The translations under genes were made by a program, and so were the position numbers. Below the pieces are notes generated by a model. That model had not been told where the DNA came from. It worked only from the letters and a program-made list of their open reading frames with translations, and made no database searches. Shown here piece by piece: positions 1 through 64,000 of a DNA stretch of 64,000 nucleotides (position 1 is its first letter; each line of letters starts with the position of its first letter). Source of the stretch: Liolophura sinensis (Eukaryota; Mollusca; Polyplacophora; Chitonida; Chitonidae); NCBI RefSeq assembly GCF_032854445.1, contig NC_088300.1, positions 8,928,001 to 8,992,000 on the forward strand, read 5' to 3'.

Positions 1-2060
1 TATTGAGATACCACGCTTAACATTTACCTCAACATGGATTCTAATACACAAATGAAACCGTCACAAATTTGTAATTTACTGTAACTAACATGAAGACAGG
101 CATCAAGAATGGAGTATTTATCTATGGTCACTGTGCTTTGGATCTGTACTAATCTTGATCTCCATGCACACAGTACATACACATGATTATATACCACCCT
201 GGATATTTACCTTACATGTAACACTAACTGCTACTGGACATCTGTGCTTGCGTTATGAGTCAAGCTCTCAGTGTACATGTGAGCTATCAGTTTATTCAAA
301 TTTATTGACTTATTTATCATTTTATTTATTTGGGTACCACTTAAAAACAGGCTTTGATACTGACACAGTGTTTGTTTAAAAATTTCCATGAAGCAATACT
401 TCTAAGTGACAATATTGTTTTTCTTTGGGAATGTTTTTTCTCCGTACAAGCAGATATATACTCTAGTATAAGACTGCATATGACACCTCTCAATAAGTGG
501 ACTTACAATCACATACATGGCCATGTGCGTTTTGTTCGAATTTTTTCACACGTTATTTCGAATGGGCGTTGTTGTTGTTCACCACGATAACTTTCAAAAC
601 ATACAAACACTAGAACATGTATACTGACAAACAGAGATCAAAGCAAACTGTAAATTAATTTTGAATAAATCACTTAACTGTTGGTTTTATCCTACACTGC
701 AAGCAAATTCTTTAGCATAAACTAACTGACAAATAATGAAATAAGGCAGAGGTCAAAATAACCGCTGGTCTGCTGATAGTGAAATCTTTGACATGCTGGC
801 GAGAGTTGGGATAAGAAAGTCTGGCAGGCCAAGCAAAATTTTACCAGCAGGGAGGGAAAATGAGGGCTTTAAATTAGTACACAAACTTTGGTGAATTAGG
901 GCGTGGTGGGTAAACAAAGTGAGAATTTATTCGTCTTTAGTTTGATAAATCTTTAGCATGCCAGTAAAAGTGAAAAAAAATAAATAGATAACAGGTGCTG
1001 GTTTCTAGTGAATGTCGCTATAATACAGGTTATCCCATTGGCAGTGTCTCTCCTGTGGACCAATGAGTGATCTTCTAACAAATTGTCGGAAATGCCACCT
1101 GTGTTCAACAACGCAATGGCCATTTGACCGAGGCAGCAGTGGTAGTGGTTACAGGGGACAATTAAAACTGAAAACTACAATGAAATGAACATAAAAAGGG
1201 GTGCGTGAAGACATTTTTGTAAAAATATTTTGTTATCCATTAAGCAGCGGTGAAACACTCAAAGCGACAGGAATCAGGGTGAATTTAAATGTTTGCTTGT
1301 AAATCTGATCGCATCTTCACTGGAGTTTTGGAACTAAAGGAATGATTTTATTATGGTATGCTACTGTCAAATGCCACAACAATGTAGCAAATCCACTACA
1401 AATGTCAGCAACTCAATCTTTCAGCTAACTTCTATAGATGAAACTTTGGTCTAACGACGGTTTATATTTTACTAACAGGGCCAATACAAGGATCACTGGC
1501 CCACCAACATCTTACCTAATATTAAAAGTTCACAGCTGATTTCTTAGTTACAAACCTCTAGTACCTGAACTTCTTAAAAATGATGTTCATGTTATCAGTA
1601 ACCAGTAATCGTGTAATTCTTTGAACAAAGACAATAATAAACTATATATATCAGATCAATCTACAATATTAAAACTTTATTGGCGTGGTCCTTTTTTCTA
1701 TCATGAAGGGTCTTAAAAAATTGGGGAAGGGACAAATATGTTTCCAAATTAACTGGCCCTGCTGGCCTTTTGATTTGTGGGGATAATTTCTACCCCTGTA
1801 TAGTGATATTTATGTCACCCGAAATCCCCTAAACCGGTTGATTTTATTTATTACGTATTAAAACTTCAAGTAACCGCATACTTTGTGGTCCTAGACTTGA
1901 CCTAGGTTCTGGTGGATTCCCGTAAACCAAACCTTAGTACGGCAATCCATTTAGATTCTGGTAAATAATTACACAAATAAAGCCCTTCTCACGTTGCTAT
2001 ACTGTGTATGTCTGTATACTGTGCAAACAGCAATCTATAAAGACATTTTTTTCCTGAGAA
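1..2060. other. Gene-free stretch; 3' flank of the ankyrin-GH20 gene
   Basis: No convincing exon, RNA gene or complete repeat is visible here. The right end is probably the 3' UTR of the minus-strand ankyrin-GH20 gene: a minus-strand AATAAA lies at 1681-1676, about 380 nt past its stop codon. One caveat: the last exon of that gene contains a good internal 5' splice site, so a further short coding exon could lie here unnoticed. Confidence 0.4.
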
Positions 2061-5000
2061 CTAAGGTGGAAAACTAGTGGGTGAGGATACAGAGGATGTC
2101 TCACCAGACTGACTCCGACTGCATCGAAGTACATATGTCTCAGCACGACCTAATTCAATGATAGCTCTTCCAATCACAGACTTCTGATCTCTGAACACAT
2201 GTTGGTTCAACAGGTCTGCTAGATGAGAGTGGAGATAGTCCTGAAACAAAGAAGACAGCTGTCAGGCCCACGAGTGCTGATATGAAAATGTCCTCAGAGT
2301 TAAAGAGTCCGGAGATGATCTCCAAGGCTAGGTTTCACAGCATTTCTAAACTTATATACTGTTTAAGACTCATAGTTGTATTTGGGTTCAATAATAATAA
2401 TAAGTCAAGGCATCACCAGGCAAATGTAAAAGGTTTCACAAACTTACGACCCACATGCTGGGTCTTGGCAAAGACATGAGTTAAAAGCCTGTGAAACCTT
2501 TTACATTTATGTGCTGATGCCGTGATTTATTATTATTATTACTGAACCCAAACACAACCACATCAAGCTTTCATTAAAAAGCTATCAACAAAAGTTAAAA
2601 GTCAACTTTTCTGCTGATATTACATGTATATTATCATGACACATTACCCAGTGTGTGTCAGAGTTCCAGGATAGTCCTGCTCCAATCAGATATGCAGGCC
2701 AGCTGAAGGGCTGGTGAGTCAGGTGACCTTTCCCTGACCAATCACACACAATGACTCCTATGGCTCCCTGATCCACGGCGGATCGCACCCCATTGAACAC
2801 ATTACTGACTGCTGCCTCTGGACACCCAGCCAAGCTGAAGAATACAACCAGAACCTTAAAAACAAGTCATGATTAATGGTTATACTGATGGTAGTTTTGT
2901 GCCAATCGTGAGTAACTCCCCATATCTGACAAATCTGACTGGTAACCATATTGGCATATTACCGTTGCAGTAATTCATGCCATGGTTATGTACCTAGAAT
3001 CTCCTCTACTCCTAAACCTAACCGCTGTCATAGGAGTCAAAAATTCTTGAGTACCACCTCAATGAAATAAATCAATCTAGATTATTGGAACATGTATAGT
3101 CATCCATTTTTTTTTTCTAGTCGACTGCTACCCTAAGTAGTATTTAGGTACACATTCATTGTTTTGTGGTTCTTGCATATTTCTTGTACATTTTAGTGAT
3201 TCTGTTTGCAAAAGAAGCTTTGGAGTCCCAATTACAAACTTAGACAGCAGATTACCATGGATCCTCATTTCAACTGTACACTACTTTGTTGAATAAAATA
3301 TGCCTGCTTTGAATTACCTCCCCTTTTTACTCAACAGCTATTAAGACATAACAACAGATCAGTTTTTGAGGCATGGAACTATGAGGAATAGGGTCTAGCC
3401 TATTAAAGCATGTAGCATGTACAATCTAGCCTACGTCATGACAATGACAACCATATGTATTTCTCAAATATCAGAATGTAAAAAGTACCTTGCAATGCAC
3501 TTAAAAACTCTCAGCCTACAGCACATGTACAATGTAATGAACAGACCCAATAGACCTTCAAGTGGAATTTAGAAACTTTTGAAACATGAGGCAGGAGAAT
3601 ACTTTTCTAGGATAATAAAACTTTTGTTTATTTCAAACTGCCGTTGCAGCCTCTTACATAAAATTTAACTTAAATGACCCCAATTATGTTGAAGAAAAGG
3701 GTCAAGGTCGCTCCAAAACAAAGTTTCTTCCTCAAGACAAAGTGTATGCATGGTGTAACTTTGGTGAATGGGTATAAACCGCTCTGGAGATATCATGTTT
3801 GCCAGCCTTTCATAAAATTTAACCTAAATGATCCCAATGACCTGAAGAAAAGGTCAAGGTCGCTGAAAATCAGTAGGGTTTTTCCTCACGCGTGTAAGTG
3901 TGGTGTAAGTTTGGTGAACTTGAGCTAAATTGTTCTAGAGAGCATTCAAAAGCCTTTTATAAAATTTCACTTTAATAACCCTAATGACCTTGAAGAAAAA
4001 GGTCAAGGTCGCTGAAAATCAACAGGGTTCTTCTTCATCGGATAGACGGACGGCGTCTGCTACAACAATACTCCTTTGTCAACATTGGCTGAGAGGTAAA
4101 ACACATGACATCAGCCTTTGAGAGTCGCAGAAATGTCAAAAGACCTTAAATGAAGTCTATGTTTTTAACTTAAGGAGAAAATGCATATCTGAATATGTTC
4201 GCCACAGTCTGCTGCATTAAATTAGGGCCAAATAAATTACCTCTGAATGGATGAAAAAATTACATTTATCGCTGGCTTTTTCCAAATCAGTTTACAAAAT
4301 TAATTAAAATATACTTATGACTAGTTCTTCAACTACCTTATGTAGTTTTAACTTCGAAACTTCCCATTAGCCCTTTTATGAGACACAGTTTACTCCTAAA
4401 AATGTGTCCTTTAAACAGGAGAGTGACCTCAGGGAGGTAATTCAGGGCAGCCCTTTTCCAGTTTACCTGCACATGTTTCAGATCTTGTCTGACACTTGTG
4501 GCAACTGTACTGTAAGCTAAGACTGTGCAGAAAAGTGTGTCAAATGAGCAAACCCATCCCTCACATCAGTACATCAGAGTACATGTATGCCTAGGGTAAT
4601 GTATTCACACTATAAGCAAACACTACACTTTACTTACCTGTTCCAAGCTGAAGTTCCTGGACACACACAGAAACTTAACCTATCAATGAAAAAAGAGAGA
4701 TATGAACACTTTATCCACAAGGTAAACTTTACCAATACAACCACAAATGTAATATGCTGATCTGAACCCATCTGTCCACTTTGGTAAATTTAATCAAACA
4801 TCTGATGATACCTGTAGTTTATTGAGAACATCAGGAGATTTTTACAACACAATCAATTTATTTATTTATTTATCTAATTGGTGTTTTACGCCGTACTCAA
4901 GAATATTTCACTTATACGACAGCGGCCAGCATGAGATGGACTAAAACTCACCAATACAATCAATAAACCAGACCAAATTAACTCTTTAGTGCATCTTTGG

Positions 5001-8000
5001 CATCTCGTAAGTCAGTATGTATGGAAATTGTGGTATGTACCAACGATGAAAGCATTATGACAGTTCATCTCCATATATACATCAACATGTATGACAAGTG
5101 TTGTTCCAGTGCATTTATTGTGCAATATGTTTATAGTTTAACATGTTAATACACTAGTGATCTGAATCTTACCCTGTTTCTGCTAATGGACTACAGTAAG
5201 TTTTGAAGCTGTGGTCAGCCTGGAAAACAAAAGTGGGTACCTTCCATACTGACACATTTAAACTTTATTTCAACAAAAGAGACAAGAAAGCCCCATAACA
5301 AGGTATTTGGTGGCAGACAACAGTCTGGACTACAATAATATCCCAGTTTCACCAAGAGAGTTGAGTTACCAAGGAATAACAATGGTGTGGTCACAATGAT
5401 ATGTGATGGAACACAGCTTCAAAAAGAAAAATGACGACAGCTTGCACAGTAATTTAGCTCTGCAGGACTTAAATTCGTAAGTAAATTTGTACTGCAATCT
5501 GTGCAGTAATTCAGCTGAGCTGGGTTTATACCCCTTGTGAGCTCTGACAAGTGTATGTCAACCTTTTAACCCATCTTATGAGCCAATGGCAATCAAGAAT
5601 CGTGGATGATGTAGGGACAATACAGTTTAGTGATTCATTTAACATGTCAGTTGCAATATTACACCATATAAAGTTATATTATCCGAGCACATTTAATTTC
5701 TCTTCACAGATGCTTAGTAGCATACTTGTTAGAGACCTTAAACTCTTGACTTTTAATTGTCAGGATTCCTTTCTTGTGTATGTGTATCCTTCACGCTCAT
5801 TTTAAAACAATGTAATTTCATTCTGGTTTTTCATGGTGAAGGTCACATTTGCAGCTTTTAAACACATAACGTTATATAAAAAGTTTATTCACATCACAGT
5901 TCCAAATGGTCAATTGTAATTACAAACAATTTCCTTACCTGTACTCCATACTGCATAAAGATGAGGTCAGGGGGCAACTGCTGCAGCAAGATGGGGTCAA
6001 GGTCATGGAGAGGGTAGCCACACAGCATCATGGTTTGGTGACGCCCTATTGGCAGAAACTTAAGAGCATCGCTGACGTTCAGGGTCTCATCATCAGGAGT
6101 GTCCAGGATGAAGCTGCTGAGACGAGGGCCCACACTGACGAAGCTGATGATAGCATTAGATGAAAAGATATCTCAGTGCCACATGCAAAGGGAAGGTAGG
6201 TAGATATAATTATTTTTAGTTACACTGATAACTTTTGAACATGTTCTATGTCCCACACAAGTGTATGGTAACTATGAAAACTGAAGACTTTATTGAGACT
6301 CAACATTTTGTGATTTCCATCTAAAAATTATTTCCTGATGATGGCAAAATAAAATGTCAATATAATAAGTGACTTTGAGGTTAAAGTGACTTTTGAGTGA
6401 CTTTACGAGATACCCTTACATAACACTTATCAAAGGCACTGCAGGGTCATGTCCTATGTGTTATGAAGTTCACTTCAAAGGTTACAGGTGAACTATTCCC
6501 TGTGCCTCGTGGTCTTGACAGAGTAACTACCACTGTCAACTTACTCTGCCTGAGTGAAGGAGGAGACAAAATCCTGGAATACTGTATACAAGTTGTTGAC
6601 ATCCTCCACATGAGTTTTGTGGGTGACCTCTAGCACTGGGATCAGCTGGATGCTGCGTAATCTACAGAACTGCTCCAACTCTAATATCTCACTGCAATCA
6701 TACAAGTGGTAACCAGATTTTCAAGCATTAAAACAATAAACAACTTTCATCCCATAATTGGTGACTAAATCTTTTATATACTTCACTGTGCAAGCCCACT
6801 GTTTAATGTTTTACATTTCTGACAGGGCTAAAGTTCTTACCTCCTGGAATAACAGAGTTGCCACTCAGGTGTTCCTGTGTCTTTGAATCTTGAATATAGG
6901 TGAATCTATAAATCAGGAAGTAGATCCACGATATGATTAATGTTTTTGTTTTCACATTCAGTTACATGTGTTACACCAAAGGAAAAACAGCATGTACTGA
7001 TATCTGACAAACCAAAACTAATACTCTCTAATATTCAACAACCAACAGGTCTAAATTATATATGTCTCAATGTCAAGTTTGCACAGCATTTACAAAAGTA
7101 TGTACTCCAAATGTAATCCTAACTAATGCAATTAAAACTATTAAAAGCCAGAAATACCTACCTTTGGAAATACATGATACCTTAATCATGTTAATGAATA
7201 ATGGTCAAATAGCTTTAAACATTCCATTACATAGAGAAATAGAATTACGATAGTCAGATGTATACTTACATGACTTACTCTCATCAATGACAACACATCA
7301 ATGGTATTCCTCAATAATGTCTGTAAATACCAATAATTAGACTTTAATACAGTATGTTAATATCAATACATATTCTGACATAAACATATGAGCATGTCTC
7401 ATAATGAGAAGCCTCAGATGGTATTCATTATACATGAACAATAGTTTAAACCATGAAGTCACCGAGACGCATTAATTTTATCCTGTGTTGTCTTTTCACA
7501 CAAAAAAATATAGAGGAGTTTGGGCAAAAACATCTATCGAACACTTAACTTAAATCTTTGGCCCTGTAATAAAGGGCGGAAGATTTTGGTACATTTTGTG
7601 GAGCATACACATATAAATGAAATGTATTGAGATTAAAACCTTCATTCGGCTATATCATGTATTAACTTAACACTGTTATAGTTACAATTTTCCCTGGAAT
7701 GTCACGCAGACTGCTTTTTCAGTATGAGCCTCACCATATTAGGGACCCTGCCTTGTGAGATGTCCACAAGTACACCACGCATTCGGAACTCGGCCCAGTC
7801 ATCAATCTGGACAACAAGGGAAATCAGTTTGAACTACATTCATGTACAGTCTTGAGAGATCATTTGCTGGAGGTTCAACATAGTTTCTGAATAAATATAC
7901 ACCAGTCATATCAGTTTCTTGTCCTTTCTTTCTATCCAGGCCCCATGAACAGCACATTCAGTATATCCCAGATCCCACCCAGATATATATCACAACATTA

Positions 8001-11000
8001 GACTAACTGGTCCTTATACTTTCCCCTTGATGTCAAGTGACAAATGCACTATTACAGGAGTCTTTGATAAGCCTTGATCTACCAGCATCATAACTACATG
8101 GCAATAGGATTAAACTGTGTTCACAGAGTGCACTGACTCACAAAATTTTAAATACATACACATGTGAAATGCATTTTTCAATTTTATAGGTTGTGAGTTT
8201 CAAATGAAAGGAACAAGTCATACGTCATACTGTCATTTCACTAGTTGAACTGTAAGGTTAAAACGACAAGTCACACCACAAGAGCAGGGTTTTACAAGCT
8301 ATAACATTATTTCAGTCACAACATAAAGATGACTACTGGCAGCTGATTCCATCCTGCCTGGCTCACACCATCACAAAGACCTACATTTACACAAAGCACA
8401 CTGACTATGGGCTTGACAGTCATAACACTGCTCTGTCTTTTAAATACTACATACCTATTTATCATCTAGATTTAAAAAAGCTTTGGACATGACCCAGTGT
8501 ATTTTAGCAATGGCACCTAATTCCTACTAAATGATATATACACGTCACCATAACTGTCAATAATCCACAGTAATGACACTGACCTGGAGAAGTGGTATCT
8601 TCCCATCATTGTCCTTGTAGAGTCTGAACAGCTGTATTAGTGTGCTGATGGCATAGTTCAGACCTGAGAGGTCATCACAGATCAACTTCAACTGTCAAAC
8701 AAAACACTCAAATGAACCATTTCCCTCACAAACAAAATCTTTTTCTATATGTCATTCTTTCTGTTTAATATGCTCTTTTCTTGATCAAGTTACTGGTGTA
8801 AAGTGGTCTATATGTGTTGTGGAATTTTATATGAATGCAATGCTTTATCCATGACAGATGACATTTTAATGAAAAGGCAATAAAGTTTAGTAAGTAGTGG
8901 GCAATATACTGATGTTGACAATTCTATGCTCTATAGTTTGCAAGTGACACAGTGACAGACCTGTTTATGTGTGATGTTGAGTCTGTAGCTGCCTGGGCCT
9001 GTACACAGTCGGGGGTTGAGATGACAGATGATGTGAGGGGAGCTGTAGTCTGATGTGGGAGAAAGAATATCAAGACAAAGTTCTATACCCAAGTCCTTAA
9101 ACATTGGCTGCCTCATCTGCCATCTGCTCAGAACTTCATGTAGGTCTGAAACCAGAACATGTAAAAAAATATTAACAGCTATACAATATCAATTCATTTC
9201 AATGGCAAAAGCAACAAGAAATGCGGTTGTTTTGACATAATTTGAGTCTTTCACATAACTTGGACAAGCATTCACATATACATGATTCAAATTCTTGCTC
9301 TCATCTTATTAAAACATACACTAACTTTTACATCAACAAATATATCTTTCTTTCAAACAAGTAGAATTTATTAAAGTTTATGTGGGGAGTTGGATATTGT
9401 AGTTTGAGTCCATACTTCTGTGTGGTCCATCCGCTATGTAGACAGGAAGTTTCTTCTCAGGACAAAACGGCCTTCCCTCCTTCTGTAGGATCATCTGAGG
9501 CTGGGGCCACAGCAGCCCTAGGGTCTCATCAGTGATCACCGGCTTAGGGGGGTCAGTTAAGTGGCTGAAGGCCGAGGCTTTCTGTAACATGTTGAAATGG
9601 ACTAAAGATTAACTTCTCACAAATACAATCATAACAAGGCAACACCTTGTAGAGTCATAACACAGTAATATCATCAGTTCTTACAAGTCTATTTAGTCTT
9701 TTAAATATGTATTTGGCTGCAGTGGTATATAGTGCCAGGAACACCTCTACCCTAATACATACCCCATCACGTAAGTATAGGAAACTGAACTAAACATAGA
9801 CTAATCAGAATATGTACATCTATGTGAAAATAAACTGGATTTCAAGTATTTTAAGGAATGTTCGGGCTGATGTACAAATTACCTCAAATGTCGGCGATGT
9901 CAGCTGCGGACTGTGGTGATGTGGCACTGGTCCATTTGGAATGTGATCTCCTTTAGCTGTGTCAGTAGCTGTGGAAGTCAGACTTGAAATGCTGTGGACT
10001 TTGTCTACAAAGATAAAATACAACGTTTGTTGAATCACCTTGATAACAATATAAAAATAACTAATAACGATATAAAGGAAAATTTATGCCAGTTAAAGAA
10101 GAAGTTTTTCTAGATAGGAAATAAAAAGCCACTAAATAAGATTTGATACGAGCTCTGACCTGTTTTCTCTGGCAGTGGGTCGACCTGGTCTGATATCAGT
10201 CTCTCTGGGGGGTGGTTCAGCAAGTTTAATAACTCTGGCCTACCCGCAGCCAAGTCAAAGGCATTCTTACCTTTGTCATTTCTGCCATAAAACAAACATC
10301 AGTCTAATTGTTAACCTGTCAAACAATATCTGACAAAATGGAAGTACACGTATCACTGTTTGTCAGCTAACAAACAGGTAACAACATTGATTACAAAAGA
10401 AAAAATATATGTCAAGAAAACTAATTATTATCTGCCAGATGCTTCAATAGTGATGGAACATGGACATTTCTGATGACCTCACTTTAAGTAAACTTGTGCT
10501 AAGCTGGCTTCTTAGGAGCTACAACTTAATGTAGAGGATAGACAAATGGCATAACTTTTCTACTGTTTTTCACAACATAAAATTTGAACAAGGATGGGTA
10601 CGTATAACTGTATATCTTTCAAATGTAATCACAAATCTTCTACATTTGGGTAAATCTGTAATGATTCCTGTTTAGGAAAGCTAAGCTGTGGTCATACCCC
10701 TCTGTAATGGTGACATGTGGGTCTGCCTGGCTGACTAAAAGTTCCTCTATCACCTGAGGGTCTCCTCTCCTGACAGCATCATGAAGCGGAGTACAGCCTG
10801 ATCCATTCACAGATAACACTGAGGCTCCACGAGCTGGAAACACACAACACAAACTGGTGAGCATCTGTCATAAGGAAACATACCTTTTCATAGCTGATTG
10901 ACGAACATTAGCTGTCTAACTGTTATAGTTAAAGTTTGCTTCTTCAAATGACCCATCTGCTTTCAACAAAAAATGCCTACTGTTGCCAGTTGTTTCAGAT

Positions 11001-14000
11001 GTGTCATGCACATAAAATGTTTCCGTTGTTCATTATTAAATTTACTTAAAAGGGGACAGAAAAAATGCTGGGGGGGGGGGGGGGGGTTGGGTGGGGGGAA
11101 GGCACTGTTACTGATTAATGTATTCCAATGCTCAGACACTTTATTCTAACATAAAGACAATTTTCCCACAGCAGGAAGGGAAACAGTGGTGTCTACATGT
11201 GCTTACAGCAGAGAGACTGGACCATCTGCCAGCTTCCGTAGGTGGCAGCCCAGTGTAGAGGTGTGTTCTTACTCTCATGACTGTCTACCAGGTTGACATC
11301 CACACCAGCCGCCAGCAACTGACACACACGACCAATGCTGAAACCGTAAGATCATCAAAACATCGTGAAAACACCAGGATGAAAGTCACGGACCAGTATA
11401 GAGGGGTTTTCTTTATACTCTTTTGAGTGTCTACCAGCTTAACACCATACCAGCAAATAGTGACTAACACACAGTATCAATGCTGAAAATCAGTGAGAAA
11501 CACCCAGAAAAACAAAGCACTCTATGTCATCAAAACATGAGAACACCTGGATGAAGAATGCTGATTACAAATCCTTAAATGCCTCTACTAGTTTGTAAAT
11601 GTATGATACCTGCAATACACGAAAATCTGACTTCAGCCATTTCCATGAACTTAGATACATTTCTAACATTTTCCTAATGCAAAAGTTTATATCAAACAGA
11701 ACATTCGCCAAAGTGGATAAAATTATGTCTGTAAAAAAACTGGAATTTGTGTTTTTCTTTTTAGGGAAAGAGGAAACACACCAAAAGCCTCATGAAAGTT
11801 TCACAGCACACCTCAACAATTAATGATTAATATTTACTTTGACTGTGCTGTGGCCTGAAGCAACTCCTGGTTGAAGACGTCTTTCACCTGTTCAGAGTTC
11901 ACCAACTCAAATGGCGTCTGTCCTGACGAGTTCTGAACACCTGCATCTGCACCTGCTGACAGCAGAGTCCTCACTGTGTCTGGCTGATCCAGCTGTAACC
12001 ACACATTCAACAATAAGCTACATTTAATGTAGTTTGATTGATTTTGGTAATCTGATCAATATTACCAAGACATATTTCCAAAGTAAAACCAACAGATATG
12101 AGATTAGGGCCTTAACTATACATGTACAGAGTGTATTTATCCATCTGATTTGCAATGATGTCATTGCCAAAATCTTATAAGACAGTGGTTAGGATTACAA
12201 ATGAGAAACAAGGCAAAGTCTAGAAGAAACCATCACACGATATATCAAGTAGTCCTTGGGTGTTCTGTAGTTTTCAACATTTTCATTACTGTTTGGGTTA
12301 TTTTTGAGAAATTCAATATCATGTAGTCTTTAAGTAACTATACTGTTTTGGTTCATCAGTGTTTGTGTGCAGCAGAAAACATTTTCATAATTTTCCTGGA
12401 ACACTTCTGAAAGAAGATTATCTGATGATATTTACATCCATTCTTCTTTTGTTTATTTGTTTGATTGCTCTCAAAGCATGGCCATGCTCAAGAAATTTTC
12501 ACTGACACAATGGCAGTCAACTTTATGTTTGAAGAAATCAAAGTGGCTGGGGTAAACAAACAGTCTCTGGCAAGTTACTGACAAACACTCCCATTTGTGA
12601 AGTACAGATATGCACACCATATTAGACTAAGCCAAAAAGTCATCAATGAACACAATGTACAGACTGTGTAAACGGTCACACAAATGTCACCATCCACTTA
12701 TTTTCACCAAATTAATGCCCCAAGAACTGTATGAGTAGGGGAATCCACGAGGCCTGGGTTGAACTCACATGGAACACTTGGGCTTGAACCCACATGTTCA
12801 ACACCAAGTGTTCCATGGATTGAAAGGCAAGCACCTTAACAGCTGGGCCCCTACTCACACCCAACTTTCGAAAATGCACTGTCTGATCATAATGTGGTTG
12901 GCTCGAAAAGAATTATACATGACTACAAATTAATAATTTAAAGCATGAACAAAATGTAAATATATCCTTTTATCATTATATATTTATTTTTAAGACTGCA
13001 TATGCAACCATATCCTCACCTTTGTAGCCAGATGTAAGGGTGTACCTTCTTCGCAGCATAAGCCATTCAGTACGCTGTCTAAAGAAGCACTGGGATCAGC
13101 AACCCTATCTGTACAAGAATTATTACAGTTGTCTATGATACAATTTCATCTGTTGAGGAATACTTGAACTAAGCATACCACTAAAAAATAGCAGGTTAAC
13201 CATATCAAAATCAAGAGAATCAGGTATTTACAAAAGGCTCAACATCTTATATCTCATACTTGGTATTTTCTCATATTTATTCCAGTGTGGTTTAACAACA
13301 CATTCAAGAATATTTCACTTAATACATGACAGTGCTCGGGTTCATGCTCTGGGGAACTAGGAAGTGCTTGGAGAATGCCATCACCTTGTTTGCCAGGGAC
13401 CTGAAAAACCTCCTGACTTAAAGCTGTAGTTTGCAAGAAGATGAATAGTTTTGAACAGTTTGACACAGACAATGGTTTTGACCCAGAGTGTCCTCAGAAT
13501 TTAAATTTACTCAATGTAGTTACTGCCTGTAGTGTGGCTCACTAAAGCAAAACAAGCATTATGACTTCTATGCATTACCGAGTGAGACGAAGAAAGCCAA
13601 GTGCTGAAGAGATAACAAGAGTTGGGCTGTGTGCATCTACAATGTTTCATGCATCTCTGGTGAGGCTTGTTTAAGAAATAATGTCTTCATTCTATTAACA
13701 CATTACCCATACTCCTTTCTGCTTGTCAAACTTAAAATACCTATTCACCCCTTTATTTTGAATAGTCTTAATTCTCTTGGGTTGATCGTTTCATGGGAAA
13801 GCCCACGTTAAACAATCACAGGGTACGTATTTCAAGAACCAGTGAGAATACTGCACTTCCCACTTGATATGTTCATCTGCTGTTAAATGTTTGGTGTTTC
13901 AGACAATATCAACCGTTAGAATAATCCTGCTGATCACTGTGAGGTTACTCTTTGACAATTAACAGTGTTCGGGCGCATGAAAAAATTCACTGTGTCTGTA

Positions 14001-14422
14001 ATATATGCAGATGACATCTTGATTCTCTAATTATGTTGTCTGGATACGACAGCTGTTAACTTTATCTACCATCCCACAGGCAGCATTTAGCATACTATCA
14101 ATTACTAGTACCATCTGTGTCGTCACGGCGTCATGTATTATGATCGCATACATTCTGACAACACATTGGGTATAACAACAGATTTGTACTGAATCACGCT
14201 CTCGGTCTCAGCGAATTAGTTGTGTGTAAGCTGACAGTAGTCAACAGAACTGAAGCATGGTGAAAACTCAGAAATAACCTCTTGTTATGTTCTCAAAGGA
14301 TTAACATACGCACCGTCGGCATCTGTGGCTTCCAACGTGGCCAAGACCGATCGAACCACATCAGTTCGACCACTTTTAATGGCATTTTTCAAACCTTCTT
14401 GCACACTGGTCGGTGGATTCAT
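2061..14422 (-). CDS. Ankyrin-repeat / GH20 hexosaminidase-like fusion protein, 19 exons, probable pseudoenzyme
   Basis: Exons (minus strand, high to low): 14422-14314, 13108-13020, 11992-11838, 11337-11207, 10833-10698, 10281-10160, 10004-9883, 9581-9416, 9145-8961, 8691-8584, 7806-7735, 7320-7270, 6905-6841, 6691-6545, 6143-5939, 5219-5173, 4679-4638, 2834-2648, 2240-2061. All junctions are GT-AG and phase-consistent, giving 772 residues. Residues 1-247 hold about five ankyrin repeats (TPLHLA, TPFELV, TPLHWAA, TPLHDAV, NAFDLAAG). Residues 248-340 form a Ser/Thr/Pro/His-rich linker. About 344-740 resemble a GH20 b-subdomain plus TIM barrel (LNYAISTLIQLFRLY, EFRMRGVLVDIS, CVCPGTSAWN at 641-650, CDWSGKGH), closest in memory to hexosaminidase D. 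The GH20 catalytic Asp-Glu site (normally hIGxDE) reads VSVGPRLSS at 555-563, so hydrolysis is unlikely. The start codon is the first ATG opening exon 1. The end is less certain: a strong 5' splice site (GTGAGA, after 2105) could lead to a further exon. No gene symbol recognised. Confidence 0.85.
2375..2558. mobile_element. Palindromic MITE-like element
   Basis: The first about 65 bases and the last about 65 bases are inverted copies of each other: GTTGTATTTGGGTTCAATAA at the left against GTTGTGTTTGGGTTCAGTAA read from the right, continuing through an AAT-triplet tract and ending in AAATGTAAAAGGTTTCAC on both arms. The loop is about 50 bp with no ORF. It sits in the last intron of the ankyrin-GH20 gene. 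A target duplication is not obvious. Confidence 0.75.
3650..4055. repeat. Three diverged tandem copies of an about 150 bp repeat
   Basis: Three units begin with CATAAAATTTAACTTAAATGA or close variants (at about 3657, 3810 and 3957) and carry GAAGAAAAGGTCAAGGTCGC followed by TGAAAATCA..AGGGTT. The last unit runs into CGGATAGACGGACGGCGTC. This is an intronic, noncoding medium-copy repeat within the ankyrin-GH20 gene. Confidence 0.7.
4858..4940 (-). mobile_element. SINE family A, 3' fragment
   Basis: Reverse-complement copy of the shared SINE tail: TTTATTTATTTATCTAATTGG, then GTGTTTTACGCCGTACTCAA and the TATAAGTG-type core, ending in GGCCAGCAT. The 5' tRNA-like head is missing. Intronic. Confidence 0.85.
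12735..12860 (-). repeat. tRNA-like SINE fragment with internal palindrome
   Basis: CATGGAACACTTGGG (12768-12782) is repeated inverted as CCAAGTGTTCCATG (12804-12817). The flanks resemble a tRNA-derived head on the minus strand (GGGCTTGAACCCACATGTTC, GCTGGGCCCCTACTCAC). It is too short and diverged to call a functional tRNA gene. It lies in the intron between exons 2 and 3 of the ankyrin-GH20 gene. Confidence 0.4.
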
Positions 14423-15168
14423 TGCGGTATTCCCTCAGTTGTGCTGAGTTTCTTCGATGACAAACGCTAAACGTATGTGACGAGCTTTCATAACATCGTA
14501 ACCGGTTTCGCATCAGGAAGATGTTCGTTAGCAGACGAGTGTTGTCACATACCGGAAGTTTTGGTGATTTCTTGCATATGTACGAAATCTTGACGGCATG
14601 TTGCGCCCCGAAATGTGACGTCACGGTTCGCCTCACTTTCGCTTTAGTGGATACAATCGCACTTGTCGCACATGTGTAATCTGACGAATGCTAACCCGAA
14701 AAATTGGCTTGTGGTTTTATGCAGAATGTTTGGCAGCTATTCACAAAATAAATAAATACTAAACACGTATTCTGTTAACACTCCGGACACTCAGTGGGTT
14801 ACGTCACCAAGTTATACGTCAAGCTTAGGGTTTTATTTTTGTGAGCAAGATTCCCACGCGTAAGAATATGACGTGAACACGTACAGTGAATATCTATAAA
14901 TATATAATTATGCTTGTATCGATAACTCGAAAAATACTGTTGTTCAATCTAAGCACAATTTACCTATTACAAGCACGAACTACACTCACCTGCGATATTT
15001 CAAACGCACTAGTTTTGTATAATTCCGGAAGTTGTAGTTGTCTTATGTTGGGGTGTTATTAGGTCTGCAGCACGTTGACGTTCACTTAGCTGTCTGCTCG
15101 TTAAGTTACAGAGGGGTAAATAGAATAGAAATCAAAGTCAAATTAAAAAGTCTGAATACGAGAGAGCG
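14423..15168. promoter_or_regulatory. Shared head-to-head promoter region of ankyrin-GH20 gene and GLRX5
   Basis: The two start codons point away from each other across 746 bp. The stretch contains no other gene and is locally richer in CpG than the introns around it (for example 14480-14660). No TATA box can be assigned with confidence. Bidirectional transcription is inferred from layout only. Confidence 0.5.
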
Positions 15169-16623
15169 ATGGCAAGTTTCTTGTCTACACAGATACGTGG
15201 ACGAGGCCTTACTCTCTGTCGATTGCTTGCTGCACGATATTCTACGAGCACCGGTACGAAAGAGCACATTGACGGGCTGGTGAAGGGTAAAAAGGTAGTG
15301 GTGTTTATGAAGGGGACACCTGATGCCCCACGATGTGGATTCAGCAATGGTGTCATGCAGATATTAAACTTTCATGGAGTTACACAATTTGATGCGCATG
15401 ATGTTCTTCAAGATGAAAGTTTACGGCAAGGTATAAACAATTAACAAATGGAAAGATTGACAATGTTGACATTCGAACTGCATAAATTCATTAGGCGTAC
15501 AGTTCAGTTCTAAGGCGACAACGTTGGAAATTTTCCGTTTCTGAGTTAAATGGGCTTTAGAACACTGGCCATTTGTGACTTTTCCTTGTTTTGTGTTAAT
15601 GAATGGCACATAAACTGAGAAAGCACCCAAGTGACTCTGCAGACGAAAGTCTGTCACCTGTCAGGTTGTGTGTTCATATCCCATTTCTCACAGACTGCTT
15701 CAGCTGCAACTTGAGGTGGAGACATTTGTGGGATGCCTGGCAAAAGAGCAGTGCGTTTAACTGCTGAGTTTCCTCCATTTGTAAACCAGATAGCTGTTGT
15801 ATACAGTGTACTTTTTTTTGTGTGATGTGTGTAATTTTCAGCTAATGTTATAGTCAGGTTTGTGGGTGGAAGAAAAACAAAGTGCTTGATGAACCACCTA
15901 ACAAGTCCCTGCCTAAAGACTACTGCCGAACCTGTGAGAGCTGGATTTGAGCCGGCGATCTCATTGTTCAGGGTGCTAGTTGAAGCGAGAATAACACTTC
16001 AGTGGACAGAGCCAATCCTAGCCTGCTATTGTATAAATGAAATGGTGTTGAGTATAGCATGAAAGTCCAATCAAATGATAAATATATTGATTAATGTAAG
16101 TTACAGAACCACACGTTATGAATGGATTCAAGTTTTATGAATCCAGTAATACAAGACATTGATTATGAACCTTATTAATAGACAGCTGCAGTTGGGATGG
16201 CGGTTACAAGAACAACTAGAAGTAGTACAAACAGTATTTACTGCAGTGTACATTATATTTTCTTATGCTGACGCAGTGAAATTAGTGGCAGGGAGATAAT
16301 TCCCTTTACATAGCAGTGGCCAGATTGATGACATGCGAGTCACTTTGTAATCTGTTACATCAAGATGATGATTGGGTTATATCTTCACTCTTTGTCTCCT
16401 TTTCTGTTGTAATATGCTTATCTGATGTTCTTGTGTTGTAGGTATTAAAGAGTACAGCAATTGGCCCACAATACCTCAAGTTTATATAGACGGGGAATTT
16501 GTTGGAGGAATGGATATAATGTTGGACATGCATAAGAATGGAGAGTTAGTTGAAGAGCTGAAGAAAGTAGGAATTCGATCAGCTTTATTAGACAAAGACA
16601 ATGGCCCAGATAAACAAGGATAG
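15169..16623 (+). CDS. GLRX5: Monothiol glutaredoxin 5, mitochondrial
   Basis: Two exons, 15169-15430 and 16442-16623, joined at a GT-AG intron in phase 1, encode 147 residues; vertebrate GLRX5 is of similar length. The first about 28 residues are basic and Ser/Arg-rich without acids, as in a mitochondrial import signal. The monothiol active site CGFS is at residues 56-59 (context [13 protein letters not shown]). [16 protein letters not shown] carries the cis-Pro and glutathione-binding Gly-Gly of class II glutaredoxins. The family passes [2Fe-2S] clusters from the ISCU scaffold to acceptors in the mitochondrial matrix, using glutathione as a cluster ligand; this role is family knowledge. The intron holds SINE fragments. 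It is transcribed divergently from the ankyrin-GH20 gene. The ATG at 15169 opens the targeting sequence. Confidence 0.97.
15853..16010 (+). mobile_element. SINE family C fragment in GLRX5 intron
   Basis: GTCAGGTTTGTGGGTGGAAG followed by GTGCTTGATGAACCACC and GGATTTGAGCCGGCGATCTC is mirrored at 56188-56300 (GTCAGGTTTGTAGGTGAAGG, CCAGCAACCTCATTC). Two diverged copies in one window point to a dispersed family with a tRNA-like segment. Boundaries are approximate. Confidence 0.5.
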
Positions 16624-17036
16624 TCACACTTCTGATCAGTACAGCAGCCTTTCACTTCAGAATGTGATGACATTTTAACTGTGAAAAAACTTGTGTGTGG
16701 ATGCATAATCTGAACTATCTGAAAGGTTTCACAAATCAAACCTGATCAGTCAGACCTGTGAGCTTTCTGATGTGTTTGTTTAACACTTGCATACTGTTTT
16801 ATACCAGTGTATTTTGAATGGAAAGTTATCGCTTTCAGCCATGTTGTGGGCAGTGTTATTTTGTAGCATTGTTGCTTTCCAGTGCATGCATGGCTTCATT
16901 TCAGTGTTATATTTCATCACTACTCACAATATAAATGAAGTTTTTAGTATAACACTGTCGGACAATATGGAATCAAATATTTTATGTTTCTTTGCACCAA
17001 TGCTGAAAATAGTGACACTTTGATGTGCAGGTTGAC

Positions 17037-17042
17037 AATAAA
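17037..17042 (+). terminator. Candidate poly(A) signal of GLRX5
   Basis: AATAAA lies 414 nt after the GLRX5 stop codon. A second AATAAA near 17670 is an alternative end. No transcript data are available to choose. Confidence 0.4.
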
Positions 17043-19180
17043 GGTTGATATCCAACTATAAAAGTAGGAATTCGATCACCGTATGTTTACCGTGTGTTTA
17101 CCTTTTTCATCTGTAGTGGGAGGTGATCATTTATCCTGTGGCTGTGACAGAAAAATGGAATGGTTCACTTGTAATGTCTAAATTCTAATGTATAGCGGGT
17201 GAGGACTCATGTTAATGTAAACTGAAAGGTTAAATGTGCAGAGCATTTGAATCTTTGATATCTTTTGCAGACTTGAAGTTCACTGTCATATATTTACAGC
17301 CTAGTAAAGAAAGGATTGTGTGTTTTTAATTCTTCTATTTTATACAGCTGTAATGTTGGAATGGAGGGGTGTTAGTATGACTTTGTCAGATTGGATCTGA
17401 ACTGTTAGCATTGTGTAGGTTTCCATAAATCTTTTGTGCTACTTTCCACATTATTGAGTACAAGTATCTGTCCAGGTCATTCATGTCAGTTCATGATCAA
17501 TTCTAGGTTAAGGCTGCTTGCTGGAAATTACAGTAACGACAGTGTCTTTGTCAAAGAAAGGGAACCCAGAAATGATTAATTGTTGTTGAATTGTGTTGCA
17601 TGTATGACCTTGTACATGTGCATGCGTTATCAGGAAGAAGTAATCAAATACATGTATTAATAGGACTGAAAATAAAAGAAGAATTTTACCTGTCTGGTTT
17701 GTTTAGTGAAGTCGAATAAAACAGTATGGCAGGAAATATAAGAAGCACCATGGCCGCCTGACAGTCAGTGGTTTATCCCAAGCAAATTCGTAAATATTTT
17801 ATTGTGCATTCTCTCGCATTAATGTCTGGATTGTTTGCTTGGGGTTTAAGGTCATAAAAGTTTATATAACTTTGCCCAAATGAATGATATCACTAAATCT
17901 AAATATAAATTAAACCATTACTGACACAATCTGACAATCTTTATTTCACATAGCCTTGGCCAGTTTGAGTATCGTCAGCAGGCCTATATCAGTTTAAAGG
18001 TAGTTCAAAATAAATTTTATGCTACAATAGAGTTTATATTTAATTCATTTCATAAAGGCATATTGAGGGGTGGGCAAGAATCCGGCTGTTATCGACCAGG
18101 TGATGTTGGCGGGGCCTTCTGTGCTTGAGCAAAGCAGATTTTCACATGCGGTACAATATCTATTCATTCAAATGGTGTAACTGTACACAGTCATTCGTTT
18201 CACCAACTGAATTCCCCTACCACTGTACTAGTGCTACACGGTGATATATAAGTGCTATCTACCTCCAGACTGGGAGGAATTTCCCCTTTAGTCTAGTGGT
18301 AGAAGCGTGGATTCCAAACCTAGAGATCACTTGTTCAAATCCCCAGCTGGTAGGCCAGTCACATTGGTGCTGGGGTGGCCAATATAGCAGGCTGTGATGC
18401 TTTGGTAGACCCAGTGTATGGGTTCAACTCTCCTTTCCTGGGTAGTCATAAGGGTCATGTGATGAGGAAGACTTGGGGTGAATGTAACAGGGTGATATAT
18501 AAACGCTATCTACGTCCAAGCAGGGGGGAATTTCCCTTCAGCCTAGTAGTAGGCCTAGAGGCGTGGACTTTAAACTCAGAGCTCGCTGGCTCAAAATCCC
18601 TAGCTGATGGGACTGTCACACTAGAAAACTGTGTACCCCATATAACCCACACTGTCAGCAGCTTCTGAAGATTATATGTATCTGCTAATATTGAATTAAA
18701 TGGGATCAAGAAGGACAGTTTTCAATTTTTTTCCATATACATCATATAAAGTATCGAGCATTTTTACAGTGGGGCCCATATTATTAAATCCCAATTTACA
18801 TTAACCCTCTATCATTACAACCATGTTCTCTTTCACGTTGAATAAAATGTATTTCATTGTCTGATTTTTTCCCCCGTGTCTTGTGGTGACGAGAATGTAA
18901 AAGCGATCTTGGCTTGTAGTAATATAGCCTACGGCATACATATATAAATTCACGGCCTTTTTCGCTTTAATCCAGCAGTTTGGACTGATTTACAGCACAT
19001 GGAGAAATCTCGGACTGGGCGTCGATGTGCATTGTAAAATCATGTCTTTACTTCTCTAGAACACTGACTCAAGTCTTGTCGGGTGTTACATAGCGTTATT
19101 CACATGTTCAGCCCTGAAACACGTTACAACATGACCACAAGTTGTCCCCGCAAAGCCAGAGTAGGTGGCGTTGATACCCG
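17043..19180. other. Intergenic region between GLRX5 and PPP2R3C
   Basis: No coding region is supported. The part at 18237-18640 is repetitive (listed separately). The rest shows no structure I can name. Confidence 0.5.
18237..18640 (+). repeat. Direct pair of tRNA-like SINE copies
   Basis: GGTGATATATAAGTGCTATC..GGAATTTCCCCTTTAGTCTA at 18239-18299 recurs as GGTGATATATAAACGCTATC..GGAATTTCCCTTCAGCCTA from about 18491. Each is followed by a tRNA-like stretch (TAGTGGTAGAAGCGTGGATT, then a B-box-like GTTCAAATCCCC). This is a dispersed tRNA-derived family distinct from families A and B, about 250 bp apart. Confidence 0.6.
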
Positions 19181-19192
19181 ATTGGCCAATCA
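19181..19192. promoter_or_regulatory. Inverted CCAAT boxes upstream of PPP2R3C
   Basis: ATTGGCCAATCA contains two opposed CCAAT pentamers forming a palindrome, 184 bp upstream of the PPP2R3C start codon. CCAAT boxes are bound by NF-Y and are common in TATA-less housekeeping promoters. Function here is inferred from position. Confidence 0.5.
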
Positions 19193-19364
19193 GAACCGCG
19201 GAAACACAAAAGGGAACTGCCGAAGATGGACGACAGTGTGCCCCCACCGACTTGAGCGGTCGATTTGAGAAATTAACAGGTACCCCTGTCTTTGTGTTCG
19301 AGATGAAAGTTAACTTTGTACTGGGGATGAGATGACGCGAAAAGAACACAGAAAGTCCCGAATC

Positions 19365-22300
19365 ATGGACTGGGCGAAGACACTTAAAAAACACCTGGAG
19401 AAAAAGAGTGAGTGTAGCAAATAAACGAACGGGGTGAGGGTTACAACAACAACGCAAGACATTTGACAAGTGTGTTGAGTTTCAGACAGTGGTAAAGAAT
19501 GAATGCATGATTGTGGTTTAATTTTAAGTTTTTTTTTGTTTAGGACAAACTGCAATACTGCAGTTTTATCATGGCGAGAACGAGTTTAAACCAAGCTGTA
19601 TCGAGCCAGACCAAACGATAAAATTAGCATAACCAAATGACTTTTAGAATTCATAGAAACCACAACAAACTATACATTTTTCGAAAGCTCATTATATTAT
19701 GTGTATTTCAATAATACATTGTTCATAATTTAGCAAGGCAATGAATTTGCGCGCGAGCCTCTGGAATGCAGCCCCCCCCCCCCCAATAAAACGTAATATT
19801 ATGAAAATAGCAAAGAATGAGCACTTTTTAGGGGTCCAAGCAAGGCCTAAAATTTCCCATGTTTAACTGTGAAGTATATAGACATAATTTTATGATGCTG
19901 AATGAAGAATTATAGTATTTAAGAATTAATGGTAAATTTAGGGGTACAAGTTTAAATGAAATATAAAAAATGCAGAAGTTCGGCTATTTGGGTACCCATT
20001 TTGATTTTACAGAAGCCAGTTCCAAAAAATAATTCTGCTTTGTTTAATATGTAATAAATAAAAATTAATTACTAATAAAGCGTTTGGAAGTTTTCATTTT
20101 TAACTCAGTATTATGTCATTCTTTTGTGAAATCCACCCTGTCAATATTTGCCCTAAAAGAAAGTACTGTTTGTGTCATATTTATCAATTATTTTTCCTAA
20201 ATATTGATAATTATTTATTTTGTAATGTTAGATAACACTGTCTAAGCAAATGTCATAATCTCTTCAGATATAATCAGCTGTCAAGTATTTCTTAACTCCG
20301 GATCAATTGCTTCCGGAGGCATATAAATTCCATCCTTTGCCATTCAAATTTATTTTATTGATTTAATCAGGCATGTACTTATATCACATAATTCAGTTTT
20401 AAAATTAACTAACTATATGATCCAATCATGCACAGTTAGTATGCCATTGTGAATTTAGAACCAGACAACTGAACACTACACGCTTACTGAGCAATGCTGT
20501 GAACACAATGTGCTCCAGTATAAACAAACGCTTTCAGCATATGCGCAATAAGGATTTTTTACTTTCTACTGTCAAACTCCAACCATCAAAATCAGCTCTA
20601 AAATCACTCCCATCCTTGCTTAAAACCCCAAAAGAAGCTGGTCATTGTTAGCCTCTAAGTTTATCTTTTGTTTCAAACTTTTGTCAGCAGTGTAATACAC
20701 ATAAACTTAACAATTGTATATCTTTGAAGTCTTTAGCACAGACTTGTGGCTTGTCATCACTGTAAAAATAACTAGTACACAACATCTACAACCTGTAACA
20801 CCTTGTTTGTCGATCCACCTTATATATTGGGTGCTTTTGGGATGTAATAGTACAGGAAAACATGGTGCAAAAGGGGTACTACAACTGGGGATCTTGGGGT
20901 CAACTTTTAGCCATTTAACAAAACAAACTGGTGGCCACTTCCTTAAACAAGCTTTGCGAACGCTAATAAAATCACGAGCTGTCAAATGTCATCCAAGACG
21001 TACTGTACATGTAAATCCACAGTAGGTATTACAATAGAATTACAGCAAAATATTTAAATCCTCCTCTTAGTGCTTAGGGTCTGGCAGCAGCCTGCGGATG
21101 GTTGTGGGTTTCCACCAGGCTCTGCTCCCTTTCCTCCTACCATAATTCTGGTCACCGTCATATAAGTGAAATACATGTATTCTTGAGTACGGCATAAAAC
21201 ATCAATGGAATAAATAAATAAATCTTAGTGCTTAGATTCAATTTCTGTGCTTTTCCCCAGCCCCATTGGTGGGACATGTAGTGAAGTTATTGTTAACCCC
21301 AAAAGATTCCAACTCCTTTTCTTACACTGGCCTAGTGTCGTTGGAGTCTCAACTCTTACAATGTTAATTTCATACTCAACGTAGGTCCAGGCCGATTGTC
21401 TTTGTTATCGAACAAGTATCACTGAAATAAAAGACACCAACCTAAAGTCCTGCTTTGCACACTATGCCATATGTCCCTACTTTATTTAGAATAGATTTAT
21501 TATAGCCATGAAGGCTTCCACAGCATATGTCCTCAGTGAATACCTCCATCTTCCCATTGCTCTGCTGTGCCTTCATGGCTATAATAAATCTGTGCTAAAT
21601 CGAGTAGGGACATATGGTGGGGGTACGGTGGGTGCGTAAAGCAGGTCTTTGGGTTGGTGTCTTTTATTTGCATGAGACTTGTTCGACAACAAAAAAAATC
21701 GCCCTGGACCTTCGTTGAGTACAAAAGTAAGATTGTAAGCGTCTCAAGACTCCAACCATGCTAGGTCAGTATAAGAAAAAGAGTTGGAGCCTTTCGGAGT
21801 TTGTATTGTAGTCAATGTATGATCCATGAACTCAAAAACTCATGCAATAAACACTGAAGAAACAGTATACACACATTGACTTCCATGGCTGTTGAACTAG
21901 GGAACCCTTCCCCGGGAACTAAGCTATCAAAATGTATTGTAAAGTGATACCTGTTTCCTGACTTGTGCATAATCAAAATCAATGGCAGAATCGAGAAATC
22001 AGTCAATGACAAACAGCGGTAAGAATATATGATCCCTGGAATAGTTTACCATCTTTAAATCTGGCATACACTGGTCCATATCTCTAAACCAAGGGCAGAG
22101 AAGACATGATAAGGTAAGACTGCTCTTCGAAATGTTGCATTTTATTCCATTTTCACATATACTTATTACTTTAAAAGATGTATATAAAAGCTTGTCACTT
22201 CAAATTCCGTATATTTCTCCACAATTTCTCTTTCAGTTGGGATCAGAAGTGTCATGTATTCTTTCAACTTTCGACAATGCATGCAGGGATTCATATACAC

Positions 22301-25300
22301 TGATTTTAGACCCCCGTATTTGTTGCTAAAATTCAGGTAAAAACTGAATACTGCAGTAAAAAAAAAACCTCAGTTCTGTGTTTTTCTGGTACAAATACTC
22401 CAATTTTTGGATAAAAACTGAATTGCATTGGAATCATATACATGTAGCGTTTGACTTTGATTGTCAATGACTGGACCCATGACATGCGGAAGTAGTCAGC
22501 CGTGATTTTCATGACTAAGATAGCAAACATGACAGCCTAATTGTGCCAATAGGGGTTGAGTAAATGGACTCAAGCTGTTCCCCACCTACTGTGACTAGGT
22601 TCAAAGCATCCTTTTAACACAGGTCCATCTGGCTGCCTCATTAAATCAGCGTGTTTACCTGCATAACTCAGTAAGGGCACAGAGCCTTGTCCGCTGAGCA
22701 TATGCAATATGATGATGTCGCATATTTACCATTTGTGGATTCTTTATGTAAAAAAAAACACAGCTTACAGTGCAAGATACTGTGTGTAACAGTAAAAAGG
22801 TCGCGCATGTATCAGTTTTTTTAGGGAGCAGGCAGCTGTTTGAGTCAATGACTGAATCTACCCCTGAGTTTACTATTTGTGATCTAAATTAGTTTAGTGA
22901 TGGACGAGTGTATATCTCTGTGGGGTGTAGTCATTGTGACAAATTGAAATGGATTCATGTATATCTTAACTTTTGTAGTAACAGGCTCAAAACTGAAGAT
23001 TTTTGCATCAAACCTACTTCATCAAAAAATCCCCAAGAGTGGCCCCATTTCAAGTTGGCATCAAACAATATGTTCTTTCCAGCCTGAGGCTCTCACTTGA
23101 GCCCCTTTTTTGGCACCAGAAATGTACTGTTTGGGACATACCATATTAAGCAAAGAGGTTTGTCAGGTATAAGGATAATTTTTCTCTGGCCAAAAGTGTG
23201 TCAGGGATCATGTCATTGGCATATTCCCTGAGCTGCCAGTGACTGTCACCAGCCCTATAATGCCAAGGAAGCTTTAGCCAGTAGGAAATGTATCCTTTTA
23301 CTGATGCAGTATTGCAGAGACATTGAAAGGGATTTTCCAAATCTGTGCAGGGAAGTTCATATACAGGGACAAGGCTTATATTTCAAACTAAAACTTCATA
23401 CAGCACAGGATGATCTTGGCTCCCCTCTTCCTGAAGTATAAGTGTTTTGCAGGCAATGTAAATTAGGTTGAAGCAATTCAGTGATCGGAGGTGAGGTTCC
23501 CTTGGGTGCTTGTAACATAGCCAAGTATACAACGTACATGTCTGGAGGCTTTTTAGTGCTTTGTTTAATATAACAACCAACAACAGAACATGGATGGTTT
23601 ATAACTATTTTATTATAATTACATGTATCTCTCATCAGAATAAACCTAGTCTTTGTTTTTACATGTGTTTATTTTTTGATGACGTAGGAATTATTTTCAA
23701 TTTCATGTATAAAACATTGTATTTTTATGTATTCGATTTATGATTTTGTGTCAGCGCTGGTTGTTTGTATGCATAGCTAGATTGTACATGTAGGAAAGTG
23801 ACATGTCTGCATTGTGAATAGATTTTTGTGTGCTTGTGTTTTAAAGCTCAAGTTTGACCACCTTAGTGGGAGAGTGAGTTGGAAGCATATGTACCTCGAG
23901 TCTCCATTGTACCTCAAGCCTCAGTTGTAGCTCGGGTCACTATAAGATCAGATCTGTGTACTACTTGAGGATAGTAACTTTCTCGGGCAGACTGCAGTGT
24001 GAATTTCTGTTTAGGGAGTCCCTACTTTATCCATGTCAAGTGAAGTACCATGTTATATTTGGTAGTTAATCCAACAAAGCCATTAATAATTGTTTTGGAA
24101 ATAGGTCAAGTGATGTATCGTGCCTTGTATGTGAGTTGATTTTCTCCTTTTCTAAAAGTTGTTTGCAATACAAATGATAATGTGAACTGGCTGCAGGGAA
24201 TCAGTGCCTTATCCACATGGCCTTACTCCTGGAGTGGGATTGATATCGTTGGTGAATCATAATGTACTAAGTTACTCACAGGTAGCCAAAGCTGGTTCTT
24301 TGCCGTGTATCAGAGCTTCTGATATTCAACTCCATGTCAAGTCAGAAGTATAAAAAGAGGACTCTCCTTGAACTGTCCCCATGCGAAATTAGGCCAGTAT
24401 GACCTTGTATTTCTATAGCTGAGACAATTTTAAGTCTTGATTTGATTTAAAACATATTGGATATGAAATATATGTCCATTCAACATGTCTGTACATTTTG
24501 AAGTTCCATTTTTGACACAGTGCCAGCTTTACGTTCTACCATTGTGGTCTCCTAATGATGAATCTCCTGTTGAATTATTTTTTTTTAGGATGCTGATGCG
24601 CGATCTGTCTTGTTTCCTTCCGCCATAATGCTGGCTGTCGTCGTATAAGTGAAATATTCTTGAGCATGGCGTAAGACACCAATCAAGTAAATAATTAAAT
24701 CGATCACATGAATTATATTTTTGTCTGTTTTCAGAGAGGAGACCGCCAGAGGAAGTGAAAGCAGAGGAGACAGAAAGATGTATTGAATTGTACAATAAAT
24801 GGAAAGGTCCTAAGAATGGCAATGAGGCATCATATGCAGCAATACCCAAGTTTTATTATAAGGTAGAGTATTAGCACTACCATCCAAACTTCATCCACTT
24901 CACACTGGCCAGAAACAAATGATGCAAAGATTAGCAGGTATACATGTAGATCAGACAGTCAGAGTATTTTTACCCTCCTGTACTTTTTGTAGTTTTGAAA
25001 ACTTACATAGCTTAGATGAGAGTGTTTTTCAGTCTAGTTTTCTGTGGTATCCAATGTTTTACATTCGTTACAAAGGGAATTATTACCAGGTAGTATCCAG
25101 CTACCTGCAGCCTGCTACCTTTGCCTTGACCAAAGGTCCTGTTTTACTTCTTTTAATTCTGTCAGGTAGCTGGATACATTTTCATAGTAACCATCTACAA
25201 TGTGGACATGAGGTGGCTGAAATGTAGCCAGGGTGAATGAATGAATGAAGATATCCTTTCTTTAAAGGACAAGACAGCACTTGGCTAAAACATATTTCAG

Positions 25301-28300
25301 TTGAAAGTTGGATACTTAAGCTTTCTTAAAAGTATTATGCTTTATTATTTTAATGAGATTTCACCGAATAAGACGTAAAATAAATGAGAATATTTATCCA
25401 GTCAAACACGTTACTATCAGATTGCGCTCCCTAATCTGTGACATAGCCTCTACCCATTCAGTCCATGGAGTGACATATGATAACACAAACCACCGTATAA
25501 GAGATCATTTACAGCGATTTAGATACATGTAGCCGAAGGGCAATTTCACAAGTGTTGTGGGACAGGGCCCATTTCGTAAATTTAGACCCAGGTCTGTATG
25601 ATTTACCACCACAGACCTAAATTCAGTTGATTTACAAGCCTTGTAATATTCAGTGATGGTATCACAAATTATGTCAGACAGTAGCATATACTGTCTGGGC
25701 TCAAACCGTATTCATCTTCCTAAACCCTTTTTTTTTTTTTTGTCATTCATTTTATTTTATGATGAAATACAGTAAAATTATTGAAAAAGCCAAGGTGCTT
25801 CTCTGACATCAGCGATAACTAGATCAGCACTGTTTTCATCTAAGAAGGCACCGCTACAAAATTGTAGCATAAAATCCAACGGCAGTTGAATGCCTAGATC
25901 TGCCTCAGTGGTACTTAGATTTATTTCCATTTGTTTCAGAATTGAGCATGAATCTAGTTGTTCAACAATCCTATTGTAATTTTGTAAACATTGATTGTGG
26001 TCAAAACCAGCACAACCCCTCTGGAGGATACGACCTGAACCAGGAATACCAAGGTCGTGCATCTGCAGCTAGGCTATTGAAACAGGATCACTGGATTTCC
26101 TTGTAAATGATATAGTAGGCCTGCTGTATCAACAATTCAAGCAGTGGGACAAAATATTTTTCCTGTGTGTCCAGTTTCCAAGAAAACTAAAATATCTAAA
26201 AAAAATACTTAACGTCGGTTTAAGATACATTGAATGGTAGTCTTTCAGTGGACATAAACATTAGTCAGGTGCTGTCTTTCGCTTTAAAGAGGTCTGTTTA
26301 AAGTGGTAGTTTGCTTTTGTCTCAGAGGCCCTCTGTAACAAGACTTGAATAAGCAGCAAGTGTATGTACACTGGGATTTATGTTGGAGTAAAGCCATGTA
26401 ATCATACATTTATTCAATAATAATAAATAGTAAAAAGGTGAATAATTTTGTACCTAGTCTTTGTCATGAAGTTATTAGTTTGTCAAGTATAATTTCTGCT
26501 ATTAGACAGATAGCAATGCCTTCTTTTTCTCTCTGTCTAAATTTAACAATGTCACAATTGCAGCTTCCGGCTGAAGATGAGCTGCTCTTGCAAAAACTGC
26601 GGGAGGAATCTAGGTAAGGGTTAATAGTCTATAAAAGAGAATTTGCAATCCAGTCTTCTTTCACTCCAGTGCTGTACATCTATTTATGCTAATTCTTCTA
26701 AAATTTGGGACAGATATTAATTGTGTTGAAAGTAGAATATTACATTTCTTTACCACCTTTTTGGAAAAGTAAAGATATGAGTATGTTGTTCATTATATTG
26801 TCAAATCACCTGAGAAAAAAGAAACTCAGTGTTCCTGCTAGAATTACATATTTGTTGGTTCAAATGAACAGAAAAAATTACCTCAAATATTTTTTCTGCT
26901 GTTATAAGAAGAGATACATCCATGTTTTATTCAGAAAACATTATAAATATATCAGAAAGTAGTCTTATTTTGGCAGGTTTTGATGTATTTGGTTGGGGAT
27001 TTTGCATATGTGTCATATGACTTACAACTTGTGACATTTATAATAAATATATTGTTGGTTTTTCTGTATTTGTGGAATTCAGTCAAATAATCTAGGCAAT
27101 CATAGAGAACCCTTTTTTGAAGAAAAATTGTACCTGTGTCCTTGACCTACAGAAATCCGGAGACTCTGGATCAAACCCAGGTTTGGGTCTTACCAAAGAG
27201 AAAATCATAGCACTAAGAAGTTAAAGCATGGAAACAGGACTGGTTGGCCCGGACTCAGTATAATATGACTGGTTGGGGTGTCATGTCTGGTGTCTTCGGC
27301 ATGCTACTTCAGTGACGGCAGCACATTGGCAGCATGGACTTGCCCTGCTGCAAGAACACACAATATATGTACATACACCTAATGAATCCTCGTTGTTAAG
27401 TATGATGTTAACCCCCAAGGATTCATTCATTGCTTGACTTGTAATAACTTTAATGTATTGAAATTTTGTTCCATGTTTCTTGAAGAGCCGTGTTTTTACA
27501 AAGGCGGAGTCGTGAATTATTGGACAATGATGAGTTACAGGTTGGTGTCAGCATCCTTATTTCTGTGATTTCTCTTTGTCAGTACAGAAGTTGTAAGCCT
27601 TTATGAAAAATGACATCACACTGCACTGTGATGGCTTAATTGTAGGGCATTCACATTGTAACAAAAAGGTAAGAAAATAATTTCTGGTGTGTTGGTGGAC
27701 TCAACGTCACCTTTTCACTTCACTTTCTACCTACTTATTTGACACAAAAACTAAGCCAGGCCATATAGGGGTATTGCTGAGTGACTATTCCACATGCCTG
27801 TATTTGTGTGTATATACATGTAGATAGTACGTATAGACTTGTACTATATACCTCTTCCCACGTTGTGTTAATGTGTGTCCATGTGTAATGTTATAGAGTC
27901 TGTGGTTCCTGCTGGACAAACATCACACCCCACCTGTTATTGGGGATGAACAGCTAATAAATTATGAGGACTTCCTCAAAGTGGGTGCTCAGGCAGGGCC
28001 TAAGTGCAAGTAAGTCAGCTGAAGATAAGCATGATTTCCAGCAGTTCAATGGTTAATGTCACTCATTTGTATTTTTACTGGTTTAATTAATGTTTAATTC
28101 AATACAAAATATTCATTAGAGGGTCAGGAACAGGAGCATTAAAGTCAAAGGAAGACGATGTGCTGAACAGCCTTTTAATGGCCTCGTTATTTAGATACAT
28201 CAACCCTGTACGCAGGTATCGTGTATGATTTCAATATATGCAGTAGACTTACTCAACTTATTGGGTCTGTTGAACTGGAATTACTTGGAGAATATACATG

Positions 28301-31300
28301 TACTGAATAGGCAAGAAAATGGATTTCAGCGTCTTCTGTCCTTTATTTTGTGGCATATACTTTTTCCTGTAATTAAGATGTCCTGTATTTCCTTTTTCTG
28401 CGTATTTTGTTATAAGAAATAAAGCTAAGCATGCTGGGATTTCTTTCACAGTCATTTTTTTTATTCTTGTTGTAGGCCATTTTTCACCGCAACAGTTTTC
28501 TCCAAACTACTGCAGACTGATCTCTATGGCCGAGTCTCTATCATGCAATTCTTTAACTATGTCATGAGGAAGGTGTGGCTTCATCAGACGAGGATAGGCC
28601 TGTCACTTTATGACATGGCAGGCCAGGGCTACCTGAAGGAGTCGGTGAGTTATCTCCCCTTCATCAAGCTCATATTTCTGACAGATCTAAATATATGAGG
28701 ATACAAATTATTGATCAAAGAAGAAATTTTATATGGCACAATAAATATTATACATTGGAAAAAGCAGTAAGTCAAAATCAATCTTTCCTTACTGTGACTT
28801 AAGTGTCAAGAACCCATAAATTTGAATTTTGTTAACTTTGAAAAAGTCACCCTGGAAGGCACATTCTTTCTAAACTCAGTTCAAAACCTATAAAATCATG
28901 TTTCATAAACTAGCAACAGCTGTTCCCATCCATGTCTGCATTAGTGAATAACAAAATTACAGATTGTGTGGTGGAAGGGAACTTAGTAGCGAAGATGGTT
29001 AATGGGAGTCCAGCTCATGCTGACTTCCTCTCCTTTCATACGTAGGAACTTTTTCCCACGACTTGTGATTGGTCATGGGTTTCCTGTTGACTCTGCCCAG
29101 TTTCCCCCAAACAATAGACTGGCTGCTGTCGTATGAGTGAAATATTCTTGAGTACAGCGTTAAAGACCAGTCAAATATATAAATAAACATTTTGTGTGTA
29201 TTACGTTCCAGATTGGTACAAAACATTCTGTCTTTGTGTTACAGGATTTAGAAAATTACATTTTAGAGTTAATACCCACACTGCCACAGGTGAGTGTTTC
29301 AGTTTATTGATTTTATTAGATATTAATTATGGTATTGCAAAGTTCTCAAGGGCACATTTAATTAGACCTCCTGTTCTTGGGCAGATTGCTGGTGATGTTG
29401 AGGTCCTGACGGTCAATCTGTGTATTATTCATTGTTCTCATTGTGTCCAGGGAATTTTGGAAGTTAGTTAATTTTGTTTCAGTCCAAACTTACAGGCACA
29501 TTAGTGCTTCTGATATATTTGCATGGCCATTTGTTTTCCCTACAAAGCATTTGTAATGTTTTTCTAGGTGGATTATTCTTCCTTCCAAATGAACCTAAAA
29601 GCACATTTTGGAAATTATATGGAACTCTCAGAATTTGAAATGATGAGCAAGTTAGTCCTGAATGAAATGTTGGAGTATGTTTGGGACATAATTGTGGGAG
29701 TTATGCACTTCCAACATGAGCTTGGACAGGTGGTGTGCAATACATATCTTCTATCATCTGCTCAAAATTGCTGTCTTCTAAAGAGTAGAATTTTGTATGT
29801 TAAAAACCCTTTTGAACAGTGAATGTCATTGTTGGTAGGGAGCAGCATTGGTTTAGGGATGTTTTTGATCCTGTCATGATAGAAATAAAATGTCATAATC
29901 ATTCAGTTACTTGATGAAGTGTTAGCACTTCAATGGAGTAAATATATATATGGACGTACTAAAATCTATCAATTTCTGATTATGCAATAATCTGTTGTTA
30001 GCTTTCAATGTTCATTGCTGTTCTCGTGTGTAACACAAAGATGATTTCCGTTGCAGTTAAACGGGTTAGAGCGATCCTTCTATTCATTCTATGTGTGTAC
30101 AGCAGTGAGGAAATTCTTCTTCTTCCTCGATCCAATGAGGACTGGCAAGATTAAAATAAAAGATATTTTAGCATGCAGCTTTCTGGATGACTTGCTAGAG
30201 GTGAGTTTAATATTACACTTGACAGTTTTCACAGTAGAGGTGGCTTGTTAAATTTGATCTATACTTCATTTGGTATGTTACTTTGTTATAATTATTTTAA
30301 CTGTGTGTCATTGACATGATGGGTAGCCTCTGTTAAGGGAAGGAGTTAGTGGGAGGAAAAAACGTTAATTTTGGCCAATTCACTTTCTTGCTGAAAAGGG
30401 AAGTAAATAAGTTAAACTTTCGATTGACATGTAGATAAACATTATTGACCTTGACATATGGTATACCAAAAGAAAGGCTGTGACCTTTTCTGTGACACTG
30501 TATGTACCGAATAAGGAAATGCTTTAAATTTTGCGTGTAAATGGTCATCAGAAGGAGCAGAAAATGCTTGAGAATATCCTTATATGGAGGGCGAGATCAA
30601 ACTGGTGGGTTAAGTTAGCAGCAACCAGCTATGATTGGTCTAGGTGAGCTCGTTCTTTCTGTAAGTAGGTCATTTGTTTGCAAAAATAATGAGCATTTTA
30701 CAGAGTAGCTTGATGGCAGAAACAACGCTCTTTCATTGGAAGTTCACAATGTCATTTCCAGTGTTATCTTGAATCTGTCACAATGCAAACTGTTTACCCT
30801 GGTGAGGGCTAAGAAAGCTTATTAGTTGTAGTTATATTCACTGAAGTATCCTCAATTATGCTCCCAAAATCAAAACAGTTTGGGCGCAAGACGCCCTCAC
30901 GTAGGAAACCATTGGCCAAAGCTCGATTTTGTAAGAAAACGAGTGAAAATGCTGAACAAAATGGATCTTTGAATAGCAGTACAACAATGCCATCTTCACC
31001 CAGTCAGGCAGTTGGACATTGTTATTGTACTTCTCAAGGAAAACTGAACCATGGTACAACACAAGAACATACTGAACAAAAAGCAGCACATAAAAAGTGA
31101 ACTCAGTCCATTTTTAAGCTCTGAGGGATTTCCTTGTTAAGCAGTCAAAAATCAGACATAAAGATGTTGTGGGGAGTGCCATGCCTTCATCACAAAACAT
31201 ATCAGGAGGGACAAGATCCCTGGGAAAATCACATGCCCATTGGATGGACGGACACTTTGCTGACTGTGTTCACATCACAAAGGAAACTCAAAAAAGTGTG

Positions 31301-33689
31301 CATCCCCATCTTGACATTAGTGATAAACATGACCGTTTGATTCGACATGAGCTGGTTAACCAGGGGCCAAAGATTTCATTATGGAGTTGGTTCAGTTATG
31401 GATCTTTTCACTGGATTAGTTCTAGACACTGAAGTGATAAGTACCTGTTGTCAGAAATGTTGCAACTAGGAATCTGAAAGGGATGTTGATGATGATGTAT
31501 TTGAAGACTGGTACTATCTTCATAAGGCAAATATTGAGCGTGACAAAAATTTCAAGGAGTCGTCTAATGCAGTAGAAGCAGAGTGTGCATCACGTTTGTG
31601 GGCTCAGTGTGTAGAAAAAAAATGGTCTACGGTATACAGGTATTTTGTCAGATGCTGATTCCAAGTCTTATTCACATGTTGTTAAGGAAGATCCCTGTGA
31701 TGGCCAGGAGAATGTATCAGTCATGTTTCTAAAAGGCTAGGCACCGCTTGCGTAAAATGTAGAAACAGAAACAAGGCGGTAAGGGCCAGGGCAAACTTAC
31801 AGAACTGAAAATCCGAAAATTGCCAAAGTGCCATGATAAAGCTGTAAGGAGCAACATTGGGAAAACAACAGAACAGATGCGAAGTGCCATGTGGGCATCA
31901 CTTTTTCAGTGTGCATCAAGTGATGAAGAGCATCATTACCACAATTGCCCTAAAGGTTCCTGTTCTTGGTGCTTCTGGAAACGTGACATAGCAAATACAC
32001 AACCGCCACGAAAACTATGGAGAAAAAATTAGTACATCTCTGAACTAGGATATTGTGGCTGCAACCCAACAAATTTATTAATAACCGACAGAGCAAGCTC
32101 TGATAACTAGAATGTTCTTGGGAAAACGCAAAACGCTAATGAAAGTTTACATTCAGTAATATGGCGATTTTGCCCAAAGATTGTATTTGTGGGATTACAA
32201 AGACTGAAGAATGGTATTTTCTGAGGTATTCAGCAGTTTAACCAGGGTAGCACACAGCTGACTACATGTCTGAACTCCATCGGGGAGCACATCTGTCCTG
32301 AAAGTGTCAGGATGATGGACCATATTGACATGTGTAGAGAGTCAGACAGTATAAGGCTGTCTTCTGAGGTTGCACAGGAGATTTGTGATAAGCGAAAACA
32401 TGCCAGGAAGCTGGAATTGGCAGAGGCAGGAGGGGAGAACTTTCGCAGCTTGGGGGTTTTGAACTATTCAGTTGAGACTTGTTTGGACCAGTGGTTCTAT
32501 CAGAGCAAACAGCAAGGATCATATTCAGTATAGGTAAAACTATATTACAGTTGGTGCATGTTAAGGGCATTTGTATCAGAATGTATTTATTAAAATATTA
32601 GTCCGTCTTCTAACTGAAATGAACTAAGATGACACAAGTCTACAGAAGCAGTATTTTGGCACATAGAAGACACAATATTATTGAAGAGTAACAGAGGCTG
32701 ATTGTCTGTTGACCTTATTTTTCTAGTTTTTGCCATGGAAACCAAGGGGAAGTTGCAGATTAACTCTTTCTGCAAATAGTCCTCTTTTGGGCAGACACTT
32801 AGTGAAATCTGATAAACAGCTTTTGTCACTCCATTCTTTATGTTTTTACCTTTCCAAAACAGTTTTTACTTCATCTGTAAGTGATATAGTTCGCTGTAAA
32901 AACTTTTTTGAAGGTTGTCATTCTTTTCTCAAGGTGACCACCGTTACCATGGTAACCTATAATGCTTTTTAAAATATGTCTCCTTTTTTCAACATACCTT
33001 GAGGGGTATATCAACCTCACCAAATATAAATAATTTCTGATCAATGGTTTAAGAAAAAAATTCCCTAGCTCCTACCCTTAATAAATATTGTTTGACAGTA
33101 AGATTGCAGATTCATGTGCATGCAACTTTTTCGGTTGATCACAGTGGTATAGATAGGTACGCGTCCTGCGTCTCTGACCCAAACAAATGGGAAAGGACGC
33201 AGTAAATTCACTACTGATGTGTCCTGAGGACGCACCAATCCTCCCTCATGCATGGAACTTTTTCGGTTGATAATGATATTTCCTGTTTGACTCCTACATT
33301 GTGTGGGAATTTCCATTGATTGTAACTGCTGTGGGAAACAATGCCAATCCTTTTTTTTTTTTTTTTTTGAATCTTTGTGGATATTTACCATGTAGTTTTG
33401 GCGCGCAAAATACACAAGGAACGCCCAGAAACAAACTATAGTACGTTAGAAAATATTAAGACAACAAGCTGTGCATAAATTCTTTGTAAGCCTTAATAAA
33501 TCCATGTGGTCGCTGTGAGTTCAAGTCCAGCTCATGCTGGCTTCCTCTCCGGCCGTAAGTGGGAAGGTCTGCCAGCAACCTGCGGATGGTCGTGGGTTTC
33601 CCCCGGGTTCTGCCCGGTTTCCACCCACCATAATGCTGGCCGCCGTCGTATAAGTGAAATATTCTTGAGTACGGCGTAAAACACCAATC

Positions 33690-33720
<31 letters not shown>

Positions 33721-36700
33721 ATAAATCCATGCACATGATATGTGGTTCTTGAACACTGCTGAATGTGATAACCCACGTACAAACTAAATCTATATGAATA
33801 AGTTATGAATAAGTTATATAATGGTTGATAGTGGACCAGTTTCTACATTTTATAGCCAATTGTAAATCCCTCTATTAAGTATAGTTTCAGTCATCCAGAA
33901 GCCAAATAATTATCAACATCACTGTGATCATTATGCTTGATAACGGTAATAGTAACTGTATCAAAATGTCGCTCACAGAATAAATAAAAGTTGTGATCTA
34001 CATATATATCAAGATATCATATGCATGTAGTTTGAATAATCATTTTATGATACTGTTTCCTCTCCGGCTGTAAGTGGGAAGGTCTTTCAGCAACCTGCGG
34101 ATGGTCGTGGGTTTCCCCCCGGTTTCCTTCCACGATAATGCTGGCCGCTCTCTTATAAGAGAAATATTCTTGAGTATGGTGTAAAACACCAATAAATAAA
34201 TAAATAAATAAATAATAAATAAATAAATAAATATAATACTGTTTCAACTGCCTAGCATCAAAGAATTTAATGTGCTGAAATCTTGTGGACAGCAGAAGTG
34301 CTTTGGGGAAAATGTAATACTTAAAATGTTTGCATGACATTCATTTCTTAAGGAACAGTTGTGCAGAAACCTGAACAAAAGAGAACAAAAATTAAGTCTC
34401 CTGTACATTATTTGCCTTGCACCTGATCTTATCTCCTGTTGCATGTTATGTAGCTGCGAGATGAAGACCTGTCCAAAGAGATGCAGGAGTCAAACTGGTT
34501 CTCTGCTCCTTCAGCACTGAGGGTGTATGGTCAGTACCTCAACCTGGACAAGGACCACAATGGCATGCTTAGTAAAGAGGAGCTTGCCAGGTTAGTCTAC
34601 TCATTATGGACTGTTTCTGTCCCTCATTGCCTCAGATCCATAATGGATGAGTAACGAGAAGCTGGCAAGATAAGTCCACTCATTATGGACTGTCTCTGTG
34701 GCTGAGTGCCTCAAATCCACAATGGCATGCTGAGTGCAGAGGAGCTGGCAAGGTTAGTCTACTCATCATGAACTTTTTCTATGGCTGAGTGCCTCAAATC
34801 CACAATGGCATACTGGGTAAAGAGGAGCTGACCAGGTTAGTCTACTTATCATGAACTTTTACTATGGCTGAATGCCTCAAATCCACAATTGCATGCTGAG
34901 TAAAGAGGAGCTGACCAGGTTGGTCTACTCATCATGAACTTTTACTATGGCTGAGTGCCTCAAATCCACAAGTGCATGCTGAGTAAAGAGGAGCTGACCA
35001 GGTTAGTCTACTCATCATGAACTTTTACTATGGCTGAATGCCTCAAATCCACAATTGCATGCTGAGTAAAGAGGAGCTGACCAGGTTAGTCTACTCATCA
35101 TGAACTTTTACTATGGCTGAGTGCCTCAAATCCACAATTGCATGCTGAGTAAAGAGGAGCTGACCAGGTTAGTCTACTCATCATGAACTTTTACTATGGC
35201 TGAATGCCTCAAATCCACAATTGCATGCTGAGTAAAGAGGAGCTGACCAGGTTAGTCTACTCATCATGAACTTTTACTATGGCTGAATGCCTCAAATCCA
35301 CAATTGCATGCTGAGTAAAGAATAGCTGGCAAGGTTAGTCTACTCATGAATTGTTTTCTATGGTTGAGTGTCTCAGATCCACAGTGGCATGTTGAGTAAA
35401 AAGCTGTCTAGTCTACAGGCCTGAGTAAAGAGCTGCATAGTCCACATCCCCGAGGAAACAGCTGTCTAGTCTACAGCCCTGAGTAAAGAGTTGTCTAGTC
35501 TACAGCCCTGAGTAAAGAGTTCTCTAATCTACAGCCCTGAGTAAAGAGCTGTCTAGTCTACAGCCCTGAGTAAAGAGTTGTCTAGTCTACAGCCCTGAGT
35601 AAAGAGTTCTCTAATCTACAGCCCTGAGTAAAGAGCTGTCTAGTCTACAGCCCTGAGTAAAGAGTTCTCTAATCTACAGCCCTGAGTAAAGAGTTCTCTA
35701 ATCTACAGCCTTGAGTAAAGAGTTGTCTAGTCTATAGCCCTATGCATCATGTGTAGTCATGATTAACTATTTCACCAGCTGAGTGATTTGATTGACAGAT
35801 TACCTAAGATTCAGCCATGATATGCATCATACTATTTAGTATTGTTTTGCTATTAAAACAATACTAAAAAAAACTAAAATCTGTGTCAAAAACTAAAATC
35901 TGTGACTCAATCCTTGAATACCTCCTTGTGCTGGGTCAAGTGTGATCATGATGAATCAACAACTTCTGTGGTTCAGGTGGCTTACATTCAGTTGAAAGAA
36001 TGATTTTCTAGGTGGTGCTAAGTTTAAGAACACTCGGCAAGTGTGACCCTCACTTTGAAGGTTTAAACATGTAGGAGAGTTCATCAGTTACTTGCCGCAG
36101 GTCAGTGGTTTATCCTGCCTGATATAATGAAAATTTACTTGAGTACAGTTTATCCCTAGTCAAATATATCAATGATTTAATGGCTCTTTAGCCACAATTT
36201 ATTGTTTATTTTCAGGTATAGTACCCACTAAGGACAATATTAAAGGTTCTTTGTTTTTGTATGTTTTCAGGTATGGCATTAATAATTGTTCGTTTTTTTG
36301 TGTTTATTCTCAGGTATGGCACATTAATAATAGTTCTTCGCTTGTGTTTATTCTCAGGTATGGCACAGGGACCTTGACTGATGTTTTCCTGGACCGTGTC
36401 TTCCAGGAGTGTTTGACCTACGATGGAGAGATGGTATGAACAGCCCGAGCCAGTGTCTCAGTGAATATAGTTGATAAATACAATGTATATAGAAGCTTCA
36501 ATTGATCCCACTAAAACTGTTATAAACTTTCTTTACAAACAGTCCTTACAAGCAGTAAAATAGTCAGTCAGTTCACTTTAAATATTTTCTCTAGGCTGCA
36601 GACAGGCTGAGTTTTATGAGACAAAATTGCCTTGTTTAACGCTAAGGAAGTGAGAAGCCCTGGTTCTACTCAGCCACATGACTATTTGCTCTCAGAGCTG

Positions 36701-38750
36701 TGTTGTACTGCTTCTGTTGGCTCTCAGAGTAAGTAGGCGAGTTTTGCACTGCTTCTGTTGAGCATCAGAGTAGGTGGTCAAGGTTTAGCCCTTGGAGTAA
36801 GTAGCCAATTTTTGTACTGCTCCAGTTGGCCACTGGAGTAAGTAAGCAAGTATTGTACTGCTGCTGATGGACATCAGAGTAAGTAGGCGAGTTTTGTACT
36901 GCTTCAGTTGGACATCAGAGTAAGTAGGCGAGTTTTGTACTGCTTCAGTTGGACATCAGAGTAAGTAGGCGAGTTTTGTACTGCTTCAGTTGGACATCAG
37001 AGTAAGTAGGCAAGTTTTGTACTGCTTCAGTTGAACATCAGAGTAAGTAGGCAAGTTTTGTACTGCTTCAGTTGGACCTCAGAATAAGTAGGCAAGTTTT
37101 GTACTGCTTCCGTTGGACATCAGAGTAGGTAGTCGAGGTTTGTTCTGCACTAATTGGCCCATGGAGTAAATTTTGTACCAGGGTAAGTAAGCCAGTTTTA
37201 TACTGCTTTAAATTGGCTCTCAGATTGAGTAGGCAATTTTGTACTGCTCCAATGTCCTTGGAGTAAGTAGGCAAATTTTGTACTACTTCAGTGGGCAACC
37301 AGAGGAAGTAGGCAGGTTTTGTAATGTTTTATTTATTTGTGCAGGATTACAAGACTTACCTGGATTTTGTTCTGGCCCTTGAGAATAGGAAGGAGTCCCA
37401 GGCTCTGCAGTACCTCTTCAGGATTCTAGATGTCCAGAACAGAGGTTATCTCAATGTCTTCTCCCTCAATTACTTTTTTAGGGTAAGAAAAATTTTTATC
37501 TAACTTGTAAGTGGAAGAAATTCTTGCATGCATTTATCTATGCCAATGTGTTTAATCTGCTTGCTCTAAACTTACAGCATGGTATTGGCAAAAAATGTCC
37601 AATATGCTGCAAAAACTTAATCCTTCAACTTTAATTAATAAATAAGCATGGTTAGATGATATTATCTGGTCTAAATGTCACACAAATGTAAAATATCGTC
37701 AGTAAAGGCGTGCTGTGCTTTTAGAAATAACCTTACTGTGTGTCTCCTTTTGATTTTCGGAACTTATTGTCTAGTGTCCCAATTCCCCCCAAGCCCCCAC
37801 CCCCCCATTAAATGTTTTATAAGTGAAATAAGGAGTAGCAATCTGCCAGTCAGTGGTCTGTGTAATGTGATATTTCATGCAGTGCTGTGCTGTTCTCAGG
37901 CTATTCAGGATCAGATGAAGTTGCATGGTCAGGAGCCTGTGTCATTCCAGGATGTGAAGGATGAGATATTTGACATGGTGAAGCCGGCTGACCCTCTACA
38001 TATAACATTACAGGATCTGGTCTGCAGGTGAGTTATGCGACACCACCGCTCTGAGATGACTTTGATGAGGTGTGATGACGGGTGGTTGATGTCGTATAAA
38101 TTAAGATGCATAGAGATTTTTTCAATGATATCTGACAGGTGTGCCTGTATATTTACAAGTGTGTGTGTGTTCTGAAACGAAAATAAAACTTTTGTTAACT
38201 TATTCACTTCAGTACCTTAATGTAATTGCATGTTATCAACTTTATTTTTTTTGGAAGCTTTGCGTATTAATTGTTTTGGTAGAAAGAAGCAGACTGTCTC
38301 TGCAAGTTCATGTGTTGGACATCTATTTATACGGGCAGATTTTTCGTGGAATTTAGGATTGGTTTTTGTTTATGTTATTATGTTTTGTTTGCTGAATGTG
38401 TGAGCACATGAGTATTGGTATTGTGTTGAATATCATTGTACTCCAAAGTTAATACAAAAATTGAAGACGGAAGACTGGAAGTGGACTGAGTAATACAAAA
38501 GACTTTAAATATGGTGTCTTGGCGATAGCACTTGAGAGATTAAAGCAAGGACAAATCTTTGTTGTGAATCTTTTTTTTTATTGAATTTTCTGCACCTACC
38601 AGTACTAATTGTATGTTACTTGTTTGTGTTGACAGTGGTCAGGGTGACACAGTTGTCAGTATACTGATTGACCTTAATGACTTCTGGACATATGAGAACA
38701 GAGAGTATGCTGTGGCTGAGACGTCCGAGACAGAAGAGGTGGAGGTGTGA
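19365..38750 (+). CDS. PPP2R3C: Protein phosphatase 2A regulatory subunit B''-gamma (G5PR)
   Basis: Thirteen exons: 19365-19407, 24735-24862, 26564-26613, 27486-27540, 27897-28009, 28476-28644, 29245-29289, 30057-30200, 34454-34590, 36358-36433, 37345-37482, 37900-38027, 38636-38750. All are GT-AG with consistent phases, giving 446 residues (the human protein is about 453). The protein matches PPP2R3C throughout: FFNYVMRKVWLHQTRIGLSL, KFFFFLDPMRTGKIKI, DILACSFLDDLLE, VSFQDVKDEIFDMVKP, ending NDFWTYENREYAVAE. A canonical EF-hand loop occupies residues 281-292 (DKDHNGMLSKEE) and a degenerate one 226-237. The family recruits PP2A and PP5 catalytic subunits and, in vertebrates, acts in lymphocyte survival and at centrosomes. 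The start at 19365 (MDWAKTLKK) aligns with the human N-terminus; an in-frame ATG at 19332 would add 11 residues. Several introns carry minisatellites and transposons. Confidence 0.97.
21070..21222 (+). mobile_element. SINE family A copy
   Basis: AGCAGCCTGCGGATGGTTGT, a CTCTGC/CCTTTCC segment, CATATAAGTGAAATAC, CTTGAGTACGGCATAAAACA and a terminal AATAAATAAATAAAT. The 5' head is missing. Confidence 0.85.
21301..21796. mobile_element. Fold-back element with arms of about 215-230 bp
   Basis: The left arm (21301-21515) is an imperfect inverted copy of the right arm (21569-21796), separated by a spacer of about 53 bp. Matching blocks, read in the same sense, include GACACCAACC, CCATATGTCCCTACT, GATTTATTATAGCCATGAAG, TCCAACTC and CGAACAAGT. 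There is no ORF of note. The size and structure fit a non-autonomous DNA transposon (MITE or fold-back). The target duplication is unclear. Confidence 0.85.
24590..24705 (+). mobile_element. SINE family A copy just upstream of PPP2R3C exon 2
   Basis: Carries CCGCCATAATGCTGGCTGTC, GTCGTATAAGTGAAATATTC, TTGAGCATGGCGTAAGACAC and an A/T-rich tail. It ends about 30 bp before the 3' splice site of exon 2, so it borders the polypyrimidine tract. Confidence 0.85.
27145..27425 (+). mobile_element. SINE family B copy
   Basis: Shares with 62440-62745 the blocks GGATCAAACCCAGGTT (a B-box-like tRNA segment), AAGAAGTTAAAGCA, GGAAACAGGACTGGTTGGC, GGGGTGTCATGTCTGGT and CACACCTAATGA. It lies in the intron before PPP2R3C exon 4. 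Confidence 0.7.
29007..29190 (+). mobile_element. SINE family A copy
   Basis: AGTCCAGCTCATGCTGACTT, GGTCATGGGTTTCCTGTTGA, GTCGTATGAGTGAAATATTC and TTGAGTACAGCGTTAAAGAC, with a TATAAATAAA tail. The 5' tRNA-like head is incomplete. It lies 55 bp before the 45-nt exon 7 of PPP2R3C. Confidence 0.8.
30337..33077 (+). mobile_element. Decayed DNA transposon with TTAA target duplication
   Basis: TTAA flanks both ends (30333-30336 and 33078-33081). The termini are inverted repeats: GGGAAGGAGTTAG at the left, GGGTAGGAGCTAG read from the right. Between them lies a broken plus-strand transposase-like coding region, about 30858-32533, split by frameshifts and stops. The recognisable tract is MPKCHDKAVRSNIGKTTEQM followed by HHYHNCPKGSCSWCFWKRDI (31820-31995), and the C-terminal part EVAQEICDKRKHARKLELAE lies near 32380. 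I associate these with animal transposases annotated as Mutator-like, and TTAA duplications suggest the Kolobok group; both are from memory. It lies inside the intron between PPP2R3C exons 8 and 9. Confidence 0.75.
30858..32533 (+). pseudogene. Degenerate transposase gene
   Basis: Open segments at 30858-31100, 31169-31432, about 31485-31610, 31820-32032 and 32312-32533 lie in different frames but read as pieces of one protein. It begins with a basic, Ser-rich N-terminus, has His/Cys-containing zinc-binding-like motifs in the middle (HNCPKGSCSWCFWK), and ends with EICDKRKHARKLE. Each break is a frameshift or stop, so it is not expected to make active transposase. Confidence 0.65.
33510..33722 (+). 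mobile_element. SINE family A copy, well preserved 3' end
   Basis: GTGAGTTCAAGTCCAGCTCA (a B-box-like segment), CTTCCTCTCCGGCCGTAAGT, AACCTGCGGATGGTCGTGGG, CCGTCGTATAAGTGAAATAT and GAGTACGGCGTAAAACACCA, then an about 30-base poly(A) tract. The long uninterrupted A tail suggests a fairly recent insertion. Confidence 0.9.
34057..34233 (+). mobile_element. SINE family A copy
   Basis: CTCTCCGGCTGTAAGTGGGA, AACCTGCGGATGGTCGTGGG and TATAAGAGAAATATTCTTGA, ending in repeated AATA units (AATAAATAAATAAATAAATA). The 5' head is missing. Confidence 0.9.
34559..35335 (+). repeat. 83-bp minisatellite made of the exon/5' splice site of PPP2R3C exon 9
   Basis: The unit contains GCATGCTGAGTAAAGAGGAG then CTGACCAGGTTAGTCTACTC. 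This is the last 30 or so bases of the coding exon that ends at 34590 (GGCATGCTTAGTAAAGAGGA, GCTTGCCAG) plus its 5' splice site (GTTAGT). About 10 copies follow one another; the first two or three are more diverged, the middle six nearly identical. Each copy keeps an AGGT donor-like site. Confidence 0.9.
35397..35745 (+). repeat. 29-bp minisatellite
   Basis: About a dozen units of GAGTAAAGAGTTGTCTAGTC plus TACAGCCCT, with two alternating variants (GTTGTCTAGTC and GTTCTCTAATC). GAGTAAAGAG is also present in the 83-bp unit just upstream, so the two arrays may share an origin. Confidence 0.9.
36205..36360 (+). repeat. Repeated 3' splice sites before PPP2R3C exon 10
   Basis: The sequence TTTTCAGGTATNG or TTCTCAGGTATGGCA occurs four times (about 36210, 36267, 36310 and 36352). 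The last is the acceptor used in the gene model, because AG|GTATGGCACAGGGACC continues the conserved protein. The spacer ATTAATAATNGTTC is also repeated. Confidence 0.8.
36710..37325 (+). repeat. 41-bp minisatellite in PPP2R3C intron
   Basis: About 13 units of TCAGAGTAAGTAGGCGAGTT plus TTGTACTGCTTCAGTTGGACA. The central copies at 36870-37080 are nearly identical and the outer copies are decayed. The array ends about 20 bp before the 3' splice site of the exon at 37345. Every intact unit contains the strong 5' splice-site consensus AGAGTAAGTAGG. Confidence 0.9.
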
Positions 38751-38985
38751 GCTGGGGCAGGTCAGCGCCTAGTTCAGTGAGTCAGCTCATTGTCACCGAA
38801 CATTCATCATATCAAGAGGAGTACTGTGCAAAGTGAACAGACTCTGTAACGCTGTCATCCTAAAGTTACTGTCGAAAATACATGGACCTCACTGCATTCA
38901 TTAAAAAGAGTGAGGTGTCTTCATAATTCATTGTTTCATACATTTTGGCTCACTTACAATTTAGAAACAAGGAGAATTCTTCAAC

Positions 38986-38991
38986 AATAAA
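38986..38991 (+). terminator. Candidate poly(A) signal of PPP2R3C
   Basis: AATAAA lies 236 nt after the PPP2R3C stop codon. A further AATAAA near 39609 is a possible distal signal. Confidence 0.5.
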
Positions 38992-39894
38992 ATGTCTCAG
39001 TTTGTCAGGATATGCACTTATTCTGTCAGTGTAACTATTGTGAAACTACTGTTTTTAGCAGTAAGTCATTGTTCTCACAGTCATTTGAAAGCAGTTTTGT
39101 GTTGTGATAGTGTTTTACCTGCTTCTTATTCTCTACATATTAAGGTTTTTAGTCCTGCTCTTAATGCTATACGCTTGTTTATAATTGAGTTAAATGGTAA
39201 GACTTGCCCGGGGCTCCAGCTGTCATTTTGTTTTCGCTTTGTTGTGTTTTGCATTTCTTCAAACAGTATTATTTAAAACAAATGTTGCAAAGTACGTCAT
39301 ACACAGGTTATTTCTATTCAGTGTACGGATAAATTTTCGAGTTTGGAATGTGTGAAAAATGTCATTACTGCTATGTGTATATCTTAATGCATTTATTGCT
39401 AAGCGATCAAGAACTTCACAGAAGCCTTGAGTATCTGAGTATGAATACGCTATTGGGTGAATTACATCTACTGTAGACAATTTTGTCATGTTGTGTATCA
39501 GTTACATACTTGTGCGATTCCTGCATTTAGTGGAATTCTAATACTTGTTCTTCATTAATGCTATGCTTTTATCACTTTCACTATTTGATATTTATGAAAT
39601 ACTTCACAATAAACTACGCAATTAAGATTAATATGCCTTTGTTTTTAAAAGTATGGATTGTTAGAGATGTCTCAAGATGTGTCAACGTGATAAATTGTGA
39701 CACAAACTGCCAGGTATGTGTTAAACAGTTGTGTACAGATATTGTGATTTGTTTGACATGAAGGTTCTGATGATGTTGAATATACATACTTTGGCAGATC
39801 AGACAACTGTTGATGTCTGTGTTACTGTTTAACAAAGCTATCAGAGGATATATCACCATTTTCTTATCGTTATTTTTTGTGGGCGAGTAGTTAG

Positions 39895-40020
39895 CCAGCC
39901 AGCACGGTGCAATGGCCGAGAAGCCTCTCACCAATGCAGTCGCTGTGAGTTAAGGCCCAGCTCATGCTGGCTTCATCTCCTGTTGCACATGAGTAAGGTC
40001 GTGCTTCTCCCCTAGGTTAT
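39895..40020 (+). mobile_element. SINE family A, 5' portion
   Basis: Holds CAATGGCCGAGAAGCCTCTC, GCAGTCGCTGTGAGTTAAGG and CCCAGCTCATGCTGGCTTCA, matching the head of the fuller copy at 56305-56571. The 3' tail is missing or very decayed. Confidence 0.7.
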
Positions 40021-40230
40021 GATTTGCAGATGTGGACATGGTTTGGGGGTATTCCTGAAATGTTCTGCAAGTTATCATCGTTTTAAGACGAAAACTGGAC
40101 TTCACCAAAATGAGAACATGTCCACGCAGCTCCAGTATTAGCCATCCACAGATATTGCAGAAACTTTGCAGATGTGTTGGGAATGATAGGTAGAGGTGAC
40201 ATTAATGCTACGCAACGTTTGTCAGTTTAA

Positions 40231-40742
40231 AGGCCCGTTCTCACGATGCGATTTGTAGTACCAACGTGTAGTATTCGATATGTAGTGTTCGACGAAATAC
40301 ACGACTTGTCTCGGGCATCGCATTTTTCTCGTTCGGCTCCATTGCTAAGGTCCTGCGTTGTTCAGGTCACGTTATTCATGGCAGTGCTTTTTAACAGTGG
40401 GTTGTACTCATGTAGAAAGTAATTTGAAGACTGGCGATCCTACATTTTCTGGTAAATGTCAGTAAAAGATAATCCTGACTTAACTCTGCTTTTTCGAACA
40501 TGGCTGTAGACAAACTTTGATACAGGACACAAGGGGAGTTAACTCGTAGTGAAAACATTTAAAGCGATTTGATTGGCCAGTGCACGTGACTTGTAACATG
40601 AAAATAGACCTTTCTCTATTACTTTCGACTAGCACACAACTCGTTGAATGAGATAAAAACCGAAACGATTCAGGTGTTCTGACGGTTCGACTCGGTTGTA
40701 TGCTACAAAGTAGTACTTCAAATCGCACCGTGAGGACGGGCG
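40231..40742. mobile_element. 512-bp MITE with TTAA target duplication
   Basis: Flanked by TTAA at 40227-40230 and 40743-40746. Terminal inverted repeats of about 30 bp: GCCCGTTCTCACGATGCGAT at the left, GCCCGTCCTCACGGTGCGAT read from the right, both continuing TTG-AGTAC. It has no coding capacity. TTAA duplications are used by piggyBac and Kolobok transposases. This element is intact in outline, about six mismatches between arms. Confidence 0.9.
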
Positions 40743-41254
40743 TTAACAAAATGACTACACGTGTACCTCTGTAACACATGTAAAGCGGGCCTTGGTAAAG
40801 CGATTTGGATGAAATATGGTGCTCAGCTTAGCCCATCGACTAAAGTTTCGCGGAGATCCAGGAACATTTAAAACAATTGAGTGGACACAAATGTGGAGTA
40901 TCATCCTTTCGTCTGTAGTTGGCGACGATGACAGGCATGCATTTTCATGGATTTGGGACACCGGAGTGTTTGGCGTAAACCACCAATATGCACACCATGT
41001 TACTGGAAGACGAGGCATTCAACCTCAACACCGTTTTAGGCCTGTAAGTGAAATTTTCCTGAGTAAAACGTAAGAAACACCCATCAGAAAAATAAAACTG
41101 TCAATTCCTTCATGCGTTTGATGTCGTCTTATCAAGGTGGCCAAGTTGGCCTATCTGACCCCCTCTTGCCAGATTCCCCCTCGACCCCAACTAACACGAA
41201 TATCAAAATGAAACGCCAGACGAACGCAGAAATTGAAATACTTGGTAACAAGTT

Positions 41255-41260
41255 TTTAAT
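41255..41260 (-). terminator. Candidate poly(A) signal of the selenoperoxidase
   Basis: On the minus strand this reads ATTAAA, the commonest variant signal, about 35 nt beyond the SECIS element. The assignment is by position. Confidence 0.35.
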
Positions 41261-41284
41261 GTACAACTCCACATCTTTGAGGTT

Positions 41285-41370
41285 AATCCGCCCCGGTCAG
41301 TGTGTTCAGCCTGGAAATTCCATCCAGTGCAGTCTCCACATGGGTTTCTGACCACACCTTCATTAACTCC
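41285..41370 (-). promoter_or_regulatory. SECIS element in the 3' UTR of the glutathione peroxidase
   Basis: On the minus strand: ATGA (41363-41360), a 12-base arm AGGTGTGGTCAG, then AAA (41347-41345) in the apical region, a further internal hairpin region, then CTGAACACAC pairing back to GTGTGGTCAG with a single mismatch, followed by TGAC (41299-41296). This matches the SECIS layout: an AUGA...UGA non-Watson-Crick quartet, 12 bases to the unpaired adenines, and a long helix. It lies about 430 nt after the stop codon. SECIS elements recruit SBP2 and the selenocysteine elongation factor so that in-frame UGA is read as selenocysteine. Confidence 0.9.
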
Positions 41371-41789
41371 ATAACTGAATAACTGGCAGGTGAAAGATTA
41401 GCCTCAAAAATGTTATTCTGTTTGTTTTATTGTTGTTGTTTTTATGTCGTTTCTTTTTCTTCATACATTTTTTTCTTCTTCATACATATTTCCATAAGTG
41501 TCAGATTATATATGCCTAATGTGGGAAATGGTTTGTTGTTGGGATTATATCCAGCGGTTAGGTATAAATAAAATTAAATATATTCTTGTCCTCTTCAGTG
41601 ACAAATACAGCGAAAGTGACATCAGACATTTACCCCTCGTTCCCCTGTCCTGATGAATGAATATTCACGAAGTAATGCGGATGACCTAATGCCTAAACAT
41701 TGGGCTCAAATCCATAGCCGCGTTCTGTTATATGACTTCCGTAAATATACTGTGGTGTATAAACTAACATAAAAGGTTCTCCAGTCAGA

Positions 41790-44700
41790 CTATGACTTCT
41801 CGTCTTGAACATTGAACTGTTTCACCAAACTTTCAATGTCGCCTTTGATATTAATGGTCTGGAAGTTTCTGGAGTATCTGCGGAACGGTTTGCCATCCGG
41901 GCTGACGAGGAACTTCTCAAAGTTCCAAGAAACATCGGTTCTGGTGACAGGGTCCCAGATAATTAAGCGTGGGTCTTTCATCAGACTGACACCGTCGTCG
42001 CTGGGGTAGGGTAGCCGCTCTCTCAGGAATTGGAACACGGGGTGTGAGTTTTTCCCGTTCACATCAATTTTCTCCATCATGATGCACTGAGGTTCGAATC
42101 CGTCTCCAGGCCGGACATACTTCAGGGAAAGCAGAATCTCCTCGCCTTTAGCATTCTCCTGCAGACAGAAATATACTTTTCGTAAGAAATCATACATTTT
42201 CAAACTACAGAAAAAACGGTAACAGGAGCTTGTAGGGAGAAGTATTTCATCACTTTATGCAGATGAGGCTATAAAATCATACTGAATAAAATCTTTTATA
42301 ACGTTTTTGTAGGTATAAGATTTAGTTGTTTTACATCACTGTTGAATTGTTTGTTGACTAAGACGGTAGTATCCGGTGGTGAGTGTTTGACGGCTTCATT
42401 GTGACTAAATACGCCCCAGCCTGCGACGCCTCATAAAAGGCAATTATATCACCGAAGATTTTAGGGCACGTGTAAATTACGCCTTAATAAGAATTTGATT
42501 AACAGATTACAGAATGAAACCTTAAATGAGGAAAACTGTTAAGAGGATGGATCTCTTCCATTATGTGTGATTATTTGCCAGCTATTGCGTTTTTGGTATA
42601 GTTTTACAAAACACCAGTGGTATCGGGAACAGTGAGTATCAGTAATAATCGAGTCACGAAATGTGGAGGCGCCACACAGTTGTATTGGGAACAATAGGTA
42701 AAACTGCGTCACACAGTGGTATTGGGAACAATGAGTAAAACTGCGTCACACAGTGGTATTGGGAACAATGAGCTTCAGTAATAATCGCGGCCCAAAATTT
42801 GGTTGCGTCACTTAGTGATATAGGGAACATTGAGCGTCAGTAATAATTGGGTATCAAAAACTGCATGCGTTACCCAGTGATATAGGGAACAGTGAGCGTC
42901 AGTAATAATCACGGCGCAAAATTTGGTTGCGTCACCCAGTGATATAGGGAACATTGAGCGTCAGTAATAATTGGGTATCAAAAACTGCATGCGTTACCCA
43001 GTGATATAGGGAACACTGTACGTCAGTAATAATCGGGTACCAAAAACTGCATGCGTCAAACAGTGATATAGGAACACTGTGAGTCAGTGATAATTGGGTA
43101 TCAAAAACTGCATGCGTCACCCAGTGATATAGGGAACACTGTGCGTCAGTAATACTCGCGGCCCAAAATTTGGTTGCGTCACCCAGTGATATAGAGAACT
43201 GGGTGACGCAGCTGACTTATTACAACTGACTCCAGATTCCTGCGTGCGTCAAATTACATTGTTAATTTGGAAATTGTTCTTGCAAACAGGATCGTCCCTT
43301 ATAGTTGACGATTGGTATATACGAATGTCCCTCGATATACAATGATTTTGGGAACACTCAGCGTCAGTACCAATCGGGTCACGACTTCAACATACGTGAA
43401 ACAATGGTATCGGGGAGATCGAGTGTTCTATCTTGTGCGTGCGTAATGCAGTGGTATTAGGAACACCGACGATCACTGACAATTGGATCTCCAAATCTGT
43501 AAGCAGCCGGATTTCACCGCGTAGGGGTGACCATATGCCAATGTCACACTCTTGCTACTACACTGGTTTTACTCCCAAGACTTTGTTGTTTATATCAGTA
43601 ATAATCGAGTCCCGACCTTAATGCGTCGTAAATGGTACTGGAAACACCGAGTGTTGGTGACAGTGGTATCCGGAAATCTGTGAGCGTCACACAAGGGTAT
43701 TGGGAAGGTGGGGGGGGGGGGGGGGGGGCTGGGGGGGGGGGGGGGGGGGGTGAACACCCGTTACATTGTCATCCCAAGCTGAATGACATTATAATTTTCT
43801 TCTATATGACACTGCAGATTCTAGAGAATGACTAATACATGCATGTTAACGAAAGAAATCTGAACACCACAGGCAGGCGAACAGATTGCGGTCGGAATGT
43901 GGTACGAAGGTGCGACAACTTTTACATAATACTTATATTTTATGGTGTAGTGTCAACGTGTACATGTTAATGAAAGTCACGCAGAACAAACCAGACGTTC
44001 GAGAATCACCCATCATGTCAGAACAATAGCTTATGGCGCTCTGACTAGTCTGCAACCGGATACATGCGGGATAATGCACTAAATATATACCATAGGAATT
44101 AGCTCTGTGCGGAAATAAAGCTTCGTTAGGCGGACATCCTGGTTGTGCTATAATGCGCAGACCACTGGCTTAAACAGGTGAGCTAAAGCCAGGCATGAAG
44201 CCTGCCATATATACACCTGTAGCACAACCTCGCCCAGACAGACACATGGATAGTGTGTGCGTTGGATTATTAAAAACATGTTTGATGGAACGAAGTCAAC
44301 GACTAGAATATAAGGCGTACCTGAAATTACACAGTTAACTATTGCTACATCTTTTCATGAATGTAAAATAACTTGTTTTATGACATATTCATCGACCATT
44401 TCGCCTTTCATTTCTGTCTTTCTGAACTGGTGTACATCCCGTTTTTAAAAGGTCAATGCTTACTACATGAACATAGCGTGTTAAATGGTCAATATGAACT
44501 ACATCCCGTGTTAAATTATCAAAATAAAGTACATCACGTGTTAAAATGATCAGTATTAACTATACACCCTGTGTTAAAATGGTCAATTTAAACTATATCC
44601 TGTGTTAAAATGGTCAATTTAAACTATATCCTGTGTTAAAATGATCAATATGAACTACATCCCGTGTAAAATAATCAATATGAACTACATCATGTGTTAA

Positions 44701-45741
44701 AATGATCAGTATGAACTATACACCCCGTGTTAATATGGCCAATATGAAATACACCCCGTCTTAAAATGATCTGTATGGATTACAGCCCGTGTTAAAATAG
44801 TCAGAATGAACTACACCCCGTGTTAAAGTGGTCAATATGAACTACACCCTGTGTTAAAATGATTTGTGTGGATTACAGCCCGTGTTAAAGTGATGGTCAG
44901 CGTCTTTCGGAGAATTTATCAAACTTGATGAAGAACGTATTTACATAAAATTTGGCCGACGTCGTACAGCTGAAATATTCTTGAATACGGCGTAAAGCAC
45001 CAATGAAATAAATAAATATATTTTGAATTCCTCAAACTGCGGCAGGAGAGCATTTGCATAAAAAGTGTACTAAACACGATGGCGAGTCTCTTTGCTCAGT
45101 ATCTTCATATTTACACAAATGGTGACGAATGTATTTCCCCACAATCTGCATATTGTTTGAACTTGGTGACATGGCAATCAGCACATTGACTGAACATGAT
45201 GGCATTTGAGATCTTGATATTGACTGCCCATGAGAACATTGCAATCAGCATACTGACTGAACATACGACCAATTAATGTATTTGTGAAAGCATCTATATA
45301 TACGCATGCAGGTAGTCACCTGACTTCATTACAAATTTATTCAGTCGAAATCTACTTGTATATGTCTATACATATCTGGAAATGTATATTTGCTCTCTCA
45401 TATGACATTACAAAAGTAATTTAATCGCAACTATGCACGTATCATGACGGTATACGTGCGCCTCCAACACGAAGAGGGAAGTATTTCCATAGAACTATTT
45501 ATCATACCTGGTGTCCGAATTGGTTGGAGGGAAATCCCAGGATAACAAGCTTATCCCCGAACTTGGAGACCAGCTCGTTCATCTGGGTGAAATCCCTGGC
45601 TGTCGTGCCTCAGAGAGATGCCACATTCTCCACGAGCACGACGCGCCCCTTCAGCTTAGCAAAGCTCAGCATCTCACCATCCAGCTTGAGCGCTGAGAGA
45701 TCGAAGAAACTCTGAATCTTCACTGGGCTTCGCACTGCCAT
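41790..45741 (-). CDS. Selenocysteine-containing glutathione peroxidase (GPx1/GPx2 type)
   Basis: Two coding exons, 45741-45508 and 42158-41790, joined in phase 0, give 200 residues when the TGA at 45612-45610 is read as selenocysteine (residue 44, context VENVASL[12 protein letters not shown]). It reduces H2O2 and organic peroxides with glutathione. Catalytic partners are visible: Gln78 (FPSNQFGHQ), and Trp-Asn in [21 protein letters not shown] near the C-terminus is typical of GPx1/2. The start [10 protein letters not shown] is chosen because the upstream exon part lacks another ATG. A noncoding first exon ends at 46152 (GT) and splices to 45815. The SECIS at 41285-41370 supports recoding. 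The 3.3 kb coding intron is loaded with tandem repeats. A conventional gene finder would truncate it at the TGA. Confidence 0.95.
42620..43225. repeat. About 60-bp minisatellite in the selenoperoxidase intron
   Basis: Roughly nine units of CCCAGTGATATAGGGAACA.. GTGAGCGTCAGTAATAATCG, alternating GGTATCAAAAACTGCATGCG with GGCCCAAAATTTGGTTGCG. Two subtypes of the second half alternate, indicating a higher-order repeat. Units further right (43320-43700) are more decayed. Confidence 0.85.
43710..43751. repeat. Interrupted poly(G) tract
   Basis: About 40 bases almost entirely G with single CT and T breaks. A similar run of G is at 11070-11087. Such tracts can form G-quadruplexes and often have uncertain length in assemblies. 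Confidence 0.8.
44460..44895. repeat. About 30-bp minisatellite
   Basis: About 14 decayed units of TGTTAAAATGGTCAATATGA plus ACTACACCCCG. It lies within the coding intron of the selenoperoxidase gene. Confidence 0.85.
44950..45022 (+). mobile_element. SINE family A, 3' fragment
   Basis: GCCGACGTCGTACAGCTGAA, ATATTCTTGAATACGGCGTA, AAGCACCAATGAAATAAATA. Only the shared tail domain remains. Confidence 0.85.
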
Positions 45742-46152
45742 CTTGCTGATGCTGCTGCTGCTGAACTGTCTCTGTACTCTACTCGGTTTTATCTCTCTAT
45801 ACAGAGGCCTAAAGACTGAAAGAGAAAAGCACAGCTGGTTGAGGCGCCTATACATACCGCTATATGCAGACATGATAGAGGTCACTCGATAAAACAGTAT
45901 TAGACTAAGCTTAACTTGTACACTATGTATTTAGATCTCTGTGTCTCTGAGTAAAAAGGTTCATCTGTACCCGTGCCTGACTGGGCTATATTGGCATACC
46001 CCTTTCAGACAGCCCAAGATATACAGGAGCTCATGTACGTGATCCGGGCGGTCGTTAAAAGGTAGAGTGGGCCGAAGGATAAGCCCCAGTCCAGAAAAGT
46101 ACGGCTGAAGACGCTATAGTCTACATAAGACGGACAAAGACGAGAACCTACC
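45742..46152 (-). other. 5' UTR exons of the glutathione peroxidase
   Basis: On the minus strand a 5' splice site CAG|GTAGGT follows 46152 and an acceptor TTTCAG precedes 45815, leaving 74 nt of leader (45815-45742) joined to the ATG. The upstream exon contains no open start codon (ATGACATAG only). The start of transcription is not defined; sequence above about 46250 is GC- and CpG-richer than the surroundings. Confidence 0.6.
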
Positions 46153-46252
46153 TGTTACGAACGCGTTGAGAAGACTGTGTGCGCTATGCGGAGACCGGCT
46201 TGCGACTGGTCTATGTCATACAACTGCGCACACTTTGTCAACTGCTAGACGT

Positions 46253-47846
46253 ATAACGGTACACCGGATAAAGGAAAATCCGGCCTCATTGACTTCGCGC
46301 CAAGTACCGGGACATTAAAGATTTACGCTAACTGAGGTGAATCCGTCATTTAGATGTCACTGATATAGGGTTCTAGCCTGAATTAGCCTATGCAAATCCG
46401 GTTGGTAGCTCCTGTCGACTATTTTTGTATATATGTTAATTGTTGGTTATGCTATACAAAACTGTACAGACGTTTATAATTCCTTGAAAAGCAAATGCAT
46501 GAGATAGAGAAGCACATAGATACTTGTACTAACTTGATTAATAGTCATAAATGAAGTATGTGTAGTAAGACCGACAGCGAATGGTTTTGTAGATCATACA
46601 GAAACCAACATCTATTGTATCAATATTCCCGTTGTTCGGACTAAAACATTTAAGCAAGCCAAGTGCTTAAAGCAAACAGAAACTCGGTCGGGACTAAAAC
46701 CACCAACACCAGCTGTGGGACATGTAGGTCTATATATAGGCCCTACTGTAGATTATGACGAACACAATTAGCTTAGACTACCACAACATCCCAGGCATTC
46801 TCTTATTTTTTTTTTTATTAGACTGCATTGTTGTTCAACGCGATACTCATAAACTTCTCACTTATATAGGCCTACTATGGCGTTCTGATTTATGTAGGGC
46901 GGAAACTGGAGTATCTCTAGCCAATTAATGACGAACTTGTCCATGCGCGTGTGATGTAGGCCTACATCCCATTATAGTGTATCCAGCTGTTTTATAATAT
47001 ACTGAAAATGCAGAACGAGTTTTATCTCTTGGTAACAGCTTTCGTGTGTGAAATGTTTTTATAGCATGCATTGTTAATAATGTGGATGGAACCTGGTATG
47101 TTATCACCTCAAGCGTTCATTAGACACATGACAAGCACTCATCCGACAAATTGTTTGTCCCTCGCAAAGTTTTTTTTTTCAAGTAGATGAGCTTCAAAAT
47201 TAGGAAAGGGTTAACTTAAAGTTGATTACATACCCATTTACGTGTCTAAATATGTTTGCAATCGCCTATGTTATGTTCATAGAAATAAGCGTTTTACTCT
47301 AAAGGATTGGTTAAACTGATGGCTGTTGTACCTCAGCCAAGTTGGTTTCTTGATCTACCGCCTAATTACTGCTAATCTGTCAACGGTACATAGCTAAAGC
47401 AATGCAATAATTGATCATCTAGTCATGTGAAACCGTTACAGAAGTGGCTATGTATGCTAAGATTTATATACTTATTTTCGGTTCATTTTCCGTGAAAATC
47501 GCTTTAAAAGTAATGAGATTTAATAAAAAATAAAAAAAGGTGACGAAAAAAATCTAATTTACCTCTTGGATTAGTCTTCAACTTAATTACAGTGTCCAGG
47601 CTACAAATTGCTCAGAACTAGCGGGCGTCTACGCAGGCTTCCATCATATTTTCTGCATAGATGAACAGAAAAATGTGTCTAATATGCATATGAAAGCATA
47701 AAAACAAATCACTTAACTGTATTCTTATACAAAGCAGGTTTTGTTTATGAAAATGTTCTTTTTAAATGAAAGTACATGCATGCGTTTAGTGTAAATTGCG
47801 CAGGGAACGCTGAAAACCCCGAGAGAATGAGCGCAAACCGCTATAT
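46253..47846. other. Gene-free stretch upstream of the selenoperoxidase
   Basis: No gene or ordered repeat recognised. A decayed minus-strand SINE tail may be present at 46805-46880. Confidence 0.4.
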
Positions 47847-47904
47847 TTGTTGATTTTAAATTGCTGTAATATTTCAATCGTAATCAGTTGTTTTGTGTGT
47901 AGAA

Positions 47905-48950
47905 ACCATGTAAGTACCTCGCCAGGTTTATGTTTGAATGCTAGAAACCATGAAAGCACCTCGCCAGGTTTGTGTGGGCATGGTAGAAATCATGTAAGAA
48001 CCTCTCCACGTTTGTGTGGCCATAGTAGAAACCGTGTAAGAACCTCTCCAGGTTTGTGTGGGCATGGAAGAAACCATGTAAGCACCGCTCCAGGTTTGTG
48101 TGGACATGGTAGAAACCGTGTAAGAACCTCTCCAGGTTTGTGTAGACATGGTAGAAATCATGTAAGAACCTCTCCAGGTTTGTGTGGGCATGGTAGAAAG
48201 CATGTAAGAACCTCTCCAGGTTTGTGTGGGCATAGTAGAAATCATGTAAGCACCTCTCCAGGTTTGTGTGGGCATAGTAGAAATAGTGTAAGAACCTCTC
48301 CAGGTTTGTGTGGACATGGTAGAAACCATGTAAGCACCGCTCCAGGTTTGTGTGGACAAGGTAGAAACCGTGTAAGAACCTCTCCAGGTTGGTGTGGGCA
48401 TAGTAGAAACCATGTAAGCACCGCTCCAGGTTTGTGTGGACGTGGTAGAAACCATGTAAGCACCGCTCCAGGTTTGTGTGGACATGGTAGAAACCATGTA
48501 AGCACCGCTCCAGGTTTGTGTGGACATGGTAGAAACCATGTAAGCACCGCTCCAGGTTTGTGTGGACATGGTAGAAACCGTGTGAGAACCTGTCCAGGTT
48601 TGTGTGGGCATCATAGAAACGATGTAAGCATCGCTCCAGGTTTGTGTGGACATGGTAGAAACCATGTAAGCACCTCTCCAGGTTTGTGTGGACATCATAG
48701 AAACCATGTAAGCACCGTTCCAGGTTTGTGTGGGCATAGTAGAAACCGTGTAAGAACCTCTCCAGGTTTGTGTGGACATCATAGAAACCATGTAAGCACC
48801 GCTCAGGTTTGTGTGGACATGGTAGAAACCATGTAAGCACCTCGCCAGGTTTGAGTGGACATGGTAGAAATCATGAAAGAACCTCTACAGGTTTGTGTGG
48901 GCATGATAGAAACCATGTAAGCACCTCGCCAGGCTTGTAGGGCATCAGCT
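47905..48950. repeat. 42-bp minisatellite, open in three frames
   Basis: About 25 units of GTAGAAACCATGTAAGCACC plus TCTCCAGGTTTGTGTGGACATG. Because 42 is a multiple of three, stop-free frames run through most of the array: 329 codons on plus (repeat GRNHVSTAPGLCGH) and 287 and 299 codons on minus. Variation between units is mainly at a few fixed sites (ACC/ATC, CTC/CGC, GGCATAG/GACATGG). No upstream gene context was found, so it is called a minisatellite and not a gene. Confidence 0.85.
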
Positions 48951-49654
48951 GTAGAAACCTGACCAAGTATACTTGAGAAACCCTCTGACCTAAAGCCGCC
49001 TTTGTTTTGAACGAGATAGCTGGCAAATGGTCGCACGTATATTAACCAAATATGACCAGTTAGAATCTCAGGTAATATTTTATTCACACAATATTCGCAT
49101 TATGAATCATGAACGCTAATGGAAGAAACAACTTTTCTCACGGCCTTATGGCCAACCTGGGTGTCGAACTTACACATTTCGCATGAACCCCGTGTGTGGT
49201 AGTACTTATAATGACGCGGACAGCCTATGTCGTTTTCGGTAATATTATCATTACCCTATATTGGATATATTATTTCATTGGTGTTTAACGCCACACTGTA
49301 CAGTTTTTATATTTTATTTTAGGCCGTGATAGGGTTAGTCGTTTAAGGATTCAAGTGTAACTTTTGATAAATTGAAGTGTTCCAAAATATATCCTATAGA
49401 AATGGCCTGCATGAGAATACACGATTATAAAATGTAGCATTAACACACACACATATATATACAGGTATATATAGGTACATATATACAATAGAACTGGCAC
49501 GTATTACAGACAAGTCAGAATGGAATGAAAAAGCCCTGAAAAACAATAGAACGTGAGTCAGCACTATCAAGGTCTATCTGGAGAACTTTATGTTAGTGAT
49601 GATGTCGCATATTTTTGTATCAAGGTGTTTTATGTGCATCATGAGTATATTATG

Positions 49655-50970
49655 CAAAACAGACATGAATTCACTTCTCCCTACACTCTGAGGATGGCTT
49701 ATGGACAGTTCAGACAAATTCACTTCTCCCTACACTCTGAGGATGGCTTATGGACAGTGCAGACAAATTCACTTCTCCCTACACTCTGAGGTAGGCTTAT
49801 GGACTGTAGACAAATTCACTTCTCCCTACACTCTGAAGTAGGCTTATGGACAGTGTAGAAAAATTCACTTCACCCTACAATCTGAGGTAGGTTTATGGAC
49901 TGTAGACAAATTCACTTCTCCCTACACTCTGAGGATGGCTTATGGACAGTGTAGACAAATTCACTTCTCCCTACACTCTGAGCTAGGCTTATGGACTGTA
50001 GACAAATTCACTTCTCCCTAAACTCTGAGCTAGGCTTATGGACAGTGGAGACAAATTCACTTCTCCCTACACTCTGAGGTAGGCTTATGGACAGTGTGGA
50101 CAAATTCACTTCTCCCTACACTCTGAGGTAGGTTTATGGACAGTGTAGACAAATTCACTTCTCCCTACAATCTGAGGTAGGTTTATGGACTGTAGACAAA
50201 TTCACTTCTCCCTACACTCTGAGGATGGCTTATGGACAGTGCAGACAAATTCACTTCTCCCTACACTCTGAGCTAGGCTTATGGACTGTAGACAAATTCA
50301 CTTCTCCCTAAACTCTGAGCTAGGCTTATGGACAGTGGAGACAAATTCACTTCTCCCTACACTCTGAGGTAGGCTTATGGACAGTGTGGACAAATTCACT
50401 TCTCCCTACACTCTGAGGTAGGTTTATGGACAGTGTAGACAAATTCACTTCTCCCTACACTCTGAGGTAGATTTATGGACAGTGTAGACAAATTCACTTC
50501 TCCCTACACTCTGAGGTAGGTTTATGGACAGTGTAGACAAATTCACTTCTCCCTACACTCTGAGGTAGGTTTATGGACTGTAGACAAATTCACTTCTCCC
50601 TACACTCTGAGGTAGGTTTATGGACTGTAGACAAATTCACTTCTCCCTACACTCTGAGGTAGGTTTATGGACAGTTCAGACAAATTCACTTCTCCCTACA
50701 CTCTGAGGTAGGTTTATGGACAGTGTAGACAAATTCACTTCTCCCTACACTCTGAGCTAGGCTTATGGATTGTAGACAAATTCACTTCTCCCTACACTCT
50801 GAGGTAGGTTTATGGAGTGTAGACAAATTCACTTCTCCCTACACTCTGAGGTAGCTTATGGACTGTAGACAAATTCACTTCTCCCTACACTCTGAGGTAG
50901 ATTTATGGACAGTGTAGACAAATTCACGTCTCCCTACACTCTGAGGATGGCTTATGGACAGTGCCGACAA
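49655..50970. repeat. 47/49-bp minisatellite
   Basis: About 27 units of ACAAATTCACTTCTCCCTAC plus ACTCTGAGGTAGGTTTATGG and either ACAGTGTAG or ACTGTAG, so two unit lengths (49 and 47 bp) are mixed. A block of several units (about 49860-50090) recurs at about 50160-50400, showing a larger duplication inside the array. Confidence 0.95.
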
Positions 50971-51104
50971 AGCATCGATGTTCAGTTCATACAGCTGAAG
51001 GAACTGGCAAATAATGACATCATTAAACTTTCTTTCTGTATAGAAGATAAAGTGTCATCGTTTGTAGATTGTTGTCACTTTTGTTATACTGGTGTAGACA
51101 CTTG

Positions 51105-51335
51105 TCCGACTAAAGGTGCAAGGTTACGCCATCCTTACACGTAAGTACGTTACCATGGTGTCGCACGCACAGAGACCACGTTTGTCGAATTGAGGACGCA
51201 ATGCTACGTCATCTTTACACGTCACTACGTTACCATGGTGTCACACGCCCAGAGCCTATGTTTGTCGGACTAAGTAAAGACATAAGGTTACATCATTTTT
51301 CGACGTAAGTACGTTACCATCACGGTGTCGTATGC
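51105..51335. repeat. Three tandem copies of an about 85-bp unit
   Basis: Each copy has CACGTAAGTACGTTACCATG or a close variant, followed by GTGTCGCACGC..CAGAG and TTTGTCG. It lies just right of the 47/49-bp array. Confidence 0.7.
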
Positions 51336-52599
51336 TCAGAACCCCCTCAATCACATGGATAGTCAGGAACAAAGGATATTTGCAAGTGACCAAACTGGAA
51401 ATAATTAGGCTATATGTTTGCTTTATTATATCGACAATTCTCAACAATAATGTTGACATCAAATTTAGTCTTGTGCTTAAACGTGCCAGACTTCATTAGT
51501 CGGTGGGAAGTTTAAAATTTCGTCACTTGTGCGAGATTTGTTTTTTGTTTTATTTTTATTTCATTGATTTATTCCAGTGGAATATAGTATTTCAGTAATA
51601 ATACCGGGTAAAGTCTTATAGAATTTCACCAGTTATACAACAAACCTCACAAGGCCTTCATCTAGGGTTATCAGAGTGGGATAGCATTTGAGGTTACCCG
51701 AAACACATCATATCGTCAGTTAATTTACTCAGTATCTATGAGTAGCCTTAAAATGTTCATGTTTTTTTTTAACAGGCATATAACAGTTGCTCGATTAAGA
51801 CCGGCGATTTATAAGATGTATTAAAACCTTGTGTGTACTCACTTGTATAAGTCCACAAGGCAGCAAAGAACAGTCTTCTTAACGCTTCCTCAACACCTAA
51901 TTCGAGATTACCTGCACAAGAGGGTTCTGTTATATGGAGAGTTATCGATTTATAAATGTATGCACCTGTTTTGTGCATATCCTGAGAAACAGCCAATAAT
52001 CATTCGATGGAGACATTAATTAACACACCAAGTCTGTACAAATGCAAATCATGATTATGCATGAAGAGAACTACTGCACACTTACCCGTAACAATATGTT
52101 GATCTGAATGTTTGTTATGCACTGCAAGCCGGTACAATCCTGAACAGCTGTGTACGAACTTCCCGGAAACAACTTTGACGACCAAGTCATCAGTTTCCAT
52201 GGTTACTACTTTCAGGTGTGTTCGCTGCATAGAGACGCGCCCTTCAGTACTAATCTGGAATTGTTCGATCCGAGGCCGTATCGTAGCCGGCTATATTGGT
52301 CATTGATTAGCACTTCCCTGCTAGAACAATCCTTGGTGGACTGGGCACATTGTTTGGATCTGCTTACATGCAATACAATATTGCATACAGATATTACGAT
52401 GACGAAATGCTTCTGATAGATTGTGGGCATCACATTGGTGTTTATATTTCTTTGGTATTCACTTTCGCTGATGATTTATTAAACCATCATTTAATATCAT
52501 ATTAAGTATCATCCTTCGCAGTCAGTTCTCATTTCACACAGTTCCCGTTTTTTAAATCCCTCTGTGTCAATGGAATGTACGTGACATCAGAAATGACAC

Positions 52600-53880
52600 C
52601 CTGTCCAGTCACCGCAAACTAACATTACGCCAGACATAACACCCCACCCAGTAACAATATACTTACACCAAACATGGCACCCAGTCACAATATACATGCC
52701 CTCACACCGGGCATGATACCCCATCCAGTCATAGTGTGTAGTCAAGACAAGATGACCCACCCAATCACAATGCAGACAGTAGACATAACGCCCCACCCAA
52801 TCCAAGTATAGACATCAGTCAGGACACCCCACCCAGTCACAGTATACTCACACGAAACATGACACTCCACCCAGTCATACTCAAGCATGAAAAGATGTTC
52901 CACCCAGATATAGTACAGACACCAGACAAGATGGTCCAACGAATCAGACACCAGACATGACACCTCACCCAGTCACAGATTACTGAGACCAGACACAATG
53001 CTTCACCCAGACACAGTACATACACAACACACATGATGGCCCATCCAGTTAGAGTACAGGCATGACATCCCACCCAGTCACACTCTGTGGACAATGTACA
53101 TGACATCCCATCCAAAATACACAGAGGCCAGACATGATATCCCACCCAGTCGCAGTACAGACACAGTGCCACACCTAGCCATAGTAAAGCTATGACGCCT
53201 TACCAGTCATGATATGTACAGACGTGACATATCCAACAAAATATCATAGACAACATACATGATACGACACTCAGTCACAGTACATAAACACCAGATCAGA
53301 TGCCCCACTCAGTCACATTACATGGACACCAGATCAGATGCCCCACTCAGTCACAGTACATAGACATCAGACATGATGCCCACCTAGTCATGATGCTGAC
53401 ACCAGACAAGATACCCCACACCCAGTCATAGCACACTGACAGAGCAGACCAGAGAAGATGCCACGGCCAGTCACAGTACATAGACACCAGATATTATGCT
53501 CCATCCAGTCACAGTGGACACACACAAGACATGACACCACACACAGCAATAATATATTTATTTATATAATTTGTGTTTTATAGTCATCTTGAAGAATATT
53601 CCACATATATGAGGTGGCCAGCATTATGGTGGGAGGAAACCCAGCTGAGTCTGTGACCAAATGACCATCCACAGGCTGCTGCAACACCTTCGCAAGTAAA
53701 AGATAAGACAGACCACCCAATCACAGTAGACACCAGACATGAAATGCCACCCAGTCACAGGACATGGCCATCCAGACATAGCAGTCACAGAATACTCACA
53801 CCAGACAGCACTTCCTGCCCAATCACAGTACACCATACACAGTAGAAAGGACCCATCCAGTCACAGTATACCAACACTAG
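52600..53880. repeat. Degenerate about 40-bp tandem repeat
   Basis: About 30 irregular units of CCCACCCAGTCACAGTACAT plus AGACACCAGACATGATG, with many indels. It is interrupted by a minus-strand SINE (53555-53680). Several short frames on the minus strand exist only because of the repetition. Confidence 0.85.
53555..53680 (-). mobile_element. SINE family A copy inside a minisatellite
   Basis: Minus-strand tail: TATTTATTTATATAATTTGT, GTTTTATAGTCATCTTGAAG, then GGTGGCCAGCATTATGGTGG and the GACCATCCACAGGCTGCTG block. It splits the 40-bp tandem repeat, so it inserted after or during the array's growth. Confidence 0.75.
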
Positions 53881-53991
53881 ATATGGCTTCAAGATTATAG
53901 TACTGATGATTTTACTCATCACAATTTCGGAAAACAAACATGGTCATGCACACAAGCCTAAAGCACTTTTATAGTAATTTGCAAAGATAAA

Positions 53992-55743
53992 TTTATTCAA
54001 AGATTTTAACAGCATTGCTTGCTACTTAACATGAACATTATAATATGGAATAACCATAGAAATAAACATCCAGTATGCTTATCCACACAGACATCTGATC
54101 TCTCTTCATGTCTTCATTTCTGACCAGTACAGAAAAAAACATTACAGAACTGTTTCTCCATAATGACCTGCTCCGAAATACAATTTTAATTTGTGAGACT
54201 ATATACAGTATTTTGTTTGACTTACAAATGTTTATAACCCTCAGGGGGAAGTTAGCATAGCTCAGGCAAATGTGATCCTGACAGTTCTGTTCAAAAGGGA
54301 TATTTTTGTGTTAAGCATTATCCAATTTAGGACTGAAGGCTTAAAGTACATCCAAAGGTAAAGTATAGTCTGGTATATAGATAATTTACATACGACTGAG
54401 TGAGCATATTTTCTTTACACATACATATATATGTAGTACATAAGTATCTATGGTTACATAACCAGAATCTTCAGTAAACATACCATTAACAATCACATAA
54501 TAATGTAAATAGAAGTAACAGAGCCACATGTTTTAAGACATAAGAGCCTGTGCTATTAACAGGTTCAAATAATGAATTATCAAAATCTGGCTCATTTAGG
54601 GCAAAACAGCAATCAGCAAGATCAGAAAATTGTTCACGTAACAGATATTTCTGAGTACATACTTTAATAGTGGAAAAAAGCTTGACATATACATATATAA
54701 GCACCGGCAATCATCCACAGATATACATACATATATATATATATTATATCTGGAAAACATACAAGACATTTCATAGGCTATAAAAAATTTAAATATACTT
54801 TAAAGCACAAGTCATAAAAATTTCCCTGGATTAACTTGTACAAAAACACTTTAATTTCTTTAAAAAAAGTGATGCAAAATATTGCTATTTTAAATATACC
54901 TCACAAAAGTTTATTTTTTACAAGAAGTTTTTCCCTGGAAAAATGACATACATTCCAAATACGCAACACATGTTTTCTCCAAAATCAAAAATCACATTAC
55001 AGAATTCAAAATCATTTGCTAGTTCTTGCAAAAGAAAAGATCTATTAATATCTTGATGCTTTATCACAGACAAAGATCTTGTGTTAGGTAAGTGGAATGG
55101 CACAGATGAGTTATATTACAGTTTAGTCATATCCACAGTTTATTACACAAGCTAAGTGCAAATGTAAAGCTAGCCATCAGTCACACACACTGATAGTGTT
55201 ACAGAACGCTTAGCTGCCAAGAATATGCAGCAAGCCTGCAGAGTATTTCACAAGCTAAGGCTTTCACAGGTTTCTGAGTACATTAACACTTTTAATTTAC
55301 TAATGTAAAACTTTCTCAAAAATGGCTGAATTGACATGAAAGGTGACACAAAACCAGCCAAATAAGACATTAAATCACATTTAAGTTGATGAAATACATC
55401 TAGTTTGTTTTAGTCCCCAACATTATTTAAACATGTAGACTTACAAGAAGTCTTCACTGTATTCATTTATATGTAAGGCAATAAAAGTTTATATTGATTA
55501 TCAATGTAAATTAAGCAATGTATATGTATCTAAAAGTTGGAATCCAATAGAATCCCTGAAGGCCAAATTGAGTATCTCTGTTTTCTCAGCATAAAGATAA
55601 ACAACAATGTTATATTCAGGTATGTGTACCTTTCAGAAAAAATCCTGATGGATATCATTTCTCTCTAGTGTTAACAGAGCCTGAGTTACTGTTTGTCCCT
55701 GGCTATTTGAGCAGCCTTTAATAGTTCACTGCTGACACTCAGG
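53992..55743 (-). other. Probable 3' UTR of the phospholipase B1-like gene
   Basis: AT-rich, gene-free sequence follows the stop codon on the minus strand. The first AATAAA in a plausible place at the far end reads 53997-53992. The length (about 1.75 kb) is inferred, and an earlier polyadenylation site is possible. Confidence 0.4.
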
Positions 55744-58700
55744 CTATGTGTACACAGCACTGCCCATACTGTGTAGCAGTATTCCAACATTCTCAGGATT
55801 TCTCTGCTGGCGACTTTTGCGCACCTTGAGAGAGATTCCTAGGGCAAGGGCCACAGAGGCGATGGCAATGAGACATCCCAGCACGACCACTGAGGGGCTG
55901 ATGTTAGCACCCTGTCCCTTGGGTGGGGAATCCTGCTTGTTCTGGGCAGAAAGTGCCCCGTTTAAGGCCTGAGAATCCTCTTTGTCCTGGGCAAAGAATG
56001 CCCCCTTTGAGCCCTGGAAGCCCATCTTGGAATTCAACTCATCAGTGTTCTGACGAGTGAAGAAGAATGGTGTGGCCTAAAAGAAAATATTTGTTTGAAT
56101 ATTAAACATGAATTAAATGTTGAATAGTTAACTGTCATTTATTTATTTGGTACTTGATGCCATCCTCAAAACTGTTCACTTCTATCAGGGGAGTCAGGTT
56201 TGTAGGTGAAGGGAACCAGAAAGTCTGGAGTAATCCACTACCCTCACCAAGTATCTGACTATTGGAGGTTAAATTTAAGCCAGCAACCTCATTCATACAG
56301 GGGGCCTCCATGGCTCAGTTGGTTAGCACTCTAGCGCAGCTCAATGGCCAAGGAGCCTCTCAACAATGTGGTCGTTGTGAGTTCAAGTCCAGCTCATGCT
56401 CACTTCCTCTCCGGCCATAAGTGAGAAGGTCTGCCATAAACCTGTGGATGGTCATGGTTTCCCCTGGGCTCTGCCCAGTTTTCCCCCATCATAATGCTGC
56501 CTGCCAGTTGTATAAGTGAAATATTCTTGAGTAGGGCATAAAACACCAATCAAATAAATAAATAAATAAATCATACGTACAGGAAAGACAGGTTGTGGCA
56601 AGACAATGTTTAAATGGACATAATTTAAGTTTACAGGCCACAATATGGCTGAAATAATGCTGATGTGGCGTTACACTATAATCATCCATTCTATGCACTT
56701 AAAATTTTGACAAAGCATCCTGTTGGCACAATATACAATTACGTTGGCACAATCTACAATTATGTTGGCACAATGTACAACCATGTTGGCACATAGTACA
56801 ACCATGTTGGCATAATGTACAACCATGTTGGCACAATGTACAACCATGTTGGCACAATGTACAATCATGTTGGCACAATATACACCCATGTTGGCACAAT
56901 GTACAACCATGTTGGCACAATGTACAGCCATGAATACATTCAGGCAATGCAGTTTTATTCAAGGTGAAACTGCATGAATTCAAGACAATTTCCTGATTTC
57001 CTAATCGTGTTCGTCACTTCGAGAACAAATTCTTATATCAGTACTAAAGCAGTACAAAGCCACCCATAAATGCATAAATGAATCACATCATAGTATATAG
57101 ATCAGATATATGTCACTTTACTCAGTTGACTCACATCGGTGGGGCAAATAATCTGCTCTCCAGGGGTCCAGCTTGTTCTCTTCTGACCTTCTGGCTCTAT
57201 CTGCACATTGTCACAAACAATAATGTACTGTATGAGTTAATTACCAACAACTCAGGATCTCAAGTTCACAAATGGCAGTTACAATGTACAAACTGATGTA
57301 GCAGAGACATGAAGGCATATTTAACTGTAACACTTTCTTCAGGAATGTAAATATGATGAAGATTTCTGCTCAGCTTGAACATGAGTACTTGTCATAATAA
57401 TCCACACAAATATATGATAGAATATTAGTTTTCTATTAATGATTCAAAGAAGCTACCTTTTCACAAAAAAGCCACATTTTAGAATATGTCATGTGATGAT
57501 ATATGCTCTTAATGTTGATTGGTTGACAGTCACATAAACATTCACTAAATCCACAGACAACTGCTGAATTCGTTTTTAAAACAATGTCCCTACCATGTAT
57601 GTTACACTGTTACAATGTACAACAATGTCCCTACCATGTATGTTACACTGTTACAATGTACAACAATGTCCTACCATGTATGTTACACTGTTACAATGTA
57701 CAACAATGTCCCTACCATGTATGTTACACTGTTACAATGTACAACAATGTCCCTACCATGTATGTTACACTGTTACAATGTACAACAATGTCCCTACCAT
57801 GTTATTCCACAGCCCCTCTGCTGCAGCTGCTTGACCTTTCTCACTGAAGTGGAAACAATCTGGAGCAAAGTAACTCAGGTCAGGTTCATTGTTGGGCTAC
57901 AAAAGATAAAGAGAGACATATAATTATGAGTTCAAATGATACAATAAAGACACTTTAACAGCTCAAAGTATTTTTAAACTACATATACAGACTTCAATTA
58001 AATGTTTTATGGCCCACCCACATTACTTTACATTTATGTTTTCTTATGCTTGTGAAGAGCATATGCGTACAAAAATGGTCTTGAAGCGGATCAAGGGGAA
58101 CAGCTCAGTGCGTCAAGTTATTCTGGGCAGTGAAACTAAATATTGCGTCAATAATTTGGAACACAAAAAAAAATAATAAATACAGTTCCTACACTGTAAT
58201 ATACAAAGGCCTGTTACCAAAATGACTTCAAAAATAAGCTCCAACTGTACAATTTAAAGCAACAGTAAGCATCTTAATGCTGGCCTTCTAATTACTAATA
58301 AATGGATTACAAATAATAAAGAAATGATCGTGTCTGATAAAATGTCTCCCAAAGTGTAGAAGTATTATTCATTGTAGTTTTTACTTACATCCCTGGGGGG
58401 CCTGGTTTCTGTGAGGAATGGCTGCAGTACCACGGTGAAGTCCTCACGGTCGTCATAGCGACCACTCAGTACTAGATCTTCAACGGCTTTACGATATGCT
58501 ACTCCTGCAGCAATCATTTCCTGTCGGGCTGCATCATCTTTGGGAAAAGCTCCACATTTACAGGCATATCTGAAATGTAAATTACATAATGTATCTTCTT
58601 TACTCAATTAGTTATTTGTATAGTCACATGTGCTGCATTCAAGAACATATCATTACACCAGGATGATTTAAGCATGAAATGGATTATTAAAAATACTAAC

Positions 58701-61700
58701 GTTATAAAGTTACTCAATTATATATAATGTTGACTATAAATTATACCAATGCTTTGTGTAGGACTAATGCTGAAATTGAAATAATGGTCAATGACTTACA
58801 AATGAAGAGCATAACAGATGAGACCTTTGTTGAGCTCCTCCACCATGGGTACAGTTAAAACCTGCACCAGATTCACAAATGCCCGTGGAACAGAGTCGTG
58901 CAGCGTGTCCAAGGCTGCCTGGACATCTCTCAGGTAATTCGTGGCACTGAACTTTTCCTGCAAGGGGAGACAACCACGACACTCAATCATACTGAACATA
59001 TTTATATGGGTAATGGATATCTTAATTTTACAAGCTAATAATCTAATAACTAGGTCAGGGATAGATTAAAGAAAGCAGGCTCTAGGACTTGCGACAACCA
59101 CACATCAAGAATGAAGCTGGGTTTCAAATGGCTAGATTCAAATACAGTCTAATATTAATATATATACCCAGCATAGTTCTGTCAATGAAATATTTGTACT
59201 TCATATTTGACAGAATTCTTGTGCTGTACGATTGTTTTTGGCTCATTCAAACTTCACTCCATTACACTACTTGCTTGCTTGTACCTTAGTTCTGGGTCAA
59301 AATATTATGATTTACAACCATCGAAAATGTTTGACTATGAGTTGTTGTAGAAACTGCCTCTCTGTGTTGTTGTGGACACTGTGTATGTGTTTCCATGTAG
59401 ATTGCTGCACTTTGTGTTGCCATAGACATTGCTGAACTTTGTGTTGCCATAGACATTGCTGAACTTTGTGTTGCCATAGACATTGCTGACCTTTTTGTTG
59501 CCACAGACATTGCTGAACTTTGTGTTGCCACAGACATTGCTGAACTTTGTGTTGTCATAGACATTGCTGAACTTTGTGTTGTCACAGACTTTGTTGACCT
59601 TTGTGTTGCCATAGACATTGCTGAACTTTGGGTTGTCAGAGACATTGCTGAACTTTGTGTTCCCTTTGACATTTGCTGGACTTTGGGATGCCATGGACAC
59701 TGCTGGACATTGCCATGGAGACTGCTTCAGAGATACGCTGTGGCTGCTTCACAGAACCTGTCCATGGGAGACAGCAGAACTTACCTGGTCCTCACAATAA
59801 TCACACAGGTCGTTCCCCCCGATAAAGAGAGTGATCACCTTCCAGTCATTCTCAAAGTCCACCCCCGGCTCTGTCTTCAGGCACTCCACCAGCAACTTAG
59901 CTTGGCCTGGCATGTCACTGGGGGAGGGAGACATACACACAATTAGATACCTACATGTATATTCAGGTGACCTCTTGATTCTCGGTTAGGCCCAAGTGAA
60001 TATTCATTTTAAGTGAACATTTACTAAGTTACTGCTCTAGAATCAGCCAAATTAAGATGAACAGAAAGCAGGTCTCAGTGAATACTTTATTTCAGTAAAA
60101 TAATGCTTACCCACATCGGTCCACTGCTTAGGGATCAGTTATATGATGAGAAGTAACCATAGTATTATGGCCTTAGGTGAACACTCCAGATCAAGAGAAT
60201 ACTGAATTTAATGACTACTTACAGATATCTAACTACTGCTCTAGGATCAGCTATGCTTAGATGAGAATCAATCTTAGTATTATGGACCTTAAGGGAATTC
60301 TCCATTTAAGTAAATACTTAATACCTAGCTACTGTCCCAGGATCAGCTATATTTAGATGAAAATCACACCTAGTATTATTGGCTAGTTGAATATTCCATT
60401 TAAGTGAATATTACATTCAAGCGACTGTACTTACCTAGTTGCTACTTGCATATCAGGTCTATTAAGATGATAATTAAAACTTAATGAATACTCCCATTTT
60501 AGTGAATACTGAATTTAAGTGACTATACTTACCTAGCTACTGCTCCAGGATCAGCCACATTCAGATGAGCATTCCTGCTTTCATAGGAGCCAGTCTTCAC
60601 AGAAAAGCCTTTCACATTGGGGTTGTACTTCTTGATAAAGTCTTAAAAATATTTTTTAAAAATGTCACTCACTGAAATAGGGTAAATCTGTTAAAAGATT
60701 TGTTGGCCTGTGACAAAAAGACATCAAATTTAGTACTAAATCAACCAAAACAACAGGTCCAGTTTTAACAAGAGAAAATATTTGTTGTCTTATATTTTCC
60801 AGCTTATAGGAAAACATTATGTGATGCCAAAAAAAATGCCTTTTATGTCGTAATAAGTTATTAATTTATATTAGGTCAGCACAAAATATTGAGAATATTT
60901 ATAGCTGTGACCGTGATCTGTGCATCAGTGATCTGGTAGCCTCAACTACTTACTGGGCAGAGTTGGAGCTTCCTCAGCAGTCAAATCTCCACCACCACTG
61001 TAAAAAGAGTAATGGCTTGCATCAATACCTGATTTTGATTTTTATCACTTTCACAGGTAAAATTCCTTCCTAAAGATTTGCACTGCCAAACTATCCAGAG
61101 TTTTGACTACACTGGGACTAGCCTAAGGTGTCAATTCTGACTACATCATCTGACAAGCCCCCAGTGTCACACTCTGACAACATAGACCAAAAAGCCTCAG
61201 GTGTGACTTTCTGACTACACTGCCAGACAAGCCTCAGGTGTCACATTCTGACTAAATTGCCAGACAAGCCTCAGGAGTCACATTCTTACTGCATTGTCCG
61301 ACAAGCCTAAGGTGTCCCATACTGACTAAATTACCTGTCACATTCCGACTACACTGCCTGACAAGCCTCAGGTGTCACATTCTGACTAAATTGCCTGACA
61401 AGTCTCAGGTGTCACATTCTGACTAAATTGCCAGACAAGCCTCAGGAGTCACATTCTAACTACATTGTCCGACAAGCCTAAGGTGTCCCATACTGACTAA
61501 ATTACCTGTCACATTTCGACTACACTGCCTGACAAGCCTCAGGTGTCACATTCTGACTAAACTGCTTGGCAAGTCTCAGGTGTCACATTCCGAATACATT
61601 GCCCCAGAATTCTTAGGTGTTATATTCTGACTAAATTACCTGACAAGCCTCAGGTGTCACATTCCGCCTACATTGCCTGACAAACCTAAGGTGTCAATTC

Positions 61701-62994
61701 TGACTATATCATCGGAAAAGCCTGAGGTGTCAAACTCTGAATACATTGCCTGACAACCCTCAGGTTGTCCGACAAGCTGCAAGTGTCACATTCTTACTAC
61801 ATTACCAGACAAGCCTCACAATGTGATGTTGTTGTTATCAGGTCTAAGATTCCAATGTCACACCACAGGTGTGATAATCATTAGTCTTTATCTTCTCACC
61901 TCCATGACAGTCCTCTCCATTCCCTCAGCAGACCAATGATGGTCAGAGCCTTCACCCCAGTACCAGCCTACAAGCAGACCAGCAAACATACATGTACACA
62001 CATGGCTAGTTCATCAAGATGAACAAGGTCAAGGTACGAAGAGTGCTATTTTAAAATTCGAAAAATTCATTGTAAATACTGAGTTCATCCCTCCCTCTCA
62101 AAAAACCTCGCACATTTCCCAACATCTGCTCGATGGAAAGGATTTCAATGATGTAGTTTTGGTGCCTCAAAAGTTACCTGCAGCAATGAAAATGCTAATA
62201 TTTTTTCATGCCCTTCTGGGTTGGATTATAAAGATTTAAACTGCCAAAACATATCAGTTACATATCAAAAGCACAAGTAGATCACAAAGCAACGAGTTAA
62301 ATAGCTACATCAGTGAGGGTAGTAAAGTAAGACGATACTACTCCAAGATTCCACCAGAAAATGACACAGAACTGAGCACTGAAGGTCAGTTCATACAAAC
62401 GCAGCAAAACTCGCAACACTGCAGACCACCTCGGTGAACTAATGAGCGTGCGTCTCAAAGTTGGGAGACCTGGGATCAAACTCAGGTCGGCTCATACCAA
62501 AGACTTTAAAAATGGTACTTGTTGCTGTCTTGCTTGGCGCTCAGCACTGAGAAGTTAAAGCAAGGAAATCGGACTAGTTGGCATGGTTGTATGGGGTGTC
62601 ATGTCTGGTATCTTCCATATGATCAGTGGTGGCAGCATTCGCCCTGCCAGAAGAGGACAGAGCATATGTATGCACACCTAATGACTTCTCATCATCATAA
62701 GACTGAAAAACTGTTCGTAAGTGTGACGTAAAACACCATATAAGCGTTCAAACATACATTTCAGCACTATGCTGTATTATAACTCATCAAACAATGTCAA
62801 AGGGCAGTGCTCTGTTTGTAATGAACACAAGATAAGAAACTCATGTGAAGACATGACGTAAGTCTAAACTGCATTACCCTCAAAAATCTTTACGTAAGGC
62901 ACAAAAACCTTATTACATGTACATATCATACTTACTGTTAGCGAGTCTCCGAGGGCTGCAACCACACCTACATTAACTGGGCTTAGCCTGTGGA
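55744..62994 (-). CDS. Phospholipase B1-like GDSL lipase, membrane-anchored; N-terminus not found
   Basis: Exons found (high to low): 62994-62936, 61967-61900, 60997-60954, 60641-60533, 59917-59785, 58957-58800, 58569-58389, 57896-57798, 57200-57135, 56076-55744; all GT-AG and in phase, 416 residues. The first begins in phase 1, so at least one upstream exon with the signal peptide is missing, probably near or beyond the right edge. GDSL-hydrolase blocks are present: AALGDSLT (nucleophile Ser), [14 protein letters not shown] (block III Asn), and [12 protein letters not shown] (catalytic Asp and His). [17 protein letters not shown] and PRAFVNLV are typical of phospholipase B1, a secreted or brush-border enzyme that removes both acyl chains from phospholipids. 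The last exon encodes a Gln/Ser/Lys-rich stalk, a hydrophobic membrane segment of about 22 residues (about 55910-55835), and a short basic tail. One lipase domain is seen; mammalian PLB1 has four. Confidence 0.92.
56188..56300 (+). mobile_element. SINE family C fragment
   Basis: Second copy of the element seen at 15853-16010 (GTCAGGTTTGTAGGTGAAGG, AGCCAGCAACCTCATTCATA). It lies directly upstream of the family A SINE at 56305. Confidence 0.45.
56305..56571 (+). mobile_element. SINE family A, near full-length copy
   Basis: A tRNA-like head with A box TGGCTCAGTTGG (56311-56322) and B-box-like GTTCAAGTCC (56381-56390), the body AGCTCATGCTCACTTCCTCT and GGATGGTCATGGTTTCCCC, the shared tail GTATAAGTGAAATATTCTTG, and a terminal (AAAT)n. 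It is the most complete copy in the window and defines the family. The body and tail recur in about ten places here. Confidence 0.9.
56725..56935. repeat. 21-bp minisatellite
   Basis: Ten units of ATGTTGGCACAATGTACAAC plus C. Because 21 is a multiple of three, open frames appear on the minus strand (repeat ANMVVHC). Intronic in the lipase gene. Confidence 0.9.
57585..57800 (-). repeat. 41-bp minisatellite seeded by a 5' splice site of the lipase gene
   Basis: On the minus strand each of about six units reads ACATGGTAGGGACATTGTTG followed by TACATTGTAACAGTGTAACAT. The first unit is the exon/intron boundary of the exon 57896-57798 (AATAACATG|GTAGGGA). All units therefore carry the last bases of the exon plus a copy of the donor site. 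Confidence 0.9.
59395..59710. repeat. 27-bp minisatellite
   Basis: About 11 units of GACATTGCTGAACTTTGTGT plus TGCCATA. It is in the lipase intron left of the exon at 59785 and gives stop-free frames on the minus strand. Confidence 0.9.
61095..61820. repeat. About 37-bp minisatellite with higher-order duplication
   Basis: About 19 units of GCCTCAGGTGTCACATTCTG plus ACTAAATTGCCTGACAA. A block of several units at 61240-61365 is repeated at 61420-61545, including the odd sequence CCCATACTGACTAAATTACC. It lies in the lipase intron between the exons at 61900 and 60997. Confidence 0.9.
62440..62745 (+). mobile_element. SINE family B copy
   Basis: CTGGGATCAAACTCAGGTC (B-box-like), GAGAAGTTAAAGCAAGGAAA, GGTTGTATGGGGTGTCATGT, GCACACCTAATGACTTCTCA and a 3' end GTGTGACGTAAAACACCATA. 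It pairs with 27145-27425. Its 3' end resembles the tail of family A (GCGTAAAACACC). Confidence 0.7.
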
Positions 62995-63901
62995 CTGAAA
63001 GAGAAAGATGGATTTCTGGTTACTACTCTGGTCTGAAGAATTTTTCAAACTGACCTGGCCAGAACATACCATTATATTGTTGTTTTTTTTATGAAAAGAG
63101 CATTACTCTAGAATTCGGATATTTCACATAATCATTCCTTTGAAGTATAAAATCTGTAATGCATGTAGTTTATATAGAATGACTATTATAACCTAATATA
63201 TTTTGAGCAATATATGACAACCACACCTGTTTTTTTCCATATTGACCATTTACTAATTAATCTCCAGCCCTACAAACACACACACCTCCTGAAACCCAAT
63301 ACGTCTGTAGCCAGGAGCAGCCACATTTCTACAACCCCTGCGCTTCCACGTACACCAACTGTTTACTGATTCATAGACATAGCTGTTTGTTGATGGCAGT
63401 CTCAAACTGACACCACTTGTATGTAACACAAGTTCATTATTATTCACCTGTTGATGTTGTCGTGATCCTGAATATCTTAATGTATGTACACAGTACCTCA
63501 AGTCAGCTGAACCAGCACACACAGCCTTGATGAACCACAGTAACGTTTTATTGTGACTGAATCAAATCAGATTTTTTCTTACAAAAATTACATATATCTT
63601 ATGCATGAATTTTAAGAATTTGATATTGTAAATTATCAGTTTAATTACAAACATGAGTATGGCAAATTAAAGACTTCAAAACCGGTTGTGGTTAATTTTA
63701 TCAATGTAGATAAACAAGTGAAGTAGAAATAAATTAAAATTTAAAAATACATAGTTGTCAATTCATAAGCAGCAGGTCAATGAATTATATGTGTTAATGA
63801 ATAATATGTACTAACGCACTAATTTGTGGCTGTCCATACAGTTGAACACATACATGTCTGTCACTACATTGTGCTATCATGTTATAGATTTCATTCATCT
63901 C
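62995..63901. other. Upstream flank of the lipase exons; no exon recognised
   Basis: The missing 5' exon(s) of the lipase gene could lie here, but no segment shows a signal peptide followed by a phase-1 donor. A minus-strand open frame at 63253-63522 shows no recognisable domain. Confidence 0.4.
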
Positions 63902-64000
63902 TGCAGTGGGTCCCTCAGCAACCTGCGGATGGTCGTGGGTTTCCCCCGGGTTGTGCCCGGTTTCCACCCACCACAATGCTGGCCGCCGTCGTATAAGTGA
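63902..64000 (+). mobile_element. SINE family A copy cut by the window edge
   Basis: CAGCAACCTGCGGATGGTCG, GGTTTCCCCCGGGTTGTGCC and CCGCCGTCGTATAAGTGA, ending at the window boundary. It is close in sequence to the copy at 33510. Confidence 0.9.

Follow-up and report, generated by a model that had tools for sequence, protein, structure and literature searches.

The chiton Liolophura sinensis very probably carries a GPx1/2-type selenoprotein glutathione peroxidase gene in which UGA codon 44 is recoded as selenocysteine; we put the probability of this reading at about 95%. The gene lies in the window, the 64-kb stretch of DNA analyzed here (contig C6, 8928001-8992000), and was delimited as follows, in window coordinates.

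45508..45741, minus strand: exon 1 of the GPx1/2 gene, codons 1 to 78, ending CAG/gtatga
45610..45612, minus strand: predicted selenocysteine codon, the in-frame TGA at codon 44, catalytic position, in the context VASL-U-GTT
42159..45507, minus strand: the sole intron, 3349 bp, phase 0, splitting GHQ from EN
42669-43199 and 44477-44894: minisatellites inside the intron
41790..42158, minus strand: exon 2 of the GPx1/2 gene, 122 codons plus the TAG stop codon (41792-41790)

The frame opens on the minus strand with the ATG at 45741 and crosses a GT-AG intron whose donor follows 45508 and whose acceptor, ctgcag/GAG, lies at 42158. The joined exons comprise 603 bases, in which stop codons are confined to codons 44 (TGA) and 201 (TAG), giving a predicted product of 200 residues. 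A previous sequence-only reading of this DNA had placed the TGA at 45612-45610 at the selenocysteine site of GPx1/2 and had followed the glutathione peroxidase frame past it into an intron and a second exon. Both claims were borne out, since codon 44 occupies the catalytic position in the alignment and identity to GPX2 (2he3), which amounts to 116 of the 183 aligned residues, extends over both sides of the TGA (21/35 aligned residues before it and 95/147 after it). Identity to GPX1 (2f8a) was found in 119 of 186 aligned columns. A pseudogene, in which the TGA would be a genuine stop and the gene dead, is hardly credible: a young pseudogene would likewise show a single in-frame stop, but this gene has no other internal stop or frameshift, its splice sites are intact, its sequence is conserved after the TGA, a SECIS element is present, and the TGA falls exactly at the catalytic selenocysteine site. 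A search of the assembly (609,464,459 bases in 632 contigs, as for all genome-wide searches) with the 571-bp 3' region retrieved, within the stated limits of that search, only the region itself and no second copy; thus, no intact parent copy was seen. Pfam and PDB searches with the neighboring open frame at 37675-38028 gave no match.

The product of the GPx1/2 gene matched the Pfam GSHPx family (PF00255) with 115.8 bits (E = 8.4e-34), the curated cut-off being 27. Its best relatives of solved structure were GPX2 (271 bits, E = 4.3e-80) and GPX1 (255 bits, E = 3.2e-75), which are well ahead of the epididymal form (139 bits), GPX6 (132 bits), GPX3 (130 bits), natural GPX4 (about 75 bits or less), and GPX7 and GPX8 (65 bits or less), so that the match scores assign the predicted protein to the GPx1/2 type. 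The tetrad Sec, Gln, Trp, Asn is present as U44, Q74, W156 and N157, as located by alignment and motif position, and the motifs NQF (73-75), WNF (156-158), RDF, RPG and RRY are kept; we take the tetrad residues and these motifs to have catalytic or glutathione-binding roles. Natural vertebrate GPX1 and GPX2 are cytosolic selenoproteins with selenocysteine at the active site and a SECIS in the 3' region of their genes. The chiton protein is similar to them over its full length and identical in active-site position, whereas it differs in having a single cysteine (Cys103) besides selenocysteine and a possible upstream presequence-like extension. In addition, FPCNQ of GPX1 and GPX2 is replaced by FPSNQ, a cysteine-to-serine change that we count against the selenocysteine reading.

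The sequence-only reading had reported a hairpin with AUGA, AAA and UGA in the 3' region; a hairpin with an AUGA, an AAA and a GA core is present at 41379-41305 and starts about 430 nt 3' of the stop codon. Its parts, and the polyadenylation-type motifs on either side of it, are the following.

41305..41379, minus strand: candidate SECIS element, from our own scanner and folding, with a sub-threshold match to Rfam SECIS_1
41379-41367 with 41316-41305, minus strand: lower stem
41363-41360, minus strand: AUGA
41358-41350 with 41334-41326, minus strand: upper stem, 9 bp, without bulge
41347-41345, minus strand: unpaired AAA
41324-41323, minus strand: GA
41426..41431, minus strand: AATAAA 5' of the SECIS, use of which would sever the SECIS
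41255..41260, minus strand: ATTAAA 3' of the SECIS, a possible polyadenylation signal

The quartet is made up of AUGA(A) and (G)GAU. The scanner, which was written by us after the element had been seen and is distinct from SECISearch, evaluates the AUGA, upper stem, AA, GA and lower stem; the criteria tested were an AUGA plus GA core, an upper stem of 7 to 15 bp and an unpaired AA, all of which were found at 41379-41305. The scanner found no other candidate in the 3' region, and this one ranked first of four in the 64-kb window (both strands, helix score of at least 14). Rfam searches returned no family in the whole window at the gathering score; at a loose threshold, the interval 40900-45800 gave SECIS_1 (41373-41310, 21.4 bits for a gathering score of 35, E = 1.3) and four other weak matches. 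Forcing the SECIS fold on a 91-nt stretch gave -22.7 kcal/mol versus -24.0 for the free fold, and free folding of a wider 96-nt stretch likewise preferred a non-SECIS fold; any contribution of the non-Watson-Crick quartet is missing from the energy model used. The SECIS not being the free-fold minimum, the SECIS_1 score below the cut-off and the AATAAA located 5' of the element all count against the selenocysteine reading.

The sequence-only reading stood for the presence of the hairpin but not for its 3' arm. Its version of the upper stem, GTGTGGTCAG paired with CTGAACACAC above a core UGAC at 41299, is improbable. Nine of its 10 positions pair, and its helix score of 18 is nearly equal to the 19 obtained with the arm at 41334-41326. 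Since the helix scores alone are close, the arm was chosen for its symmetry, energy and lower stem, for the alignment to Rfam and from a comparison with other elements. In terms of symmetry, the GTGTGGTCAG/CTGAACACAC pairing requires a 1-nt bulge adjoining the quartet, includes a G-A mismatch and leaves an apical region of 38 nt. Its forced energy of -20.4 is 2.3 kcal/mol worse than that of the alternative, and its mean pair probability is 0.012 versus 0.39 for the 41334-41326 arm. The segment CTGAACACAC corresponds to 41309-41300, and its first bases fall in the lower stem of the supported fold. The SECIS_1 alignment, although sub-threshold, takes the 41334-41326 arm. The fold with this arm also has AUGA-N-GGUG ... 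CAC-N-N-GAU in common with two deiodinase candidates, both located on contig C13 of the assembly, which closely resemble the window element (AUGA-(A/U)GGUG ... CAC-N-N-GAU). Finally, the GTGTGGTCAG/CTGAACACAC pairing lies outside the ranges given for eukaryote-like SECIS elements in PMC11227280 (a loop of 8 to 20 nt, or a bulge of 4 to 12 nt plus a ministem), which were designed for searching Asgard archaea. The pairing with 41334-41326 is therefore the version for reporter work.

When the 599-nt 3' region was subjected to 3000 dinucleotide shuffles, the total score of the element, 28.0, was reached twice, and a scanner candidate of any score appeared in 313 of the 3000. A background scan of 241,146 bases, both strands of the window included, had 28.5, 28.0 (the window SECIS), 25.5 and 22.5 as top scores. 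The site with 28.5 is located at another locus, on the strand opposite a glutathione peroxidase exon, and counts against the selenocysteine reading. Stretches downstream of 10 genes (five glutathione peroxidase genes on contig C1, one GPX4-like gene on C7, three deiodinase genes and one SelM/Sep15 gene) were scanned as positive controls. Nine of the 10 had a best candidate of at least 22, for an expectation from the background rate of less than one such score in the approximately 46 kb that they total. The exception, gene 2 of the C1 cluster, reached only 17.5, and no good candidate of the AUGA type was found downstream of the glutathione peroxidase gene on C3, which was outside the 10 controls; these two outcomes are further points against the selenocysteine reading. 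Single control elements are unproven, since the best candidate per stretch was taken, and for the four control genes with distances given it lay as far as 2.9 kb from the coding match. The SelM/Sep15 match had no TGA in its matched part, and its selenocysteine is therefore assumed.

Genes for the recoding machinery are present in the assembly. SepSecS exons were located at C6:76.14-76.15 Mb and an EFsec domain at C13:17.07 Mb; C2:16.054 Mb holds two L7Ae exons, for which SBP2 was the best match among solved structures (E = 2.2e-35). The tRNA-Sec model, with which 53 of 31,556 first-look candidates were scored, gave at least 32 matches, at least 5 of them above the cut-off. Of the three best places, ARAGORN called a tRNA-Sec(TCA) at C6:47908678 and at C5:1088976, and these two share 86 of 87 bases. 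The third, C6:47907698, was rejected as a tRNA-Sec gene, being a diverged copy (59.3 bits) with no ARAGORN call. ARAGORN detected no tRNA in the whole window, and a genome search for the Rdx family yielded one weak exon match.

Seven sibling glutathione peroxidase genes have a TGA at the same site as the window gene. The assembly contains 15 exon matches to Pfam GSHPx, of which 7, including that of the window gene, have one in-frame TGA; gene 5 of the C1 cluster, whose TGA lies in a separate exon end, comes in addition to these 7 exons. The TGA-bearing genes thus number eight, namely, the window gene, a tandem array of five (C1:34.845-34.866 Mb) and single genes on C3 and on C7 (33.04 Mb), a count that results from the Pfam search and reading rather than from a selenoprotein pipeline. 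We provisionally call the genes on C1 and C3 GPX3-like and that on C7 GPX4-like, names that come from our reading of the sequences. At 26.35 Mb, C7 has another copy, with cysteine at the selenocysteine site.

Recoding, as the sequence-only reading had proposed for this GPx1/2 gene, is the best explanation of these data, based on the frame conserved around the TGA, the SECIS in the 3' region, the recoding machinery and the seven TGA-bearing siblings. From what the family is known for, the gene would be transcribed and spliced, and UGA 44 of the resulting mRNA would be read as selenocysteine. The SECIS of the 3' untranslated region would be bound by SBP2, which would recruit EFsec, carrying Sec-tRNA, to the translating ribosome. 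The product would then reduce hydrogen peroxide in a glutathione-dependent manner via its Sec, Gln, Trp, Asn tetrad.

A literature search joining selenocysteine, chiton and glutathione peroxidase found no paper. According to PMC3473315, selenocysteine-coding glutathione peroxidases number four in Lottia gigantea, three in Capitella and nine in Nematostella, where they include a gene cluster, and an AUGA_AA SECIS is present in almost all of the non-sponge invertebrates considered there. The chiton gene shows the same combination of a selenocysteine-coding glutathione peroxidase and an AUGA_AA SECIS, and the eight TGA-bearing genes of the chiton, which were counted differently, compare with the four, three and nine of these animals. 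Since selenoprotein glutathione peroxidases are already known in Lottia and other invertebrates, the GPx1/2 gene of the window is an ordinary new member of this kind, real and of a type common in many animals. Its contribution is a well-supported chiton example of a GPx1/2 selenoprotein gene together with its SECIS. Genes of this kind are easily mishandled in automatic annotation; a remark to this effect in the sequence-only reading fits PMC12822975, which deals with vertebrates.

The sequence upstream of the start codon raises the question of a second form of the protein.

45742..45873, minus strand: possible in-frame N-terminal extension of 44 codons, similar in composition to a mitochondrial presequence

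A mitochondrial form may be initiated at an upstream ATG (45873 or 45855), the cytosolic form being initiated at the ATG at 45741, although we regard this as doubtful. The frame is open 5' of 45741 as far as a TAA at 45933 and includes both of these ATGs; 4.4% of 20,000 random 63-codon stretches were open by chance. The 44-residue extension has a net charge of +7, with six arginines and one acidic residue, and contains RQFSSSS, ending RQFSSSSISK. An arginine-rich, acid-poor composition with such an ending is the pattern of mitochondrial presequences. Among 740 frames examined that consist of an ATG plus 44 open codons, 3 passed all of the presequence filters, which were chosen after the sequence had been seen; two of these are the extension itself, leaving 1 of 738 others. 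PMC4446787 states that the mitochondrial form of GPX4 starts at an upstream in-frame AUG and that GPX1 has been reported from the cytoplasm and mitochondria. Three observations speak against an upstream start. By eye, TTTTCTCTTTCAG, with its end at 45815, looks like a strong splice acceptor, and the start context is better at 45741; a TATA-like ATAAAA at 45792 together with an initiator-like TTCAG at 45765 would place the mRNA start 3' of the upstream ATGs. That one GPx1/2 selenoprotein gene serves both cytosol and mitochondria via alternative starts, in an arrangement like that of GPX4, is accordingly a tentative proposal; if the presequence is real, dual targeting of a GPx1/2 enzyme through alternative starts could be tested on this gene. 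The extension had a GC3 of 0.57; the values for exons 1 and 2 were 0.69 and 0.62, respectively.

In-frame TGA codons at the selenocysteine (Sec) site were also found in sibling GPx genes on contigs C1 and C3 of the same assembly (G000), which likewise carries tRNA-Sec genes.

G000:C1:34845391-34866426 (stretches L001-L003): five GPX3-like genes in tandem, in-frame TGA at the Sec site
G000:C3:22788415 (L006): GPx gene, in-frame TGA
G000:C6:47908678 (L008, L010) and G000:C5:1088976 (L009): near-identical tRNA-Sec(TCA) genes on separate contigs
G000:C6:47907698: third, diverged tRNA-Sec copy, ~1 kb from the C6:47908678 gene

The N-termini encoded by the first exons read from the C1 array were hydrophobic and signal-like (4/4), and the TGA of gene 5 was placed at an apparent exon end. 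Scanning downstream of gene 2 did not reveal a good SECIS candidate. At the C3 gene, the SECIS scan found no AUGA-type element of good quality; a candidate with a UUGA core lies ~190 bases 3' of the last exon match. Near a cysteine-type GPx exon on C7, on the opposite strand, the scanner returned two SECIS-like hits (scores of 28.5 and 25.5) spaced by ~300 bases (26.342 Mb, plus strand; L005), which may reflect either an unrecognised gene or chance. The diverged tRNA-Sec copy scored 59 bits versus 80 with the tRNA-Sec model and was not called as a tRNA by ARAGORN.

Additional features were located within the window.

45742-45873, minus: possible in-frame N-terminal extension of the GPx gene, resembling a mitochondrial presequence (RQFSSSS)
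42669-43199 and 44477-44894: minisatellite arrays in the GPx intron
47898-48938, 49668-50971 and 61101-61765, among others: arrays outside this intron
34452-35741, plus: EF-hand exon and tandem repeats

A splice-acceptor-like site ending at 45815 overlaps the extension on the minus strand. The EF-hand exon, which we take to be PPP2R3C-like, has a PDB match reflecting general EF-hand similarity only. It is followed by approximately ten 83-bp tandem repeats, which are copies of its end plus the splice donor, and then by a 29-bp array of related units.
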